A DNA stretch of 64,000 nt from positions 1-64,000 of the IMG/VR virus record IMGVR_UViG_3300042894_002769. One strand, 5' to 3'. Shown here in pieces: positions 1 through 64,000 of this stretch. The notes under the pieces are model-generated. The model did not search any database and was not told the origin of the DNA. It saw nothing but the letters and a program-made list of their open reading frames with translations. Every line of letters starts with the position of its first letter. Positions within the stretch are counted from its first letter, which is position 1. The translations under genes were made by a program, and so were the position numbers. The stretch is from a virus.

Positions 1-1722
1 ACCTAGTGTTACACGCGGTAACTCATTAAAAACATATTCAATATCTATAATATCACATCGTTTTTTAAAAAACGATAATAATCTGTCAGTTACAGATTGC
101 ATTGCTGTCTGCGATATTAACAAACTCTCAAACTGAACTCGAAGTGCTTGTGGGTGACGCGCTTTGACATTCAAATCAGCGGATTCTTGGACTAAGCTAT
201 CTTGCGCTACAGTAGCTTTCCACGCAGCAGGTGTCGCACCGAGAACATCAGATTGTACTGTATAATTTTTAGCATAGTGAGCCAATACCGAATAGTACGG
301 CAATCCATTTTCAGCAACACCATTTGAACTTCTTGTCACACTGCTACCAATAACTCGATAAAAATTTAAAGTTAAATCAGGTGTAGTGGACGGCTCTTGA
401 AAAAGAGCAGCTGTGACTTGGTTGACATTATATGTACTGTTATCTGCTAATGAGTCACCAAACCACCAGTAAGCACCACATGATTTACAAATATTATCAA
501 GGACTGCTCTGATGGTTATGTCTTTGTCAATGTACAAACCAATTGAACCGACTGTATTTAACTTCGTTACCGATGTCGCACTTGTTGTCACAGTGTAGGT
601 GCTGGTCAACGTAACAGCTGAATCATAACCGTCGGCTGTGATAATTCCGATTGGGATTTCCCCAAATGGGTACTCACTATCAATAGCCGGAGTTATGCGA
701 ATGTTACCTTGGTATGAGCCAAATGTTCCTGCTGGCGGTGCGGTATTATTAAACTCAGTCAATGAGTTGTAAGTAATACCTCTGTCTATTTGTGTACCGC
801 TATCGTAAACAGCATTTATCGTCATAGCGGTGCTTACCGACAATGAATATTTATGTGTCACGTTATCTGTTATTACAGGTTGTTCATTGATAACTGATTG
901 AGGTGTTGAGAATGTGATACTGTCACAAACCTTTTTAAATACATCACCAGCAAGACTGACTGTATCGGTAGCATTGCAGGTTATTTGTTGTACTGCCATC
1001 GTGCCTAATCTGAAGTAACCTTGGAATCGGTCAAAAGTTCCAGCAGCAGGATTAGTGGCTACTAAATTTGCAAGTGATGTGTGCGTCGTACCTAATGTTA
1101 TTGCGACACCTTTATCGTAAACGCTAGTCACAGTTGTTGTGGTCAAATCACTAACTTGATAAATACCAAGTGTCGCATAACATAATACTGGCGTGACATT
1201 AAGCACTGTTCCATATACTCTAGGTTTAACATTTCCTTTGATGTCAGAAGTTAAACCTTCTGTCGCACCTGTGCCTAAATAGCGTGTAACGGCTAACGGC
1301 AAATCTAACGATTCGGATAACGACTTTAGCGTCAATTGTAAATCATTTCCTGATTGATACATTCTTGTCACAATACCTTTAAACCATGTTGTGACAACAC
1401 CTGATGGCGATACTAATTGTAATGTACATTCACGACCATCAAATGCGTAATCGATTAGGTAATTTAACTTACCGTCAATATTGGTCAAAATCATCTCACC
1501 AATGGACGGTTGGTTCATAGCTTTGATGATACCACCATCGTTCCCTGAAATGACCACACGAGCAGGCTGACGCATTCTAGGTTGGTAATATCGACCTGTC
1601 GTTGCGTCTTTGTAGCCTTTATCGCTGAAATATAACATCACGGGGTTATTGGAAGCATCTAGCGCATTGATAGTTGCTATCCAATCCCCTTGTAACTGAC
1701 TAACCCCAAATTGTTGTGTCAT
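1..1722 (-). CDS. Tail-tip region structural protein, partial (C-terminus beyond left edge)
   Basis: The frame is open from an ATG at 1722 to the left edge (574 codons, no stop), so the C-terminus is missing. The ATG overlaps the tape measure stop in an ATGA junction, which implies translational coupling. The protein starts MTQQFGVSQLQGDW. An imperfect module occurs twice, recognisable by VYDKGVAITLG / VYDSGTQIDRG followed by AGTFxxxQGxxR. A later stretch, DNICKSCGAYWWFG, resembles the hub-like tail proteins I know from other siphophages. Position directly after the tape measure gene is the usual place for distal tail or baseplate-hub genes. The role is inferred from position and these weak similarities; no catalytic motif is visible. 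Confidence 0.7.
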   Translation of the reverse strand, partial: MTQQFGVSQLQGDWIATINALDASNNPVMLYFSDKGYKDATTGRYYQPRMRQPARVVISGNDGGIIKAMNQPSIGEMILTNIDGKLNYLIDYAFDGRECTLQLVSPSGVVTTWFKGIVTRMYQSGNDLQLTLKSLSESLDLPLAVTRYLGTGATEGLTSDIKGNVKPRVYGTVLNVTPVLCYATLGIYQVSDLTTTTVTSVYDKGVAITLGTTHTSLANLVATNPAAGTFDRFQGYFRLGTMAVQQITCNATDTVSLAGDVFKKVCDSITFSTPQSVINEQPVITDNVTHKYSLSVSTAMTINAVYDSGTQIDRGITYNSLTEFNNTAPPAGTFGSYQGNIRITPAIDSEYPFGEIPIGIITADGYDSAVTLTSTYTVTTSATSVTKLNTVGSIGLYIDKDITIRAVLDNICKSCGAYWWFGDSLADNSTYNVNQVTAALFQEPSTTPDLTLNFYRVIGSSVTRSSNGVAENGLPYYSVLAHYAKNYTVQSDVLGATPAAWKATVAQDSLVQESADLNVKARHPQALRVQFESLLISQTAMQSVTDRLLSFFKKRCDIIDIEYVFNELPRVTLG

Positions 1723-4700
1723 GCGTAAGCCGCTTCCTTAGATGTTTGTTTGATTGATTCAAGTGACATATTTTGTGAATGTGCCTGTTCAATTAATTGT
1801 TTGAAACCTTCTTGAAGAATATCATTTTGAGCTTTCAATATTTTATTCTGAAGTTTCATTTCTACAATTTCTTCTTCACATTTTTTCTCATACGAATCGT
1901 TATTTGCAGCTTGAGTTTTAACTACGGCTCTCACACCAAGACCAGAACTTGTTTGGGTCAATGGCATGATAGCTTCAGAACCTGCTTCGCCCATCATACC
2001 GATGTTAAAGGTAGTTGGTTTCGATACAATACCGTTAGTGAATGCACCACCGTCAGCAAACATTCGCATCGTACCACCGCCCATATTGTATCCCGTCAAC
2101 GTATAATAATTTTGAGCTGTGGACTTAGCAGTTTTTAATGCTTCATTGTAATAACCAAGTGCTTTTTTGTATTCATCAGTAGCAGAAGTTTTCTTAGACC
2201 CTTGCTTAGAACCAGTTTCATACGCTGATGTATTCACCATATCGATTTCTCTTTCTAAATCTTGATAAGGTGTAATTTCCATATCGATTTGTTTATCATG
2301 TGTGGCATTGTAACCAAGTACCCAACTTAAATTTTTATTGTAAGTGCTATTTGGGTCATTGAACACATTATACATTTTAGCACCAATATCAATAGCTGAT
2401 TTTTCAGTTGTTTTATAAGCACCAGTATCTTGCCACTTTTGAACATCACTTGCTTTTGAAACTGACGATAAGTAATCCTCGATACCCATATTACTTAGAC
2501 CGATATAGTTTTTCTTATTACGAGTTTCATTTTTAGCTGGAATGTAGGCTTCAATTTTGGCATTGCCTGTTGAGAATAAATCAATAGCATTTTGAACTTC
2601 GCCAGCTTTTGTAAGCATTGAATCAAAACCTGTAATCATGTTCAACACTTCCGTGACAGCAGTTTTAATTGCTGTAGTTAACGCATCAATAGTCGATGTG
2701 CTAATAGCAGGTATTTGGATATTGAATACAATTTTATCTGCTGCCATGTCTTTGACATTTTCAACTTTACCAAGAGCTTCATTGGATAAATTATCAATGT
2801 TGACAGCTAGTCCAACTTTGATATTTTTAATCGCTTTTGTTAAATTTGCAATTTCAGTATTCAAATCAGAACTTGCGCCAGATTTAACTTGTAAGCCAAC
2901 ATCGGCATAAAGGTCATTTATGTCAGAAACCTCTTTAGCAAGGTCAGCTTCAGAACTTGACGATACGTCGAAGTTCTCAATCGTTGCATTGACGCTTGCA
3001 GATAAATCACCAAATCGTTTCAACTTGGCATTAAGCGCAGCCACATTCGCGTCACTTGGATTTAAGACGACGTTGTTAATATCTGCTTGAATGCCAGTCA
3101 ATGCTAATTTCAAACTACTTATCGCAGCTGTTTTTGATTCAGGTGATATTTTAGCCGTAGCCACAGCTTCAACAGAGCTAAACGCTCTTTCTAATGAATC
3201 GATAGCTATATTCTGACTGTCAGCATTGATACTACTTTCAACAAGTGATTTAACTGTGCCAAAGGTACTTGTCATTTCTTTTGATGCCGCTAATTTTGTC
3301 TTAGGGTCAACATTAGAAGTAATCAATACATCAACAGCGCTGAATGCTTTTTCAAGCGCATGGAGAGCCTTAGCTTGGCTTTCAGGTGCAATTTCAACTG
3401 TAATCAAGTCAGTCATTTTTCCAAATGCTGTTTTTAATTCTGATACCACCGATGCTTTAGCACCATCATCCAAATCGCTTATGATAGTAGCTTTAACAGC
3501 GCTAAATCCACGTTCCAATGCAATTAACGCTGCGTCTTGTGTTTTTTCATTTATGTCAGGATTTACTGATGCTATCACACTTGAGAACGCACTTGTTAAT
3601 GTGCTGAATGTTGATTTAATTGTAGCTGGACTTGCTTTCGAATTGATAGTAGCTTCAATCGAGCCAAATGCAGTGTCAATTGCTTTTTCAGCTTTTGCTT
3701 GCAACACTGGGTTAACCATAGGTGCAATATCAGCTGTGATTGTTTTGAATGCTACTTTTAATGTATTACTAGCTTCAGTTAAAGCACTGCCATTTAGATT
3801 CGCATTCACTATTGCAGGAATCGCTGCAAAAGCTTTATTGAGTCTAGTCAAAACATCAGCTTTTTTAGATTCACTCAATGTACTTTCGATAGTTGCTTGA
3901 ATATGGTCAAAGGCTGAGTGCATAGTACGCACAACTTCAGACTGTGATGCTGTTGACAATGTTGTGAATACTTTAGAATCAATCACAGCAAAAGTTTTTG
4001 TCAAACTATCTCTTAATTTTGTAGTAGTTGCTGGATTATCGGCAATAGTGATTCTTCCGATAAACGCACTGAATCTTTCACGGAGTGTTACCATCATTTC
4101 AACTAAACTTGAACCGCTTGCGGTAACAGGTACTCTATATGAACCTTGTGCAAGAAAGTCTTTAATACTTTGAGAAACACTACGCAATGAACTATCGGTA
4201 ACATTTAATCCAGTTATCTTAGCGCTCAAACCTGTCAATTTATCGACACTTTGTTGTAAACGTGCAATTAAATCTTTGTCATTTGGATTCACTTTTAAAT
4301 CTTTAACAATACCTAAGACTTCAGCTTGCAATGTATCAAATGTATCTAAATCAGCTTGTAATTGAGCAATATTTTCAGGAGTTGGTGTTGCTCTCACATT
4401 CTTGATTTCAAAGCGTAATGCTGAGAATGCTGTGGTCAACGCATTTAAAGTTTCTTCTTGTTTAGTAGTATCAATCCCAACACTAACTATGGCATCAATC
4501 GTTGTAACAAGACCTGTATCAGAACCAATAGCTTGAATAAATTTATTTAAGAATGCCGCATCACTAGCTGATGCACCTTCTACCATTTTTGTTGTTTCCA
4601 GCATTACGGATGCTTTTGCATCAACTGCCAATTTACTTTGAGTCACAGAACCTAAATTAGCTATCGATGCTGCTAAGTTATCAATAACTTTTGTAGTCGC

Positions 4701-7700
4701 ATCTTCAATACCAGCAAATGTAGGTTTAGTATAAATGCCTACTTTAATCAATTTTAACTCAGCAAGCATGGCTTGTTGAACATCGAGCGCTTCAGGTAAA
4801 GAAGTCACCTTATCGATAACTTGCTGTTGTAAATCAACACCTGCTTTACTAGAGCCATAGAAGTTTTTAATTGCTCCTAAGTACGCATCAGCAACACTTG
4901 TGATTTTAGATTGTGCTATTTCTTGGTCAGCAGTTGATATAGGATTTGTGATACGCAACATTGTTTTTGAATATTGCATAGCCGCTGCATCCAACTGTGA
5001 CTTAGTTGAGCCAAGTGATGTGATTTTAAGACCTGTCGCCCAATCAGATAATGATTTCTTAAACGTAGTCGCAGTATCATTTGCCGCTTTTGATGCGTTA
5101 TCCATAGCATTTTTTAAATCTGATGCTGCACCCATTAAGGTAACTAATGTTGCATCGAGTGGGTTATTACGGAATGCTTTAGTTGCTTCATCGAGTGTTT
5201 TGAATGTAGTTGATTTCAAGATAGTATCAACGCGAGCTTGCGCTACGTCAATTTTCATTTGAGCATATTCGCTAGATGTCATTGCATATTTCTTAGCTTT
5301 ATCAACAGCAGTAGCGGCTTTATCGATACCACCTAGCGCATCAACAAAGGCTTGTGCCCGCGCTCCAAAATCATCCTTGCCTGCAAAAATATTACTAAGT
5401 TTTTGGCTCGCGTTGATAAACATTTCAAAGACAAGACCCATTGAATTTTGAACTTCTTGGGTTGCTTTTTGTAATTGCAGTGCTTTATCGGCATCATACG
5501 CTAATTGTGCTTTTTGAATATCTTTATTGGCAGAAGCAATACCCGCTTTATCTTTATTCTGAGTTGCAACAATCAATGCGTTATTGGCGGCATCAAGCGC
5601 TTTCTTAGTATCAGTCGTGTATTTATCAGCAACCGCATTGATAGTAGTCAACGCATAAGTTAAATCACCTGTACCTATCACACCATAGTCTTGAGCTGTT
5701 CCAGCAACTGACATACCACCTTGTTTAAATGCGGCTATTAAGTCAGGTAACGATGAGCGTGAAATTTCTTTGTTAGCAGCATCTTTACCCATTAATTTTT
5801 GAGTTGTTAAAAACGCATTTGTTGTATTATCGATTTTTTGCATCAAATCAGTCTGCGCTTTACTAACCACATCAGTTGGTGAATATTTACCAGTTATGTC
5901 AAGAAGATTTCTGTTTCTATACTCAGCGGTAAATGCTGATGCCAATTGTTTCATACCCGCAACATTAGCCGCATACGCATCTTTGTCAGCTGACGTATAG
6001 GTCATCACCCAAGGCTGATTTACAAATTCTTTTGGTAATGTTTTTAATGCAGCAGTGACAGCTTTCACACTTCCGTAGTTTAAAGTTTCAATAGTTGTCA
6101 ATTGCTTTTCAGTCAACCTTGGTAAAGTATCAAAGAATTTTTGGAATAATGGTAAATTACTTTCAACTGGGTTTAAGTTTGTAGTATCACGGACGTATGA
6201 CTTATTACCATAAACATCGTTTTTACCATAAGTTAAAATACCTTTAGTTGTATCCATACCCAATTTATCAACAGTTGTTGGGTATTTTGTCAAACTTGCT
6301 GGCGCTTCAGTGATACCGCCTGCTTGTAGTTTATCGTAAATTTTATTAATTTCAGTACCACTTCTCACAAATATGTTATGCGCAACATCCGCAAGCGAAC
6401 TTGTGTATTGCAGTGCTTGCGCAATTGACATTTTATATGCGTTAACAATAGTATTTACAATACCTGCTGTTTGCGAAATATCTTGTTGAGATGTTGTCGA
6501 TTTGCCAGTTGTTGTCGCATTAGCAGCATCACCAATAACAGCTGTATTTATTTTCTTCTTGGCAAGAATATCCATCACAATGCCAAGTTTTATAAACTGC
6601 TCGTTAATGGCAGACAAGCCGACTGTCGAATCACTAATGGCTTTAAATGTTTCATCCGCCATTTGCTGAACAGTCTTTTTACTTTTGACCATATCACCAA
6701 GTCTTTTTTGAATAAACTCTAAAACACCGATAGGTGATTCAGTTGCCATTTTTTGTAGAATGGTGGTTGTTTCAATTGCTTGGGTTTTAGTATTTGTAAT
6801 CTGTTTACTTTCAGTTAAAGCTAGTATCACAGATGTTGTATATTCTTTTGGTAAATTTTTAATAAATACAGATAGCCAGCCGCCAACTTGTCTACCAGCT
6901 TCAGTGTTCGTTTTCTGCAAATTAGTCACAACACTATTGAAAAGCCAGTTGGTCATTTTCATAGCATCAAAGCTACTTGATTCGACACGTTTCATCGTAG
7001 CGCCAATATTTCTAAAGATACCTCTTGTATAATCTTCACTATTACCAAGCGCTTTATCAACAGTGCCGACAACATTACCAATCGACTGTAACGTGTTACC
7101 AACTCGCGTAACAAATTCTTTTTCTTGCTTTGTGATGGCGTAATCCAAACCTTGCGTTCTGCCATAATAAACATCACCCATATTTGTTGACATCGCAAGA
7201 ACACGATTTTCTTTGCTAACTTTATTAACAGTCGGTGCTTGAACGTCTGCGTATTTAGATTTGCCATTTTCACCAATGGCATTCATACCTTTAGATATGA
7301 TAATACCGAAATCAATTTTCTTTTGATGTTCAAAAAGACTACCAATTAATTTACCAATCATATCGCCAATAATGATACCAAGTAGCGTGCCGATTCCCGG
7401 AAGTAAAATTGTCCCAATAATTGCGCCAGCCATCATTCCTACCATACGAGAAATATTCATAGGCGTGAAACCATCTTTGATGACACTCATAGTCGTACTA
7501 ATCACAGATGCTGCTGCGGCAATTCCTAGTAATACAGGATTCATCGACGCAATAGTTGACCCCATTGTTGCAATACTTGCTGCAAATGCGACATTACCGA
7601 GAGCATCGATGACACCAATTGTTTTACCCATAACGCCATCTAACTTATCCCAACTAGTTGCCAAAGAGTACGCTTCAATACCTAGTGACGCGACAAATCC

Positions 7701-10700
7701 GATTGTTGAAAGTAATGAGCTAGATAAACCTTTTGATGCTTTTGCAGCACCATCAATAGCTGTTTTAGTAGATTCAAATGTAGGTGTGATTGCATTACCG
7801 ATAGCATTGCTTAAATTAGTTGACGCATTTGTACCTAATGCTGCACCAGTTCCAGCAACACCCGCAGCCGATGTTCCCGTTGTAATAGCATTAAAAGTAG
7901 CAGGCGTTATCGCACTGCTAACTGCCGTATTTAAACTCGCAATAGCAGCGGACGATGCTTGTATTGATAGATTGCTTGCCACAGCAGCACCACTTGTCAA
8001 ACCTAAGTAGTCGGTCACAGCTGCGTAGCCTGCTTTCACAGTTTCCGTGATTGGCGCAAGGCTTTCTTTAAATGCTGTGTACGCTGATTTAATCGCGCTC
8101 ATTGTTTCAGGGAAATATGCTTGCAATGTGTCGCCAGCAAATTTAGAAATTGCATCAGATTGTTTATACATCAAACTGAAACCTTTTCCTAAGCCATCGC
8201 GCAAATCTTTATTAAACTGAGTTGCTTCCTTACTGTAAATTAAAAAGTCCATATTTGCCACAGACATATCAACTGCTTGCATTGAACTTGCATCAGCAGG
8301 TATTCCATTTGGATAGTCTGAAGTCATTGATGTTTGTGACGTATTTAGTTTAGGCTCTGCTTTAGACAGTCCCATATAAGTACCGATAGCGACAGCTCCA
8401 GCAAGTGCTGTCAAACTACCGCCCATTGAGAATCCTTCGCCACTCAATCCTGAAAATAATTGTTTAACAATACCTTGAGCAATGAAATCCATAGCTGCAC
8501 CAATCATTCGATTGAGCATTGATTTGAACATGTCACCAAGTGCTTGTGTCGCAGTTTTACCTTGTACCAACATGTCGGTAAACATAGTCGATAATGATTG
8601 CGACAAGTTATCAACACCAAGACCTGCTTTTTCGATAAAGCCAAGCATTTCTTTTTGGTCTTGTAACTGAATAATATTTTGACCAGCTTTTGAATCAGCT
8701 GTCACACCTTTTGTTTTTAGAAGGTTTGCTGTTTCTACAGCTTTAGCTCCTTTTAATAAAAGTTCTAGTTGTTTCTCATTAGCAAGTGTCAAATCATCTT
8801 CAACAGTTGCTTGTGATTTTAAAAGTCCCATCAATGCAGATTGTTCAGATGAAATTTTAGTTTTTAGCAACGCTACTTTTTCATTGGCATCGAGAATATC
8901 TCTTTCGTACTCAAGTAATATTCTTTCATTCTCAGGACGTTTTAAATCTCTAATGTTTTTTTGTTGCTGAACCATGTCGGCTAACAATGCTTCTTGTTCA
9001 CTTAATGATGACGTATCTGAAAGCATCATTCCTTGAATTGGTGCAATGGCAAAACCACCTTTGTTTTTAGCTAACGCTGCGAGTTCAACTTCATTTTGTA
9101 ATTTTGCTTTAGCATTGATTAAAACCATTTGCGCTTCATAGGTACGTTTTTCCGCAGCTAGTTTGGCATCAAGACCCTTTATGTATCGGTCACTGGCTTC
9201 TTTTTCTATTGACTCTTGGTCATTAATTAAACTTCTTAATGTCGCTAGGCGTTTTTTGCCTAATTCAAAATCAGCTTGTTCTTCTTTGGTTTTAATAATA
9301 CCCGCTTTTGACGATAGCTCAGTCATCAAGGTGTATTCTTCAGTCAGCAATTTAGCAAGTGCTTCAGATTGACCTGAGAAGTCAGGTACAAGTGCTTCTT
9401 TAGTAACTTTCTTATATTCACCAGCAAGACTTTGAATTTGAGCGATTACTTCAGGTGCAAGTTTACCTTCTTTGCCAGCGGCATATTGTTGGTAGTATTG
9501 TAATACTTGCGGAATGTAATTTTTAGTTTCAGCTGGCACACGCGATAAATCATTACCGACTTTTGCAAAATTCCCAGTACCGAAATTGTAACCAGCAAGT
9601 GCTTTTTTAACATCACCGCCAAAAGTATTTAATACTTCAGATAATATTTTTACACCAGCACGAATATTCTGTTCGATATTTTTAGGGTCGGTAATACCAT
9701 ACGCATCAAAATTAGATGGCTTAATTTGCATTAAACCAGTTGCACCAGATTTATTATGAGCGTTTACTTTCCATTGTGATTCTTGCTCAATCACAGCTTT
9801 AACTAAATTAGTGTCAACTTTAAACTTAGCCGCATAAGTATCAATATACCCAAGAACCTCTTTTGTCGTTGTTGCAACGCGAGGTGTCACAGTTTTAGCA
9901 TCGATTTCTTGAACAGCTAAATCATAAGATTCGACCATTGCTTTTTTGAAACCGATATTATATTTTTTGTACATCGATTCCATCATTTTATTTTGTGATT
10001 CGACGTACTGTAAATTTGATTCTTGAAGTCTTGGTAGAGTTTCTTTGAAGTTTTCTAGTTCTCTTTGTAGCTGTGCGCTTTTTTCTTCCATTTTTTGTAA
10101 GTCAAAGGCTTTGCCTGCATCAGCAGCAACGCTTGCCATACCTTCCTGTAACGCAACTCCGCGCATGTAATTAGAGCTATTTTTAGAACCAAGGTCATTT
10201 AAATTACCTTCTCTAACTATTCTCAAAATGTCAGCTACTTTAAAATTACTTTCACCAGTAGTTGTGCGAATTTTACTTTCATATTTTTTAGCAAATTCAT
10301 CCTGTGCTTTTGAAATAGCTTCTTCACGAGCAGGCATTGCCTTTTGATACAACTTGTAAGTTTCTTCTTCGATTGCTAAAATTTTTGCATTTGTTGCAAC
10401 TTGTTGGTTAAGAATTCTTTGACCTTCAAGTAATTTTTGTTCGTAAGTACCTTGATATTTATTTAACTGGTCAAGCAAACCGATTGCTTCAAGTTGTTTT
10501 TCAACTTTCGCCATTTCATTTTTGGCATCAACGTCAGCTTTGTTTTTATCATATTCACTTTTTAATCCAGCTACATTATTGTTAGTTTCACCAGACATTG
10601 CTCTAGCCATTAGTTGTGGCATTGAGTGAAAACCAAACCCATAATCGCTAAAAACACTTTTACTTTTTTGCATTTCATTAAATTTTTCTTGAACAAAAGT

Positions 10701-13700
10701 GATTGTGTTTTTCAATCCTTCAAATTCAGCAGAAATTAATTTAAATGTTTTAACAATTGGATTTTCGGATTCATCAAATGTTTTCCAAAGCGCTTCCCAA
10801 CTTGCATTAATACCTGTGATAGCATCGGTGTTAGTATTTTTAAATGTATAAATAGCAGTACCAAGACTTGCAACTAATCCAATAATCATCATTATCGGAT
10901 TACGCGATAACGCCATATTCCAAAGATTTACAAGTAGTGTGCTGCCTATCACAGCAGTTGAAAATACACCAATGCCAGCACCAAGTGATATTACAACAGA
11001 ACCGAGTGTGTCAAAATTATCAGCAAGTTTTCTAGCTAACTCGGCAAAGTCTTTACTGACACCACTAGATTCATTTAGTTTACCTAGATATCTAGTAAAC
11101 GCATTTTCGATAATTGCAAAACTTTGACCAAAGGTTACTTCAACATCTTTTGATAAAGCATTCAACTCATCTTTGGCACGAAGTAATGCTTCGGCATAAA
11201 CAGCTGAGTACATTTTTCCTTGAAGCATCAATTCACGACCTTGTGGCAAACTCATCACAAGACCTTTATGTGCTTCAACATATTTTTCTAAAGCCGCACT
11301 TCCGCGTTCAAGTCCTTCTTCGTTCATCCCTTTAAGCGCTGCTTTTGCTTCGTTGTAATGCTTGATTGCCACTTGCATCACAATTGGGATACCATCGTTG
11401 ATAGACTTAAATTCTTGACCACGAACAACAACACCACCAAGTGCTTGCTCTAACTGCAATAATGCACCACGAGCATTTTGCGTATTTAAACCCATAATCA
11501 TCAAGGCTTGACCAAGTTCTTTGGTCAAAGTCATTGCCTTATCGTTACCCATACCCATTGCTTCAACAGCTCGTGACATACGACTAAACAATGTCGCAGT
11601 ACCTTCAAGCGATGTGCGGGTATCTTGTGATATTTTAAATACTTCATCGACTTTCATTTCGACAAGCATTTTTCGCTGTTCGGCATTTAATATTTCGGTT
11701 GCGCCAGTCACACGCTCTAAGCCATCTACCATTTGGTGCATAGCAACTTTTACCATTGATACAAAGTGCATCCAATGGTCAGCATATTCTAATAATTGTC
11801 TTGCTGATAAATAAACACCTAGTTGCATCAATACATTAGTCACCATACCCATTGTATTGTGTACCATACCCATTGCTGTATTTAAACCAGAATGTGCTTT
11901 GGTGTATTCTTGTAGTATTGAAATATCTTCACGCGATGTCACAAAGGCTTTACCTTGTGATAGCATTTGACCACGTTCTTCACGCTGTCTTTTCATATCA
12001 GCGTAATGCGCATTGTCTTGTATTTGTTGGATTTCAGCTTCTTTGATAATGTCTGCTTTTCTAAGTTCAAACATTTCTTTTTCGTTAGCAACACGATGTG
12101 CCATTGCAGCTTCAAAGCCGCGTGCTTCAGCTTCAGCTGCTAGTTGAATATTTCGTAGGATTGATTCTGTGACAATTTTATTTTCATTGATTTGAGCGTT
12201 GCCTATTTTTACAGCAGCATCAATTTTATAGCGTTCTTCAATAGTAGTGGATTCGTTAATCATTGACAGCATTCTTGATATTGAACCTTGTTGCAATGTT
12301 TCAATTCTATGAATGGCATTTTCACGAGTAGCAATGTCTTTTGCTGTCACAGCTGCATTTAATTTTTCTTGTTGCGACGCCATCATTTGCTGATACTTTT
12401 CAATCTTAGCAAGTTCGACAATAGTTTGGTCAGCAATTGCGCCTGTTGCCATTTGTGGAGGTATCGCAACGTAATTCTGTGGCTCTTTATATTTCGCGTA
12501 ACCTTGAGCCGTCATTCCTGCATTTTGCATAAGGAACTCGGCTTCTGACATTGATTTACGAGCTTGGAACAACTCATTGTACATTTTAGTCATTTCTGAC
12601 ACTTTGGTACGTTCTGCGTTTAATTCAGCATTCCGATAAAATTCTTGTAACGCTGCTTTTTCAGCAAGCATTCGTTTTTCGTGTTCAACAAGTGTGTTGT
12701 CAACAGCAAACAACGCATCATACATACGAGTCATTTCGGAAACACGCATTCTTTCAGCATTCAAATCAGCTTGTCGATTAAAGTTACGCAAAGATTCTTC
12801 TTCACTTAATCTACGCTGTTCCATTTCAAGTAACATTGAATTCAATTCACTACGTTCTTTACGAACATTTGCTAATCGTTCTGCATCTTTTTGAGCAGCT
12901 GATTGTTTAGCAGATTGTTCTGCTAATAATTCCTTTTCTTGCGCATCAAGTAGCTTTTCAAATTCAGCAATACGCTCACCCATCATAAACTTATCACGAT
13001 TAGCGTCAGCCTGACGATAAAAATCCCGTAACTCATTTTGTTTTGTACCAAGTCTTTCTTCAGATTCCATCACAAGTTTGAAGCGTTCATCAAGTGCTTT
13101 CTTCTCAGCTTCTTTTAAAACAGCTGCTCCATTAGGAACAAGGTTCTGACTTGTAGTACCACCAGTAGTACCAGTGCTTTGCAAACCACCGTAGGAATAA
13201 TCACCACGTTTAAATACTTCAGATTGGTCAGGATATGCTGCCATAGATAAACCAGCTGGCATACCGTTGTATGTTCCACCAATCGCACGTCCACCAGACC
13301 CAGTTACACCTGCGCCCAAATTAACAAACGATTTTTCTTTTTGCTCTAGTACCGCAAGTGCTTCAGTACGTTTATTTGTTTCAGCTACTATAACTGCTGT
13401 TTTTTCTTGCTCGACTGATTTAACAATATCAACAGTTTCTCTACGCGCAGTGGCTTCTGCTTTCAAGCCGCTTTCAATTGCTTTAGTTGCTTCGTTTGTT
13501 GAATTGATTATCACATCAAGCGACAACTGTGCTGAAGATGCAATTTCTTTATTTGTGGCTTTTGCATTATCTGTGATAGCTTTTGAAGACTTAGTTAATG
13601 CTGAATCTAATTGACTTTGCATTGACTCAATATTACGCAATGTTTCTGTCACGGAAGATTGAATATTGGCAAAATTGGATGTTATTTGTTTGTAGGCTTT

Positions 13701-14162
13701 ATCGACATCCGTGAGCATTCTTGTCACAGAATCAGTGGTTGCTGCATTTAATGTGGCGCGTAATTGGTCAGCTGCGGTTGTTGCGGCTTGCTGTGTTTTT
13801 TCATTTACCTTTTCAACACTTGCGGAGTCAAGTGTTAATTCGACAGGAACTGAGTGCTTACTAATAGCTCGTAATGACGCTTCAACTTGTTCATCGCTTG
13901 CGATGATGTTAACGCCAACATTAACAGTTTTATTTGAAAGTTTTGTAGACAGTTCAGTTTCAGTCACATTCAGATTGACATTCTTCTGAATTGTACCTTC
14001 GCTTAATGTTTTTATTTGTTCTTTGGCAGCAGTCGTGTCAGCTTGTACTTTGACAGACGGTTTTTGTTTATTGATATGCTCATTAAGTTCAGCTGCGTGT
14101 TTAATCGCAGCTTCACTATCTAAATCAACATTAATCTTTACACCAATCTCACCATCTATCAT
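1719..14162 (-). CDS. Giant tape measure protein with lytic transglycosylase domain
   Basis: A 4147-residue protein that would set tail length and occupy the tail lumen. Visible parts: charged, coiled-coil-like N-terminal 500 residues with three copies of an FYRQAD-type unit; a tape-measure core at about 765-940 (ARGALLQLEQALGG and GQEFKSINDGIP are typical of the family); hydrophobic segments near 1050-1100 and 2245-2290; an SLT transglycosylase domain at about 1440-1560 (VIEQESQW, catalytic Glu near 1460, then GLMQIKP and AGYNFG); twelve 27-residue repeats at 3363-3686; and the lambda-type C-terminal signature FADGGAFTNGIV with MGEAGSEAIMPL near 4035-4080. It follows the frameshifted tail chaperone and its ATG overlaps that gene's stop. 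Far longer than lambda gpH (about 850 residues). The identification is secure. Confidence 0.96.
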   Translation of the reverse strand: MIDGEIGVKINVDLDSEAAIKHAAELNEHINKQKPSVKVQADTTAAKEQIKTLSEGTIQKNVNLNVTETELSTKLSNKTVNVGVNIIASDEQVEASLRAISKHSVPVELTLDSASVEKVNEKTQQAATTAADQLRATLNAATTDSVTRMLTDVDKAYKQITSNFANIQSSVTETLRNIESMQSQLDSALTKSSKAITDNAKATNKEIASSAQLSLDVIINSTNEATKAIESGLKAEATARRETVDIVKSVEQEKTAVIVAETNKRTEALAVLEQKEKSFVNLGAGVTGSGGRAIGGTYNGMPAGLSMAAYPDQSEVFKRGDYSYGGLQSTGTTGGTTSQNLVPNGAAVLKEAEKKALDERFKLVMESEERLGTKQNELRDFYRQADANRDKFMMGERIAEFEKLLDAQEKELLAEQSAKQSAAQKDAERLANVRKERSELNSMLLEMEQRRLSEEESLRNFNRQADLNAERMRVSEMTRMYDALFAVDNTLVEHEKRMLAEKAALQEFYRNAELNAERTKVSEMTKMYNELFQARKSMSEAEFLMQNAGMTAQGYAKYKEPQNYVAIPPQMATGAIADQTIVELAKIEKYQQMMASQQEKLNAAVTAKDIATRENAIHRIETLQQGSISRMLSMINESTTIEERYKIDAAVKIGNAQINENKIVTESILRNIQLAAEAEARGFEAAMAHRVANEKEMFELRKADIIKEAEIQQIQDNAHYADMKRQREERGQMLSQGKAFVTSREDISILQEYTKAHSGLNTAMGMVHNTMGMVTNVLMQLGVYLSARQLLEYADHWMHFVSMVKVAMHQMVDGLERVTGATEILNAEQRKMLVEMKVDEVFKISQDTRTSLEGTATLFSRMSRAVEAMGMGNDKAMTLTKELGQALMIMGLNTQNARGALLQLEQALGGVVVRGQEFKSINDGIPIVMQVAIKHYNEAKAALKGMNEEGLERGSAALEKYVEAHKGLVMSLPQGRELMLQGKMYSAVYAEALLRAKDELNALSKDVEVTFGQSFAIIENAFTRYLGKLNESSGVSKDFAELARKLADNFDTLGSVVISLGAGIGVFSTAVIGSTLLVNLWNMALSRNPIMMIIGLVASLGTAIYTFKNTNTDAITGINASWEALWKTFDESENPIVKTFKLISAEFEGLKNTITFVQEKFNEMQKSKSVFSDYGFGFHSMPQLMARAMSGETNNNVAGLKSEYDKNKADVDAKNEMAKVEKQLEAIGLLDQLNKYQGTYEQKLLEGQRILNQQVATNAKILAIEEETYKLYQKAMPAREEAISKAQDEFAKKYESKIRTTTGESNFKVADILRIVREGNLNDLGSKNSSNYMRGVALQEGMASVAADAGKAFDLQKMEEKSAQLQRELENFKETLPRLQESNLQYVESQNKMMESMYKKYNIGFKKAMVESYDLAVQEIDAKTVTPRVATTTKEVLGYIDTYAAKFKVDTNLVKAVIEQESQWKVNAHNKSGATGLMQIKPSNFDAYGITDPKNIEQNIRAGVKILSEVLNTFGGDVKKALAGYNFGTGNFAKVGNDLSRVPAETKNYIPQVLQYYQQYAAGKEGKLAPEVIAQIQSLAGEYKKVTKEALVPDFSGQSEALAKLLTEEYTLMTELSSKAGIIKTKEEQADFELGKKRLATLRSLINDQESIEKEASDRYIKGLDAKLAAEKRTYEAQMVLINAKAKLQNEVELAALAKNKGGFAIAPIQGMMLSDTSSLSEQEALLADMVQQQKNIRDLKRPENERILLEYERDILDANEKVALLKTKISSEQSALMGLLKSQATVEDDLTLANEKQLELLLKGAKAVETANLLKTKGVTADSKAGQNIIQLQDQKEMLGFIEKAGLGVDNLSQSLSTMFTDMLVQGKTATQALGDMFKSMLNRMIGAAMDFIAQGIVKQLFSGLSGEGFSMGGSLTALAGAVAIGTYMGLSKAEPKLNTSQTSMTSDYPNGIPADASSMQAVDMSVANMDFLIYSKEATQFNKDLRDGLGKGFSLMYKQSDAISKFAGDTLQAYFPETMSAIKSAYTAFKESLAPITETVKAGYAAVTDYLGLTSGAAVASNLSIQASSAAIASLNTAVSSAITPATFNAITTGTSAAGVAGTGAALGTNASTNLSNAIGNAITPTFESTKTAIDGAAKASKGLSSSLLSTIGFVASLGIEAYSLATSWDKLDGVMGKTIGVIDALGNVAFAASIATMGSTIASMNPVLLGIAAAASVISTTMSVIKDGFTPMNISRMVGMMAGAIIGTILLPGIGTLLGIIIGDMIGKLIGSLFEHQKKIDFGIIISKGMNAIGENGKSKYADVQAPTVNKVSKENRVLAMSTNMGDVYYGRTQGLDYAITKQEKEFVTRVGNTLQSIGNVVGTVDKALGNSEDYTRGIFRNIGATMKRVESSSFDAMKMTNWLFNSVVTNLQKTNTEAGRQVGGWLSVFIKNLPKEYTTSVILALTESKQITNTKTQAIETTTILQKMATESPIGVLEFIQKRLGDMVKSKKTVQQMADETFKAISDSTVGLSAINEQFIKLGIVMDILAKKKINTAVIGDAANATTTGKSTTSQQDISQTAGIVNTIVNAYKMSIAQALQYTSSLADVAHNIFVRSGTEINKIYDKLQAGGITEAPASLTKYPTTVDKLGMDTTKGILTYGKNDVYGNKSYVRDTTNLNPVESNLPLFQKFFDTLPRLTEKQLTTIETLNYGSVKAVTAALKTLPKEFVNQPWVMTYTSADKDAYAANVAGMKQLASAFTAEYRNRNLLDITGKYSPTDVVSKAQTDLMQKIDNTTNAFLTTQKLMGKDAANKEISRSSLPDLIAAFKQGGMSVAGTAQDYGVIGTGDLTYALTTINAVADKYTTDTKKALDAANNALIVATQNKDKAGIASANKDIQKAQLAYDADKALQLQKATQEVQNSMGLVFEMFINASQKLSNIFAGKDDFGARAQAFVDALGGIDKAATAVDKAKKYAMTSSEYAQMKIDVAQARVDTILKSTTFKTLDEATKAFRNNPLDATLVTLMGAASDLKNAMDNASKAANDTATTFKKSLSDWATGLKITSLGSTKSQLDAAAMQYSKTMLRITNPISTADQEIAQSKITSVADAYLGAIKNFYGSSKAGVDLQQQVIDKVTSLPEALDVQQAMLAELKLIKVGIYTKPTFAGIEDATTKVIDNLAASIANLGSVTQSKLAVDAKASVMLETTKMVEGASASDAAFLNKFIQAIGSDTGLVTTIDAIVSVGIDTTKQEETLNALTTAFSALRFEIKNVRATPTPENIAQLQADLDTFDTLQAEVLGIVKDLKVNPNDKDLIARLQQSVDKLTGLSAKITGLNVTDSSLRSVSQSIKDFLAQGSYRVPVTASGSSLVEMMVTLRERFSAFIGRITIADNPATTTKLRDSLTKTFAVIDSKVFTTLSTASQSEVVRTMHSAFDHIQATIESTLSESKKADVLTRLNKAFAAIPAIVNANLNGSALTEASNTLKVAFKTITADIAPMVNPVLQAKAEKAIDTAFGSIEATINSKASPATIKSTFSTLTSAFSSVIASVNPDINEKTQDAALIALERGFSAVKATIISDLDDGAKASVVSELKTAFGKMTDLITVEIAPESQAKALHALEKAFSAVDVLITSNVDPKTKLAASKEMTSTFGTVKSLVESSINADSQNIAIDSLERAFSSVEAVATAKISPESKTAAISSLKLALTGIQADINNVVLNPSDANVAALNAKLKRFGDLSASVNATIENFDVSSSSEADLAKEVSDINDLYADVGLQVKSGASSDLNTEIANLTKAIKNIKVGLAVNIDNLSNEALGKVENVKDMAADKIVFNIQIPAISTSTIDALTTAIKTAVTEVLNMITGFDSMLTKAGEVQNAIDLFSTGNAKIEAYIPAKNETRNKKNYIGLSNMGIEDYLSSVSKASDVQKWQDTGAYKTTEKSAIDIGAKMYNVFNDPNSTYNKNLSWVLGYNATHDKQIDMEITPYQDLEREIDMVNTSAYETGSKQGSKKTSATDEYKKALGYYNEALKTAKSTAQNYYTLTGYNMGGGTMRMFADGGAFTNGIVSKPTTFNIGMMGEAGSEAIMPLTQTSSGLGVRAVVKTQAANNDSYEKKCEEEIVEMKLQNKILKAQNDILQEGFKQLIEQAHSQNMSLESIKQTSKEAAYA
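3105..4076 (-). repeat. Twelve exact-period 27-residue (81-bp) repeats inside the tape measure gene
   Basis: Translated residues 3363-3686 divide into twelve consecutive 27-residue units with no insertion or deletion. Units begin AF, GF, TF or RF, for example AFDHIQATIES, AFAAIPAIVNA, AFGSIEATINS, AFSSVEAVATA. Aromatic Phe sits at position 2 of every unit, hydrophobics at positions 5 and 9, and each unit ends in a helical segment such as VLTRLNK or ALIALER. Sequences differ enough that this is an old protein-level repeat rather than recent DNA slippage. Confidence 0.9.
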
Positions 14163-14533
14163 TTCTTAGTTTCCTTTTCTTGAGCCTTAGCTGCGAAGTC
14201 CATATAGATACCGTCGAGCCGTTTAATAACTAATACTTCAAAAGGGGAAATAGGTTTTTGCATCAACATTGACCAAGCGAGAATTTCACTATAGGCTAAG
14301 GGTGATGTCCCCATACCATTGTTTTGTCTGCCCGAATTCAGTTGTAGAAACCAATCCCATAAGTAACGAACCATATCGCTAACCTCGATACTTTTTAGTT
14401 GCTCAGGGATTGATTTTGTGTGTTTAGCGACTTTTTCCAAATGCTCTCTAAGTGTGCATCCGTCGCTTTGTTTCTCAGAAAGGGTTAGTTCTTTTTCTGC
14501 GAAATCAAATAAATCTGAAATCAGGCTGCTGTA
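14159..14533 (-). CDS. Tail assembly chaperone, frameshift extension (gpT-like part)
   Basis: This frame has no convincing start of its own: the only initiation-like codon is a TTG at 14440 with no Shine-Dalgarno. It is open without interruption from the slippery site at 14533-14539, in the -1 frame of the upstream chaperone gene, giving about 124 extra residues (YSSLISDLFDFAEKEL onward to AQEKETKK). The combined product would be about 254 residues. Two overlapping frames just upstream of the tape measure gene match the lambda G/G-T arrangement, where the minor frameshifted form binds the tape measure protein. The stop overlaps the tape measure ATG. Frameshifting is inferred, not shown. Confidence 0.8.
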   Translation of the reverse strand, partial: YSSLISDLFDFAEKELTLSEKQSDGCTLREHLEKVAKHTKSIPEQLKSIEVSDMVRYLWDWFLQLNSGRQNNGMGTSPLAYSEILAWSMLMQKPISPFEVLVIKRLDGIYMDFAAKAQEKETKK

Positions 14534-14922
14534 AAATTTTTGATTTCATCACTAGCATCGTTTACTTGCTTTCTCAATTCAGGATTGATTGTGCAAAGTT
14601 CGATTGCTTTTTCAGGTGAGTAGTCAATGTCAATACCAGACCAGCCGATGATACGCTTTGCTGTTAGTTCGACAGAAAATTGGACATCGTCTCTTGCTTT
14701 ACGAATTTCGATTTCTTTACCTTTACGCTCACTTAATTTATCTGAACGACGTTGCGCATCGGCATTTTCCAAAACAGCATCAGTGATGATGTTGCTATGG
14801 CTGCCAATTACTTTAACTTTAAATTCAGTTTCTTTTTGTGTGTTTGGGTCAATGTACGCAAATTCAAAAGGTTTGTCAGCGGTAGACACTAAGTCCATGT
14901 CTTTGAATGATAAAACTGCCAT
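14521..14922 (-). CDS. Tail assembly chaperone (gpG-like)
   Basis: 133 residues, starting MAVLSFKDMDLVS. Its place between the tail tube gene and the tape measure gene, plus the overlapping downstream frame reached by -1 slippage, mark it as the gpG-type chaperone that binds the tape measure and recruits tube subunits. The protein is charged and mostly helical in character, with no signal peptide or membrane segment. Zero-frame translation ends ...DEIKNFTAA just after the slippery heptamer. Family similarity is positional rather than by motif. Confidence 0.78.
   Translation of the reverse strand: MAVLSFKDMDLVSTADKPFEFAYIDPNTQKETEFKVKVIGSHSNIITDAVLENADAQRRSDKLSERKGKEIEIRKARDDVQFSVELTAKRIIGWSGIDIDYSPEKAIELCTINPELRKQVNDASDEIKNFTAA
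14533..14539 (-). promoter_or_regulatory. Predicted -1 ribosomal frameshift heptamer A AAT TTT
   Basis: Read on the minus strand in the frame of the upstream chaperone, the sequence is AAA AAT TTT ACA, giving the heptamer A AAT TTT (X XXY YYZ). It lies 10 bases before the zero-frame TGA (14521-14523). A one-base backward slip enters the downstream open frame. The -1 sense was derived by counting codons on both sides. Confidence 0.75.
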
Positions 14923-14959
14923 AAATAATTTCCTGCTTGGTTAGTTAATACGAATCACG

Positions 14960-14988
14960 ATTGTTTCATACTCGTAAAGACTTGTCAA
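14960..14988 (-). promoter_or_regulatory. Sigma-70-like promoter upstream of tail chaperone
   Basis: On the minus strand TTGACA (14988-14983), a 17-base spacer and AACAAT (14965-14960) precede the chaperone start by about 40 bases. The -35 is consensus and the -10 matches at four of six positions. Confidence 0.45.
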
Positions 14989-15008
14989 ACAGTAATATAT
15001 AAGGGGAT

Positions 15009-15030
15009 GGCGGGAGAGAGTTCCCCCGCC
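15009..15030 (-). terminator. GC-rich hairpin after tail tube gene (terminator-like or processing site)
   Basis: GGCGGG and CCCGCC form a 6-bp GC-only stem with a 10-base loop just after the tail tube stop. The downstream side (ATCCCCTTAT) lacks a long U-run, so termination would be partial. Such a hairpin could also protect the abundant upstream mRNA. Confidence 0.4.
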
Positions 15031-15042
15031 AATAAACTCAGA

Positions 15043-16833
15043 TTAAGCGTTTGAGTCGTGAACTTGAATCGTAGTTGCTTCAAATCCGTTTGTGCCTTTA
15101 CCAAGAATCGCAGTAAATGGTGCTGATAATGACAAGCCTTTTTCACCGTCATCTTTTGTTGCGCCAGTTAATTTGATGCGTGGCATTGTCACAGTAAATG
15201 TTGAAGAACCTGCTGAATCGGTACTACCTGCACCAGTAGTCAATACTAATACAATAAAGCCTTCAGATTCATTGAGGAACTTATCACGAAGAACAGTGTT
15301 TTCGAAATACGCAGTTAAGTTACCAGATACGTCGATAGCGCCAACAAATACATCAGGAGTTACATCTGAGCCAACGCAATCACCTTTTGTACCATTACCG
15401 TTAATAGTAATGTCAAATGCCGTGATTAAGCCAGATTCGATAACGTCATCAATGTAAATCGCACCAACAGCTGATGAGAATACTGAATCTGTACCAATTG
15501 CTTGTGCGCCAGCTGCTAATACTGATGTCGTACCTGAAGTCATGTTTTGACCCATGAACGAAATATCAGCAGTAACCAAACCAGATGCAGGTGCTTTAAT
15601 TGCTAACTGAGTTGCACGGCAACCTTTGAATACTTCAGATACAGCAATATCACTAAACCAATGTTCAACACTGAATGAATCATTAGTGTGACCTGTTGTT
15701 GGAATAAATGTATTTTTACCAACAGTTGCAAATGTCACAGCTGAAGATGCTGTGCCAGCAGCAGTACCATAACCAGCCGCACCCACCCACAAATCAACAC
15801 CGTTAGCAATACGAACATCAATAACAGTTGAGCTAACAACGCGCAATACGACTAAATGGCGATTCAAACCACCAGCAGCTAATGATAACCAACCACCAGT
15901 AGCAGCAGTAGCTTTGATAACTGAACCAACTTTAACATTGGCAAAAGTACCAGTTGTTGCAGTTAATCTTGCACCAACAGCAGTTTCTAATGATGGTGTC
16001 ACAGCAGTTGGGAATGTTGCAGCAGGTGTGCTAAAGTTTCTACGCAAAACAGCTGCAATAAAATCAGAATATGAATTACTTGATAATTCACCACTAATTG
16101 AACCGTCAACAGATTTACCACCGTGTCTGAAATCAGCACGTTGCATATCAGTACGAATTTCATTTGATTTGAAAGTTGCTTTTTTCAATTCAATGTTAGA
16201 AGTAACACGACGTGCAATTTTTGGAGTTGAGCCAGTTAAACTCAATGTTACCGCTACACCAGTTGCGATAGCTTGTGGTAAAGGTGGTACAAATGTAATT
16301 TCAGTTGTAGTTGTTGCATTGTTAGTAATACCTGTAACTGTAAATACTTGTGTAAGACCGGCTAATGTAAATTGCTGACCTAATGCGTAAATACCTGTCA
16401 CAGCTGTTAGTAAAGTATTGTTATCACCAGCCATATTAGAACCACTAGTAGAACCAGCGGCACTTGGAACAGTGATGGTGTCAACAGCAGTTGAAGTTAC
16501 TAGTGTAGCAATTGCATTATTTGCAGCAGCGACAGCAGCATTATTTAATGTTAAAGCAGTTGTCACGCCAGTTGCACTGTGTGTTGCCGCAGTTACTTTG
16601 AATGATTCACCATTGATTTTAATAACTTGACCAACAAGAAATGTTCCAGTTGTACCAGCTGCTAAAATCGCAGTTGCTACAGCTGCCGCAGTTGCAGCTG
16701 CCGCATAAGTAACACCGCCTGTAATGGTCGCAGGTGAGAGTAAGCCTTCACCAGATACTCGCGTACCTAGTACACCGAAAGTAGATTCTTTCGCGTAAGC
16801 CACCTGCTTAAATATACCAGTTGCTATAGTCAT
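15043..16833 (-). CDS. Major tail tube protein with extra inserted domain(s)
   Basis: 596 residues. The N-terminus MTIATGIFKQVAYAKE and the later block NIELKKATFKSNEIRTDMQ ... FRHGGKSVDGSISGELS ... DFIAAVLRRNF match the phage tail tube family I know, in which these blocks lie close together. Here about 180 residues of Ala/Thr-rich, Ig- or decoration-like sequence separate the first block from the second (about residues 30-210). A further Ala/Thr-rich stretch lies around 275-370. Family members are usually near 300 residues, so this tube subunit would carry extra surface domains. It is followed by the chaperone and tape measure genes, as expected. Confidence 0.85.
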   Translation of the reverse strand: MTIATGIFKQVAYAKESTFGVLGTRVSGEGLLSPATITGGVTYAAAATAAAVATAILAAGTTGTFLVGQVIKINGESFKVTAATHSATGVTTALTLNNAAVAAANNAIATLVTSTAVDTITVPSAAGSTSGSNMAGDNNTLLTAVTGIYALGQQFTLAGLTQVFTVTGITNNATTTTEITFVPPLPQAIATGVAVTLSLTGSTPKIARRVTSNIELKKATFKSNEIRTDMQRADFRHGGKSVDGSISGELSSNSYSDFIAAVLRRNFSTPAATFPTAVTPSLETAVGARLTATTGTFANVKVGSVIKATAATGGWLSLAAGGLNRHLVVLRVVSSTVIDVRIANGVDLWVGAAGYGTAAGTASSAVTFATVGKNTFIPTTGHTNDSFSVEHWFSDIAVSEVFKGCRATQLAIKAPASGLVTADISFMGQNMTSGTTSVLAAGAQAIGTDSVFSSAVGAIYIDDVIESGLITAFDITINGNGTKGDCVGSDVTPDVFVGAIDVSGNLTAYFENTVLRDKFLNESEGFIVLVLTTGAGSTDSAGSSTFTVTMPRIKLTGATKDDGEKGLSLSAPFTAILGKGTNGFEATTIQVHDSNA

Positions 16834-16845
16834 TTCGTTAATTCC

Positions 16846-17253
16846 TTAATTAAGAAAGTTAGAATAAAAATATACCTTCACAGTTACCACGAATCTATCA
16901 CCATTGGTATAGTTCGAGGTTTCAGGTGTGGCGTATATTACCACGTTAATTCCATTTTTAGTTAAAACAGTTCCTCGCTTGAATTTATTTCTCACGAGGT
17001 CTGCTCTGCGTAATGCGTCACCAGTACCTTTACCTCTTGGATAAAGTAAGTCAACTTGAAGATAACCTTCTTCTCTGTGCTGAATATCACCTATTGTTGA
17101 GTTGACAGGTTTAGTGGATGTGATGGTTACATATTGAAACGGAACATCAACTTTTGGTGTATATGATGTATTTTCAAAAACCGTATCGATTGCCGGTGTC
17201 ATTGTCAACAATGCTGACTCTAAAGCTGATTTAATGTTAATTAAACTACTCAT
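16846..17253 (-). CDS. Tail terminator-like protein (DUF4128/gpU-like)
   Basis: 135 residues. The central stretch REEGYLQVDLLYPRGKGTGD, followed by a helix with DLVRNKF and a C-terminal strand RFVVTVKVYFYSNF, is the pattern of phage tail terminators of the DUF4128/gpU type. These cap the tail tube and join it to the head. It sits just upstream of the tube gene and overlaps the preceding gene by 4 bases (ATGA). Confidence 0.7.
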   Translation of the reverse strand: MSSLINIKSALESALLTMTPAIDTVFENTSYTPKVDVPFQYVTITSTKPVNSTIGDIQHREEGYLQVDLLYPRGKGTGDALRRADLVRNKFKRGTVLTKNGINVVIYATPETSNYTNGDRFVVTVKVYFYSNFLN

Positions 17254-17822
17254 TGTTTATATTCCATAATAGCTTTTCGTAATCCTTGTGTCATTGCTGC
17301 ATCAATATCAGAAGCAGTAATGTTATCACCAAGTACAGCATCAGGTGACGTTGCTGTTGGTGAAGGCATTACATACGCCCATGTCGCACCACCATTACCA
17401 TGACCATCCCATTTTTCAACAGCTTCAGCATAATATTTTTGAGGATTTCTTGAATTCGGTTTACTTCTAGCGTTGTTATAAATTATATACCGCTTTGGCT
17501 TAACGCCATCTAATCCATGATTTGTTTGTAATCTTGCAACTTCTGCTAATGCGCCAGAACCTGATGCGTCAGCTTCTCTTTGAAGATTTAAATCAAAACT
17601 AAATGTAGTTACATTCCAGTTATTTTTATAACCGCCAGCAGGTCTATGTGATGGTAATTCGGGCATAAAATCATTTTTACCACCTCTCCAAAACTCAGGA
17701 TGTCGAATAGGTGACATCTGTATCAAATAGGTTGTCAAATCAGCAACACCGTATCTAACAGCACGATGCCCAATGCGCTCGGCTTTATTTATTTGAGCCT
17801 TTAAAAATTCTTCAAGGTTCAT
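17250..17822 (-). CDS. Neck/minor tail protein (HK97 gp10-like position)
   Basis: 190 residues starting MNLEEFLKAQINKAER. It contains SPIRHPEFWRGG, a pattern common in phage neck proteins where SPVDTG-type segments occur, and a C-terminal helix IDAAMTQGLRKAIMEYK. Four-base overlaps with the genes on both sides show one operon of connector genes (18678-16846). The function is inferred from order: head completion, connector, gp10-like, terminator, tube. Confidence 0.6.
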   Translation of the reverse strand: MNLEEFLKAQINKAERIGHRAVRYGVADLTTYLIQMSPIRHPEFWRGGKNDFMPELPSHRPAGGYKNNWNVTTFSFDLNLQREADASGSGALAEVARLQTNHGLDGVKPKRYIIYNNARSKPNSRNPQKYYAEAVEKWDGHGNGGATWAYVMPSPTATSPDAVLGDNITASDIDAAMTQGLRKAIMEYKQ

Positions 17823-18178
17823 GTCACACCTCGTACTTGAACCTCGTACAGAACGACAACTGATGCCGGTTTAATAATTTTCACATCGATGACTGAAAAT
17901 TTATCAGTACCAACAGTTATGGTGTCATTTGGTAAAATTGCAGATACCCCGACTGGACTAACTAATAACTTTCTATCTGAGAATTTGATTGAACCTGAAC
18001 TTTTCTCATTGTCTGTAAACGTATCGACAACTGCCACAGTCGATACAGTTACTTCAGTTTCGCTATAGCCGCCAGTATTGGCATCATATTGACCTGTCGA
18101 TTTAGAGGTAATCGTAACGGCTTGCCCAAACTCCGCAAGCAAATTATCCGCAGTTATGAGCAAATTTTCGTAGTTCAT
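17819..18178 (-). CDS. Head-tail connector / head closure-like protein
   Basis: 119 residues with a beta-rich composition. Motifs such as FGQAVTITSKSTGQYDANTGGY and LLVSPVGVSAILPNDTITV fit head-closure (stopper) proteins, which commonly carry G-x-Y-D-x-x-T-G segments. It overlaps its neighbours by 4 bases on each side. The assignment rests on family resemblance and gene order. Confidence 0.6.
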   Translation of the reverse strand: MNYENLLITADNLLAEFGQAVTITSKSTGQYDANTGGYSETEVTVSTVAVVDTFTDNEKSSGSIKFSDRKLLVSPVGVSAILPNDTITVGTDKFSVIDVKIIKPASVVVLYEVQVRGVT

Positions 18179-18678
18179 CGGATTACTCTACCACTACCAG
18201 TTGTATTCGATAATAAAGTCTTAGCTAAATTATCAGCCATGATGTATTGTGAAAACTGCTTTCTTGTTTCAGGCTGATTATATGGACGTTCAATAACATC
18301 AACTGTTTTAATACTACCGACAGTTCGTTCAGTACGGGTATTGATTTGCAACTCAGTATCGATATTATTTGCAAGTTCAGCCTTAGCTGCAATCACAGCA
18401 TACTCACAAATAGCTTTGAGCATATTTGGTGGCATCGCTACGTCGCCATCACGAGGGAACGACAATGATTGTGTTTCAGTTAACGGTAAATCTTTTAATT
18501 TTGTTGCAAAGCGCATTTCAAAATAGTCAGTTGCTTTGACCAATGCGATTTTTTTCGCATCAGTAAACAAGTCTACCCAAGTCGCATTTCCGCGCAATGT
18601 GAAATACTCATTTGCAAACTCTAATGTACATAAAGAATTAGCATCCACTAATCCTGTACCATCTTCAGCAATAAACAT
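18175..18678 (-). CDS. Head completion adaptor (DnaT-like head-tail adaptor family)
   Basis: About 167 residues from MFIAEDGTGLVDANS. The second of two nearby ATGs (18678) is chosen because GAGG abuts the first ATG but sits 6 bases from the second. The pattern DANSLCTLEFANEYF ... KIALVKATDYFEMRF ... LSFPRDG ... PPNMLKAICEYA is the phage adaptor family often labelled putative DnaT-like ssDNA-binding protein, found between capsid and tail genes. A role in joining portal to tail is inferred from position. Confidence 0.72.
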   Translation of the reverse strand: MFIAEDGTGLVDANSLCTLEFANEYFTLRGNATWVDLFTDAKKIALVKATDYFEMRFATKLKDLPLTETQSLSFPRDGDVAMPPNMLKAICEYAVIAAKAELANNIDTELQINTRTERTVGSIKTVDVIERPYNQPETRKQFSQYIMADNLAKTLLSNTTGSGRVIR

Positions 18679-18744
18679 GACCATCCTCGCTTAACATTAT
18701 TTTCAACATATTACAATGTTTTTTATAAATTGTCATTATTAAAT

Positions 18745-18770
18745 AAGAGCTATTTATCGCAATAGCTCTT
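18745..18770 (-). terminator. Hairpin terminator between 18777 gene and connector operon
   Basis: A perfect 10-bp stem (AAGAGCTATT / AATAGCTCTT) with a 6-base loop lies just beyond the stop of the upstream minus-strand gene. The following ATTTAATAAT is AU-rich but not a pure U-run, so it is probably a partial terminator. Confidence 0.55.
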
Positions 18771-18776
18771 AATGGT

Positions 18777-18968
18777 TTAGCCAAACGTCATGCCAATTTC
18801 AACATATTGGTTTTTTGAAAACTCAGGAACTTCGGCTATCGTACCGACAACTCCTGTTTCAACATCATAATATTTTTGAACCACAATTGAATCGATTTCT
18901 TCTTGTGATAGACCTTGATAAAAATGTGTGCAATTTGGCATTTTGTCTGCCAGTTTTAATGTTGCCAT
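18777..18968 (-). CDS. Small conserved-position protein, unknown
   Basis: 63 residues starting MATLKLADKMPNCTHFYQG. The ATG at 18968 is chosen over an in-frame ATG at 18980 because GGAG lies at correct distance before it, inside the end of the preceding gene. Acidic and soluble; SQEEIDSIV suggests a short helix. No recognised domain. It closes the decoration/fiber operon before a terminator hairpin. Confidence 0.6.
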   Translation of the reverse strand: MATLKLADKMPNCTHFYQGLSQEEIDSIVVQKYYDVETGVVGTIAEVPEFSKNQYVEIGMTFG

Positions 18969-18970
18969 TG

Positions 18971-19978
18971 TCAACTCCAAAATTGAATTAAAGTTTCTGT
19001 GTATGTACCACTACCTGTATTTTGTTGCCAGCTTGCAGGTGGAGCTGAGAGAATACGCGCTAAATTGAATCCTGTAAATAAGACGGACGTATAATCAAAA
19101 ATAAGCGTTTTCGCAGACGGGTTAGCAATGAGCATTGTGTTCATTCCCGAACCATAATTAAACATATCTGTGAATCTTGAATCGCTAATGGTTATTAACT
19201 TCACAGAACCTATTGTGGACGTAATTGCGAACACATCTCTAAAGTCTTTGATTGACACCACTCTACTAGCCGATATGAATGATGTTTTAAATAGTTCAGT
19301 ATCTATGTAAAATTTAAGCGTGTTAATTTTAACTGAACCTGTAAAGCTAAAGAGCAGTCTGTCAATAGGTACGTTAAGTGACGCAAAAGTGACATTAGCC
19401 ATGCTAACTGTCTGCATACCATAAAAATTACTTCTAAGTATCGCCATTGACGGGTTGTCGCCAAAAACATAATCGTATTTTTTAAAAGTTACAATTTTAC
19501 CAAGTGGTACTGACGATGTTTTAAATAGTGAGGTGTCCCTATAAAACTTAGCTGTTGTTATTTTCGGCAAACTAATAAGTGACCCAACGTCAAATCTAAG
19601 AATACTTTTATTTAACATTGAAATTACTTTAACTGTTGTCAATCCAGCAAATTTATAAACATTTTTTAGATTTGATATTGTTGTGACGCTCACGGGTTTA
19701 ACAAAAGTAACAAATTCAGGTCTAGCTATACTTCTTGTGATAACGGGAGCAGGTTTAATAAACGAATGGTCAAATCTTAATTTTACTGAGTATTTTGAAT
19801 ATAAACTTCCAGTGGGATTGGTTTTTAATCCGGCAAATTTATAAATTTGTTGAATGCCCGCGCTAACAAGTAACGCGGGTTTCAGTGCCGATATTTCACG
19901 AGTAAGCGAACCGATAGCCGCACTGCGACTACCAAATCCGAATTTATAAATTCCCGTGACATCGACTATTGGAATCAT
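18971..19978 (-). CDS. Repeat-containing structural-region protein, unknown
   Basis: 335 residues, not recognised. It is beta-rich with internal repeats: IYKFAGLKT and VYKFAGLTT (also YKFGFGS), and FYRDTSLFKTSSVPLGKIV against FYIDTELFKTSFISASRVV. The second pair spans about 30 residues each with KFYxDTxLFKTS. This fits a repeat-built virion protein. It overlaps the 734-residue gene by 4 bases, so the two are probably co-translated and may act together. Confidence 0.6.
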   Translation of the reverse strand: MIPIVDVTGIYKFGFGSRSAAIGSLTREISALKPALLVSAGIQQIYKFAGLKTNPTGSLYSKYSVKLRFDHSFIKPAPVITRSIARPEFVTFVKPVSVTTISNLKNVYKFAGLTTVKVISMLNKSILRFDVGSLISLPKITTAKFYRDTSLFKTSSVPLGKIVTFKKYDYVFGDNPSMAILRSNFYGMQTVSMANVTFASLNVPIDRLLFSFTGSVKINTLKFYIDTELFKTSFISASRVVSIKDFRDVFAITSTIGSVKLITISDSRFTDMFNYGSGMNTMLIANPSAKTLIFDYTSVLFTGFNLARILSAPPASWQQNTGSGTYTETLIQFWS

Positions 19979-22179
19979 GCTGGCATTGCAATTTGACCAA
20001 GATTGATTGTACCAGTTGGATTTCCTCCAACTGATAATCCACCATTGACGTTACTGTAGACTTTAAGACCTGTATCAACAGATACATAAATACGCGAACC
20101 ATCAAAGAATGCAATGCAGTTTGCTGTAGCAAACGCATTAGGTGTGCCTTGGTCAATCATCAACACAGGAGCAGCAAGCACAGTTGTCGCTGTTTTGCCT
20201 AAAGAAGATATGAACCAAGCATTAGCAACAGCTGAATTCTGAGGTATCAGCACAAGCGAACCTTGACATTTAAATGCAGCCATAGCTCGGTTTGCAGTTA
20301 GTGCCGATGCAGTACCAACTGACGTTGCACCAATTAACACACCTGTTCTTGGATTAAACTGAGTCTGATAAATTGTACTTGATGTCACAGCTTGCCAAGA
20401 AATAGCATTGTTGCCATCTAACATTTGAACATTGACGTTACTAGGAATACCGCCTGTTGCAACTGTTGTTATCAATGTGGGTGTTGTGCCATTAAAAGGA
20501 ATTTTAATAATTCTAAAATTGACTGCTGCAACTGGAATTGGACTAGCTAAGAAATTACCTTCAAAATCCGCCTCAATATCACGAACAATTTGAGATTCTG
20601 ATGCAGGTAAAGCAGGACTTGTTACCGTTGCAGGTGATGCTGCGGTTATTGCAGTCACAGTTCCTGTTGATGCTTGTGCAATATATCTAGCAAAAATCGG
20701 AGTATTCGATGCTGCGAAAGGTGCGCAAACAACTGTACCGCCATTGATACCAATAGCACTATAACCAGCACCAGCTGCTATGGTTGCAACAGTTTCATCA
20801 GCTGTATCGATACGAGTTAGAGCCGTTGCCGCTGTACTAGATGTCGCATAAACAAAGCGTTCACCATCAAATTCAATATCGGTGTAACCACCACCTGAAG
20901 CAACGGTATTTGCGGTTTTAGTATCAAGTCTAAATCTCACAATTGAGCCACCACCAGCTAAAATTGCGTAAATCGAAACACCTGTGTAACAAACAGCTTC
21001 GGGTCTACCGCCAAACGCATATATCTCATTTGTCCATGATGTATTGGCAAACCAAGATGTGTTATCGGTACTTGCTGTTTTATGGTGGCAGTTTAATAAC
21101 CAATGAGGTCTATCAGTACCAGTGCCAGATGCGTTGCCATCTGTATCACAAGGTATTGTGATTTTATTCATATTTTGACCAATTGGCGCTAATACCTTTA
21201 AGCCAAAAATTTGACCATAGTTAGTAATAGTTGTTGCAAAATCAGAAATAGGTTTTATTGGCAATGTCAATCTACGAGTAGAATCCCAACCATTTGACAC
21301 AAATTTATTACCTAGGTTTCCTAAGTACCAAATAAAAGGATTAACTGTCAATGCTAACCAATTTGGCATAAAGGTTGCGCCATAGTCACCACCCCATGTT
21401 TTAGCCGCGTTGATACCAAAATAACCTTGACGGGTTCTTGGCATGCAAATCAATGTGTAATCAGTATTGTTTAACGGTTTACCTGAACCACCTGCGGTTT
21501 GTGAACCTAAGCACCACAATGTTGACGACACCCATCCCCAACAAGGATAATTCGCAGTTGTTGTGTCCATCACATCTTCACGCGCAGTTTCAAAAATACC
21601 TGCCCACAGTGAAGGCTCGTTATTCACATAAGAGTGAATCATTCCCCATCGCGGTGCAAAATTTACAATGAAATCACAAGAGGTTAAGTTAAATCCAATT
21701 GGCGCACTATCCATATAAGTATAGGCTTCGTTGACACCTGTTTTAGATGAAGTCGCTGTTGGTGTAGCTGAATTGTAATTAACAGGGTTATCCCAATATT
21801 CAAAGCATGTGATATTAACAATCAATCGTTTTAAATTGTAACGTAATACTGCATTTTTGTAAGTCACACCGTCTTTATTTCGACATCTAAACACTTGTGT
21901 GTAAATTGGCGATTGTGTTCCTGAAGTAGCATCTTGACCACCCCAAAATGAATCGAATAATATCCAACCGCTATCAATTTGAGCTGTTACACCTGAAGCT
22001 GCTGTGAAGGTCACACCGGATAACGCACCCGCGCTGCCAACAGTCGTATCGGTAATTGCATCCGCAATCGCATTAGCAAAAGTTAAAAATGGCGTTAAAT
22101 TTGCCGCACCCGATGTAGGGGTAAATTGTGTAGAAATTTGAACAGTGGACTGTCCTATGTATTTAGCTGAGATTGTCAT
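19975..22179 (-). CDS. Large virion-associated protein with propeller-like C-terminal half
   Basis: 734 residues. The N-terminal half (about 1-390) is rich in Trp/Tyr/Asn with beta-strand character. From about 395 onward there are recurring blocks such as AVCYTGVSIYAILAGGG, GYTDIEFDGERFVYATSS and YSAIGINGGTVVCAPFA, spaced about 40-50 residues, as expected for beta-propeller blades. It lies between the capsid genes and connector genes, in a cluster of decoration- or fiber-like genes. A host-surface or capsid-surface role is plausible but inferred. Confidence 0.62.
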   Translation of the reverse strand: MTISAKYIGQSTVQISTQFTPTSGAANLTPFLTFANAIADAITDTTVGSAGALSGVTFTAASGVTAQIDSGWILFDSFWGGQDATSGTQSPIYTQVFRCRNKDGVTYKNAVLRYNLKRLIVNITCFEYWDNPVNYNSATPTATSSKTGVNEAYTYMDSAPIGFNLTSCDFIVNFAPRWGMIHSYVNNEPSLWAGIFETAREDVMDTTTANYPCWGWVSSTLWCLGSQTAGGSGKPLNNTDYTLICMPRTRQGYFGINAAKTWGGDYGATFMPNWLALTVNPFIWYLGNLGNKFVSNGWDSTRRLTLPIKPISDFATTITNYGQIFGLKVLAPIGQNMNKITIPCDTDGNASGTGTDRPHWLLNCHHKTASTDNTSWFANTSWTNEIYAFGGRPEAVCYTGVSIYAILAGGGSIVRFRLDTKTANTVASGGGYTDIEFDGERFVYATSSTAATALTRIDTADETVATIAAGAGYSAIGINGGTVVCAPFAASNTPIFARYIAQASTGTVTAITAASPATVTSPALPASESQIVRDIEADFEGNFLASPIPVAAVNFRIIKIPFNGTTPTLITTVATGGIPSNVNVQMLDGNNAISWQAVTSSTIYQTQFNPRTGVLIGATSVGTASALTANRAMAAFKCQGSLVLIPQNSAVANAWFISSLGKTATTVLAAPVLMIDQGTPNAFATANCIAFFDGSRIYVSVDTGLKVYSNVNGGLSVGGNPTGTINLGQIAMPA

Positions 22180-23066
22180 GAGTACACCATAATTAAGTTT
22201 AAGTTTTTACCACCAGTTGTTAACAAATCTACCGTCAAATAATCATTTTCAGTTACGGTCAATGGTAATGGTTGTTTGTCTGATTTTTCAGTATCTGGCG
22301 GCAATGATATTGACCCTACCATAATACCATTTTTATTGACATTTACAGTTACTTCTTCTTGTGAATTAACACCAATTGATAAATACGCTTCAGTGATAAC
22401 AATAGTCTTATCAGGAAAAAACTTAACTGTTCCTAGCATTGGAACAAGTGTACCAATCAAATTAAATATTCGTATGTCGCTAGGTTTTGGAATATTTTTC
22501 CAAAGATTAGTAGTAGCATCGTATGAAATAATATCATCGTCTTGTGGCGTAGTTATCGCAACATTATGGAGTTCTTCAAGCTCGTAACCATTTTGAACTT
22601 TTACTGAAATTGAGCCATTGTTTATTTGCTTACGAGTAACAACACCAAGATAAACTAAATGAGCAGGCGCATGTGGTTTGTCGGTATAGCCATAAATCAA
22701 TCCGCCAGCAACTGTCGGACTTAGCCAAACTGGGTCGCCTTCTTGCGTTGCGGCATTAGTATTTAAACCACTAAGCAAGCCATCATTTACAACATAGCCT
22801 TGCGCATTTTTAGCTAAATCTTGTTCAAGCAATCCTAGTGTTTTACTTGATGTTAACTCAGAATTGGCTTTAGCTAATTTGACTAAAACATTAGCACCTG
22901 ATGCACCACTAACGTAAACAGCTTGCCCTTTATATATAGTAAAGTCTTCGCCATTTTTCACATATTGGCGAATTTGTGTAGCCGAAATCTCACCGATAAT
23001 TGAATCACCAACTGGCAATTCGCTTATGATTTCATCTATTAAAATTAACGGTCTTCTTGCAGTCAT
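22176..23066 (-). CDS. Phage head-fiber/tail-fiber-like structural protein
   Basis: 296 residues. The pattern QIRQYVKNGEDFTIYKGQAVYVSG ANGV..., then SSKTLGLLEQDLAKNAQGYVV, GDPVWLSP, APAHLVYLGVV and ISVKVQNGYELEELHNV, is a recurring module in virion proteins of many tailed phages, often annotated as tail fiber or head fiber. The C-terminal 100 residues look like a separate beta domain. The 4-base overlap with the 734-residue gene and near-contact with the collagen-like gene suggest one virion sub-assembly. Confidence 0.65.
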   Translation of the reverse strand: MTARRPLILIDEIISELPVGDSIIGEISATQIRQYVKNGEDFTIYKGQAVYVSGASGANVLVKLAKANSELTSSKTLGLLEQDLAKNAQGYVVNDGLLSGLNTNAATQEGDPVWLSPTVAGGLIYGYTDKPHAPAHLVYLGVVTRKQINNGSISVKVQNGYELEELHNVAITTPQDDDIISYDATTNLWKNIPKPSDIRIFNLIGTLVPMLGTVKFFPDKTIVITEAYLSIGVNSQEEVTVNVNKNGIMVGSISLPPDTEKSDKQPLPLTVTENDYLTVDLLTTGGKNLNLIMVYS

Positions 23067-23067
23067 T

Positions 23068-23694
23068 TTAAATTTTAATCACAGGTGTGGAAATCGTAAT
23101 GTACATTTTCGTAGCTGAAATCGCTGTTCCTATTAACTGGATTAATCCTGCTGTTGGAACAGTCGTTGTAATTTGACCAAGGTGTGTCAAATAATATTTG
23201 TCACCAATTGTTAAGTTTTGGAAATTTTCAATAAGGCTTCCCGATACACCTATGTCCAGTGTAGCACCAGCAACAGCTGCATTTTTAACAAGACCTATGA
23301 TTTTTCCGTACAGGGCAGTATCATCAACATCAGCTACAACTATCCCAGTTGCGCCAGCTGCAATAACGGTATGTGTAGCAATACTAGGTATTGACTGAGG
23401 TAGCGGTAAGTGCAATATGGCATATTCGCCCGTGTCACCCTTATCGCCTTTTTCACCTTGAAGTCCAGCTGCTGTCACATGGATAATATTTTTTGTGACA
23501 GGATTTACTTCGATGATTGTTTTTGCTTTATTTGAAACTTCTATTATATGATTTTCAGTGGCGACATTTATCGCTCCAGCTGAACTGACTGATGCCACAA
23601 TTGAATTCGATTTTGGTGCTACCTCAATAACAGTTTGTTTTTTGGTAGATAGGTCAATTGAATTCTTTTCTGTTGTGACATTTATTATAGTCAT
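23068..23694 (-). CDS. Collagen-like short-fiber protein
   Basis: 208 residues. The N-terminal 75 residues carry repeated short strands (STKKQTVIEVAPKSNSI, SNKAKTIIEVNPVTKNII), about 40 residues apart. Then comes a brief collagen-like triplet run, GEKGDKGDTGE, and a C-terminal globular domain (GDKYYLTHLGQITTTVP). Collagen triplets are common trimerising stalks in phage fibers. It is probably a trimeric virion appendage. Confidence 0.65.
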   Translation of the reverse strand: MTIINVTTEKNSIDLSTKKQTVIEVAPKSNSIVASVSSAGAINVATENHIIEVSNKAKTIIEVNPVTKNIIHVTAAGLQGEKGDKGDTGEYAILHLPLPQSIPSIATHTVIAAGATGIVVADVDDTALYGKIIGLVKNAAVAGATLDIGVSGSLIENFQNLTIGDKYYLTHLGQITTTVPTAGLIQLIGTAISATKMYITISTPVIKI

Positions 23695-24065
23695 GTTGCT
23701 CTTGTGACTTCAGGTACTACTAGCACCTTGTCTTTGTAATCTGCTACAGGCGGAACGATAGTTGAAACAGTTGTGCCGATTGCATACTGAACGTCATAAA
23801 AATATGCGCCAGCAGGAATCAACTTAGTCATGCTAGAAGGCACGCATAAATAGGCTATGCCGCCAACAATATCATCATTGACATTATTACCAGCCGTTGA
23901 GCTAAATTGCAGCACAGCGTCAATATCAGCGTCATCGAGAGAAGTTTTTAGCGTTATCCAAAATTTATAACCAGTGATGTTCTGTGGACTACCGGCTAAA
24001 TCAGTTAGGCGTAACTCAAGATTAAACTCGTCGCCTATGCGCATATCATCAATATATTTAGCCAC
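23691..24065 (-). CDS. Small beta-domain virion protein
   Basis: 124 residues: DMRIGDEFNLELRLTD ... NITGYKFWITLK ... AGAYFYDVQYA ... DYKDKVLVVPEV. The order of strands resembles the BppU-type N-terminal/Ig-like domain in phage baseplate and fiber proteins, where a GD-x-F-x-L-x-L start and Y-x-D-V-Q end are typical. It overlaps the collagen-like gene by 4 bases. Confidence 0.55.
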   Translation of the reverse strand: MAKYIDDMRIGDEFNLELRLTDLAGSPQNITGYKFWITLKTSLDDADIDAVLQFSSTAGNNVNDDIVGGIAYLCVPSSMTKLIPAGAYFYDVQYAIGTTVSTIVPPVADYKDKVLVVPEVTRAT

Positions 24066-24107
24066 GATAACCTCTTTCTAAAAGACTTCTCACAATGATT
24101 CCTAACA

Positions 24108-24452
24108 TTAATCTACTTCGCTGTTATAAACTATTTTTGCAGATACAGTACCTGTTACAGCTGTCACATCCACAATCAAATTGATTGCCGATGCGATAAC
24201 ATAATTTGTAGCACCAGCGGTACTAATTGTCGATAACACTAAATCTTTAGCCGCATCGCCAAAAGGATTGCTGATTACTTTAACTGTCGCAGTACCTGTA
24301 ATATGAACACAAACGGTACTCAAAGCAGGGCAAAAAAGCTCGCTAGAGCGTGTAGGCGCTGTAACACTTAATTTATCGGTAATTGTAGTTACATCATTAG
24401 CTGTAGCTACAGTTGCTGGAAATATAAATGCGGTTTTAAAATTATCGCTCAT
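24108..24452 (-). CDS. Small structural-region protein, unknown
   Basis: 114 residues, Thr/Val/Ala-rich and probably all-beta (for example CVHITGTATVKVISNPFG and LIVDVTAVTGTVSAKIVYN). No signal peptide. It lies between the capsid-side coiled-coil gene (4-base overlap) and the fiber-like genes. A capsid decoration role is plausible but not shown. Confidence 0.5.
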   Translation of the reverse strand: MSDNFKTAFIFPATVATANDVTTITDKLSVTAPTRSSELFCPALSTVCVHITGTATVKVISNPFGDAAKDLVLSTISTAGATNYVIASAINLIVDVTAVTGTVSAKIVYNSEVD

Positions 24453-25009
24453 GGCATTTTACGCGCATCAATTGGATTAACATATCCAAGAATGTCATTA
24501 AGACCTAAGCCTGATTCAACAAAGGCTTTTTGGCGTTCTTCTTGCGCTCTGCGGTCTTGGTCTGCCGCTGCAAAGAATATTTGAATACCGCGAGTCAATT
24601 TTGAATCATCGTCTTCATGTGCTAATAATTTGCGCAATCCTGCAACTTCAACATGTGCAACTTCCAACTGTTCTTCAATACTGGTTTTTTGAACATTTAG
24701 TTCAGAAATAGTGGTTTCCAATGTAGTGATGCGTGTCAATAACTCATCATCGCTAATAACAGGTTGCTCATCAATAACAGATTGTTCAGGTACAGCATCT
24801 TGCGATGCTTGAGCTGGTTTTTTCTTAGGCGGCTTATATGTTGCCACATTGCTACGAAGTAAACCGTATGCCACATCGTTAATGTTCTCACGAGTGACTT
24901 CAACACCAAGTAAACCTGACACGATGTCAAGACGAGGTAAACCGTCATCAGTCCATAGACCGTCATCTTCAGGTGATAGTGATTTTAAAGTGCTTAATAA
25001 ATTTTCCAT
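24449..25009 (-). CDS. Coiled-coil protein following the major capsid gene
   Basis: 186 residues from MENLLSTLKSLSPEDD. The ATG at 25009 is preceded by GAGG at good spacing, so I reject an upstream in-frame start. A proline/lysine linker (KPPKKKP) is followed by a long coiled coil at about 85-140 (ITTLETTISELNVQKTSIEE) and the helix DQDRRAQEERQKAF. It may link capsid and decoration components; function unknown. Confidence 0.6.
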   Translation of the reverse strand: MENLLSTLKSLSPEDDGLWTDDGLPRLDIVSGLLGVEVTRENINDVAYGLLRSNVATYKPPKKKPAQASQDAVPEQSVIDEQPVISDDELLTRITTLETTISELNVQKTSIEEQLEVAHVEVAGLRKLLAHEDDDSKLTRGIQIFFAAADQDRRAQEERQKAFVESGLGLNDILGYVNPIDARKMP

Positions 25010-25067
25010 GATTACCTCAAATTTGGAAATGGTGCGCATAAAATATGCGCACCAAAAGAGCAGTTAA

Positions 25068-26099
25068 TTAGGCTTCGCGTGTTACTAAACGAGCAAATGG
25101 AATTTGCTTACGTTCTGAATAAACACGTTGCCATGAAGCAGCTGCTGCCAAAGTTGTATCATCAGCACCGCCACTTGGAGTAGTTGAGCCAACCCAACCA
25201 CAGCCAACAGGTGCAATTGCCCATTCAACACGGTTGTAGAGTTCTTCACGACCACCGCCAGTACCAAGTTCAGGACGACGGATTGTTTCGGTAGGTACTT
25301 TTGGAGCGCCAAAGCCTAAGCGAACAGCGCCATCAGCAAATAACCAAGATTCATAAACACCAGTTGCAGGATTTGGCATAGCGTCATCAACAATTACTTC
25401 TTTACCCATGAAGTAAGGAATGCTCATTGCGCCTTCAGATGGTTTGATAAATTGAATCAAATCATTTTTAAGCATACGAGCGTAAACGATGCTGTGTACC
25501 ATAATTGTGTTGATAACATCCATGCTATCGCCCATCGTTGCAGCAGCTTCAATGAATGCTGACGCGCTGAATGTGGTTGTTGATGCGTTATAAGTTGTCG
25601 CTGTATTCAAACCGTCTGTTGAGAACGCTAAGTTACGAACTAAGTCATAACGGACGTGTTCTGAAGCAGTTGGAGCTGCGTCATTGTCAGCAAAGATTCC
25701 TTTCATTGTTGCAATAAATGTAGCTTGATGCGCACGCGCCCAAACTGATGCAACACGATTAGCAATGCTCATCATTGGGTCAGCACCTGCTAATGCAGCT
25801 TCCAAATCGTAGCTTGACCATGCACCATTGCGTGATAAACGGATTTGAGTTTCAACTGCCGCAGTAGTTACCGCTGGAGTTGCTGCTGAAGAAGTTGCTG
25901 TTGATACGTTGATTGCCGAAGTTGACAAATCGCGGAATGATGGGATGTTGGTTGTGTAACCGCCACCAGCTAAGAATGAATCCAATAACGGGTCAAGAGT
26001 TACCGCACGAGATTGAATTAAGCGTGATTTTTGTTGTGTTAACTGTTGTACATAAGGGTTAAATACCTCTGGTACAATGATATTGTTTAAAGAAGCCAT
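25068..26099 (-). CDS. Major capsid protein
   Basis: 343 residues: MASLNNIIVPEVFNPYVQQL start, GGGYTTNIPSFRDL near 50, a long helix DPMMSIANRVASVWARAHQA, MVHSIVYARMLKNDLIQF and the late P-domain strand YNRVEWAIAPVGCGW. This is the familiar pattern of HK97-fold coat proteins that lie after portal and scaffold genes. A Shine-Dalgarno AGGA precedes the ATG. It has its own candidate promoter after a terminator, as expected for the most abundant virion protein. Confidence 0.85.
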   Translation of the reverse strand: MASLNNIIVPEVFNPYVQQLTQQKSRLIQSRAVTLDPLLDSFLAGGGYTTNIPSFRDLSTSAINVSTATSSAATPAVTTAAVETQIRLSRNGAWSSYDLEAALAGADPMMSIANRVASVWARAHQATFIATMKGIFADNDAAPTASEHVRYDLVRNLAFSTDGLNTATTYNASTTTFSASAFIEAAATMGDSMDVINTIMVHSIVYARMLKNDLIQFIKPSEGAMSIPYFMGKEVIVDDAMPNPATGVYESWLFADGAVRLGFGAPKVPTETIRRPELGTGGGREELYNRVEWAIAPVGCGWVGSTTPSGGADDTTLAAAASWQRVYSERKQIPFARLVTREA

Positions 26100-26207
26100 G
26101 ATTGATTCCTAAGTAAAGATAAGTGTTTAATTTTTTCATAACTAAAATTCCTTTCCCATGATTAGAATTTATAAAAGAAAACGTCAACCATTTGACGCGC
26201 TTACCTT

Positions 26208-26237
26208 AACTTAGCATATCTAGCGTATTTTTGTCAA
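26208..26237 (-). promoter_or_regulatory. Candidate promoter for major capsid gene
   Basis: TTGACA (26237-26232) with an 18-base spacer to TAAGTT (26213-26208) on the minus strand, directly after the scaffold terminator and about 110 bases before the capsid ATG. The -35 is perfect and the -10 is poor. Confidence 0.4.
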
Positions 26238-26238
26238 T

Positions 26239-26267
26239 AAAAAAGCCACCGTTTTACGGGTGGCTTT
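26239..26267 (-). terminator. Rho-independent terminator after scaffold gene
   Basis: AAAGCCACC pairs with GGTGGCTTT around the loop GTTTTACG; the minus-strand copy ends in TTTTTTATT. It lies 15 bases past the scaffold stop. Confidence 0.8.
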
Positions 26268-26282
26268 AGTTGGCGTTGTTGC

Positions 26283-27080
26283 TTAGTTAAGCGACACACC
26301 GTGCATTGCCGCAAGTCGTACTGCTTCGGCTTTATTATTTGTATAAACCTCACCTTGTTTTGTGAGATTTAGCGTAGCCGGATTCCAAGGATTTGTTGCG
26401 CCACCATAACTAGTTGATGAGCCGCCCATCGAACCGCCACCTTGAGATTGACCCCACCAGTAAGGATTCAAAGGTTGTCTTTCAGATAACCAAACACTCA
26501 CATCTAAAAATGGCGTACAGCCAGCATTTTCACGAGTGACTACTTTACCTTCGTCGTTCACAACAAATACTTTTTCAGCCAATAACTGAACATGCTCACG
26601 ATGCTCAGGAACAATTTTGGCTTTGTTAATTTCGGCTTCAACAGCATCTTTAATTAAACGTGCATTACGTTCAGCTTGATGTTGTTGTAATAGTTTGTCA
26701 CGGTCAGCTAATTGCTGTTGCAAAGTTTGTTTTTCAGCTTCAAGTGGTCTGACCAAGGCTTTGACACGCGCTTCAGCAACTTCATTAACTTTTGATTCGT
26801 CAAAAGTACCAGTGCCAGCAGCTTCAAGTTCAGTCAATTTTGTTAATGATGATTTCAATGTATCAATATCGCCAAGCTCAATGTAAGGACGTAGTGACTC
26901 TTTGACAAGACGATGGTCATTACGTTCTTTTGTTAACGAACTTGTTAAGCGTTCAATATCAGCATCGGTTTTTAAACCAACAACGCCCGTTAATTTATAT
27001 GTGTCACCTTCTTGTGTGTAAAGCACATGGAAGGCTTCAGGAATGGCATCAAGTGATGCTTCAACTGGGTTTAACTTCAT
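26283..27080 (-). CDS. Head scaffolding protein
   Basis: 265 residues, acidic/helical, with a long coiled coil at about 85-150 (EAEKQTLQQQLADRDKLLQQ) and a C-terminal small domain with WLSERQPLNPYWWG, Gly/Ser linker and NNKAEAVRLAAMHG. Coiled-coil scaffold genes between portal and major capsid are standard. A short loop in the N-terminal region (YKLTGVVGLKTDADIERL) is common in such proteins. Confidence 0.75.
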   Translation of the reverse strand: MKLNPVEASLDAIPEAFHVLYTQEGDTYKLTGVVGLKTDADIERLTSSLTKERNDHRLVKESLRPYIELGDIDTLKSSLTKLTELEAAGTGTFDESKVNEVAEARVKALVRPLEAEKQTLQQQLADRDKLLQQHQAERNARLIKDAVEAEINKAKIVPEHREHVQLLAEKVFVVNDEGKVVTRENAGCTPFLDVSVWLSERQPLNPYWWGQSQGGGSMGGSSTSYGGATNPWNPATLNLTKQGEVYTNNKAEAVRLAAMHGVSLN

Positions 27081-27102
27081 GATAATTTCCTAATTGGTTA
27101 GT

Positions 27103-28635
27103 TTATTTAGGTGCGTTATTGTAACCTGTTTTTAGCGTATTAGCTGGATTATCAGGTGGTACATTTTGCGCATCTGGTTGTGGTGGTACTACTTTTGGCT
27201 GCATTGCTTCTTTCTGTTTAATTGCCTGCTCGCGTTGGTCAGCAAGTTCTTTTTCAGCAGTTTGCAATTCATTTTCAAATTCAAGTTTAGTAAAGTTTTG
27301 AGTTTTAAGCAAGGTATGAATAGACTCATTTGCCAAAGGCGCACCCATAGTTTTAGCTTGCATAAGCTGAACAAAATCTTGACCAGTAAGTTTTAAATTC
27401 ACGAAATCTAAGTTAGCTTTCACTGAAACTTCTTTTGGGTCACATCCCATCCACTCCGCAGCAATTCTCAAAATACGCTCAAGTCCTGACGCACAAGTTA
27501 ATGCAACTTCCATCAAATTTGCAGTTTGTGCAGTCATTCGCAATCTTAACGCATCGCCTGATTCTTGAGTTGATTTTGAGTTAAGTAACTGACCTGCTTT
27601 TGCTTGTGCGGAAGAACGGTCATTTTCAATTGCCATACGCATTTCAGAAAGACCTGATGATGACACGCCTATGTATTTAGCATCGCCACCTATGTTCACA
27701 TCAATTTTAGAGCCAGCACCAACACGCACATCTTCATCAGGATTTCCCATGCCGCCAATCACAATTAAAGTTTCTTGACCTTGCATGTAAAGCGTATGTC
27801 GATAATCTGCTTCGCCACGATATATCAACATGCACGAATCAACTAAACCTTGCAATGGCATTGCATCCACTTTAGCTAAGTTGTTTTTACTGTTAATAAA
27901 CACAAACGGTATTTGCTGTAATGTTTCTGACCGAATTGCAGGAATATATCGCTCAGTCATGTTTTCAAGACTTATGGTATCGAAGCCTTGATAAACCGAT
28001 TGCACATAACCGTAACCGGCATTTGACGGCTCATTAGCTTCAATGTCACCAAGTGTCAATACGCGATAACGATTTACCCATTGCCATTCAAACGATTTTC
28101 TAAAGTAACGTGACTCATCAAGTACGACTAAATTAAGACTGTTTAAACCACCAATATTATCGTTATCGTCCCAGTTAATGATTGTTTCAGCTGGATACAT
28201 TGCAATGTATGGCTCAAGCTCAGTAACCTTATCAGCAGGTAAATCAAGCAATAATCCGACACGACCTGTTAATAATTGTTCGTGATGAATTTTTCTAATC
28301 AGAGTATTTAAACTATCGTTAGTAATTGTTGCCTTTTTACGCAAAAATTCCATCTTAGCCGGTAGCTCAATAATGGTTTCTTTGTTATTTAAAAGACCAA
28401 TATAAGATTGCGTGGCAGTTGCTACATAATCAGGAAATACTGCACGTTGCTTATATGACTCATAATTAATATAACCGACTTCTTTAACATTCATACCGTC
28501 TTGCAAATGACTTGCTGTCGCTGGCAGGTACAATTGACCTTTGCGCTTAACGTATCTCTCGCCAGCGTAACAATCACGCGCTGTTACCCAGTCGGGTGCT
28601 TGCATTAAATATTCAGGGTGTTTTGTTGTTATCAT
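27103..28635 (-). CDS. Portal protein (DUF4055 type)
   Basis: 510 residues. HPEYLMQAPDWVTARDCYAGE at the start, YKQRAVFPDYVATATQSYIGLL, GRVGLLLDLPADKV, MYPAETIINWDD and RYRVLTLG form the recognisable DUF4055 portal pattern. Portals form the dodecameric DNA channel at one capsid vertex. The C-terminal tail is rich in Gln/Pro/Asn and probably flexible. It sits between a small membrane protein and the scaffold. Confidence 0.88.
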   Translation of the reverse strand: MITTKHPEYLMQAPDWVTARDCYAGERYVKRKGQLYLPATASHLQDGMNVKEVGYINYESYKQRAVFPDYVATATQSYIGLLNNKETIIELPAKMEFLRKKATITNDSLNTLIRKIHHEQLLTGRVGLLLDLPADKVTELEPYIAMYPAETIINWDDNDNIGGLNSLNLVVLDESRYFRKSFEWQWVNRYRVLTLGDIEANEPSNAGYGYVQSVYQGFDTISLENMTERYIPAIRSETLQQIPFVFINSKNNLAKVDAMPLQGLVDSCMLIYRGEADYRHTLYMQGQETLIVIGGMGNPDEDVRVGAGSKIDVNIGGDAKYIGVSSSGLSEMRMAIENDRSSAQAKAGQLLNSKSTQESGDALRLRMTAQTANLMEVALTCASGLERILRIAAEWMGCDPKEVSVKANLDFVNLKLTGQDFVQLMQAKTMGAPLANESIHTLLKTQNFTKLEFENELQTAEKELADQREQAIKQKEAMQPKVVPPQPDAQNVPPDNPANTLKTGYNNAPK

Positions 28636-28636
28636 G

Positions 28637-28861
28637 TTAAACGCCTACCTTATCGGAAGTAATATTGATTAGATAGACATTTAGTCCACCCATCGCACTC
28701 ATGAATTGCGTATATTGGTCGGTTGTTAAATTAAAGTCGGGAATGAAACTGGCAATTGCGGGAGCAATGATGACAAAAATGTTTAAAATAATTTGAAATC
28801 GCTTAACGCCTGTTGCACATGATATGACATTTCCTTCTTTCAAAGCTGTGATTGGTGACAT
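28637..28861 (-). CDS. Small membrane protein, possibly holin-like
   Basis: 74 residues from MSPITALKEGNVI. The ATG at 28861 is chosen because CGAGGG precedes it; an in-frame upstream ATG would add 11 residues. One clear transmembrane segment (FQIILNIFVIIAPAIASFIP) and a weaker second hydrophobic stretch (GGLNVYLINIT). Small membrane proteins between terminase and portal are sometimes holins, but no lysis cluster is nearby, so the function is open. Confidence 0.6.
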   Translation of the reverse strand: MSPITALKEGNVISCATGVKRFQIILNIFVIIAPAIASFIPDFNLTTDQYTQFMSAMGGLNVYLINITSDKVGV

Positions 28862-28896
28862 GCGCCATCCCTCGAAAATGTTAATTTTAATCACTG

Positions 28897-28925
28897 CTTA
28901 TACCATATAGGTCGTTTTTTGTAAA
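28897..28925 (-). promoter_or_regulatory. Strong sigma-70-like promoter for portal/scaffold operon
   Basis: TTTACA (28925-28920), exactly 17 bases, then TATAAG (28902-28897) on the minus strand: five of six matches in each box. It lies between a terminator and the membrane-protein gene. Confidence 0.6.
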
Positions 28926-28937
28926 TAAAGCAACTTT

Positions 28938-28975
28938 CAAAAAAAAAAAACCGAAGCAGTGTGACGTACTTCGGT
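28938..28975 (-). terminator. Rho-independent terminator after 29011 gene
   Basis: The stem ACCGAAG/CTTCGGT with a 12-base loop is followed on the minus strand by 12 T residues. It lies about 35 bases past the stop of the small gene and ends the terminase unit. Confidence 0.88.
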
Positions 28976-29010
28976 TAAAGGAGTTCCACTAATGGAATGA
29001 CAATACTATA

Positions 29011-29250
29011 TCACATTATGGAATCACTTAGCAAAGGCATGTACATTTTGCTGAAATATTCTTTTGAAATCCATGTGACATAATCGATATTTTCATTAAT
29101 TTCAGTAACAACTAAATAACCATCTTCATTACTTTCTACCTCATCAGTTCCATCTGAGATGTAAATATCGCCACCAGTTATTGACAATTCATATTCAAAC
29201 CATGTCATCGGTTTGGCTTTTACTTTTGCAAAACTCACATAACTTTGCAT
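29011..29250 (-). CDS. Small protein related to the N-terminal half of the Tad2-like protein
   Basis: 79 residues starting MQSYVSFAKVKAKPMTW. The ATG at 29250 has AGGAG 8 bases upstream; a longer in-frame start would overlap the terminase gene. DGYLVVTEINENIDYVTWISKEYFSKMYMPL aligns with DAGYLVEYLDGG..GYVTWSPKEVFSKAYRP in the Tad2-like protein at 31559-32005. It is therefore a related small domain without the DUF2829 part. Function unknown. Confidence 0.65.
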   Translation of the reverse strand: MQSYVSFAKVKAKPMTWFEYELSITGGDIYISDGTDEVESNEDGYLVVTEINENIDYVTWISKEYFSKMYMPLLSDSIM

Positions 29251-29251
29251 T

Positions 29252-30778
29252 CTATGCTCCTTTTGTTTTACCAAATCTCGCTCCGGTAGCAGTTGATAAT
29301 ATTTTGTATCGTAATTCGTCAGCAATATGGTCACAAGAATCCGTATCCAAATCGTCTAAGTTTTTAGAATCACGAGGGAGTGTTGGGAAAATTTCAATGA
29401 AATCTTTACAAGTATTAAAAACAAATAATCCTGCCTTTTCGCGTATTCCTGTAGGCGGTTTAAAAGAATTGCTCAAAAACTCTCGAACAGCAATCCATCC
29501 ACCGACACGACTTCCAGCTGACTTATCTGACCTTGCCCATGCTACGCCTTGGCGTATTGTCCCATCGTCCAGTCTAACCGGCTTTAACATGTCACCAGCA
29601 ATCGAAATACCTGATTGAATGTTCCATATTGCATTATCGGCTGCACCAGCGCGTACACGCCCATAGATGCCCATTTTTAGTTCTCTTTCGATGATGCCTT
29701 TGGAAATCATTTCATTTTTCATATACAAACCTTTGTTTGTATCATCAGGGTCACAACCATACCATTCACCTATTCTGAATACATCGCCTTTCACTGTTGA
29801 CATCAATCGCCCATTGGCAAGAACAATATCTGAGCCATCAGAAGTCCAATACCAACCGACAGAAAATGGTGCGCTACTTCCCCAGTCAAAACATCTATCA
29901 ATTGTACCCGCATTAGGAATATTAAAAGGTTTAACCACATGCACAAAACTATCCCAAACATCATCGAACATACCTCCGTCAACACCAGCATCCCAATCGC
30001 CAAATAACCAAGCTCTGCGTTTAGCAGGGTCTTTGATTTTATATAAATCGACAATATATTTTGGTGAAAGTTTTTTGTTTTCTGCCCAAGTTGAAAAAAT
30101 GTGACACTGTGTCGTAGTTATTGGTTCGACTTCTTGGGTTCGAGGATTTAAAATTTCTACAGTTGTTTTTAGTATTTCACCCGATATACTTGCATCGATA
30201 AAGCGTTTTTTAAGCCAATTTCGACCAACACCTGATGGGTTGCTGGTATAAAATTGACACATGGGAATTTCAGGCAGTATTGTGCCATCTGATAATGGAT
30301 TTTCTTCAGGTACAAATGATGACCGATTGAGTGATGACAATAAATCGACTATCACAGGTGTGGGTTGCTTACTGACCTCGTTAACACCGATAAATGGAAA
30401 CTCTGACCCATGTAGCTTGTCATAGTCATCCATTGAACGTATGGCGCGTAGGAGTAATTCTTCGCCTGTTTTCCATACCCATTTGTACTCACCTTTTGAT
30501 GCCAAAAATTTAGCACCATCATTGAACTGTAAAAAATATTTTTTAGTTTTTCCGATAATATCATCAAGTGACGATAACTGTGTATCGATGATTAATCCGC
30601 GCCAGAAAATACCATAACCTCTACCAACAGTTTGCCGAAATCGCATAATTTGAACGTCTGTCTTACCGCCACCACGAGTACCGTGATAGAGTATGGTATT
30701 ACTTGGACAAGACATTGCCAATCGTTGACTGCCTTCCTGTGCTTCCCAAACTAATTTTTGATTTGGTTCTAATTGCAT
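29252..30778 (-). CDS. terL: Terminase large subunit
   Basis: 508 residues. Walker A YHGTRGGGKT at 31-40, a likely Walker B FPFIGVNE at 127-134, a coupling-type segment FYTSNPSGVGRNWLKKRF, and the nuclease-domain opening DRCFDWGSSAPFSVGWYW with later acidic residues (DTDSCDHIADELRY). It is the DNA-packaging ATPase-nuclease that docks on the portal. In the Walker B block Asn133 stands where Asp is common, with Glu134 kept. The gene precedes the portal, as usual. The likely small subunit lies 16 kb away on the other strand. Confidence 0.93.
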   Translation of the reverse strand: MQLEPNQKLVWEAQEGSQRLAMSCPSNTILYHGTRGGGKTDVQIMRFRQTVGRGYGIFWRGLIIDTQLSSLDDIIGKTKKYFLQFNDGAKFLASKGEYKWVWKTGEELLLRAIRSMDDYDKLHGSEFPFIGVNEVSKQPTPVIVDLLSSLNRSSFVPEENPLSDGTILPEIPMCQFYTSNPSGVGRNWLKKRFIDASISGEILKTTVEILNPRTQEVEPITTTQCHIFSTWAENKKLSPKYIVDLYKIKDPAKRRAWLFGDWDAGVDGGMFDDVWDSFVHVVKPFNIPNAGTIDRCFDWGSSAPFSVGWYWTSDGSDIVLANGRLMSTVKGDVFRIGEWYGCDPDDTNKGLYMKNEMISKGIIERELKMGIYGRVRAGAADNAIWNIQSGISIAGDMLKPVRLDDGTIRQGVAWARSDKSAGSRVGGWIAVREFLSNSFKPPTGIREKAGLFVFNTCKDFIEIFPTLPRDSKNLDDLDTDSCDHIADELRYKILSTATGARFGKTKGA

Positions 30779-30804
30779 AATTGTTATTATTAAAATGGCT
30801 CAAA

Positions 30805-30850
30805 ATAAAAAAGGCAACCAACGAGCCTGAAGGTTGCCTTTCTTTTTATA
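30805..30850 (-). terminator. Bidirectional hairpin terminator before terminase gene
   Basis: AAGGCAACC pairs with GGTTGCCTT; the minus-strand 3' side reads TTTTTTATTTT and the plus-strand side TCTTTTT. It separates the two small genes at 30.9-31.1 kb from terL. Confidence 0.75.
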
Positions 30851-30870
30851 GCAAAATAATTATTTGCAAA

Positions 30871-30945
30871 CTAGCAAACAACTTTTTTACCTTTACCTTT
30901 ACCAGTGCCTTTTTTTGGCATCATTGGTTTTTTCATAGCAGCCAT
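30871..30945 (-). CDS. Very small basic peptide (24 residues)
   Basis: ATG at 30945, preceded by GGAGAAGCTATC (good Shine-Dalgarno spacing), stop at 30871. The peptide begins MAAMKKPMMPKK and continues with GKGKGK, ending KKVVC. It is strongly basic and Gly/Lys-rich, which suggests nucleic acid binding or packaging into the head. It lies alone between a terminator and the zinc-ribbon gene. Confidence 0.6.
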   Translation of the reverse strand: MAAMKKPMMPKKGTGKGKGKKVVC

Positions 30946-30977
30946 GATAGCTTCTCCAGTCAGATTAAAATCGAATC

Positions 30978-31130
30978 CTACTTTAACTTAGTACCGCAAA
31001 CGGTACAAGTAAAATTATTTTTAGTATCTGAATTCATCACACGCATATCTTTGCCATGTAACTTATCTTGTGATTGACCTGCTAATGATTTTTTGTCGCA
31101 ATTATTGCATCTTTTAATCTCAGCCGTCAT
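30978..31130 (-). CDS. Small zinc-ribbon protein
   Basis: 50 residues: MTAEIKRCNNCDKKS at the start and NFTCTVCGTKLK at the end, that is CxxC ... CxxC, a four-cysteine zinc-binding ribbon. It overlaps the 90-residue upstream gene by 11 bases, so they are probably translationally coupled. Confidence 0.7.
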   Translation of the reverse strand: MTAEIKRCNNCDKKSLAGQSQDKLHGKDMRVMNSDTKNNFTCTVCGTKLK

Positions 31131-31392
31131 TTTGAATTTCCTCGACAGGCGCTACAGGTAACTCGACATCAATTACGCTATCATCAGTTAGTGCAAATAG
31201 CGCTATTCTTTTTTCAAGTGCCACTAAGTAGCCAGTCATGTGTAATAACTGTGTGTTAAGTAAAGCTACATGTTCCTGTGAAATATCCACATTAATTGCG
31301 CCATGTGCAAGGTCTGTTAAGAACTTTGACAAGTCATTAAGTTTAACCTCTAAGGCTTCTTTTTCACTAATTACTCTTTCTTGGAATGACAT
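31120..31392 (-). CDS. Small helical phage protein of unknown function
   Basis: 90 residues. The N-terminus MSFQERVISEKEALEVKLNDL followed by a hairpin-like segment and LLNTQLLHMTGYLVALEKRI matches a small protein family present in many phages (start FQ-x-R-V-x-x-E-K-x-x-L). Two amphipathic helices, probably oligomeric. No function is established to my knowledge. The acidic tail overlaps the zinc-ribbon gene. Confidence 0.65.
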   Translation of the reverse strand: MSFQERVISEKEALEVKLNDLSKFLTDLAHGAINVDISQEHVALLNTQLLHMTGYLVALEKRIALFALTDDSVIDVELPVAPVEEIQNDG

Positions 31393-31408
31393 AATTTTTC
31401 CTCTAAGT

Positions 31409-31471
31409 TGGTCAGTTATGAGGGACTTGCACCCCCGACCTCAGCGCTCTACCAAACTGAGCTAATAACTG
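31409..31471 (-). tRNA. tRNA-like gene lacking the anticodon arm, with encoded CCA
   Basis: On the minus strand a 63-base element has a perfect 7-bp acceptor stem (CAGTTAT/ATAACTG), T8-A9, D arm GCTC-AGTTTGGTA-GAGC with the GG pair, a T arm GGGGG-TGCAAGT-CCCTC, discriminator A and encoded CCA. Only 9 bases (GCTGAGGTC) separate the D arm from the T arm, so the anticodon arm and most of the variable loop are absent. Position 55 is G rather than T. It cannot decode; it is either a deletion pseudogene kept by chance or a tRNA-like RNA with another role. It lies 11 bases downstream of the intact tRNA. Confidence 0.7.
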
Positions 31472-31482
31472 TAATATAAACG

Positions 31483-31558
31483 TGGTGTCCTCACAGGGAG
31501 TCGAACCCCAATCTTACGCATTATGAGTACGGAGCATTGACCGTTATGCTATAAGGAC
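31483..31558 (-). tRNA. tRNA with CAT anticodon (elongator Met, or Ile2)
   Basis: 76 bases: acceptor GTCCTTA/TGAGGAC (one G-T pair), TA, D arm GCAT-AACGGTCA-ATGC, anticodon loop CTCATAA, variable AAGAT, T arm TGGGG-TTCGACT-CCCTG, A73 and encoded CCA. The anticodon stem has one C-T mismatch at its outer pair. It lacks the C1-A72 mismatch and GGG/CCC pairs of initiator tRNA. It could serve Met or, with lysidine, Ile AUA codons. The 5' end abuts the stop codon of the Tad2-like gene. Confidence 0.88.
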
Positions 31559-32005
31559 TTACTCAATCACATACCAATCATCTGCAAGTGTGTCACTAAC
31601 TGATGCAACCCATGTGTCAAATGAATTTCTGGTATTTTTAATAACAAAATGCGCACATAATTCTGAAAATTCAAAGTCACGCGCTTTAACTAATTTAACA
31701 TACATACCATTACCGTTCCAGCCAGCGCGAGCCACAATGTGACCCACTTTAAGCGCTTCAATTGCCATACCAAATGACAATCTATCAACAGGGCGATAGG
31801 CTTTTGAAAAAACTTCTTTTGGCGACCATGTAACATAGCCGTCATACTGTACGGTATTAGCTTGACCACCATCAAGATATTCAACTAAATAACCTGCGTC
31901 GTTTGGGTTTTCATCTTTTGGAAGTTCCCATCCGCGAAAATCATTGTACTCTTGACGTGTCATTTCAACAGCGTTAATTACTTTTGTGCCGATATATTGT
32001 CGCAT
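31559..32005 (-). CDS. Tad2-like (DUF2829) candidate anti-Thoeris protein
   Basis: 148 residues from ATG 32005 (GAGA at 7 bases; a TTG 12 bases upstream is less likely). The N-terminal part (AGYLVEYLDGG, GYVTWSPKEVFSKAYRPV) is a small domain often fused in phages. The C-terminal part LSFGMAIEALKVG ... ARAGWNGNGMYVKLV ... VASVSDTLADDWYVIE is the DUF2829 fold. Published work on Tad2 shows such proteins sequester cyclic ADP-ribose signals of the Thoeris defence; the present protein is assigned by sequence pattern only. It lies between phoH and the tRNA genes. Confidence 0.78.
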   Translation of the reverse strand: MRQYIGTKVINAVEMTRQEYNDFRGWELPKDENPNDAGYLVEYLDGGQANTVQYDGYVTWSPKEVFSKAYRPVDRLSFGMAIEALKVGHIVARAGWNGNGMYVKLVKARDFEFSELCAHFVIKNTRNSFDTWVASVSDTLADDWYVIE

Positions 32006-32013
32006 AAAATTTC

Positions 32014-32724
32014 TCAATTGTTGTAACGTAGTAAAATATCACGACAAATGCCTGACCGAACAACGTCATCGATGGTGAAATAGCAAAATTGAATGTTATT
32101 CACATTTTGTAATCGATTCATAGCATCTTTAAGTCCTGATTTACAACTTATATCACATTGATTCACATCACCATCGATAATTATCTTACAGCCTTCACCA
32201 ACACGAGTTAGAAACATGCGCATTTGTTCAACTGATGTATTTTGTGCTTCATCAAGTATCACAACTGAATCGGTGAATGTCACACCTCGCATATAGGCTA
32301 ATGGTTTGAACTCAATCATTTTCTTATTCAGATAATAATCCACCACAGGCTTACCCAAACGTCGTGATAATATCTCTATCATTGGGAGCATCCAAGGCTC
32401 AGTCTTATCTGATAATTCACCTTTCAAATAACCAAGGCTTTCACCAGCTTCAACTATTGGACGACAAATGATTATTTTGGTTATGTTTTTTAATTGCAAT
32501 TGTTGCGCAGCATAACTTAGCGCAATATAACTTTTTCCAGTACCAGCGCAACCTACGCCAAAAGTAATAATATTGCCATAAATTGCATTTAAATATTGTT
32601 GTTGTGCATCGTTTAAAGCAGTGGGTGCTTTGACATGATATGTCTGCTCAACCTGATACGATACAGATTCTTCTAATTTAGCTTTACGTTTATCCCTTCT
32701 TTTTGCTCTTTTATCAAATTCCAT
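32014..32724 (-). CDS. phoH: PhoH-like ATPase
   Basis: 236 residues with a basic N-terminal 20 residues, Walker A GCAGTGKS at 58-65, IIICRPIVEAGESLGYLKG typical of PhoH, Walker B VVILDEAQ at 154-161 and sensor-like IIIDGDVNQCD. PhoH is an RNA helicase/NTPase-type family common in large phages; its phage role is unsettled. It is the first gene after a promoter-led leader of about 370 bases that contains several structured elements. Confidence 0.9.
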   Translation of the reverse strand: MEFDKRAKRRDKRKAKLEESVSYQVEQTYHVKAPTALNDAQQQYLNAIYGNIITFGVGCAGTGKSYIALSYAAQQLQLKNITKIIICRPIVEAGESLGYLKGELSDKTEPWMLPMIEILSRRLGKPVVDYYLNKKMIEFKPLAYMRGVTFTDSVVILDEAQNTSVEQMRMFLTRVGEGCKIIIDGDVNQCDISCKSGLKDAMNRLQNVNNIQFCYFTIDDVVRSGICRDILLRYNN

Positions 32725-32740
32725 AAAGTCCCTAGTTAGT

Positions 32741-32860
32741 TTAGAAGTTGATAGTTGCTGGTACTGAACTCCGGCTTGTGGTGCTGTTTAACACACGCTT
32801 ACTCTTTCGAGATAGTTACCCCTACAGTAACACTCCACTAGGCTTTTGGGCTTCTACCCC
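32741..32860 (-). ncRNA. Structured leader/ncRNA candidate upstream of phoH
   Basis: The minus-strand transcript would contain a closing stem TAGAAG/CTTCTA, a hairpin GTTAC-TGTAGGG-GTAAC, a GNRA hairpin CTC-GAAA-GAG and a stem GCCGG/CCAGC with one mismatch. No reading frame on the sense strand fits a gene. I do not recognise the RNA class. Adjacent to phoH and downstream of a strong promoter, it could be a riboregulator or a free RNA. Confidence 0.35.
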
Positions 32861-32890
32861 GTTCCATAGCATATCAGCCTATGCTTTAAC

Positions 32891-32931
32891 TATCACGCAT
32901 GCCAACTGGTATGCAATTAGCATGCGTGATA
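32891..32931. repeat. Perfect 12-bp inverted repeat with a competing internal hairpin
   Basis: TATCACGCATGC (32891-32902) and GCATGCGTGATA (32920-32931) are exact inverse copies. Inside, GCATGCC-AACT-GGTATGC forms a second stem that uses part of the first arm, so the two folds exclude each other. There is no U-run, so it is not a simple terminator. Confidence 0.7.
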
Positions 32932-32988
32932 ATACTTAGCACATTGCGGAAAACGTATATATCCATTAACCGCATGTGCAATTTTGTC

Positions 32989-33065
32989 ATTTACCCAATG
33001 GGAATTGAACCCATAATTTATCATAAATATCGTGTCGCGCTTGATAAGATATGATTTGGTTTACC
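32989..33065 (-). pseudogene. Degenerate tRNA-like remnant
   Basis: A clear T arm ATGGG-TTCAATT-CCCAT lies on the minus strand, followed by TGGGTAA, but the matching acceptor strand is poor, the loop at the anticodon position lacks T33, no CCA is encoded and the D arm is unclear. It is probably a decayed tRNA gene transcribed from the promoter at 33.1 kb. Confidence 0.35.
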
Positions 33066-33097
33066 TAGTTTAACCTATAGGTTTATCACAAGGTTTT

Positions 33098-33127
33098 ATC
33101 TTACTGCTGGTTTAGGGCGCTTGTCAA
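33098..33127 (-). promoter_or_regulatory. Promoter for the phoH / Tad2-like / tRNA transcript
   Basis: Minus strand TTGACA (33127-33122), 18-base spacer, TAAGAT (33103-33098). It is the only good promoter seen upstream of phoH. Predicted start near 33091, leaving a leader of about 370 bases. Confidence 0.55.
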
Positions 33128-33282
33128 TACTGTTTGCGATTAGTTGCTAAAATACCTGTCACAATGATATGAACAAGTCCTAGCGTACTGATGCACAAAA
33201 ATAAAATATTGCGAAAATCGTTATAATTTTGTGACCAATTATGCGTGTGGTGATTTTCATGTGGAATTCTCACAAGGAGTTT

Positions 33283-33325
33283 AAAAAGAAAAACCCCGCA
33301 TCACACGGGCAGCGATACGGGGTTT
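33283..33325 (-). terminator. Rho-independent terminator after 33508 gene
   Basis: AAACCCCG/CGGGGTTT form an 8-bp stem with a 19-base loop; on the minus strand it is followed by TTCTTTTT. It separates the 258-residue gene from the phoH unit. The stretch from 33131 to 33507 holds no gene of normal size. Confidence 0.75.
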
Positions 33326-33372
33326 GTCCTTATTTTTATGCCGATTCTGCATTAAGAGTCGTGGAGGATATG

Positions 33373-33465
33373 ATGAGGTATCGGCATTAATAATATTGCC
33401 GTCTTTCCGAGCTGTCATTTCACCACAAAAGGAGAGTATAAATGTCACATGAACGTCACAAATAA
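33373..33465 (+). other. Two plus-strand micro-ORFs with strong Shine-Dalgarno sites
   Basis: GGAGG precedes ATG AGG TAT CGG CAT TAA (33373-33390, MRYRH) and AAAGGAG precedes an ATG-started MSHERHK frame (33442-33465). Both end after 5-7 codons and run against the surrounding genes. ATGCCGA/TCGGCAT also pair around the first. They may be chance or parts of a small regulatory RNA. Confidence 0.25.
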
Positions 33466-33507
33466 TACAGCCTTATGGTAAATAGTAATTGCCCGTATGT
33501 CAATAAA

Positions 33508-34284
33508 TTATTCGATAGGTTCAGGCGCAGGCTCAAATGATTCGCCTTCCGCTACATCTGATAATTCTTTGGCAAATGAAGATATTTTTTCCATCACAGC
33601 TGCTACCGCAGGGTCGCTTAGATGGTTTGCAATGGGTTCGTATTTGATGCCAAAGTGACTGATAACTTCTTCCATTAGCGCGTCATCTAAGACTTGATTG
33701 TCCTGCATTGGAATTCTGATGTCAGAAGCCATGTAAGGCAATTGAATTTCTTGGCATGAAGCGACATAGGCAATTTGGTCATTTTTCACATAGCCAAGGA
33801 TACCGCCATTTGTGTTACCTGTTGTGACATCGTAATGTAGTATCGCATGGACATCGTAGAATTTAATCACAGCAGTGTCGGTTGGGTAAGTTTGGACTTT
33901 GAGAATTGACTTTTTACGATTACTCACACGGTAAAGCGCATCTTCGGATACTTCGTGGGTCTTATTGACCAAATTGTTGAATACGGGATAGAAGTAATTA
34001 TTAGCATCTTCTAAGACATTGCTCACAGAGAATAACTCACTGAAGTCGTCATCGTCGTCTTCAATTGGGGTCAGGGGTTGTTCCCATAGGAGCGAGCTGA
34101 CCATACCACCTACTGCTGCGGCTGAGTGTTGGTTTAAGTTAGCTTTTTCGTCTTGAGCGAAAGCAGCTTGAAGGTCAGTGATGAATTTTTCAACGAGTGG
34201 GATTGCAACCGAGATTTCAAAGATACCGCGTGATTCTAGGTCGTCTTGCAAGCGTTGTAGTTCAAATGCGTGGTGTGTTGTCAT
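33508..34284 (-). CDS. Acidic protein of unknown function
   Basis: 258 residues, start MTTHHAFELQRLQDDLESRG. Soluble and acidic, with a poly-Asp patch (EDDDDDF at about 76-82) and a Glu/Pro-rich tail. The middle (SILKVQTYPTDTAVIKFYDVHAILHYDV) looks like a beta-sheet domain. No recognised motif. It stands alone, with non-coding DNA of almost 400 bases on both sides, and ends at a strong terminator. Confidence 0.7.
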   Translation of the reverse strand: MTTHHAFELQRLQDDLESRGIFEISVAIPLVEKFITDLQAAFAQDEKANLNQHSAAAVGGMVSSLLWEQPLTPIEDDDDDFSELFSVSNVLEDANNYFYPVFNNLVNKTHEVSEDALYRVSNRKKSILKVQTYPTDTAVIKFYDVHAILHYDVTTGNTNGGILGYVKNDQIAYVASCQEIQLPYMASDIRIPMQDNQVLDDALMEEVISHFGIKYEPIANHLSDPAVAAVMEKISSFAKELSDVAEGESFEPAPEPIE

Positions 34285-34319
34285 AGGTGATTATCATTTT
34301 CTAAAATTAAGGAAACCCA

Positions 34320-34348
34320 ATTTTAAGGATTTGCTTGCTGAAAAGCAA
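34320..34348 (-). promoter_or_regulatory. Weak candidate promoter for 33508 gene
   Basis: Minus strand TTGCTT (34348-34343), 17 bases, TAAAAT (34325-34320), 36 bases before the ATG. The -10 is good, the -35 poor. The -35 box lies inside the plus-strand terminator hairpin. Confidence 0.3.
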
Positions 34349-34355
34349 GTTTTTT
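34334..34355 (+). terminator. Plus-strand terminator facing the minus-strand genes
   Basis: CTTGCT-GAAA-AGCAAG followed by TTTTTT is a compact GAAA-loop terminator that works only on the plus strand. No plus-strand gene precedes it, which implies antisense transcription entering from the left. Confidence 0.65.
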
Positions 34356-34376
34356 GGATTGGGGTGGGTGCATGGC

Positions 34377-34476
34377 ATGAATAGGAAGGTGAATAGGAAA
34401 TCGTGGCGTAGAGGGCGAGTTTGGTGGGTTGTAGGGTGGGGAATGAGTAGGAAGGTGTGGCTGAGGGGAGAGTTTG
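34377..34476. repeat. Imperfect direct repeat in G-rich gene-free stretch
   Basis: Two copies begin ATGAATAGGAAGGTG (34377) and ATGAGTAGGAAGGTG (34443) and end GGGCGAGTTTG and GGGAGAGTTTG; the second copy lacks about 12 internal bases. The gene-free stretch 34285-34681 is strongly G-rich on the plus strand at 34355-34510 and T-rich afterwards. Confidence 0.55.
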
Positions 34477-34628
34477 AAAATCATGATGACTGTGTGGAGC
34501 TGGGGATTGGATAGATATATAAAATAGTTTCGACCTGTTTAGGGTAGGTTAAATTTACTATTTTCGTTAAAATTGACGTTTTTTTGCCGTTTTTTTCCTA
34601 TCCGGTGGGGTAAAACCTTGCAAGCGAT

Positions 34629-34659
34629 AAAAAAAAAGCGCCTTTTGAGCGCTTTTTTT
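34629..34659 (-). terminator. Bidirectional terminator ending the GCGC-rich operon
   Basis: A7-GCGC and GCGC-T7 form a stem with loop CTTTTGA, U-rich on both strands. It lies 22 bases past the last gene of the 34.7-37.8 kb operon. Confidence 0.8.
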
Positions 34660-34681
34660 CCGAAAATTATTTTTTTTCGTG

Positions 34682-34900
34682 CTATTCGTAGCGGTCTACC
34701 GTTATTTTTTCGCCTTTAATAATGATATAAAGCGTTCCGATATTAGAAAAAATGCAGCAATAAACGCGATACGCTCGCCCGTTGGTTAGCGCCTTATAAG
34801 GTGTCTTTAATTTTTTCCCATATCCTGACGCGGTTTGTTGTAGTCCGCGCGTGTGATACCACAAAGGCGCTTCAATGAATTCTAAGTTAACGGGTCGCAT
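34682..34900 (-). CDS. Small phage protein, uncharacterised family
   Basis: 72 residues from MRPVNLEFIEAPLWYHTRG. ATG at 34900 has GGAG 9 bases upstream, so I reject a longer start. The stretch TRGLQQTASGYGKKLKTPYK ... NGRAYRVYCCIFSNIGTLYI is a recurring small family in diverse phages and plasmids (LQxTASGYG then RxYRVY and NxGTxYI). Function unknown. Last gene of the GCGC-rich operon. Confidence 0.65.
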   Translation of the reverse strand: MRPVNLEFIEAPLWYHTRGLQQTASGYGKKLKTPYKALTNGRAYRVYCCIFSNIGTLYIIIKGEKITVDRYE

Positions 34901-34902
34901 GT

Positions 34903-35418
34903 CTATTTTCTCCAGTGCATTGTGATTAGTGCGGGCGTGTCTGTTAGCGTTCCAAGTATCTCGCACTCTTTCAAGTCGTGCGGCTCTGCTATCAATTCAA
35001 CGCTAAACGGTTTCATCTGAGCGTTTTCCCATTGTGCAAGCGCTTGCGCCTCACCATCTGTTAAACCTGTAATATCTCCATTTTGTAGCGCTGCAAGGTA
35101 TGGCGCGTGGATTGTTGCGCGTCGCGTGTGCCATTTTTTACAGTGCCTTCTTATCCATACTTTCAACGCTTCGACGCTCTTAAAATATACTCTGATTTCA
35201 TGCGCTGGTTGTGTGAAGTTCTGATAATGAAATAAATTGATAGTGTTCAGGCGTAAATGATTAATATCAAAATCAGTGAAGACTATAGGCGTGTTGTCAT
35301 AACGTCCCGTGTTTATGCTGTAATCCTGACCATTTACACGAATTTTAAAACCGTGTAAGCTGTCAATTCTTTGCGCTCTGTCTCTGATTTTATACAATGC
35401 CAGTTGTTGCGGTTTCAT
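34903..35418 (-). CDS. Accessory operon protein, unknown
   Basis: 171 residues: MKPQQLALYKIRDRAQRID, a region with FTDFDINHLRLNTINLFHY and a basic helix VEALKVWIRRHCKKWHTRRAT. Not recognised. GCGC-rich codon choice as in its neighbours. Its start overlaps the previous gene's stop by 4 bases. Confidence 0.6.
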   Translation of the reverse strand: MKPQQLALYKIRDRAQRIDSLHGFKIRVNGQDYSINTGRYDNTPIVFTDFDINHLRLNTINLFHYQNFTQPAHEIRVYFKSVEALKVWIRRHCKKWHTRRATIHAPYLAALQNGDITGLTDGEAQALAQWENAQMKPFSVELIAEPHDLKECEILGTLTDTPALITMHWRK

Positions 35419-35726
35419 AATATCGCGCTCCCGTAATCGATGGCGTAAAGTGGGCGCTCTGTCGCGCGTTCTTTGATAATAATATTGTATCCATCATCAT
35501 CAATGCTACATCTTCCAGCGCTTGCGCTTGTTAAGTATCCTGACTCCCTAAAATGTTTCAATAGTTGGCGCGGTGTCCAGTCTAAACAATCAGCGCTAAT
35601 TGTTCCGATTGTGTGCCAATTATTCCAGTCGTAGCCGTTGCGGTTATTTCCCCACGCATCAATTGATAATATTTTCAAATCATCAGGCGCGGGCGTTGGT
35701 GTTGGTGTCGTGTTAATTAATAGCAT
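35415..35726 (-). CDS. Accessory operon protein, unknown
   Basis: 103 residues from MLLINTTPTPTPAPDDLK. AGGAGG at 8 bases before the ATG at 35726 decides the start. Trp/Asn-rich middle (DAWGNNRNGYDWNNWHTIG) and a helix WTPRQLLKHFRESGYL. No recognised domain. Confidence 0.6.
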   Translation of the reverse strand: MLLINTTPTPTPAPDDLKILSIDAWGNNRNGYDWNNWHTIGTISADCLDWTPRQLLKHFRESGYLTSASAGRCSIDDDGYNIIIKERATERPLYAIDYGSAIL

Positions 35727-36312
35727 GATAAATGCCTCCTTTTGTATAGGTGTATTCATTTAAAATTAAATTTTCTTTAATGTTTTCTTCGCTTGTTTGG
35801 TTGTCGTGTTCGCGCTGTAATATCCGATATATGACGCGGTTTAGGTCAATCAATAAATCGTCAAAATCTTCACACTCTACCGCGTCGCCCGTTTTGCTGT
35901 TGCTACAATCTGCGCTTGTGCTTCGTTCGTGGGTGTAATTCCCTCGATGGGTTATCGTCGCCCGTAACCTGTAAAGGTGGCGCTTTTGGATTGCTTGCAA
36001 GCGCTTTGCAATGTCTAATAATTCCGACGTTGGGCGGTCTTGTTGTAGCGTTTTAAATGCGCCTTTATCATAGCTATAATTACCAGTGATGCACGCTCCT
36101 GACCCTTGGCAATGGCTCAAGTCATACATAATTTTAACGTCATAAAATCCCATAATTTCAAGCGCTGCCGTGATATCTTCTTCGATAAAGTCTAAAAAAG
36201 TCCATTCGTAGCGCTCGCGCTCTACAATTCGCGCTTGTACTGCTGGTGATAAGTCTTTGAAAAAATAAACCGGAATCACTCCAGCGGGTGTCGCTGTTGT
36301 TTCGTGTGTCAT
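35713..36312 (-). CDS. Phage accessory protein of the SQGDGACFTG-type family
   Basis: 199 residues. FKDLSPAVQARIVERERYEW, then LSHCQGSGACITGNYSYDKGA, LDIAKRLQAIQKRHLYRLRA and HRGNYTHE, ending with a helix and ILNEYTYTKGG. This order matches a family I know from phages and plasmids in which the motif SQGDGACFTGxY and HRGxYxHE are conserved. It has been labelled antitoxin-like in databases, without firm function. Start supported by AGGAG 8 bases upstream. Confidence 0.68.
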   Translation of the reverse strand: MTHETTATPAGVIPVYFFKDLSPAVQARIVERERYEWTFLDFIEEDITAALEIMGFYDVKIMYDLSHCQGSGACITGNYSYDKGAFKTLQQDRPTSELLDIAKRLQAIQKRHLYRLRATITHRGNYTHERSTSADCSNSKTGDAVECEDFDDLLIDLNRVIYRILQREHDNQTSEENIKENLILNEYTYTKGGIYHAIN

Positions 36313-36314
36313 TG

Positions 36315-37013
36315 TTACGCTCCTATCTTGCGTTTGATGATGCGGTGGTTGTAGTGCGGCTGGTTTGCTTGATAGTCCGCAAGGGTCGCGCGTGCGGCTG
36401 TCATTGTGTCATCAACGCTTGATAATTCCCATTTTTTGCCATCATATAAACTTTCGATGTGATATTCAAATATAGGAATTTTGAGCGCTTGTTTTTGTGT
36501 GTCTGTGCCATTGTTCGCATAATAGGAAAGTATGCTCAAAAGGGCGTGCGGGTCGCGTATCTGGTCGCCTTTTGCGCCTTGTCGTAGCTTTGGTGTGATG
36601 TTCAGGCGCTGGGCGCTAAATGCTCTGTATTGTTCCGCGTGCGGCTTGATTTTCAAAAGGCTGTTGCCGTTTTTATCTACTCCATTAAAAAACGCGTCAA
36701 AATGTATAAAGCTGTCAGGTGTTGGCGCTTGTTCAGGCGCTGGCGCTGGTTCGTTTAACGCTCTGAAGTCGCGCGTGAAAAAATAACTTTGAGCGCTGTC
36801 GTTTGCGTATCCTGCAAGGTTAAAACCTCGCAATTCTAAAATGTCACGGGCGTGATGGTCGCATGTCTGAAAGCTGTCATCATAGCTGAAAATTTCCGAT
36901 ACTTTGAAGCGAGTATCTGTAATTTTAAAGCGGGTAGGCTTGTGGTCGGTTGCTCCTATATAGTTCACAATAAACAATTGATGATTGATAGAGGATAATA
37001 ATTTTTCTTTCAT
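36315..37013 (-). CDS. Accessory operon protein, unknown
   Basis: 232 residues, start MKEKLLSSINHQLFIVNYIG with GGAG at 8 bases. An Ala/Pro linker (EPAPAPEQAPTP) divides an N-terminal part from a C-terminal part with ITPKLRQGAKGDQIRDPHAL. No recognised domain. Very high use of GCGC-containing codons. Confidence 0.6.
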   Translation of the reverse strand: MKEKLLSSINHQLFIVNYIGATDHKPTRFKITDTRFKVSEIFSYDDSFQTCDHHARDILELRGFNLAGYANDSAQSYFFTRDFRALNEPAPAPEQAPTPDSFIHFDAFFNGVDKNGNSLLKIKPHAEQYRAFSAQRLNITPKLRQGAKGDQIRDPHALLSILSYYANNGTDTQKQALKIPIFEYHIESLYDGKKWELSSVDDTMTAARATLADYQANQPHYNHRIIKRKIGA

Positions 37014-37030
37014 GGTGTTTTCTCCAGTGT

Positions 37031-37135
37031 TTAAAATTTAATTTTACCGTATCTTTTAACGCTAAAATGTCGCGCTAAAATAATGACAATAATCAAAACA
37101 ATAATAATGCTTAAAATTGCCTTTAATCCTCCCAT
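37031..37135 (-). CDS. 34-residue single-span membrane peptide
   Basis: ATG at 37135 preceded by CGGAGA at 8 bases; it overlaps the end of the upstream gene. Sequence MGGLKAILSIIIVLIIVIIL then a basic tail with ARHFSVKRYGK. One transmembrane helix with positive-inside C-terminus. Resembles small phage membrane effectors, but the role is unknown. Confidence 0.6.
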   Translation of the reverse strand: MGGLKAILSIIIVLIIVIILARHFSVKRYGKIKF

Positions 37136-37557
37136 TTTTGAATCTCCGATAATAATTGCATCAGGTCTCCGGATAAAGTGACGGCTTTAAAATCACCGTC
37201 CAATCGATAATATTTTTCAAGCGCTCCGCGTGCGTCCATAATATTTTGTACGGCTCTATTTTTCGCGGCTTGCCGATTTATAGCGCGGTCTAGTGTTTGA
37301 GCGTGCTTTCTTGTTGTCGTATCTCTAACGACGTATTGAGCAACAATAGCGCGTAATTCATCAGGCGTGGCGCTGGTATAAATTGCCTCATCGTTTTGTA
37401 GTGTAACGATGTATAAAACAAAGTCAGAAAAATGTAAAATGTCCATGGTTTGCGCTTCGCTGTCGTCTATAATTTCCACTCCCTGTGATACAGTCGCGCG
37501 TAAAGTAAAGCGCTGTATTTTTGCCGCGTTCGCGGCTCTTTCGTGTTCAGTTATCAT
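37123..37557 (-). CDS. Accessory operon protein, unknown
   Basis: 144 residues: MITEHERAANAAKIQRFTLR, TMDILHFSDFVLYIVTLQND, a helical C-terminal half (HAQTLDRAINRQAAKNRAVQ) ending LLSEIQKWED. Start has the repeated leader ACCACCACCACCGGAG upstream. Function unknown. Confidence 0.6.
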   Translation of the reverse strand: MITEHERAANAAKIQRFTLRATVSQGVEIIDDSEAQTMDILHFSDFVLYIVTLQNDEAIYTSATPDELRAIVAQYVVRDTTTRKHAQTLDRAINRQAAKNRAVQNIMDARGALEKYYRLDGDFKAVTLSGDLMQLLSEIQKWED

Positions 37558-37611
37558 TTTTTTTCTCCGGTGGTGGTGGTTTGGCGCTGGTGGTGTCCAG
37601 CGCCTTTTGTT

Positions 37612-37821
37612 TTAAATAAATCTCATTTTATAGAGTAGCGCATCCTGCAAGATAATTTGATTTTTGAATCCTGCCGCGGTCAATGCTTTGCTTGTTGCTA
37701 GCATCTCTGAGGTGGTCAAGTTTTTAAAGATAATCGAATACTCATCACTATTAAATGAAAGTACTCCAGCATTTTGCAGGTGGAGGCTGGTGTAAAGTTC
37801 TACTAATTGCGAGTAAGTCAT
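37612..37821 (-). CDS. First gene of GCGC-rich operon, unknown
   Basis: 69 residues, MTYSQLVELYTSLHLQNAGV. Same leader ACCACCACCACCGGAG before the ATG as the next gene, which points to duplicated translation-start cassettes. No known motif. Confidence 0.55.
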   Translation of the reverse strand: MTYSQLVELYTSLHLQNAGVLSFNSDEYSIIFKNLTTSEMLATSKALTAAGFKNQIILQDALLYKMRFI

Positions 37822-38065
37822 GATTTTAATCTCCGGTGGTGGTGGTTTGTTGTTTGGGTTTCATTTACAGCGCGGTTAGTGTATCGCGTTTTTTAAAAAA
37901 GTTTTAAAAAAGTTTAAAAATATTTTTCTGTTTTTTCGTAACTTGTTGAATTATAACGATATTTATTTTTTTCAAAAATTTTAAAATAAACATTTTTCGG
38001 ATTTTTTCCGCACTTGTTGCGGGTGTCATACTGGTAAGCGCTGCCGGTTATATCTCCACCTTGCA

Positions 38066-38137
38066 AGCTCTGCAGCTCTGCAGCTCTGCAGGTGTTCAGG
38101 TAGGTGTTCAGGTAGGTGTTCAGGTAGGTGTTCAGGT
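38066..38137. repeat. Short tandem repeats: 8-mer x3 and 12-mer x4
   Basis: AGCTCTGC occurs three times in tandem (38066-38089), followed directly by four tandem copies of AGGTGTTCAGGT (38090-38137). The array lies in the gene-free stretch 37822-38504, next to the iteron array. CTGCCGG occurs on both sides. Confidence 0.85.
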
Positions 38138-38146
38138 CTGCCGGAA

Positions 38147-38333
38147 TTTTGACGCGTCAATTTTACAGCGCGTCAATTCTCTGGCATGTCAACTTTCTGA
38201 CGCGTCAATTCTATGACGGTGTCAATTTTCTGACGCGTCAATTCTATGACGGTGTCAATTTTCTGACGCGTCAATTTTGTGACGCGACAATTTTTTGACG
38301 CGTCAAATTTCAGGCGCGACAATTTTTTGACAC
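38147..38333. repeat. Iteron array, about 12 copies of a 16-17 bp unit centred on TGACGCGTCA
   Basis: Units follow one another without spacers, typical unit TTTTCTGACGCGTCAA; variants include TTCTATGACGGTGTCAA and TTTTGTGACGCGACAA. The core TGACGCGTCA is a 10-bp palindrome. Head-to-tail iterons of this length next to a replication-clamp gene are typical of replication origins or partition sites; a dense operator array is the alternative. Confidence 0.85.
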
Positions 38334-38388
38334 TCCCTGCCGCCTGTGGAATTTATGCGAGCGAATCCGCAAGGGGATGCAATGGCAA

Positions 38389-38428
38389 TAAAAAAAAGCG
38401 CATGATAGATTTTACCCATCAATGCGCT
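38389..38428 (-). terminator. Terminator after clamp gene
   Basis: AGCGCAT/ATGCGCT with inner pairs TGAT/ATCA; the minus strand continues TTTTTTT. It ends the transcript coming from the promoter at 41.27 kb before the iterons. Confidence 0.75.
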
Positions 38429-38440
38429 GTCGTCTGTAAA

Positions 38441-38488
38441 ATTAATTGCCTTGGTTAGCCTTTAGCATTAATTGCCTTGGTTAGCCTT
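38441..38488. repeat. 22-bp exact direct repeat containing the AAGGCTAAC word
   Basis: Identical 22-bp copies (begin ATTAATTGCC, end TTAGCCTT) lie at 38441-38462 and 38467-38488, four bases apart, between the clamp stop and its terminator. The second copy overlaps a micro-ORF ATG AAG GCT AAC CAA GGC AAT TAA (38491-38468, minus). Confidence 0.85.
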
Positions 38489-38504
38489 CATGCCGTTAGC
38501 CTTC

Positions 38505-39542
38505 TTAGTGACGTTGCCCCATTGCAATATTGTACCCGTTAGCCTTCTCGATGACTGCACACATTTCGGTAAAAATAATTTCAACGTCGTTAGCCTTCTC
38601 GATTGTGAGTAAATCAATCAGATAGTTACATTCAAATCTACCTATAATTTGGATGCCCTTAGTATTATTGTCGTGGTTAGCCTTTACGCTAAACAGCGTT
38701 TTCTTTTCGTGGTCAGCTATGTCGTGAAATAGTAAATCGTTTCCATCCAGTATCACAGTCACACCTTTTGACTTATCCACTGATAATAAATTACTGAGGT
38801 TAGCCTTCAATCCTTTAAGCATTTCCTTTCTTTTAACTGTCACAGTGGTTAATTTATTATTGACATATTGCGCCATCAACCTGTCAAAGCTAGGATATTT
38901 AGAGTTGATTGGCGTTACATACAAGGCAAAGTCAACACCATTAAATTCAATAACGCTCAAATTACCTTCTTTTGTGTACCTGACGTAAACATCGACATCG
39001 GCATCAATAATGCTTAATATTTCGACGGCATTCCTTGGTATGAGTACATCAATTAAATGTTTGCATGGAACATCAAGTTTATCTGTTACCAGTCTATAGC
39101 CGTCACTCACAGCGGTGTTGATAGACTTATCTGTAAACGATACGAATTGACTGTTTAAGTAATACCTAACATCAGCTTTACCCATAACAGTCAGGTAGGC
39201 TTTGTTAAACAATTTTGCGGCATTTACTTCACATATTTTAGCCGTCACAGGTGATTCGAGTATGAGCGACTCAAAGCGTTCTTTAAGTACATCCGCAAAA
39301 ACTGTTGATACCGTTAAACTCGGATAAACCGCATTTAAATCCTTACCGTGCATAAGCGCATCAACAAATGAAATTACTGACGGCTTAATGTTATTATTGT
39401 TCTCTGAAAAGTCATTGCGTACCACTAAAGATACCTCAGGACTTGTTGCAAAAACGTGTGATTCTGTTAATAGTACACCGTCACCAAAAATATATTTTTT
39501 GCCAACTGATTTAATAAATTTACTGATAATTTTAGATTTCAT
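38505..39542 (-). CDS. DNA polymerase sliding clamp-like protein (DnaN-like)
   Basis: 345 residues. The middle and C-terminal thirds follow the bacterial beta-clamp pattern: SDGYRLVTDKLDVP ... DVLIPRNAVEILSIID ... FALYVTPINSKYPSFDRLMA ... VTVKRKEMLKGLKANLSNLL ... IGRFECNYLIDLL and a C-terminal AVIEKANGYNIAM. The N-terminal domain is more divergent. Length is close to the usual 366. It would encircle DNA and tether a polymerase; whether it recruits a phage or host polymerase cannot be seen here. First-transcribed promoter is at 41.27 kb. Confidence 0.72.
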   Translation of the reverse strand: MKSKIISKFIKSVGKKYIFGDGVLLTESHVFATSPEVSLVVRNDFSENNNNIKPSVISFVDALMHGKDLNAVYPSLTVSTVFADVLKERFESLILESPVTAKICEVNAAKLFNKAYLTVMGKADVRYYLNSQFVSFTDKSINTAVSDGYRLVTDKLDVPCKHLIDVLIPRNAVEILSIIDADVDVYVRYTKEGNLSVIEFNGVDFALYVTPINSKYPSFDRLMAQYVNNKLTTVTVKRKEMLKGLKANLSNLLSVDKSKGVTVILDGNDLLFHDIADHEKKTLFSVKANHDNNTKGIQIIGRFECNYLIDLLTIEKANDVEIIFTEMCAVIEKANGYNIAMGQRH

Positions 39543-39599
39543 TTTAATTCGCCCGTGATTTTAATTAGTGTTTACTTTATTTAACCATTTCGCTTTTAT

Positions 39600-39995
39600 T
39601 CAGCAAATAACTTTAACGATTTCGTAACCGTAATCATGCGCAATTTCAAGCAATGTTCGTTCAATTCTACCTTCGCTAATTGAACTAAATGCGCTAAATC
39701 CTGCATTTTGGACAGCTTCCTGAGCTGCGACATTGTGCTTATTGTATCCGCCACCGCTAGCCTTACCGTTGCCTTTTGAATAAATACCGTTTTCAAAATC
39801 GCCCAAGCCATAAGCGTGAAAGTCAGCATAGATTGTACTGGCAGAAGCACTGCGCCCACTATAGATACCCAGTTCCATAATGGTGCGAATTTCGTTATCA
39901 ACTAACGCGACAACAACATACTTTTGCACGCATTCTTTATCAGAATGATTTTGAAAACGAGGTGATACTTTTGATACATCGAATTTAATAGCCAT
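39600..39995 (-). CDS. Small phage protein, GGGYNKHNVAAQEA-type family
   Basis: 131 residues from MAIKFDVSKVSPRFQ; GGAGATTAAC before ATG 39995 decides the start over an upstream one. The segment GNGKASGGGYNKHNVAAQEAV followed by AGF fits a common phage family where GSAGGYGYHKxSAAxxEA is conserved. Usually unannotated; no enzymatic motif is established to my knowledge. Confidence 0.65.
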   Translation of the reverse strand: MAIKFDVSKVSPRFQNHSDKECVQKYVVVALVDNEIRTIMELGIYSGRSASASTIYADFHAYGLGDFENGIYSKGNGKASGGGYNKHNVAAQEAVQNAGFSAFSSISEGRIERTLLEIAHDYGYEIVKVIC

Positions 39996-40114
39996 GTTAA
40001 TCTCCAAATAATGTGGTAAAGTGTAAGTAAGACAGCGTGTTTTCTCGCTGTTGCTGAGTAATATACCGACATTTTTAAAAAACAAAAGAAATTTTTAAAA
40101 ATTTTTAAAATTTT

Positions 40115-40609
40115 TTAAATTTGAAAAACTAAAGATTCGTCAATTTCTAGGCTATCTTCTTGTTTTATAACGTCAATTAGTGATTTATGATAAGTAACTT
40201 TACCGTCGCGTCCTTTGCGCAATAGGTGCAATCCTTGCGCAGTCGCGTCGCCTTCAGCATCAGCAATGCCTAAATCACAAAGAAGGCTTTTTATCACATT
40301 GCTTTTAACACGGGTCTTAATGCGCAAGGTGGCGAAACTCACAAAGTCAGGTGATGGCGTGTAATCGACATTTTTATGAAATACGCTAGCCGGTTCTCGG
40401 TCTTCAGGCAGCGGTCTTCTGTCAGATTTGTCGAAATTGGTACGCATTGCCCTGCTATTTCGCTTTTCACGTTGTTCGTTAGCCTTTTTAGCGTCAAGAA
40501 ACTTCTGGCGCTTAGGTGACACCTTATTGCTTGGGATTAGCCTTTTACCGGTTTTGTCAAAAACAGATTTGATTTCAGTCAACGGTTTGAGTTTATCGTA
40601 TTCAGACAT
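40115..40609 (-). CDS. Basic protein of unknown function in replication block
   Basis: 164 residues from MSEYDKLKPLTEIKSV. ATG 40609 with GAGG at 9 bases is preferred to a TTG at 40630. The N-terminal half is strongly basic (SPKRQKFLDAKKANEQREKR) and probably disordered; the C-terminal half has VKSNVIKSLLCDLGIADAEG, a small helical domain. Nucleic acid binding is possible. Spacing to neighbours is short, one operon. Confidence 0.6.
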   Translation of the reverse strand: MSEYDKLKPLTEIKSVFDKTGKRLIPSNKVSPKRQKFLDAKKANEQREKRNSRAMRTNFDKSDRRPLPEDREPASVFHKNVDYTPSPDFVSFATLRIKTRVKSNVIKSLLCDLGIADAEGDATAQGLHLLRKGRDGKVTYHKSLIDVIKQEDSLEIDESLVFQI

Positions 40610-40613
40610 GCCG

Positions 40614-41216
40614 TTAGACCTCGCTTTCAATATAATTGAGAACTATCACAGCAGCAAAGATTAACAATGACCATTTTCGATACCCGCTAATTGTCGCAAT
40701 ATACGGTGATGCGTTAGCCTTAGTTAGCCTTCTGGTTAAACCTTCGTTAACTATCTCAATTAACCCCATGTCACATAAATACTTATCGATGGTCGAGCGT
40801 TTCACGCCACCTAGCACCGACATTTCAAAGACACTCAGATAGCCTTCGTTAAAAGATGTCGTTAGCTGCTCTGCATAACTTTCGTCAATGTCAATGAAAA
40901 GTAAATACTTACTGATATAGGTATCAACAAAATGAACATCTATGTCAGTTGCTGTCGAATCGAGTTCCAGTAACACATTGCTCACAAGGTCTTTTCCATA
41001 ACCAATTACTGAGATGATTGCAATATCAACTGGGATTTCATAATTTTTAACAGCTCTGCGCCCAATGCTCTCAATAGTGTAATCAAGTTTTCTAATTAGC
41101 CTGTCACTGATTAGCCTTTTTAACATAGCGTTGTAATCGGAACTGGTTAGCCTTTCTTTTTTATTAGCGTACTTATTGAACGCTTTAAGAAACGTAAATA
41201 CGTTAGTTTTTTTCAT
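40614..41216 (-). CDS. Unknown protein with possible winged-helix C-terminal region
   Basis: 200 residues starting MKKTNVFTFLKAFNKYANKK. The segment EMSVLGGVKRSTIDKYLCDMGLIEI followed by RRLTKANASPY looks like a helix-turn-helix with a wing, then SGYRKWSLLIFAAVIVLNYIE. First gene after the promoter at 41.27 kb; the AAGGCTAAC word precedes the ATG at Shine-Dalgarno distance. It may regulate the divergent region, but this is inference. Confidence 0.6.
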   Translation of the reverse strand: MKKTNVFTFLKAFNKYANKKERLTSSDYNAMLKRLISDRLIRKLDYTIESIGRRAVKNYEIPVDIAIISVIGYGKDLVSNVLLELDSTATDIDVHFVDTYISKYLLFIDIDESYAEQLTTSFNEGYLSVFEMSVLGGVKRSTIDKYLCDMGLIEIVNEGLTRRLTKANASPYIATISGYRKWSLLIFAAVIVLNYIESEV

Positions 41217-41258
41217 GTCGTTAGCCTTTAATGCAGTGAATAGAATCGACGCTCGCTA

Positions 41259-41287
41259 AGTGTATCACTACCAAAACAGTCAGTCAA
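41259..41287 (-). promoter_or_regulatory. Promoter of the minus-strand replication operon
   Basis: Minus strand TTGACT (41287-41282), exactly 17 bases, TACACT (41264-41259). Predicted start near 41252, about 36 bases before the first ATG. Confidence 0.65.
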
Positions 41288-41520
41288 AAAAAAATCTCAT
41301 GAATTTTGCACGAGTTTTAAAATTTTTTTGAAAAAAAAAATAAAAATAATTTTTCACCATCCGCACCCATTGCCGACGACCCCTAAAAAATCCGATTTTG
41401 TTGTAAAAATACCACTGATGTTTAGCCGTCTAAGTAGTATTTTGTCCGTAAGTATTTGATTTATATACATATTTTCAAAAATATTTCTTGCAAAATGAAT
41501 AAAATCAATAGCTTGCCATG

Positions 41521-41592
41521 TTAATATATATGTTATATATAATATATATATTATATATATTTATATATAGTATATACTATATATAAATATAT
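41521..41592. repeat. TA-rich palindromic segment in the divergent region
   Basis: An almost pure A/T run contains a perfect 38-bp palindrome (41555-41592, centre TAT|ATA flanked by AG/CT) and neighbouring shorter TA palindromes. The gene-free region 41217-42153 also holds A- and T-tracts. Such DNA melts or extrudes easily and fits a DNA-unwinding element or transcription boundary. Confidence 0.75.
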
Positions 41593-42009
41593 TTTTAATC
41601 GTTACACGATTTACCCCTATACACCCCGTTTTGCTCATCAGTACCTACCACAGATTAGCCCTTCCTGTCAAGCATTATTTTTACTCTATTTTCCACCTAT
41701 CCGAAAAAAAAAACGACTACCCACTTTTTTAAGCACCACTTACCAATAGTGTACAGCTGGTCTACATATCATTTTGCCAATTCAAAAAAAGTCTGTGACG
41801 TTTTTTAATCGACCCTTTTTTAACCTATATTTCAATACGTTGCCACAAAGCCTAAATTTGCATTTTTAAAAACCCCCTTATAACTTATTGATTTATAAAA
41901 ACAACAAGTTTCCACTTCACCTCAATTTTACCAGCTCTCTCATAAAAATTTTCTGATACCACCCACTATTTCCACCATCCCTACCGACCCCCATTTTTAA
42001 ATTAAAAAG

Positions 42010-42038
42010 TTGCACACAACTTTCTACAATGTTAAGCT
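42010..42038 (+). promoter_or_regulatory. Weak candidate promoter for first plus-strand genes
   Basis: TTGCAC (42010-42015), 17 bases, TAAGCT (42033-42038). Predicted start near 42045, just before a structured leader. Neither box is strong, so an activator or another site is possible. Confidence 0.3.
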
Positions 42039-42053
42039 CTTTATCGACCCTGT

Positions 42054-42112
42054 GAGCGATAATGTTCCGCCATGAACATCTCTACCTATTGAAATTTATC
42101 AATACATCGCTC
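42054..42112 (+). promoter_or_regulatory. Predicted three-way-junction RNA leader upstream of 42154 gene
   Basis: GAGCGAT (42054-42060) pairs with ATCGCTC (42106-42112). Between them are two hairpins, ATGTTC-CGCCAT-GAACAT (42062-42079) and TATTGA-AATTTA-TCAATA (42087-42104). All stems are perfect. The element ends 41 bases before the ATG. Confidence 0.55.
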
Positions 42113-42153
42113 TCAGCGGTCACTTTACTAATTTCAACAGGACAACCTTACTA

Positions 42154-42780
42154 ATGACTCAATCATCCACTGTGACCCCCATAGAATTAAATTTAACAAC
42201 CATTGCACCATACCTGCACAACGTAAATGTCGCACTGCGGTCTTTCAACAGTCATTGCGAAGCCACATTAGCTCGCGGTGTCGCTTTAGGTATCGAACTC
42301 TTAGCGTTACGCGTGTCTGTTGTGACTCAATTTGAAAAAGCAAAATCAACTTCTATCGAATCGCGTGAAGGTCAAATCGCATGGCGAAATTACGCAAAAG
42401 AAAACATCCCTATCTCAATAACGCATTGCAATCGTTTCATAAACCTTGCACGATATTACATGCAACACGACGCTCTACCTATCCATAGCTCTATAAGCGC
42501 AGCATGCGCAGCAATTGGAGCATCGCCTGAAGTCCTAAAGTCACTTCAAGAACGTGAATCTAATGGCGAAAACATCAGCAGGGATAAAGTAACAAAAGCC
42601 ATTAACCTTTCACGAAATACGCTTAACCTTAAAAAATCAATTCAGGCAGTTAATCAAAACACACTTAAAATCATCGACGGTCACGCACCTAATGAATTAT
42701 CCAAAGACCAATGGTTAATCTTGCGTGACGAATTAACAGATATCGCTGACCACATCACTGCGATTATTAAAAAACTATGA
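42154..42780 (+). CDS. First plus-strand gene; DUF3102-like DNA-interacting protein (tentative)
   Basis: 208 residues, MTQSSTVTPIELNLTTIAPY. The stretch ALGIELLALRVSVVTQFEKA ... WRNYAKENIPISITHCNRFINLARY resembles the DUF3102 pattern (long helix, then W-x-x-x-L-x-x-x-x-x-ISxRxxxRYxxLA). A later helical part resembles a KorB/ParB-like regulator only vaguely. It overlaps the 49-residue ribbon-helix-helix gene by 4 bases and precedes the primase, so it may regulate or assist replication. Confidence 0.55.
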   Translation: MTQSSTVTPIELNLTTIAPYLHNVNVALRSFNSHCEATLARGVALGIELLALRVSVVTQFEKAKSTSIESREGQIAWRNYAKENIPISITHCNRFINLARYYMQHDALPIHSSISAACAAIGASPEVLKSLQERESNGENISRDKVTKAINLSRNTLNLKKSIQAVNQNTLKIIDGHAPNELSKDQWLILRDELTDIADHITAIIKKL

Positions 42781-42926
42781 AGAAAATTCGCAAAAGATAC
42801 AAAACACTACGAATTTACGAATCGGATTACCCCAATTTGTTAAAAATTAAAAAATCTCTTAATTTACCTTCGCTATCGGACGCACTGCGATTTGCAATCA
42901 GTACCACTATGGAAATGCGGAAATGA
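42777..42926 (+). CDS. Small ribbon-helix-helix protein
   Basis: 49 residues, starts ATG at 42777 inside the stop of the preceding gene, and ends overlapping the primase ATG (ATGA). MKKIRKRYKTLRIYESDYPN then LKIKKSLNLPSLSDALRFAI is the classic CopG/Arc ribbon-helix-helix layout: a basic strand, then two helices. Probably a transcriptional repressor or DNA-binding partner of the primase. Confidence 0.65.
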   Translation: MKKIRKRYKTLRIYESDYPNLLKIKKSLNLPSLSDALRFAISTTMEMRK

Positions 42927-45502
42927 ATGACCAACTTAACAATTTGCCGCAAGAATTACGACTATTGCCACAATGGTGCTACACGTCACCTGACCGCAAT
43001 GGTAAATACAAAATTCCAATGGGTAGAAATAAAACCTATGCTGCGAGCAATGACCCCGATACATGGTTAACCTTTGAAGATGCAGTTAGCCTGTCTGAAG
43101 GAAAACCTATTGGCTTTATGCTGTCAGCTAATGACCCCTATGCTGTGATAGACATTGATACGGGATATGCGTTTTGCGATATTGCAGGACAATTGCAACC
43201 CGACTTAGCCTTAATGCGCTATGAGTTTCATCAGCGATTATTGTCGTATTTGAATACCACGCCTACTTATAGCGAGATTACGCTGTCAGGCTACAATTAT
43301 CACACTTGGCATCGATTGCTTGATATGTCGGAGATATTTGCAGGGATTCGTGTATCGAGAATGCCTATTAAATTGCCTGATGGAACGCACCATACGCTTG
43401 ATAATGCGGGGATTGAAATTTACTCTAAGGAGCGATTTATTGTCTGCACGGGTAATTCGATTTCACTAGATACCATTAGCCTTGCGTCTACTGAGTTTTA
43501 TACGTTTTTGGAAAAAGCGCGTAAATTGACGACAAGAGCCGGTGGTAGCAAAGCCAGTGATTCTAAACCGCAAGTGGATACGGATGTGACCGTCCTGTCG
43601 AATTTACTGGGCATTGACTTTGATGAGGATTCTTATGTGAGAGCCATTGATGTTGTGACAGCAATTACCACTGAAGGCAATGCTTTTGAGGAAACCTATC
43701 GTGAGTTATTTCGCGGTGATATGACGGATTATCCATCGCAAAGTGAAGCTGATTATGCGCTGATAATTGCTATAGCCAAAATATCCCCTAATGACCCGCA
43801 GGTATTTAGGTTGTTTCGATTATCTGCACTGGGTAAACGTCCAAAGGCTATGGACAATGATGTCTATTTGCAACGCTCTGTGAATACGGCTAGAGCTGAG
43901 ATTAAGCGCGAAGAATCTGAAATGAATGAAGTGCGTGACTTTATCAATTCGACGAGAAAAGCCAAGGAGAAAAAACCTCAGCCTCGACTATTGACACAGA
44001 CTGCGACGAAATCTGCGATATTGGATGTACATGGTAAGCCACTAGTGTCTACTAGAGTACGTCAGCATAAGAAAGCCATTATGCCTGATATTTCGGATAT
44101 TGTGCCTGAAGGAACTGACCTCAAATTGGTGGGAACTGAAAATGAACTAGACTATCCGCCTGCCTTAGCAGGTGAGCATAGCAATTGGCTAATGGAACAT
44201 GCGCCACAACCAATGGCAGAAGCCTGTATTGTGAACACGTTGTCACTCTTGGCAGGTATTGGCGGAGCGTCGTATAAAATCAACCCCATTAGACCGACGG
44301 GTATTAACAGCTATTTTGTTTTGATGTCACTGTCTGCGACAGGTAAAGATATTTTGCATTCGGGCATGGGGTATATTAAAAAATCGATGGCAGATGTTGC
44401 GCCAGAATTGATAGATTTTATTGATAATAATCAATACAAGTCACAAAGTGCCATTATGCAAGCCATTGATGTGCATAAATTTGATAGCTTTTTGCATTTG
44501 ATTCCTGAATTTTCTAAATTATTGCATAGTGCAAATACTGTGTCACACTACGCAGAACTGTTAAACTTTACCTTATCGGCATATACGGCTTCGAGTGACG
44601 GTAATGAATTGCAAGGTGTGCGTAAGTCGGGATTTGCGACAGGTAAAGCTGGTGCAGAACTTAAACCAAGACCTAATGGCTTTGGGTATTCGTTTTGCGG
44701 TGAATGTACTGAAAATGATTTTAACTCAGCGCTCAATAATGGCATGCTAAGAGATGGCAAATTGTCGCGCTTTATCTGCGTTAGGGGTGATGACTATTTG
44801 ACCATTGGCAACCCCACAAATCCGCATTTACCGCCTAAGTTGAAACATAACTTAGCTAAAGCGATTAAATTTAGTGCTAGTGGTCAAAAAAGAATGATTC
44901 ACATGACCGATAGGGCGCAGCGACTTGACCAAGCATATTATGTGCTGATGTCAGATACGCTTAACCAGCATCGCTCGGTTGATGATGACCCTATGCGCGT
45001 TGTTTATAACCGCGCTAGGCTTAAAGTGTGGCGTGTTGCAGGTAGCCTAGCTATGCTTGAGAATCCTGATGCGCCTATTATCACAGAAGAACAATATTTG
45101 TGGGCAATGGGTCTTGTGAATCGTGATGTGTCAATAATGTCATACAAAATTATTAATCGCATAGTCGGTGATGGCGCGGATGACCATGACAGAATGGATA
45201 AGGTTAAGAGCCTAATTGATGATTTTACGGTTTATGGTTACACGCACAAAGAACACGACGTGCTGTATGGCAATGCGCTTGAGAAACATGGCGTAGTGGC
45301 ACGCAGGGCATTGCGTGAAAGTGTCAAATATTTGCCGATATTTAAAAACCCGCGCACGGGGAAATCGGATGTAGCTTTGATTGATAGTGCAATTAAAAAT
45401 CTTGTTTCAGAAGGCGTGATTAAATATTACGACGCTAAGGCAAGTAATGCTAATTTCGGTATTCGTACCGAGTGTTATTCACTGCAAGGAAAAGTAAAAT
45501 GA
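42923..45502 (+). CDS. Primase-helicase (PrimPol-like N-terminus, DUF3987 C-terminus)
   Basis: 859 residues. N-terminal third is a PrimPol/archaeo-eukaryotic-primase type domain: GFMLSANDPYAVIDIDTG with catalytic-type acidic residues, TLSGYNYHTWHRL (sGxGxH-like) and GIEIYSKERFIVCTGN. The middle is a linker (EKKPQPRLLTQTATK). The C-terminal half is the DUF3987 helicase-like ATPase (YFVLMSLSATGKDILHSGMG as divergent Walker A, then SQSAIMQAID, FGYSFCGECTENDF). It would prime and unwind DNA at the phage origin. Head of a long co-directional operon. Confidence 0.85.
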   Translation: MNDQLNNLPQELRLLPQWCYTSPDRNGKYKIPMGRNKTYAASNDPDTWLTFEDAVSLSEGKPIGFMLSANDPYAVIDIDTGYAFCDIAGQLQPDLALMRYEFHQRLLSYLNTTPTYSEITLSGYNYHTWHRLLDMSEIFAGIRVSRMPIKLPDGTHHTLDNAGIEIYSKERFIVCTGNSISLDTISLASTEFYTFLEKARKLTTRAGGSKASDSKPQVDTDVTVLSNLLGIDFDEDSYVRAIDVVTAITTEGNAFEETYRELFRGDMTDYPSQSEADYALIIAIAKISPNDPQVFRLFRLSALGKRPKAMDNDVYLQRSVNTARAEIKREESEMNEVRDFINSTRKAKEKKPQPRLLTQTATKSAILDVHGKPLVSTRVRQHKKAIMPDISDIVPEGTDLKLVGTENELDYPPALAGEHSNWLMEHAPQPMAEACIVNTLSLLAGIGGASYKINPIRPTGINSYFVLMSLSATGKDILHSGMGYIKKSMADVAPELIDFIDNNQYKSQSAIMQAIDVHKFDSFLHLIPEFSKLLHSANTVSHYAELLNFTLSAYTASSDGNELQGVRKSGFATGKAGAELKPRPNGFGYSFCGECTENDFNSALNNGMLRDGKLSRFICVRGDDYLTIGNPTNPHLPPKLKHNLAKAIKFSASGQKRMIHMTDRAQRLDQAYYVLMSDTLNQHRSVDDDPMRVVYNRARLKVWRVAGSLAMLENPDAPIITEEQYLWAMGLVNRDVSIMSYKIINRIVGDGADDHDRMDKVKSLIDDFTVYGYTHKEHDVLYGNALEKHGVVARRALRESVKYLPIFKNPRTGKSDVALIDSAIKNLVSEGVIKYYDAKASNANFGIRTECYSLQGKVK

Positions 45503-45753
45503 GTTTACTAACTGAACAACAACTTGAGGACATTATGTCAAATGTCCATGTTTGCGATGAAGATTGGTTTGAAAGTTTACTTAGAAAATGGAACGACAGG
45601 CAATCTGACTTCCCAGAACCAAAATGGCAAACAGCACCTAAAAATGCAGTAGTTGCTCAGATAAGAGAATACTGGCTTGATGAAAATGACAATGTTATTG
45701 AATTCAATGTACTTAAACAAAGAGTAATCACAAAGGTGGAAGATGGACAATAA
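45499..45753 (+). CDS. Small acidic protein, unknown
   Basis: 84 residues from MSLLTEQQLEDIMSNVHVCD. ATG overlaps the primase stop (ATGA), so I prefer it over a longer start. DWFESLLRKWNDRQSDFPEP and the later RxxLTxxQLE-like start resemble 46330; several small genes here share the pattern LxxxQxEDI and WND. No function known. Confidence 0.6.
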   Translation: MSLLTEQQLEDIMSNVHVCDEDWFESLLRKWNDRQSDFPEPKWQTAPKNAVVAQIREYWLDENDNVIEFNVLKQRVITKVEDGQ

Positions 45754-46024
45754 AGATAAAACATTCCTGTTAGAACGTCGTGCAGCGTTGCTAAAACAGC
45801 AATTCGATATGATGGAGCAGGTTCAAGAAATTGATAGGTTATTAGAAGCAAATAATGCAAAGCCTAAGTGGAATCCTGAAGGCGGAGATTGGTGGATTAC
45901 CGGTAATAGTGACATCGTGCCTGCAACAGTGGCGACGCTGTTTGGTGCAAGACGACCAACTGAGCAACAAGCAGAACGCGCATATCAATTGAGATGCGTA
46001 GATTTAATCGTTTGCTTGCACTAA
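45743..46024 (+). CDS. Small coiled-coil protein, unknown
   Basis: 93 residues: MDNKDKTFLLERRAALLKQQ, a helix to about 35, then KPKWNPEGGDWWITGNSDIV and an Arg-rich helix. No recognised domain. Overlaps the preceding gene by 11 bases. Confidence 0.55.
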   Translation: MDNKDKTFLLERRAALLKQQFDMMEQVQEIDRLLEANNAKPKWNPEGGDWWITGNSDIVPATVATLFGARRPTEQQAERAYQLRCVDLIVCLH

Positions 46025-46042
46025 GGGACGAGCTTTGCGGCT

Positions 46043-46327
46043 ATGAAATCAATTTTAATAATTTTTTTAATGTGCATGTCCAGCGTGACATTTGCACACG
46101 GTTCAAGTCACCAAACCAAATGGGAATATCACATTGATGATTTAGGCACGCCTTATATGCAATGCGGAAGACTGATGTATTCTGAATTATCTACATTGTT
46201 CGTCACTGTCGGTAATTTGCAGTATCGACTGCTACCAGAAATAATTGGTCGTGAAACAATGGCAGGTGCGGTTAAAGAAAAAGGTCAACGATGCTACGGG
46301 CATGGTTTTTATAATTCTTGGAGATAA
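46043..46327 (+). CDS. Predicted exported small protein
   Basis: 94 residues with a clear Sec signal peptide (MKSILIIFLMCMSSVTFA, cut expected before HG). The mature part has two Cys (YMQCGRLMY and GQRCYGHG) that could form a disulfide in the periplasm. Exported proteins are rare among phage replication genes; a role in superinfection exclusion or lysis control is conceivable, not shown. Confidence 0.65.
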   Translation: MKSILIIFLMCMSSVTFAHGSSHQTKWEYHIDDLGTPYMQCGRLMYSELSTLFVTVGNLQYRLLPEIIGRETMAGAVKEKGQRCYGHGFYNSWR

Positions 46328-46329
46328 TG

Positions 46330-46677
46330 ATGGCAGTATTAAGTGAAAAACAAATTGAAGAACTCGTCGCTCTATTTGATGTATGGTGGAATGGTGAGCA
46401 GTCGTATCGTGATTATTTAACTGAGTGGAACGATAAGCAACCTACTCAGCAGCATGCGTCAAGTGATAAGCCACCTAACTCATCAATTGGCGTTTCTGAA
46501 ATAACCTTGCGTGACTATTTTGCAGTGGAAGCAAGTGATGTCGATGTTGACAAATTTATGCCTAAAACTGTTGGCGATTGGGACAAAATGCACAAAGAAG
46601 ACGGTGAAGCACGAACTCGACAACGTGCGAGATACCTCCATGCTGATGCAATGCTTAAAGCAAGGGGTCGAGTATGA
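46330..46677 (+). CDS. Small protein with TLRDYFA motif, unknown
   Basis: 115 residues from MAVLSEKQIEELVALFD. The second of two adjacent ATGs (46330) lies 6 bases after GGAG and is preferred. ITLRDYFAVEASD and a C-terminal HADAMLKARG match the same motifs in the next gene, so the two are partial paralogues. Confidence 0.6.
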   Translation: MAVLSEKQIEELVALFDVWWNGEQSYRDYLTEWNDKQPTQQHASSDKPPNSSIGVSEITLRDYFAVEASDVDVDKFMPKTVGDWDKMHKEDGEARTRQRARYLHADAMLKARGRV

Positions 46678-46931
46678 GTAAAATTAAAACTGGCGGTGCA
46701 GCATTTCCAAGTGGTGAGTCGTACAGTGTTAATGGTGCGATAAATCAAAAAGCGCCATTACACCAAGGCATGACCTTGCGCGATTATTTTGCAGCAAAAG
46801 CCATGCAAGCTGAAATAAATGAATACTCAGGCATACCGACGACAAAACAAGAATATTTGTTTGAAATTGCGGTAAACGCTTATGCTATGGCTGATGCAAT
46901 GCTTAAAATGAGGGATGTGGAAATTGAGTAA
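46674..46931 (+). CDS. Small phage protein with MTLRDYFAAKAM motif
   Basis: 85 residues: TGGAAFPSGESYSVNG ... GMTLRDYFAAKAMQAE ... AYAMADAMLKMRD. This is a small family seen in many phages, with AFP near the start, G-MTLRDYFAA in the middle and YxxADAMLxxR at the end. Function not established. Overlaps the preceding gene by 4 bases. Confidence 0.7.
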   Translation: MSKIKTGGAAFPSGESYSVNGAINQKAPLHQGMTLRDYFAAKAMQAEINEYSGIPTTKQEYLFEIAVNAYAMADAMLKMRDVEIE

Positions 46932-46941
46932 GGTGACGATT

Positions 46942-47451
46942 ATGCCAAATAATAACGATTTCAGAACCTATTTGCCGTCAGAAATTGAGTTTCGACAAAA
47001 CTTTGCGGCTGAGTATGTCAAAGATAATGACGCGGTAAATGCACTTATGCGCTGTGGAATGGTCGCAGTTTATGCCATGCAACACGCAGCGGAAATTATG
47101 GAAGAACCGTATGTTCAAGAATTAATCAGCAGAGAAAGTTTTAAATTTCAAGAACTTGATGCTACCAAAGAATTAAAAGAAGAATCCATTATGGAACTTC
47201 GACGAATTATTAGTAGTAAGACAGCAAAAGATAATGATAAAATATCTGCGATTTCAAAGTTAAGTTCTATTTACGGTTGGGAATCAAACGGTAACTCAGA
47301 GTTACCATCGGGCGTGATGATAGTGCCAGCAATGACTGATATTGATAGTTGGTCAACAATGGCAGTAGCGTCACAAGACATGTTACGCGAGAAAATGTAT
47401 GACATGGCTAAACAAATTGAGTTAAAGGAACAGGAAGATGTCGCAAAATGA
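46942..47451 (+). CDS. Probable terminase small subunit
   Basis: 169 residues from MPNNNDFRTYLPSEIE (AAGGTGA at 5 bases; an earlier in-frame start lacks a site). The N-terminal stretch FRQNFAAEYVKDNDAVNALMRCG ... MQHAAEIMEEPYVQELISR is the helix-turn-helix pattern of Terminase_2-type small subunits (FVxEYxxDxNAxxAAxRxGY ... AxxLLxxPxVxxxI). A helical C-terminal part follows. It would select phage DNA for packaging with TerL, whose gene is 16 kb away on the opposite strand. Confidence 0.62.
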   Translation: MPNNNDFRTYLPSEIEFRQNFAAEYVKDNDAVNALMRCGMVAVYAMQHAAEIMEEPYVQELISRESFKFQELDATKELKEESIMELRRIISSKTAKDNDKISAISKLSSIYGWESNGNSELPSGVMIVPAMTDIDSWSTMAVASQDMLREKMYDMAKQIELKEQEDVAK

Positions 47452-47809
47452 TGTTGTCTTACCTTTATCGAAAAAGCACATCGAAGTAATCAAATTTAAG
47501 CTCGCGTTGCAATACGCAGCTGACAAAGAATACACATGTTTGAAAAATGTTAATGCGCTAGTCAACATGGACTATGTGTTTTTTACTGTTAAGATGATAA
47601 ATAATCACATTGAAAAAGCAATCATGCAAGGACATGACACGGTTTGTATTGAATGTGGGCATATTCATTTTGATGGTATTCGCAAAGTTGAATGGGATAT
47701 GGTCATGATGCTTTTTGAAGAAGCTGATGCTTTTAAGATACGTTCACAAGAGTTTCAAATTACGCCAAATTTACCATCACGAAGAATCACAATTTACTGG
47801 GAGAAGTAA
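47438..47809 (+). CDS. Unknown protein
   Basis: 123 residues, MSQNDVVLPLSKKHIEVIKF. Mixed alpha/beta, with VCIECGHIHFDGIRKVEWDMV in the middle; two Cys and a His are close but not a full zinc site. Overlaps the small terminase gene by 14 bases. No recognised domain. Confidence 0.55.
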   Translation: MSQNDVVLPLSKKHIEVIKFKLALQYAADKEYTCLKNVNALVNMDYVFFTVKMINNHIEKAIMQGHDTVCIECGHIHFDGIRKVEWDMVMMLFEEADAFKIRSQEFQITPNLPSRRITIYWEK

Positions 47810-47810
47810 G

Positions 47811-48767
47811 ATGTCAAAAGAATATTTAATTAACAAAATAGTCTATCACGACTATGCTGAGGGGTTTCAAGAGTTAATTGATATTGAAAAACTATTATCA
47901 AAATTTCCAACAGATGCTGTCATTGCTTTAGCAATCGATACATGCACTGATGTTGAAGCAATAGCCAGACACGGTAAACCGTCTGATAATGCAGCATTAG
48001 TGCGTAAATTATTGCTTTTAGTTGCGCTGGATTCTGAAGTACCGCCTATGATGGATAATAAAGCCATTGCCAATAAGATTGTTCATATTATGCGTAAATC
48101 TTTTATAGATAAATCATCAGCACTTGATTTACGCGATGCTATTTGCAATGCAATAACTGAGTATTTTCCAAGAAATACCACATCACTATTTCCTGACACT
48201 TTAAATGGACTTTATGAAAAATATCTTGTAGAAAATAAAAAAAGTATGCTTTTCACTGCTGGCGATTATGTTATCGATAAGAAAACTAAAGTCACCTATT
48301 TCATCACTACTTGTGAATATATAAAAGTTACAAAATGCGTGCAGCATACACTTTCAATTGTGCGCAATGGTATAACTACAACAATTGGTGTGTACGACAA
48401 TGATATTTATGACAAATTTGAATTAATTGAAACCAAACCTCAGCGTAATCAAATTTATCAATTAAGACTTGGTGATTTAAAAGTTAGAGTTTTAAAAGTT
48501 ACCAATCAAACTGTTTATTATGAAAACTTATATAACGTATCTTTACTTAGTCAGTGTGAACTAGAAAAGTTTATTCAAATATATAAACAAGTGAAAGTAT
48601 TTGCAGGCGAAAAATGGATGGTCGATGGTGTAGTACAGGGTAATATTGTTTTAGTAAACACTAATGCCGACCATGTGACAAATGTTGTTATAAAGCAAAA
48701 CAACGCTTCGTCAACTATTAGAATATTGCTTTCGTCATTCGTAAATTATCAACCAACCGAGGAATAA
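47811..48767 (+). CDS. Unknown two-part protein
   Basis: 318 residues from MSKEYLINKIVYHDYAEGFQ. ATG 47811 has GGGAGAAGTAAG before it; a longer frame start would lie inside the previous gene. Helical N-terminal part to about 150, then a beta-rich part (AGDYVIDKKTKVTYFITTCE, YQLRLGDLKVRVLKVTNQTV) with two similar strand-rich segments. Function unknown. Confidence 0.6.
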   Translation: MSKEYLINKIVYHDYAEGFQELIDIEKLLSKFPTDAVIALAIDTCTDVEAIARHGKPSDNAALVRKLLLLVALDSEVPPMMDNKAIANKIVHIMRKSFIDKSSALDLRDAICNAITEYFPRNTTSLFPDTLNGLYEKYLVENKKSMLFTAGDYVIDKKTKVTYFITTCEYIKVTKCVQHTLSIVRNGITTTIGVYDNDIYDKFELIETKPQRNQIYQLRLGDLKVRVLKVTNQTVYYENLYNVSLLSQCELEKFIQIYKQVKVFAGEKWMVDGVVQGNIVLVNTNADHVTNVVIKQNNASSTIRILLSSFVNYQPTEE

Positions 48768-48768
48768 A

Positions 48769-49029
48769 ATGTCAAATTTAATTAATTTAGTTATGCTTTG
48801 TATCGTAGCATTCGCTATGTCTTTGCACTATCCATCAGAAGCACTTTTTGTCGAACAATTTGTTATTTTGGTGCAAGGTTTTACCTATATTGTTGTATTA
48901 AGATTTATTCAAAGTGAATCGGTAAAATTAGCATTTAGCTTTTTGTCATTTCAGTTACTGCATATCGGTACAGCATTTGCGTTAGGCTTAGGATATGTTT
49001 TAATCACAAGTCCTATGACATTAGGTTAA
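48769..49029 (+). CDS. Small multi-span membrane protein
   Basis: 86 residues with two to three hydrophobic spans (LINLVMLCIVAFAMSL, FVILVQGFTYIVVLRFI, LLHIGTAFALGLGYVLI). No signal peptide cleavage site. Starts 1 base after the preceding stop. Unknown role. Confidence 0.6.
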   Translation: MSNLINLVMLCIVAFAMSLHYPSEALFVEQFVILVQGFTYIVVLRFIQSESVKLAFSFLSFQLLHIGTAFALGLGYVLITSPMTLG

Positions 49030-49031
49030 AA

Positions 49032-49283
49032 ATGAATATCACGCATATATACCAAAGTTTAACACCTTATTTGCGTGATAGATTTTGCAGTGAAGTTTTT
49101 ACGCTTGGTTTGGTACACGAGTTAAATCAAGCCAAGTATGAAGCGCATTGCAGAAGGCTTATCAAGCAACACAACGGGTCATCGCGTACACTTTATAAAG
49201 CGATGATGAATCTTGATTTAGAGCAAAGAAAACGCTTTTTTGATGTGATTAGTGGAGTATTGGAACATGAGCTTACCAATTAA
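49032..49283 (+). CDS. Small helical protein, unknown
   Basis: 83 residues, MNITHIYQSLTPYLRDRFCS; helical and basic in the middle (YEAHCRRLIKQHNGSSRTLY). Its end overlaps the HNH-like gene by 17 bases. Confidence 0.5.
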   Translation: MNITHIYQSLTPYLRDRFCSEVFTLGLVHELNQAKYEAHCRRLIKQHNGSSRTLYKAMMNLDLEQRKRFFDVISGVLEHELTN

Positions 49284-49905
49284 CGGATTATTGCCGACGG
49301 AAGAAGAAACAGCGATACCAGTTTATGTGCAAATTGAATCTATTGTAAATGACCCTTACGCAATTTTGCGTGACTATTTTAAATATTCACCCGAAACAGG
49401 TGTTATTTCTCGCACACAGTGTTATCAATCGCGCTTTATTGGTAAACCAACGCTGATAAAAAGCCAAGCAGGTGACAACTTTCAAGTTTACATAATGCTT
49501 GGTAAAAAACGAAAAGTATTTGCTGCGTGGAAGGTAGCAACATATTTGATGACTGGGATATTTCCAAATAAAAATTACGTCGTGCATTTTATGGATGGCG
49601 ATAAAAGTAATCTTTGCGCACAAAATCTATCAGTCATACCAAAAACATTTGCGACGCATTTAAATAACAATTTAATGGGTGAGAATCTATCGGTAAAACA
49701 AAATGGTAAACGGTTTGTGGTTGCCATAAAAAGAAATTCTGACCATCGATACCTAGGTACTTATGATTCTGAAAAAGAAGCACGGGTTGTGTATATGCGC
49801 GAGAAATTGCGCCTACGCAATGAAATTTTAGAAATTGTAAAGTTATCAAGACTTAATGTTGTTTCCATCACCAAGAGGTTATATCAACCATGTGCGATAC
49901 AGTAG
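49267..49905 (+). CDS. HNH endonuclease-like protein with AP2 domain
   Basis: 212 residues from MSLPINGLLPTEEE (ATG 49267). AILRDYFKYSPETGVISR starts the usual HNH_3 pattern; the finger region reads VVHFMDGDKSNLCAQNLSVI (HxDGDxxNL..NL). The first catalytic-side residue before the finger is Trp (AAWKVATYL) where His or Arg is common, which makes cutting activity uncertain. NGKRFVVAIKRNSDHRYLGTY is an AP2 DNA-binding domain. Free-standing homing endonucleases of this type move between phages. Confidence 0.72.
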   Translation: MSLPINGLLPTEEETAIPVYVQIESIVNDPYAILRDYFKYSPETGVISRTQCYQSRFIGKPTLIKSQAGDNFQVYIMLGKKRKVFAAWKVATYLMTGIFPNKNYVVHFMDGDKSNLCAQNLSVIPKTFATHLNNNLMGENLSVKQNGKRFVVAIKRNSDHRYLGTYDSEKEARVVYMREKLRLRNEILEIVKLSRLNVVSITKRLYQPCAIQ

Positions 49906-50195
49906 CTAGAATTGTTGTTGTTGTTTTACCTGATGATATTGATTTTTCAATTTATGTTTCGATGACACTTACTGGAAGTCTTATTCCAGCTACATTTCAC
50001 GATGATATTGACGACAATCGTGAAATTGATGTGACCGATATTAAATTTGAAGAAGGTTATAGCGAGTATGACACTTGCGATTTTAAAGAAAAGGTCTATA
50101 ATTACGTTAACTATCACTTGCCAAGAATTTTTAATGAAGTGCAACGTGATAGTGATTTGATTTTTCTACCACACAGATTAAAGGTCACAACATGA
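49890..50195 (+). CDS. Unknown acidic protein
   Basis: 101 residues, MCDTVARIVVVVLPDDIDFS. Acidic, beta-rich at the N-terminus, then KEKVYNYVNYHLPRIFNEVQ. Overlaps the HNH gene by 16 bases. No recognised domain. Confidence 0.5.
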   Translation: MCDTVARIVVVVLPDDIDFSIYVSMTLTGSLIPATFHDDIDDNREIDVTDIKFEEGYSEYDTCDFKEKVYNYVNYHLPRIFNEVQRDSDLIFLPHRLKVTT

Positions 50196-50389
50196 AGTTT
50201 GATAAAAACAGTTTGATTATGGGAATCATTCTAGGTATTTTGCTGAGTGTATTTTCCGTTTGGCTATTGCCATTTTATATGGTTCACGACGCTGATATTG
50301 GCGGCTTTGTGTTCCGCGATAACAAAGTCTATGAGCTAACTGAAATGCTCAACGAACCGCCACAACAGACACAACAACGGGTAAAATAA
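50192..50389 (+). CDS. Small membrane protein
   Basis: 65 residues with one strong N-terminal transmembrane segment (LIMGIILGILLSVFSVWLLP) and a Gln-rich tail. Could be a signal anchor. Four-base overlap with the previous gene and one-base overlap with the next. Confidence 0.55.
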   Translation: MKFDKNSLIMGIILGILLSVFSVWLLPFYMVHDADIGGFVFRDNKVYELTEMLNEPPQQTQQRVK

Positions 50390-50583
50390 TGATTAATGAA
50401 TATTTAAAATTTATACTATTCACAGTAGTTTTAGCTGCGTTTAATGTAAAGATTCTTGACATGTCGCTTAAAGAATCTATTGATTTATCAATGCTTTCAA
50501 TTGCAGTTGTATCAGTGATTGAGCTGAAATTCCATGTCAAGCGCATTTTGAAACAATTGCGCGAACTTGATATTCTTGATTAA
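50389..50583 (+). CDS. Small membrane protein
   Basis: 64 residues: YLKFILFTVVLAAFNVKIL and SMLSIAVVSVIELKF are hydrophobic spans, followed by a basic helix HVKRILKQLREL. Two-span topology with a cytoplasmic basic tail is likely. Its start shares a base with the preceding stop. Confidence 0.55.
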   Translation: MINEYLKFILFTVVLAAFNVKILDMSLKESIDLSMLSIAVVSVIELKFHVKRILKQLRELDILD

Positions 50584-50602
50584 CACCACAAAAGGTAAAA
50601 CC

Positions 50603-50665
50603 ATGCGATTAAATAAAACAATGCAAGAAGTCTTCCTGTTGCAACTAACATTATCACAGACTTAA
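50603..50665 (+). pseudogene. Possible frameshifted small gene
   Basis: ATG at 50603 has AAAAGG upstream and opens a 20-codon frame (MRLNKTMQEVFLLQ...). The next frame contains a better-looking C-terminus, SLPVATNIITDLKQLGWKNG, which runs to a stop overlapping the next gene. One base change would join them. It may be a recently broken gene or a real 20-residue peptide. Confidence 0.3.
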
Positions 50666-50683
50666 AACAATTGGGGTGGAAAA

Positions 50684-51022
50684 ATGGCAAATAAAATATT
50701 ATTAAATGTCGGCTATAACCGATACATCAAACTGCCAGAAGTTGCGACAGCTGAGTTTATTGTTGCGTTGCTCGGTGTGAAATCGTATTACGAAAAAAGT
50801 TACCAAACTGGTAAATTTACAGCGTTTAAATGTGATGGAGCTAGTGACATAGCTGAAATAATCTCAGTTGATGAAAACGAACTGCCTGATACAAATCCTC
50901 AAATAGTCGAAATGAATGACATTATGGCTGAAAACAATCGTTTGACGCGAGAAAATGAAATGCTCTTGAACAAACTAAAAGAATTATCACCATCTGAAGA
51001 AACTGCTGTGGTAGTGCTATGA
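50684..51022 (+). CDS. Unknown protein with C-terminal coiled coil
   Basis: 112 residues, MANKILLNVGYNRYIKLPEV; a small alpha/beta part with FIVALLGVKSYYEKSYQTGK and a coiled coil (MAENNRLTRENEMLLNKLKE). Overlaps the next gene by 4 bases. Confidence 0.55.
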   Translation: MANKILLNVGYNRYIKLPEVATAEFIVALLGVKSYYEKSYQTGKFTAFKCDGASDIAEIISVDENELPDTNPQIVEMNDIMAENNRLTRENEMLLNKLKELSPSEETAVVVL

Positions 51023-51390
51023 CTCTTGAAAAGTTGATTATCATTTTGAAGTCACATGAGTTTCAAAATAGTAAGAATATATCCATCATTCATGACTTTT
51101 TTGAAAAATTCACGGCTTTAACTATTAATCCCGAAGACGATTGGACTAACACTCACTTAATTCGTATCGGTAGTGAAATGGCTGATGCTATTGTTCAAAC
51201 AGGCGTGCAATGTGAAGTGAAAATCCCAAGTAGTCACACAATTCAAGGTTTATACTTTGGATTATTGATGAGCTATGACGAGCCTTGGTTACAGTTTTCT
51301 GAAGTTGGGCAAGATGGTAAATTAGTTCGGTGTGTCGCACCATTGTTTTTTAATGGTGAACACAAATATGTTTGGCATGGCTTGACTTAA
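51019..51390 (+). CDS. Unknown protein
   Basis: 123 residues, MTLEKLIIILKSHEFQNSKN. Mixed alpha/beta, ends KYVWHGLT. Its 3' end contains the -35 box of the promoter at 51.4 kb. No recognised domain. Confidence 0.55.
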   Translation: MTLEKLIIILKSHEFQNSKNISIIHDFFEKFTALTINPEDDWTNTHLIRIGSEMADAIVQTGVQCEVKIPSSHTIQGLYFGLLMSYDEPWLQFSEVGQDGKLVRCVAPLFFNGEHKYVWHGLT

Positions 51391-51410
51391 AGCATATTAT
51401 GATTTAGTAT
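51382..51410 (+). promoter_or_regulatory. Strong promoter immediately before a terminator
   Basis: TTGACT (51382-51387), exactly 17 bases, TAGTAT (51405-51410), then GACAC. The same -10 context, TAGTATGACAC, recurs at 54219. Predicted start near 51417, inside the first arm of the next hairpin. Confidence 0.65.
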
Positions 51411-51413
51411 GAC

Positions 51414-51454
51414 ACATCGCTTAGTTGTTGAATCACTAAGCGATGTTTTTTTTT
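51414..51454 (+). terminator. Rho-independent terminator at the start of the promoter's transcript
   Basis: ACATCGCTTAG pairs perfectly with CTAAGCGATGT (11 bp) around an 11-base loop, followed by nine T residues. It would end readthrough from upstream genes, and also any RNA begun at 51417. Confidence 0.85.
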
Positions 51455-51471
51455 CACCAAGGAGAAATTTT

Positions 51472-51534
51472 ATGTTTTCAATTTTAGGTATATCTGTGCT
51501 TTGCTTTTTTGTTGTTGTTTTTTTGTGGCTATAG
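51472..51534 (+). CDS. 20-residue membrane peptide
   Basis: ATG 51472 follows AAGGAG at 7 bases. MFSILGISVLCFFVVVFLWL is one continuous hydrophobic helix with no charged residue. Such peptides are easily missed. Alternatively it is a leader peptide for the helicase gene. Confidence 0.5.
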   Translation: MFSILGISVLCFFVVVFLWL

Positions 51535-51543
51535 GAAATTGTA

Positions 51544-51570
51544 ATGAATAAATTAACTAACGGGCAATAA
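51544..51570 (+). other. 8-codon micro-ORF before helicase
   Basis: ATG AAT AAA TTA ACT AAC GGG CAA TAA, with TAGGAAA upstream, ends one base before the helicase ATG. It may couple translation into the helicase, because the helicase itself has only a weak ribosome site (GGGCAA). Confidence 0.3.
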
Positions 51571-51571
51571 A

Positions 51572-53893
51572 ATGAAAATTACACCTTCAAAACATCAATT
51601 AGCAATTTTTGACCATATTCAAAATTCTAAAAACAATCTGCTGGTACAAGCCTGTGCCGGTAGTGGTAAGACGACTACTATTTTAGGTTGTCTTGAATTA
51701 ATACCGCCATCAGAATCTGTTTTATTATTGGCATTCAATAAATCTATTGTTGAAACATTAGTCAAACGCGCTCCGACAACAGCAGATATTAAGACGTTCA
51801 ATTCTGTTGGCAATAGCCTTGTGACTCGATATATGGGTAAAGTCACACTGACACCTAATAAGATTCGTGAAATCGTTTACAGCTATGGTCTTGAAAAAGA
51901 AACTGGCGAAGCCTTAATCAAAATTATTGAGCTATGTAAGCGATTAAACATTGCTCTCGATGGTGGCTGTGCGACGCTTTTAACACCTGAGATAATGGAG
52001 TACATAATCTCACGATTCGGCATCCCTGTTCCTAAAACATTCAATCGTGAAAAGCTATTTAACCTAGTCAGCGACGGTCTATTGCGAAACATTTACATGG
52101 CTGTTGAAAACAAAATCATTGATTACGATGACCAAGTGTTTTTGCCAATTTATCGTGGTTGGGAATCGGTGCGCTACGATTGGGTATTTGTTGATGAAGC
52201 TCAGGACATCTCGCCAATTAGAACAGCATTGCTAGAAAAGCATTTAAAGCATGATGCTCGTATGATTGCTGTTGGAGATAAGTGTCATCCAGTTGGAACA
52301 AAAGTAACCAGATATTCAAAAAATGGTGAGAGATATGAAACAAATATTGAAGACCTTGAAATAGGCGATATGGTTACGACATACCGTACTCATGATTGTG
52401 CATTTAGAAACCAAGGTAATGTGGTAAATGGTAAAACAATAAGACCGTTTGAAGGTGAGCTAGTAATTGTCACAACGATAAGCGGTGAGGAAAGTAGATA
52501 TACGCCAAATCATATATGTTTAGCTAATTTTGAATCGCATCGAAATAAACATGCTGTGTATTTAATGCGAAAAGGTAATCAATATCGCATAGGTAAGTGT
52601 TCAATGTCATATCATAGGGCAAGTGGGTTATCTGCTAGAATGCGCTCAGAATCTGCTGAAGCTATCTGGCTTTTAGACTTATACGACACTGAGAATGAAG
52701 CATTTTTTTGGGAGCAAGCTATCTCAGGTAAATTCGGAATACCTCAACTAATGTTCGACTCTAACAAAATGAATCGTGAACACGCACATCGACTTTTAAG
52801 TAAAGCGTGGGAGTTTATAGGTGATAATAGCGATAGAGCTAATGTCATACTTCGTTATTATAAACGTGACATAAATTACCCATTGTTTGATATTAAAAGC
52901 AAAGCGCAAATGACAATGAAGCGTCCAATTCTGGTAAGAGCTTGTAATTTGATAGATGGCACTAGAGTCCTCCCGTTTAAAAAAGATAGAACTTCAACTC
53001 ATGTTAGAAAAATAGAATGGGAAGAAATTAAAATCAGTTATGCGGAATATCGAGGTGATGTTGTATCACTTGATGTATCGGGAAATAGTTTATATGTTGC
53101 CGACAATATTGTGACACATAATTGCCAAGCAATTTATGGCTTTACCGGCTCAACAGCGAGAGCTATGGACGAATTAAAGAGCAAATTTAACTGTGACCAG
53201 CTACCATTGTCAGTGAGTTATCGATGCCCTGTAGCTGTTGTTGCAGAAGCTGCTAAACTCGTCCCAGTGATTGAGCATGCTGAAAATGCGGAAGAAGGTT
53301 CAGTAACCGATTTAACGCAAATCGAAGCTAAAATTAAAATTTCAACATTAAGTGAGTATGACATTATACTATGTCGGACTAACGCGCCATTATCAGCATT
53401 GGCATGGAAGTTAATTCAGGCAAGGATACCTGTGAGTATTCTTGGTCGTGACATTGGTAAAAATTTAATGGTACTGATTGATTCATTTAGAACCAATGAC
53501 ATTATTGAAATGACAACCAAATTAAAAGCGTGGCTTAATTTGCAATTGGATAAATATGCTGATAATGAAATGATGCAAAGTAACGTGCTTGACCGATACC
53601 AAAGCATCATGTGTTTTGCCGAAGATAGTCTTGATGTCCCATCAATGAAACGGACTATTGAAGAATTATTTTCTGATGATTTAAGTGATTCAAAATTGGT
53701 TTTATCGAGTATTCACAAGTCAAAAGGTATGGAATTTAACAATGTTGCAATTTTAAATCCTGAATTAATACCTATCAAATATGCCAAGCAGGATTGGCAA
53801 TTGGAGCAAGAACGTAATTTAAAATATGTAGCGATTACACGAGCGATAAAATCACTGGTATATTTCAAAGATACGCAACTCACAAGTAATTAG
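51572..53893 (+). CDS. SF1 (UvrD/Rep-type) helicase precursor containing an intein
   Basis: 773 residues. Helicase motifs: Walker A CAGSGKTT at 28-35, Walker B VFVDEAQD at 205-212, motif III VGDKCQAIYGFTG (split by the intein), SYRCPV after it, and C-terminal LSSIHKSKGMEFNNVAIL and LKYVAITRAIKSL (motifs V and VI). Removing residues 238-517 leaves a 493-residue helicase, a short UvrD-like enzyme. It probably unwinds DNA in phage replication or repair. The upstream promoter-terminator and micro-ORFs suggest tight control of expression. Confidence 0.92.
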   Translation: MKITPSKHQLAIFDHIQNSKNNLLVQACAGSGKTTTILGCLELIPPSESVLLLAFNKSIVETLVKRAPTTADIKTFNSVGNSLVTRYMGKVTLTPNKIREIVYSYGLEKETGEALIKIIELCKRLNIALDGGCATLLTPEIMEYIISRFGIPVPKTFNREKLFNLVSDGLLRNIYMAVENKIIDYDDQVFLPIYRGWESVRYDWVFVDEAQDISPIRTALLEKHLKHDARMIAVGDKCHPVGTKVTRYSKNGERYETNIEDLEIGDMVTTYRTHDCAFRNQGNVVNGKTIRPFEGELVIVTTISGEESRYTPNHICLANFESHRNKHAVYLMRKGNQYRIGKCSMSYHRASGLSARMRSESAEAIWLLDLYDTENEAFFWEQAISGKFGIPQLMFDSNKMNREHAHRLLSKAWEFIGDNSDRANVILRYYKRDINYPLFDIKSKAQMTMKRPILVRACNLIDGTRVLPFKKDRTSTHVRKIEWEEIKISYAEYRGDVVSLDVSGNSLYVADNIVTHNCQAIYGFTGSTARAMDELKSKFNCDQLPLSVSYRCPVAVVAEAAKLVPVIEHAENAEEGSVTDLTQIEAKIKISTLSEYDIILCRTNAPLSALAWKLIQARIPVSILGRDIGKNLMVLIDSFRTNDIIEMTTKLKAWLNLQLDKYADNEMMQSNVLDRYQSIMCFAEDSLDVPSMKRTIEELFSDDLSDSKLVLSSIHKSKGMEFNNVAILNPELIPIKYAKQDWQLEQERNLKYVAITRAIKSLVYFKDTQLTSN
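52283..53122 (+). mobile_element. Intein (280 residues) in helicase motif III
   Basis: Starts at Cys238 (CHPVGTKVTRYSKNG, block A) and ends VTHN before Cys518 (block G). Block B is SRYTPNHICLA with the Thr-x-x-His pattern; block F is YRGDVVSLDVSGNSLYVADN. The insertion splits VGDK/CQAIYGF, a site where splicing must be exact for activity. Between B and F lie about 170 residues with no LAGLIDADG motif; they contain KHAVYLMRKGNQYRIGKC and FFWEQAISGKFGIPQLMF, reminiscent of GIY-YIG/T5orf172 nucleases. Confidence 0.9.
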
Positions 53894-53901
53894 GAATCAC
53901 T

Positions 53902-54162
53902 ATGGCAAGAACAATATTATCCTTCAGAGTAACTGGGGAAGAATACGCGCAATTAAAAGCATTAGGCGCAAGCACTCACATTCGAGCAAAGTTAAATGAA
54001 TGGTCAAAAACTGAAGAACCGCCAGTTTTAAAACCAAGAGTAGGTGCTTTAATGGCAGTTATCAACTGCAAGGTCAACACCCGTGATTATGAGTTTTACC
54101 GTCAAAGTGCGAATAAGTACAACATGACGATTTCAGAATTTGTTAAAGCAATAGTGCTTTAA
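53902..54162 (+). CDS. Double ribbon-helix-helix-like small protein
   Basis: 86 residues: MARTILSFRVTGEEYAQLKA at the N-terminus and VINCKVNTRDYEFYRQSANK followed by MTISEFVKAIVL at the C-terminus. Both halves look like ribbon-helix-helix units (strand then two helices). A DNA-binding repressor is likely. It lies just before the TAGTAT-type promoter of the recombination genes and could act there. Confidence 0.6.
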   Translation: MARTILSFRVTGEEYAQLKALGASTHIRAKLNEWSKTEEPPVLKPRVGALMAVINCKVNTRDYEFYRQSANKYNMTISEFVKAIVL

Positions 54163-54195
54163 AATTATATTAGGTTTACAAACGTGAATAAAATG

Positions 54196-54224
54196 TTGCA
54201 TAAAAATTATCAAACTGTTAGTAT
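54196..54224 (+). promoter_or_regulatory. Promoter of the Sak4/Gp157/SSB operon
   Basis: TTGCAT (54196-54201), exactly 17 bases, TAGTAT (54219-54224) followed by GACAC, the same context as the promoter at 51405. Start expected near 54231, with ACGAGG before the ATG at 54258. Confidence 0.6.
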
Positions 54225-54257
54225 GACACTTTATTTACACCACACGAGGATTTACAA

Positions 54258-55250
54258 ATGGCTTTAAAAATTGTACCAGAAGATGCACCGATTGCAGGAA
54301 TTCGCGCTGTTTTTTATGGCGGTGAAGGTATCGGTAAAACAACAACTGCATGTAGCGCACCAAGTCCACTTTTAGTTCGCATTGAAGATGGTGCGACATC
54401 GGTTGACAGAAAAAAAGTAATGATGACTGAGATTCACCGTGAAGCAATCGACGTTATTGAAACGACCAAAGATTTAGTAAAATGCTACGATGCTGAGAAA
54501 AAACAGTTAATCGTAAATGGTCGTGTGATTAAAACGATTGTTTATGATTCGGTCACAGCATTAGAGCGTAAAGTCCATGCGGCTATTATTAAGACTGACC
54601 AATACTGGCAACCAAACAATCCAAAGAACGTCACAATGGAATCAGCTGGCAATGGTTACGCTAGTGCGTACCAAGTTGCTAATGAGTTTTTTGTTGATTT
54701 TCTTCAACGCTTAGAGTTTTTTAAGAATCGTGGCATTAACATAATTTTAATTGCTCACAGTTTAAATAGCATTGAACGCGATACAATTGCCGGTAGCGAG
54801 TATTCAATGACAAACTTAGCATTGCATTCACCTAATAACGGTAAAGCCAACGGTAAGCGTGAAACAGTCCGTGAATGGGCAGATTTAATTGGTTATTTAC
54901 ACATGCCTATCACAGTAAGTAAATCAAAAGGCAATAAGATGGCTTTGGCATCCACTAGCGGGTCAGTAACGCATGCAATGGCGGTCAATAAGTCAACACG
55001 TTATGTTGCTAAAAATCGTTACCACATTGATGAAATTGATTTGATTGAAATCAAAAAGTCAGCTGGTTGGAATTGCTTGGCAAAAGTTATTTTGGATTGT
55101 GACGGTAAAGATTACACAAATCCTGATTACCCAATGCCTGATGGTTTGATTACATCAACTGATGTTGAAAAAGAAATTAATACCGATGCGGCATTTGAAG
55201 AAAGCATTGAAACCACTGAAACCTATGCTGAAGAAATTATTGAGGATTAA
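54258..55250 (+). CDS. Sak4-type RecA-like ATPase (AAA_24)
   Basis: 330 residues. Walker A GGEGIGKTT at 21-29, Walker B VIKTIVYDSVTALE near 95-108, then FFKNRGINIILIAHS (sensor) and REWADLIGYLHM. This is the phage nucleotide-binding protein family that includes Sak4, a RecA-core protein that stimulates strand annealing together with an SSB. The adjacent DUF669 gene with an SSB-like acidic tail supports this. Acidic C-terminus. Confidence 0.82.
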   Translation: MALKIVPEDAPIAGIRAVFYGGEGIGKTTTACSAPSPLLVRIEDGATSVDRKKVMMTEIHREAIDVIETTKDLVKCYDAEKKQLIVNGRVIKTIVYDSVTALERKVHAAIIKTDQYWQPNNPKNVTMESAGNGYASAYQVANEFFVDFLQRLEFFKNRGINIILIAHSLNSIERDTIAGSEYSMTNLALHSPNNGKANGKRETVREWADLIGYLHMPITVSKSKGNKMALASTSGSVTHAMAVNKSTRYVAKNRYHIDEIDLIEIKKSAGWNCLAKVILDCDGKDYTNPDYPMPDGLITSTDVEKEINTDAAFEESIETTETYAEEIIED

Positions 55251-55252
55251 TC

Positions 55253-55762
55253 ATGGCTGCGCTATACGAAATATCTAGTGAATATCGTGAAATGTTTGAG
55301 CATCTTAGCGATGCTTTGAGCAATGAAGAAATTGAAAATAAAGAACAATTGATTGCGGATACATTGATTGAGCTTGAAAACAAATTTGATGAAAAAGCAT
55401 TAAACGTCGCAATGTATATTGCTGAACTTGAAGCACAAGCTGATGCTGTAGCAAAGGTGGCAAAAGCGCAGGCAGAACGAGCCAAGAGCATTGCTAAAAA
55501 AGCAGATAGTTTGCGTTCATACTTATTGGTGCAAATGCACAGTATGCACAAAGAGAAACTGCAAAACACACAAATTACTTTACAGGTTGCAAAAAACCCT
55601 GTTAAAGTAGAGATTCTCAACGATTCGGTGATTTCCGATGAATTTAAGAAGCGCGTTGTCGAAGTATCTATCGATAAAACAGCAATCAAAACAGCAATCA
55701 ATGCTGGTAAAACTGTAGAAGGCGCAATACTTGTGTCAACTACTCGTTTAAACATTAAGTAA
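55253..55762 (+). CDS. Sipho_Gp157-like protein
   Basis: 169 residues: MAALYEISSEYREMFEHLSD, KEQLIADTLIELENKFDEKA, the coiled coil YIAELEAQADAVAKVAKAQA, then SLRSYLLVQMHSMHKEKLQN and ITLQVAKNPVKVEILND. This order is the Gp157 family, common beside SSB and Sak-type genes. Some reports link Gp157 to host-nuclease interference; here I infer a DNA-recombination context only. Confidence 0.85.
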   Translation: MAALYEISSEYREMFEHLSDALSNEEIENKEQLIADTLIELENKFDEKALNVAMYIAELEAQADAVAKVAKAQAERAKSIAKKADSLRSYLLVQMHSMHKEKLQNTQITLQVAKNPVKVEILNDSVISDEFKKRVVEVSIDKTAIKTAINAGKTVEGAILVSTTRLNIK

Positions 55763-55775
55763 ATTGGATTACAAC

Positions 55776-56321
55776 ATGAGTATTTTTGATAAGAGCAGAA
55801 ACTGGGACGAAATCACAGAAGCTGGTGTGAGCAATCGTATCCGCAAAGGTTGGTTTAAAGTTATCATCACTGATGCAGAAGATAAAGACACCAAAGCTGG
55901 TGATAGCGTTCCTGAGTTCACTTTCAGAGTAGTTGACGGTGAAGACAAAGGTCGTGAAACACCACACAGATTTAACATTGAGAACAAAAATGAATTGACC
56001 GTGCGCATTGCTTTTGGTCAAATCAAAGCAATTATGAATTCTATCGGTATGCTTAAAGACGGTAAAATTATTGCTAACGGTTATGCTGATATTCTCAACA
56101 AGCAATTCTGGTTAAATGCCGATGTTAACAAAGAAGGCTTTATTGAACCAAAAGCATTTAAACCGCTTGACTTTAAACCACCGTATGAGGGTGCGCATCC
56201 AATGCAACCACCTCCACCTGCTGCTCGCAATAATGATGGTGCGCAAGGCGCTGCGCCTAGTTATGCAAATGCAGGAAAACCTACAAGTTACGCTGAAACT
56301 GACGATGACATTCCCTTTTAA
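55776..56321 (+). CDS. SSB-like protein (DUF669 type)
   Basis: 181 residues from MSIFDKSRNWDEITEAGVSN (ATG 55776 with GGAT at 8 bases; an earlier ATG lies 12 bases upstream). RIRKGWFKVIITDAEDKDTK ... FTFRVVDGEDKGRETPHRF ... GQIKAIMNSIGM matches DUF669 proteins. A disordered Pro/Ala-rich tail ends DDDIPF, the same acidic tip that bacterial SSB uses to recruit partners. It probably coats single-stranded DNA. Confidence 0.82.
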   Translation: MSIFDKSRNWDEITEAGVSNRIRKGWFKVIITDAEDKDTKAGDSVPEFTFRVVDGEDKGRETPHRFNIENKNELTVRIAFGQIKAIMNSIGMLKDGKIIANGYADILNKQFWLNADVNKEGFIEPKAFKPLDFKPPYEGAHPMQPPPPAARNNDGAQGAAPSYANAGKPTSYAETDDDIPF

Positions 56322-56332
56322 GGTAAATTATT

Positions 56333-56620
56333 ATGGCTAATGGAACAAAAGCTGAACTAGTGTCACTGGTTCACACAAAGTTAAAACAAAGTGGCGTTAC
56401 ATGCTACAAAAACCAAGTTGACGACATCATTGACGTTGTTTTGACCAGTATTCTTGAAACTGCTAAACAAAACGACAATGTGATTATCAGAAATTTTGGT
56501 ACGTTTAAAGTGAAAACAAGACCTGAGCATTTTGGTTCAAATCCAAGAACTCAAGAACGTATCACAATTGCTGAGTCAAAAGTATTTACATTTAAAGCAA
56601 GTAAATCGCTAGAAGTGTAA
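56333..56620 (+). CDS. HU/IHF-family DNA-binding protein
   Basis: 95 residues: two N-terminal helices (KAELVSLVHTKLKQSGVT, VDDIIDVVLTSILETAKQ), NVIIRNFGTFKVKTRPE and RNPRTQE-like SNPRTQERITIAESKVFTFK. This is the HU/IHF fold with the arm sequence GSNPRTQE where GxNPxTG is common. It bends DNA and may act at the origin or in packaging. Confidence 0.9.
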   Translation: MANGTKAELVSLVHTKLKQSGVTCYKNQVDDIIDVVLTSILETAKQNDNVIIRNFGTFKVKTRPEHFGSNPRTQERITIAESKVFTFKASKSLEV

Positions 56621-56626
56621 TGTTTG

Positions 56627-56657
56627 AATTGACGGGTATCTAACCTGCCCGTCAATT
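56627..56657 (+). terminator. 10-bp hairpin after HU gene
   Basis: AATTGACGGG/CCCGTCAATT with an 11-base loop, followed by TTTC only. A partial terminator or mRNA stabiliser. Confidence 0.55.
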
Positions 56658-56677
56658 TCACCAAATTGGAAAAATTT

Positions 56678-56893
56678 ATGAATTATCATAAAAGACAAAA
56701 TGAAATTAGACGTAAAGCAGATTTTCAAGCAATGTGCGTTGTTGCCATAACTTTATTGCTAATGGTCGCATCGTGGTGTACTCACATTGGTGTAGCATTT
56801 GCCAATGAGCAATGGTTATTATTAATCGCTGGTGCAATAGCGTTTCCAATCGGAATGGTTCACGGCATTGGCATTTGGTTTGGAATTTTTTAA
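56678..56893 (+). CDS. Small two-span membrane protein
   Basis: 71 residues from MNYHKRQNEIRRKADFQ (ATG 56678; GGA at 8 bases; a TTG 12 bases upstream is rejected). Spans: MCVVAITLLLMVASWCTHIG and WLLLIAGAIAFPIGMVHGIG. Basic N-terminus stays in the cytoplasm. Unknown role. Confidence 0.6.
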   Translation: MNYHKRQNEIRRKADFQAMCVVAITLLLMVASWCTHIGVAFANEQWLLLIAGAIAFPIGMVHGIGIWFGIF

Positions 56894-57046
56894 ATGAAAG
56901 TTGGCGATAAAGTTATTTTTTCAAAAGATGGTGTTCGACAAAAAGGTATTATTGTTGAAATTGTTGGCGAAACAGCAAAAATTGAACATTGGGTTGGGTG
57001 GGGAGTTTCATTTCGTAAATTGGAATGGTTAAAACCTTGTGATTAA
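56894..57046 (+). CDS. Small SH3/KOW-like protein
   Basis: 50 residues, starting directly after the previous stop (TAAATG). MKVGDKVIFSKDGVRQKGII then EHWVGWGVSFRKLEWL: short strands around a VGDKVxF start, as in small SH3-like barrels. Function unknown. Confidence 0.6.
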   Translation: MKVGDKVIFSKDGVRQKGIIVEIVGETAKIEHWVGWGVSFRKLEWLKPCD

Positions 57047-57050
57047 GCAC

Positions 57051-57073
57051 AATGCCGGTTTACCGGCATTTTT
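57051..57073 (+). terminator. Rho-independent terminator
   Basis: AATGCCGG-TTTA-CCGGCATT followed by TTT. An 8-bp stem with tetraloop right after the 50-residue gene. Confidence 0.75.
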
Positions 57074-57084
57074 ATGGTGGTTAC

Positions 57085-57300
57085 ATGAGCAACAAAACTT
57101 TAGATTATCATGGTATTGTAATATCTGATGTCGAATCAGTTAATTTGACATCAGACAGTATCACAATTGTGAAATACAATGGTGATACTAACAAATATGT
57201 AAATACAAATAAGCAAACAGTACATTTACTTTCAGATTTATATTTCTCAGAACTTAGGTCAGCTCTAATCAATGATTGGTTTAGCAAGCTATGCGAATAG
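57085..57300 (+). CDS. Small unknown protein
   Basis: 71 residues from MSNKTLDYHGIVISDVES; ATG 57085 follows GGTGG, whereas a longer frame would begin inside the terminator. Beta-rich N-terminal part, helix at the end. Overlaps the nuclease gene by 10 bases. Confidence 0.55.
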   Translation: MSNKTLDYHGIVISDVESVNLTSDSITIVKYNGDTNKYVNTNKQTVHLLSDLYFSELRSALINDWFSKLCE

Positions 57301-58181
57301 CCGATAAGACATTAAATGCTATCGACAAAGTAACATTTGAAACACAAGGTGGTAAGTATCGGGAAGCACTTAGAAAATGGCTACCTCAAATGGAAGATGC
57401 TTACCGACCACAAGAAATGCTGCCACGCGGTCACTTAGGTGCGTCTTTACTTGGCAGAGAATGTTCACGTCAATTATGGTATGGCTTTAGATGGGCGGTT
57501 TATCCAAAATTCCCAAGCCATGTGATTAGATTATTCAATACAGGTCATTTATATGAAGCACGATTTTTAGCATTGCTCGAATCAATTGGTTGTACAGTAA
57601 AACAAAGTGACGAAAAAACAGGCAAGCAATTTCGCATAAATCATGGCGCATTTTTAGGTGGTAGCGGTGATGGCATTGCTCTTGGTGTACCTGATGTACC
57701 AGCTGGTAAATGGTGTTTACTTGAATTCAAAACTCACAATGACGCATCGTTTACAAAATTGATTGAAAAAGGTGTGCGATACGCAAAGCCTGAGCATTAT
57801 GTTCAAATGCAAATTTACATGCGAAAAATGAAGTTATCGCATGCGCTTTATATGGCAATGAATAAAAATGATGACAAGTTGCATGCTGAGATTATTTACT
57901 TAGACCAATACGCTGCTGATTTTTATATCAACCGAGGTATGGATATTATTCATGAGAAAATACCAAAAAAGATTTCAAATAATCCCGATTGTTTTAATTG
58001 CGCTTATTGCACATTTCTTGATGTTTGTCACTATGGTACACCACCTGAAAAGAACTGTCGTACTTGCCGATACTCGCGCCCAAGCGAGGAAGTATCATCA
58101 TGGGTATGTGAGTATTACCGCGCTAAGTTAAGTGTCGATAGGCAAATTAAGGCATGTGATAATTATATGCCCATAACGTAA
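57291..58181 (+). CDS. Cas4/RecB-like PD-(D/E)XK exonuclease with Fe-S cysteines
   Basis: 296 residues. Motifs: GHLYEARF (Glu89), GSGDGIAL (Asp127), LEFKT (E145, K147) and the QxxxY segment VQMQIYM at 171-177. Cys58 in ECSRQLWYGF with Cys234, Cys237, Cys240 and Cys246 near the C-terminus has the layout of a Cas4/AddB 4Fe-4S cluster; further Cys (256, 259) follow. It probably degrades or processes DNA ends in recombination. No cas genes are nearby. Confidence 0.85.
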   Translation: MRIADKTLNAIDKVTFETQGGKYREALRKWLPQMEDAYRPQEMLPRGHLGASLLGRECSRQLWYGFRWAVYPKFPSHVIRLFNTGHLYEARFLALLESIGCTVKQSDEKTGKQFRINHGAFLGGSGDGIALGVPDVPAGKWCLLEFKTHNDASFTKLIEKGVRYAKPEHYVQMQIYMRKMKLSHALYMAMNKNDDKLHAEIIYLDQYAADFYINRGMDIIHEKIPKKISNNPDCFNCAYCTFLDVCHYGTPPEKNCRTCRYSRPSEEVSSWVCEYYRAKLSVDRQIKACDNYMPIT

Positions 58182-58190
58182 GGATTTAAA

Positions 58191-59045
58191 ATGCTAGATA
58201 AAAAATTAGTAGTGACTTTTTCAGGAGGTGAAACATCAGCAATGATGACATATCATCTTTTGAAAAAATATAAAACTATGGGATATTCTGAAATAGTTGT
58301 TATATTTGCAAATACAGGTCAAGAAAATGAAGAAACTTTAATTTTTGTTAATAATTGTCAAAAAATATTAAAATTTCCTGTAATTTGGTTGGAAGCCGAT
58401 GTTGTGCATGAATTTAGAAAAGGAACTAAGCACAAGATTGTGAATTTTGAAACTGCCAGTAGAAATGGCGAACCTTTTGAAGAAGTCTGTAAAAAGTACG
58501 CAATACCGTGTCATACATCAAGTCATTGTACAAGAGAATTAAAATTACACCCAATAAAATCATATTTGCGAGAAATTGGATGGAAAAAAGGAATGTACGA
58601 TACGGCTGTTGGGATACGATTAGATGAAATGCACAGAGTATCCATAAAAGCTATGGATGAAGGAGCTATTTATCCATTAGTAGATTGGAAAGATACTAAG
58701 AATACTGTAAGAGCTTTTTGGGAAAAAATGCCATTTAGGTTGAATTTACATGAACATCAGGGAAATTGTAAATGGTGTTGGAAAAAATCAATGCGCAAAT
58801 TACTTACTATTGCCACTGAAAACCCTGAGTATTTTGATTTTCCAAGAAAAATGGAACAAAATTATGCAAAACCCCATAAACAATTTTTTTTTAGAGGTTA
58901 TAAAAGTTCAGATGACATTATTGAATTATCAAAACAGCCTTTTGAAAAGTTTACAGACAATTACCGTGTAACAATTGCTAATTTTGACCCAATATTAGAT
59001 GCCGCAGGTTCATGTAGTGAATCGTGTGATATTTATAGCCAATGA
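58191..59045 (+). CDS. PP-loop enzyme of the PAPS-reductase/adenine nucleotide hydrolase superfamily (first copy)
   Basis: 284 residues. PP-loop SGGETSAMMT at 11-20 after a hydrophobic strand KLVVTF; VVIFANTGQENEET at 36-49 is the second strand and motif typical of the family. Cys107, Cys113 (PCHTSSHC) and Cys193, Cys196 (NCKWCWKKS) are pairs that could bind metal or act in sulfur transfer. It differs strongly from the adjacent second PP-loop protein. Substrate unknown; DNA or nucleotide modification is a possibility. Confidence 0.78.
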   Translation: MLDKKLVVTFSGGETSAMMTYHLLKKYKTMGYSEIVVIFANTGQENEETLIFVNNCQKILKFPVIWLEADVVHEFRKGTKHKIVNFETASRNGEPFEEVCKKYAIPCHTSSHCTRELKLHPIKSYLREIGWKKGMYDTAVGIRLDEMHRVSIKAMDEGAIYPLVDWKDTKNTVRAFWEKMPFRLNLHEHQGNCKWCWKKSMRKLLTIATENPEYFDFPRKMEQNYAKPHKQFFFRGYKSSDDIIELSKQPFEKFTDNYRVTIANFDPILDAAGSCSESCDIYSQ

Positions 59046-59062
59046 TTAAAAAGGAACAGTAG

Positions 59063-59827
59063 ATGATACATGTAATTAGTTTTTCAGGCGGTATGGGTAG
59101 CTTTGCCGAAGCAAAGTCATGTGTTGATAAATTTGGTAAAGAGAATACAAAACTATTATTTGCTGACACGCTCATGGAAGACGAAGATTTATATCGATTT
59201 AAAGATGAATGTGTTGAGTTTTTAGGTTGTGAATTAATCACATTAGTGCAGGGCATGACACCATTTGAAATATTTAAAAAAGAAAAGTTTATGGGAAATA
59301 GTATGGTTGACCCGTGTTCAAAACTTTTAAAACGAATTCCATTAAATAATTGGTTTACTAAAAACTACCAAATAGATGAAGCACACATGCACTTGGGTAT
59401 TGATTATTCGGAAAGCCATCGATTGGTAAAAGTAAAAGAAAGAATGTCGCCATATATATATCGGTCTACGTTAGTTGAAGATGGGCGAATTATTAACAAA
59501 GATTATAGCGAACAATTCGGTATCAAACGTCCAAGATTATATGATTGGAAACTAGGTCATAATAACTGCGGTGGGTTTTGTATTAAAGCAGGACTTGGAC
59601 ATTACAAAGCGCTTTATGAAGCTAATCCTGAAAGATATAGAGAGTTTGAAAGTAAAGAACAAGAAGTCTACGACGTAATAGGCGCAACGTATCCGTTTTT
59701 AAAAAAGACGGAAAATAAAGTGCTTAGAAGATTAACGCTTAAACAGTATAGGGAAGAATTTTTAATGCAAGGTAAAGTAACAGCATTAGAAAGCCAAGAA
59801 TATGGCGGATGCGGTTGCGCAATCTAA
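59063..59827 (+). CDS. PP-loop enzyme, second adjacent copy
   Basis: 254 residues. PP-loop SGGMGSFAEAKSC at 8-20, then LLFADTLMEDEDLYRF. Cys85, Cys169, Cys173 (NNCGGFCIKAG) and a C-terminal GGCGCAI. Sequence similarity to the upstream enzyme is limited to the ATP-binding core, so they are probably paired activities rather than a recent duplication. AAGGAAC precedes the ATG. Only 17 bases separate the genes. Confidence 0.75.
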   Translation: MIHVISFSGGMGSFAEAKSCVDKFGKENTKLLFADTLMEDEDLYRFKDECVEFLGCELITLVQGMTPFEIFKKEKFMGNSMVDPCSKLLKRIPLNNWFTKNYQIDEAHMHLGIDYSESHRLVKVKERMSPYIYRSTLVEDGRIINKDYSEQFGIKRPRLYDWKLGHNNCGGFCIKAGLGHYKALYEANPERYREFESKEQEVYDVIGATYPFLKKTENKVLRRLTLKQYREEFLMQGKVTALESQEYGGCGCAI

Positions 59828-59854
59828 ATTTAAAATTTGTTTACGGGCAAACAA

Positions 59855-61543
59855 ATGAAAAAACAATTACGACCATATCAAAAAACTGCCAATAACAGTA
59901 TTTTTGATTATTACAGACAAGGGCAAACTGGAAATCCATTGGTAGCATTACCAACTGGGACAGGCAAAGCCTTGTGTATTGCTGCGCTAATTTCAGCAAT
60001 TTACAATAAGCGCAATACCATAAAAATAATTATGGCGACACACAATAAAGAATTAGTGTTCCAAAATTGGGAGGAAACGGTCAGCTACGACGATTCTTTA
60101 CCATTGGGCGTATATTGCGCAGGGCTCAATCGAAAAGAAGTGTCACAGATTACTTATGGTAGTATTCAGTCTATGTCATCAAAAGTATCATTATTTGGTC
60201 ACATTGACTTGATAGTTATTGACGAAGCGCATCGCATTTCAAATAAAAAAGATACGGCTTATCAAAAATTTATTACGGCTTTACGCGAAGTAAATCCAAA
60301 CCTTAGAGTTGTTGGCTACACTGCAACGCCTTGGCGACTTGGTGAAGGCAAACTGACTGATGGTGATTTATTTTCTGACATCACATGTGATTTAACTGTT
60401 GGCGATGAGTTTCTATGGTTCATTGAAGAAGGCTATTTGGTAGACATCGTATCCAAAGCAACGCAAACAGTTCTCGATGTGAGCGACGTTCAGATACGAG
60501 GTGGTGAGTTTGTACCATCACAGTTACAAAAAGCCGTAGACAAGCAAGAAATAACCTACAACGCACTATGTGAAGCACTGCCCTACATCAATGCTTTCAA
60601 TAGTGTGATTATTTTTGCATCAGGTATCGAACATTCCGACCATATTGCTGAAATGCTCAATTCTGAATTTGATATACCGGCAATAAGCGTTCATAGCAAA
60701 ATTCACGAAACTTTACGCGACGATGCAATTGAAAAATATAAATCGGGTGACTACAAAGTCATTGTCAATAATAATATTTTGACAACTGGGTTCAATCATC
60801 CTGAACTTGATTTGATGATTGATTTATCACCAACCGCATCTTCTGCGCTACATGTTCAGAAAAATGGCAGATTGACGCGACCATTTTATGCAAAAGAATT
60901 CGACCTAGACGAGAAAGAAAGTCGCCTAGCATCAATAAAGGCTAGCCAAAAGCCGTATGCAATGCTTCTTGATTATGCCGGAAATATCATGCGTAATGGT
61001 AAAATAAACGCACCGCGTATCCCAAGAAAAAAAGGAGATGGCGGAGGTGGTGAAGCGCCTGTTAAATCATGTCCCGCATGTTTGACTTTGCACCATACGT
61101 CACGAAGAATTTGTAACACTGAGAATATTTTGACAGGTGTAATCTGTGAGCATGAATTTGAGTTTAAAACAAAACTCACAGTAGAAGCAGCAAATGAAAG
61201 TGTCATCAAACGAAATGTCGAGCCTGTCATGGACTGGTTTCATGTGACAAGCGTGAGCTATGCTCAAAAAGTATCTACAAAGGATAAGAAAACACCAATG
61301 CTGGTTGTGACATATCAGTGCGCAATGAATCGTTTTTCAGAATATGTGTTACTTGAACACGAAGGATTTGCAAAATCAAATGCTAAAAAATGGTGGCGAC
61401 AACGTCAAATTGATGGAGTACCACCGATACCAGAAACTGTCATTGAAGCATTAGAACATAGCAGTAAGTTACTAACGCCTAAAATGATTTACGTTGAAAC
61501 AAATACGAAATACCCAAAGATAAAGGAGTTTGCTTTTGAATGA
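59855..61543 (+). CDS. SF2 DEAH-box helicase with zinc finger
   Basis: 562 residues from ATG 59855 (a TTG 18 bases upstream has no site). Q-like RPYQK near the start, Walker A PTGTGKA at 33-39, DEAH at 123-126, GYTATPWRLGEG, a C-terminal RecA domain (IIFASGIEHSD, ILTTGFNHPELDLMID, QKNGRLTRPF), then CPACLTLHH ... CNTENIL ... CEHEF, a zinc-binding region. A C-terminal domain with YAQKVSTKDKK and KWWRQRQIDG resembles type III restriction-like phage helicases. Probably DNA unwinding in replication or recombination. Confidence 0.88.
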   Translation: MKKQLRPYQKTANNSIFDYYRQGQTGNPLVALPTGTGKALCIAALISAIYNKRNTIKIIMATHNKELVFQNWEETVSYDDSLPLGVYCAGLNRKEVSQITYGSIQSMSSKVSLFGHIDLIVIDEAHRISNKKDTAYQKFITALREVNPNLRVVGYTATPWRLGEGKLTDGDLFSDITCDLTVGDEFLWFIEEGYLVDIVSKATQTVLDVSDVQIRGGEFVPSQLQKAVDKQEITYNALCEALPYINAFNSVIIFASGIEHSDHIAEMLNSEFDIPAISVHSKIHETLRDDAIEKYKSGDYKVIVNNNILTTGFNHPELDLMIDLSPTASSALHVQKNGRLTRPFYAKEFDLDEKESRLASIKASQKPYAMLLDYAGNIMRNGKINAPRIPRKKGDGGGGEAPVKSCPACLTLHHTSRRICNTENILTGVICEHEFEFKTKLTVEAANESVIKRNVEPVMDWFHVTSVSYAQKVSTKDKKTPMLVVTYQCAMNRFSEYVLLEHEGFAKSNAKKWWRQRQIDGVPPIPETVIEALEHSSKLLTPKMIYVETNTKYPKIKEFAFE

Positions 61544-61643
61544 AAAAATAGAAAAATTATTTTTAACCATAGTTGGCATTTTGCTAATCGCATTGGCATT
61601 TCAAATAATTTACATAGTGAGTGGTATGGTATGGATGGTTTAA
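61536..61643 (+). CDS. 35-residue membrane protein with TTG start
   Basis: TTG 61536 lies 7 bases after AAAGGAG and no better start exists. After a short charged start (NEKIEK) the stretch LFLTIVGILLIALAFQIIYI forms one span, ending SGMVWMV. It overlaps the helicase end by 8 bases and the DUF5664 gene start by 13. Confidence 0.5.
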   Translation: MNEKIEKLFLTIVGILLIALAFQIIYIVSGMVWMV

Positions 61644-62005
61644 AATACGATGATGGTAAAGCGCCTTTGCATTTGGTTGATATGGACGTATTGATTGATG
61701 TGGCAAATGTATTTGGCTATGGTGCTGAAAAATATGCCGAACATAATTGGCGCAAAGGTATGAAAATAACAAGGCTTTTAAATGCAGCAATGCGCCATAT
61801 TGCCGAGTTACAAAAAGGCATCGATATTGACCCTGAAAGCAATCACTCACATGCTGCGCATACTATTGCCAATTTGGTTATGGTGTCAGCATTACTTCGT
61901 GATATGCCAGAATGTGATGACCGATACAAAAAAATAGTTAAAAAAGAACCTAAGTCAAAATCTGACTGCGACCCAACTTGGCAATTCGACAAAAAAGGTA
62001 ATTAG
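61631..62005 (+). CDS. DUF5664-like protein (dATP/dGTP diphosphohydrolase-related)
   Basis: 124 residues: MDGLKYDDGKAPLHLVDMDV ... VFGYGAEKYAEHNWRKGMKI ... LNAAMRHIAELQKGIDIDPESN ... HAAHTIANLVMVSALL. The KYDDGK start, GAxKYAxxNWxKG and RHxxxxxxGxDxDPES are the DUF5664/MazG-like pattern. It probably hydrolyses or controls dNTPs. Next to thyX, which fits a nucleotide-metabolism cluster. Confidence 0.78.
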   Translation: MDGLKYDDGKAPLHLVDMDVLIDVANVFGYGAEKYAEHNWRKGMKITRLLNAAMRHIAELQKGIDIDPESNHSHAAHTIANLVMVSALLRDMPECDDRYKKIVKKEPKSKSDCDPTWQFDKKGN

Positions 62006-62006
62006 A

Positions 62007-62864
62007 ATGAGCAAATCATCAGTACAAATGGTTAAGCACAGTGTCGCAGCTGATACAAAAATTGAAATTGCGACGTTAGTTATTCGCATGCCACGTTTAA
62101 TTTTGGCTCAATTCAACACGCATCGTATGTTTAGTCGCAGTGCGCAATCGTCACGCGCTATCCCAGTAAAAAAATTATTAGCTGACGTGTATGCAAATCC
62201 TTATGTGCCTGAGTTTAGAGAAAATGAAAAAGGCATGCAATCGAGTATTCTGATTAGAGGTTTTCGTAGAGCGCTAGCTAAGTTTTTGTGGCTTTCAGCT
62301 AAAAATTTTGCAGTATCTATTGCATGGTTACTGTCAAAACTAAATGTGGCTAAGGAAATTGCAAATCGTGTATTAGAACCATTTTCGTATGTCACAGTTG
62401 TTGTAACATCGACAGAATGGGATAACTTTTTTGAATTACGGGCGCATCCCGATGCACAGGCAGATATTGACCAAGTTGCTGTGATGATTAGAAATGCGAT
62501 TAACGATTCAAAACCACAAGTTTTGGCTATTGATGAGTGGCATTTACCATTCATAAGCGACTTTGAAGTTATAGAAGCGGTATCTTTAAAAGACTTGTTA
62601 AAAATGTCAACAGCACGTTGCGCAAGAGTATCGTATTTGACGCACGATAGAGAGCGCCCAACGCGCGAAGAAGATTTCGCATTGTACGCACGATTGATTG
62701 AAAGTACACCAATGCACGCATCGCCATGTGAACATCAGGCAACACCACTTGGGGATTTTGAGCCATTTGGTATAACGCATATTGAACACAGTAATAATCA
62801 ACCTTGGTCGGGTAACTTTAGAGGTTGGATTCAACATCGACAGTTAATTCAACAATCACAGTAG
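62007..62864 (+). CDS. thyX: Flavin-dependent thymidylate synthase (ThyX-like)
   Basis: 285 residues. The ThyX signature region is THRMFSRSAQSSR at 38-50 (RHRxxSxNxxSxR in classical enzymes; the first Arg is Thr here). ELRAHPDAQADI and GNFRGWIQHRQL are also typical. Makes dTMP from dUMP with flavin and methylenetetrahydrofolate. A long middle insertion with KFLWLSAKNFAVSIAWLLSK is often seen in phage-type ThyX. Starts 1 base after the DUF5664 gene. Confidence 0.85.
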   Translation: MSKSSVQMVKHSVAADTKIEIATLVIRMPRLILAQFNTHRMFSRSAQSSRAIPVKKLLADVYANPYVPEFRENEKGMQSSILIRGFRRALAKFLWLSAKNFAVSIAWLLSKLNVAKEIANRVLEPFSYVTVVVTSTEWDNFFELRAHPDAQADIDQVAVMIRNAINDSKPQVLAIDEWHLPFISDFEVIEAVSLKDLLKMSTARCARVSYLTHDRERPTREEDFALYARLIESTPMHASPCEHQATPLGDFEPFGITHIEHSNNQPWSGNFRGWIQHRQLIQQSQ

Positions 62865-62872
62865 GCTACGTG

Positions 62873-63028
62873 ATGGCTGATATTCCTGAAAGAAATAAAT
62901 GTCCAAAATGCGGTAATGGGATGGCAATTTACATGAGTCGCAATGAAAAAGTTTGTCATGATTGTAAAGTAGTTATCCCTTGGCATCTTGAGCCTAAACA
63001 AAAACCCCTTATTCAACATACGAGATAA
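62873..63028 (+). CDS. Small zinc-ribbon protein
   Basis: 51 residues from MADIPERNKCPKCGNG; CPKC and CHDC form a zinc ribbon, followed by PWHLEPKQKPL. A longer frame would begin inside thyX, so ATG 62873 is chosen. Confidence 0.65.
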   Translation: MADIPERNKCPKCGNGMAIYMSRNEKVCHDCKVVIPWHLEPKQKPLIQHTR

Positions 63029-63032
63029 AGAC

Positions 63033-63254
63033 ATGGGTATCATCGTACCGTTAAAACCAGTTGAAATTGAAACACCTCCAAATCAAGTCTTAGAAGAAGC
63101 AGTTGATAATTACGAAGCATTGCTTTTATTGGGGTACAACGTGCATGGTCAAATTGATATTAGAGCATCGAGTAATTTGAACCATGCTGAAATACTTTGG
63201 CTAATTGAAATATTTAAAAGAAAACTATTAGATGGTGATTACAGTGACGCATAA
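63033..63254 (+). CDS. Small unknown protein
   Basis: 73 residues from MGIIVPLKPVEIETPPN; GAGATAAAGAC precedes ATG 63033. Helical middle with VDNYEALLLLGYNVHGQIDI. Overlaps the next gene by 23 bases. Confidence 0.5.
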   Translation: MGIIVPLKPVEIETPPNQVLEEAVDNYEALLLLGYNVHGQIDIRASSNLNHAEILWLIEIFKRKLLDGDYSDA

Positions 63255-63858
63255 AATTGAAAGTAAAATTGTTGGGTACAAAGTTGTTGATAAATCTGTG
63301 GAAGAAGTTAAACCTGCTGTAATATCACAAGTTATGCACGAATCATTAAAAAGACCTGATTCATTGGTTGGTACAACGTACAAAATAAAAACACCGCAAT
63401 CAGAACATGCGCTGTATATCACTATTAACGATATGATTTTGGACGGTGTTTACCATCCGTATGAAATGTTTATCAATAGTAAAAATATGGAGCATTTCCA
63501 ATGGGTACTCGCTCTCACAAGGTTGGTTTCAGCTGTATGGCGCAAAGGCGGGGATAGTGTGTTCTTAGTTGAAGAATTAAAAAACGTATTCGACCCGAAA
63601 GGCGGATATTACAAACGTGGTGGTGTTTATATGCCGTCGCTAGTAGCCGAAATTGGTAGCATTGTCGAACAGCATTTAAAAGCTATAGGCATGATTAAAG
63701 TGGTTATTGACGAGCATCAAAAAGCATTTTTAGATGCCAAAAAAGAAGAATCACAAGGAATTGAGTTGCAGTTATGTTCAAAGTGTAACGTGAAGGCAAT
63801 GATTTTGATGGACGGTTGCATGACTTGTACCAATTGCGGTGATTCAAAATGCGGGTAA
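63232..63858 (+). CDS. TSCPD-domain protein related to ribonucleotide reductase (NrdJ-type)
   Basis: 208 residues. TTYKIKTPQSEHALYITIND, FINSKNMEHFQWVLALTRLVSAVWRKGGD and LKNVFDPKGGYYKRGGVYMPSL are the TSCPD domain known from class II ribonucleotide reductases and separate small proteins. The C-terminus has LCSKCNVKA and CMTCTNCGDSKCG, a zinc ribbon. No reductase catalytic subunit lies in the window. The start may be ATG 63232 or a GTG at 63235 or 63244. With thyX and DUF5664 it fits deoxynucleotide supply. Confidence 0.78.
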   Translation: MVITVTHKIESKIVGYKVVDKSVEEVKPAVISQVMHESLKRPDSLVGTTYKIKTPQSEHALYITINDMILDGVYHPYEMFINSKNMEHFQWVLALTRLVSAVWRKGGDSVFLVEELKNVFDPKGGYYKRGGVYMPSLVAEIGSIVEQHLKAIGMIKVVIDEHQKAFLDAKKEESQGIELQLCSKCNVKAMILMDGCMTCTNCGDSKCG

Positions 63859-64000
63859 ATTTACATCACGGTGATTGTATCGAATTTATGAAAACTCTAC
63901 CCAATAATTCAGTTGATATGGTGTTAACTGACCCTCCTTATGGTACGACTGCGTGTAAATGGGATAGCGTGATACCTTTTGAGCCTATGTGGGCAGAATT
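63849..64000 (+). CDS. DNA methyltransferase, partial (N-terminus only)
   Basis: Frame open from ATG 63849 to the right edge (50 codons). MRVNLHHGDCIEFMKTLPNN, then VDMVLTDPPYGTTACKWDS: motif IV DPPY at 28-31 and a nearby FxGDC-like start place it among N6-adenine/N4-cytosine methyltransferases of the beta type. Target recognition and SAM motifs lie outside the window. Overlaps the TSCPD gene by 10 bases. Confidence 0.85.
   Translation, partial: MRVNLHHGDCIEFMKTLPNNSVDMVLTDPPYGTTACKWDSVIPFEPMWAE

Follow-up and report, generated by a model that had tools for sequence, protein, structure and literature searches.

To our knowledge, most PrimPol-helicase phages have no mapped origin. The polymerase of Nitratiruptor phage NrS-1 primes at the template site TTTGGTTA, an 8-nt recognition site (PMC8718748), two mid-genome copies of which have been mentioned and suggested as a possible origin (PMC7102993). 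The self-loading helicases SaPI Rep and SCCmec Cch2 bind origin iterons (PMC7581432), and a review of iteron plasmids reports that iteron position and orientation matter (PMC4980987). Here we compare with these systems a 9-base word, AAGGCTAAC, found in a 64,000-base window (the whole stretch of DNA analysed, 37.8% GC) that makes up bases 1-64000 of a 79,225-base IMG/VR tailed-phage record. The portal, capsid and terminase genes of this phage are encoded on the minus strand and its replication genes on the plus strand.

Consistent with the original observation of twelve copies in a single orientation, AAGGCTAAC has 12 exact copies between 38454 and 41228, all 12 on the minus strand, and no further copy or similar density in the whole 79,225-base record. 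Dinucleotide shuffles give an expectation of 0.51 copies in 64 kb and none reached 12, while in 40 third-order Markov genomes, for which 9-mers with at least four G or C were counted in clusters per 3 kb, the densest cluster of any 9-mer held 3-4 copies, as opposed to the 12 observed. A genome-wide look for similar words revealed that only tandem arrays otherwise cluster comparably. The copies share a core of about 11 bases, including a purine before the word and G or C after it (with one exception to each), and the flanks of most copies differ, which speaks against the mobile miniature cassette suggested earlier.

Eight of the 12 copies fall in three genes, where the word reads KAN in six cases and RLT in two; the other four are non-coding, matching the spread over intergenic DNA and two reading frames described originally. 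Selection for a KAN peptide is ruled out because the frames are mixed and some copies are non-coding. When codons were exchanged among synonymous positions and the copies recounted per gene, the clamp-like gene had 4 exact copies against 0.25 expected (0/1000 shuffles), gene 40614 had 3 against 0.19 (1/1000) and gene 40115 had 1 against 0.025 (25/1000). Together with a related lineage that has this word arrayed in the same place (see below), these codon-preserving shuffles support the view that a nucleotide word has been selected or has spread. Two copies had been placed at ribosome-site distance from a start codon; both do lie 3 bases before an ATG (41220 and 38495), but the ORF that follows the latter has only 7 codons. 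On the minus strand at 38441-38491, after the clamp-like gene, the tiny ORFs MKANQGN and MLKANQGN overlap at TAATG, each with the word at its core.

The clamp-like gene (38505-39542), beside the word zone, is a second, divergent member of the processivity-factor family phrog_947; the other phrog_947 protein of the phage (record 68756-69724, L009 8757-9725) occupies the usual place next to DNA polymerase B. Family searches with the 40115, 40614 and clamp-like proteins gave no recognisable DNA-binding family, a model of protein 40614 alone was discarded (mean pLDDT 34), and neither the clamp-like protein nor the primase had a close relative in exact-peptide searches.

Allowing one mismatch adds eight copies, again all on the minus strand, and extends the zone to 43.5 kb (Table 1). 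Instead of the two near copies noted originally, four lie inside the interval of the exact copies and four more at 43066-43483, within the plus-strand primase gene, where synonymous shuffles give 0.26 minus-strand near copies (4 observed; 0/500 shuffles) and where the other strand has 0. Since these copies stay on the minus strand in a plus-strand gene, the orientation of the word follows the DNA and not the transcripts. They also lie beyond the divergent control region that had been thought to bound the zone, which therefore crosses it. Two-mismatch variants within the zone are only slightly above background, indicating little decay and no broad halo of degenerate copies.

Table 1. Word copies, neighbouring features and comparable arrays. 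Coordinates are those of the window unless another sequence is named.
Feature	Coordinates	Strand	Basis and remarks
Tandem array AGGTGTTCAGGT x4	38090..38137		Adjoins word zone
Tandem array around TGACGCGTCAATT	38150..38331		32/33-bp unit; adjoins word zone
Word copy 1	38454..38462	-	Exact match; non-coding, after clamp-like gene; 26-bp tandem with copy 2
Word copy 2	38480..38488	-	Exact match; non-coding
Word copy 3	38495..38503	-	Exact match; non-coding; 3 bases before ATG of 7-codon ORF
Word copy 4	38538..38546	-	Clamp-like gene codon 333, KAN
Word copy 5	38589..38597	-	Clamp-like gene codon 316, KAN
Word copy 6	38676..38684	-	Clamp-like gene codon 287, KAN
Word copy 7	38799..38807	-	Clamp-like gene codon 246, KAN
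One-mismatch copy AAGGCTAGC	39756..39764	-	Mismatch scan
Word copy 8	40478..40486	-	Gene 40115-40609, KAN
One-mismatch copy AAGGCTAAT	40536..40544	-	Mismatch scan; variant common in L068/L072
Word copy 9	40713..40721	-	Gene 40614-41216, KAN
Word copy 10	40723..40731	-	Gene 40614-41216, RLT frame; 10-bp tandem with copy 9
One-mismatch copy AAGGCTATC	40838..40846	-	Mismatch scan
One-mismatch copy AAGGCTAAT	41110..41118	-	Mismatch scan
Word copy 11	41146..41154	-	Gene 40614-41216, RLT frame
Word copy 12	41220..41228	-	3 bases before ATG of gene 40614-41216
AT-rich divergent intergenic region, TATATA core	41229..42153		Sequence, GC skew, repeat scan
Primase-polymerase fused to MCM-like helicase	42923..45502	+	phrog_3022 match, structure model, Foldseek
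One-mismatch copy AAGGTTAAC	43066..43074	-	Inside plus-strand primase gene; synonymous-shuffle test
One-mismatch copy CAGGCTAAC	43085..43093	-	Inside primase gene; synonymous-shuffle test
One-mismatch copy AAGGCTAAG	43204..43212	-	Inside primase gene; synonymous-shuffle test
One-mismatch copy AAGGCTAAT	43475..43483	-	Inside primase gene; synonymous-shuffle test
NrS-1 AAGTGTAAC array	AB746912.1 17062-17378 (L465 8063-8378)	both	Exact matches, spanning about 310 bp
L418 TGTAGTGGA clusters	L418 6724-7112 and 9892-9991	mostly +	Non-coding stretch; five matches in first 130 bases of primase ORF

The AT-rich intergenic region, the likely origin or unwinding region, yielded no iteron set of its own comparable to the word zone in a repeat scan. 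The GC-skew minimum of the window falls in the 42-44 kb bin, a position confounded by gene direction.

The primase gene belongs to the phage primase family phrog_3022 (E 1.8e-107), which is common in Queuovirinae-like phages, and a profile built from six of its members hits the solved 7ola primase (E 1e-24) as well as the NrS-1 primase (E 1e-16). A model of the protein, for which 23 sequences were aligned (mean pLDDT 75), has Foldseek matches to the NrS-1 PrimPol and helix-bundle domain (NrS-1 N300) over its N-terminus (E about 1e-10) and, over its second half, to MCM helicases (E about 1e-4); the catalytic DxD is kept (D77, D79). The predicted PrimPol fold and helix bundle are those of an NrS-1-type primase-polymerase, while the last 100 residues, modelled as a small helix-and-strand domain, appear winged-helix-like. 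We infer that this primase-helicase is the initiator of phage replication. Elsewhere in the window, a UvrD-like helicase gene (51572-53893) has an apparent intein interruption (Pfam Intein_splicing, E 0.0025), and the adjacent genes at 58191-59827 both match PAPS reductase (phrog_424).

A search of about 2.9 million viral contigs, which began with pairs of words and went on to triples at short spacing, gave 13 matches to the triple-word pattern. Two of these (L068 and L072) carry an intergenic, single-strand array of AAGGCTAA[CT]CGCG, with 9 and 7 copies respectively, in the same orientation and place as the word zone of the window. The arrays lie upstream of terL on the terL strand, to the left of a long AT-rich stretch that in L072 is followed by a rightward reading frame, as in the window; TTATGCACA sites resembling DnaA boxes occur in the AT-rich part, on the far side of the arrays. 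Both contigs stop short of the primase gene, so that the array and AT-rich region are what they show. Their terL is 65-67% identical to that of the window, which places them among about 9 contigs that reach at least 65%. Chance is not a plausible source of these arrays, because only 13 contigs matched, the others that were read (L124-L130) are tandem repeats, and these two are among the phage's nearest terminase relatives. The array was absent from the capsid relatives G004, G005, G007, G008 and G011.

Across the array region, L068 and L072 share about 87% identity and so count as one independent lineage. Between them, whole units of word and spacer have been gained or lost and spacers have changed, whereas the words vary only between C and T at one position; in this single pair, the words thus seem to have been kept while spacers varied, as expected of iterons. 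The occurrence of AAGGCTAA[CT] in the same orientation and place indicates that the word is conserved, with variable copy number and spacers, answering for one lineage the question of conservation in related phages. CGCG, which trails the words in L068 and L072, also occurs in the TGACGCGTCAATT array of the window. Just upstream of terL, both contigs have ORFs with YLIYKHTSPSGKSYIGQT (L072 4430-6192, L068 1370-3255), which we take to resemble GIY-YIG homing endonucleases. When 84,980 genomes were scanned with the triple-word pattern for the word in a host, 104 stretches emerged, none of which, those in Psychrobacter and Shewanella included, was traced to the phage group of the window; those read closely and, by flank similarity, most others are tandem repeats. 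A host word is accordingly a disfavoured reading.

Phage NrS-1 (AB746912.1) offers the closest comparison among primase relatives. Directly after its primase gene it has 11 exact copies of AAGTGTAAC, 5 on the plus and 6 on the minus strand, and no other in the 15 kb read. The NrS-1 genome contains one exact TTTGGTTA, compared with the two copies mentioned previously, and it sits inside the array as the junction of two tandem AAGTGTAAC copies, AAGTGTAACCAAAAGTGTAACC. AAGTGTAAC and AAGGCTAAC are identical at 7/9 positions, which has a probability of 0.0013 in one fixed register; once either strand, shifted registers and some six compared words are allowed for, the likeness would arise by chance in 1-8% of cases, and we therefore treat it as a lead only. 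The two phages share a homologous PrimPol and helix-bundle N-terminus and a 9-mer array touching the primase gene. They differ in that the NrS-1 array is compact (308 bp) and in both orientations, whereas that of the window has one orientation, covers 3-5 kb and is mostly genic, and in that the helicase half of the window's protein models as MCM-like.

The iterons of NrS-1 and most primase relatives are compact and run in both orientations, and the words of the other relatives are unrelated to AAGGCTAAC. Examples besides NrS-1 are pVco-14 (GGTTACGA x8) and Achromobacter phage ART (GGGGCAGA x7), both in an intergenic stretch touching the primase module; two-way clusters also lie beside the primase gene in L447, L449 and L457 (GTTTAATG x8, GGGGATAG x8 and TAGGGTAT x6). 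Strong word clusters lie to the side of the primase gene in 9/74 loci compared with 7/205 control stretches (p=0.015), at a threshold set once the data had been seen. Single-orientation words upstream of the primase show no family-wide excess (10/49 versus 6/30), and a single orientation is thus not a family rule. One related primase locus, L418, provides a clear parallel with the one-way word TGTAGTGGA (18 plus versus 2 minus matches with at most one mismatch).

We posit, with a probability of roughly 0.6, that AAGGCTAAC is an origin-proximal, iteron-like direct-repeat recognition word of the phage replication system. The word would then probably serve to dock the phage's own replication enzyme, having spread into genes nearby. 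Among the options offered originally, the evidence points most to a site recognised in replication or by the primase, and does not support a Chi-like word or mobile cassette. As in iterons, clustered copies of one short sequence lie beside an AT-rich region and a putative initiator gene. The phage initiator, for which the primase-helicase is a likelier candidate than another early protein, would bind the words. In the primase-helicase, the winged-helix-like C-terminus would read them on duplex DNA, or else the helix-bundle domain on a single-stranded template. The words would orient the bound initiator, which would help to open the adjacent AT-rich stretch and start synthesis there. Functional copies may also have arisen or been retained inside neighbouring genes, since being translated as KAN or RLT would not impair a replication signal.

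Like SaPI Rep and SCCmec Cch2, the locus combines short direct repeats with an adjacent primase-helicase gene, and its PrimPol profile also matches the 7ola primase; their iterons are proven sites that follow the gene within a small intergenic origin, whereas those of the window are candidates. Iteron plasmids of the Rep_3 class likewise have oriented direct repeats beside an AT-rich stretch, but the words described here are irregularly spaced and coding, and a search of the record for a Rep_3 initiator found none. The fixed orientation over 3-5 kb, with copies largely in genes, is atypical for iterons.

This orientation favours a first alternative, which we regard as unlikely, namely that the word acts in single-stranded templates to signal priming by an NrS-1-like primase-polymerase and is not a duplex-binding iteron. 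If one strand of the zone were the priming strand, this would explain an orientation that stays fixed across genes transcribed both ways; the N-terminal model and the published NrS-1 site, which corresponds to a junction of tandem AAGTGTAAC copies (PMC8718748), point in the same direction. Against it, NrS-1 additionally uses a GTG site and carries its array in both orientations, and the 6 copies of TTTGGTTA in the window's phage are scattered and unclustered. Slightly more doubtful is a broader version, in which the whole 5-kb zone is a strand-specific priming zone where the PrimPol/MCM-like helicase reads AAGnnTAAC-type words on one strand.

The first leftward gene has a copy 3 bases ahead of its ATG, and most copies lie within the leftward operon, which might instead suggest operator or mRNA sites, for example ribosome sites, for a DNA- or RNA-binding regulator of that operon. 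This is improbable given that a single real start carries the word while other genes have ordinary ribosome sites, that the L068/L072 array is hundreds of bases away from either flanking gene, and that the near copies in the rightward primase gene are antisense; moreover, no RNA fold was better than those of shuffles and there was no Rfam match. Still less probable is neutral spread of a functionless 9-mer by slippage and short gene conversion. Two pairs of copies are indeed local tandem duplicates and two copies have 16 bases in common, but most flanks are unrelated, the L068/L072 words are nearly intact between diverged spacers, and two-mismatch variants in the zone show little of the decay such spread would leave. 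A partition (centromere-like) or packaging site, which clustered oriented repeats generally resemble, is the most remote of these readings, as a search of the record, which may be incomplete, found no ParA or ParB family match and the small terminase gene lies kilobases away at 46915. Chi and DNA-uptake words are similarly short, oriented and tolerated in coding DNA, but they occur genome-wide, whereas AAGGCTAAC is absent from the other 74-76 kb, which rules out a word of this kind.

The iteron-like reading of AAGGCTAAC provides a concrete candidate origin word for one PrimPol-helicase phage, with a conserved match in a related lineage. It also draws attention to a probable array (AAGTGTAAC x11) that surrounds the established priming site of NrS-1, whose enzyme has been studied best within the group, so that the biochemically defined site becomes directly testable as part of a larger iteron. 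Should the 5-kb zone prove to be a strand-specific priming zone, replication starts or lagging-strand primers would lie at defined, codon-embedded sites written one way through genes, and one word class would span NrS-1 and the window's phage. In the phage described here, a replication signal is apparently embedded in protein-coding genes in one orientation.
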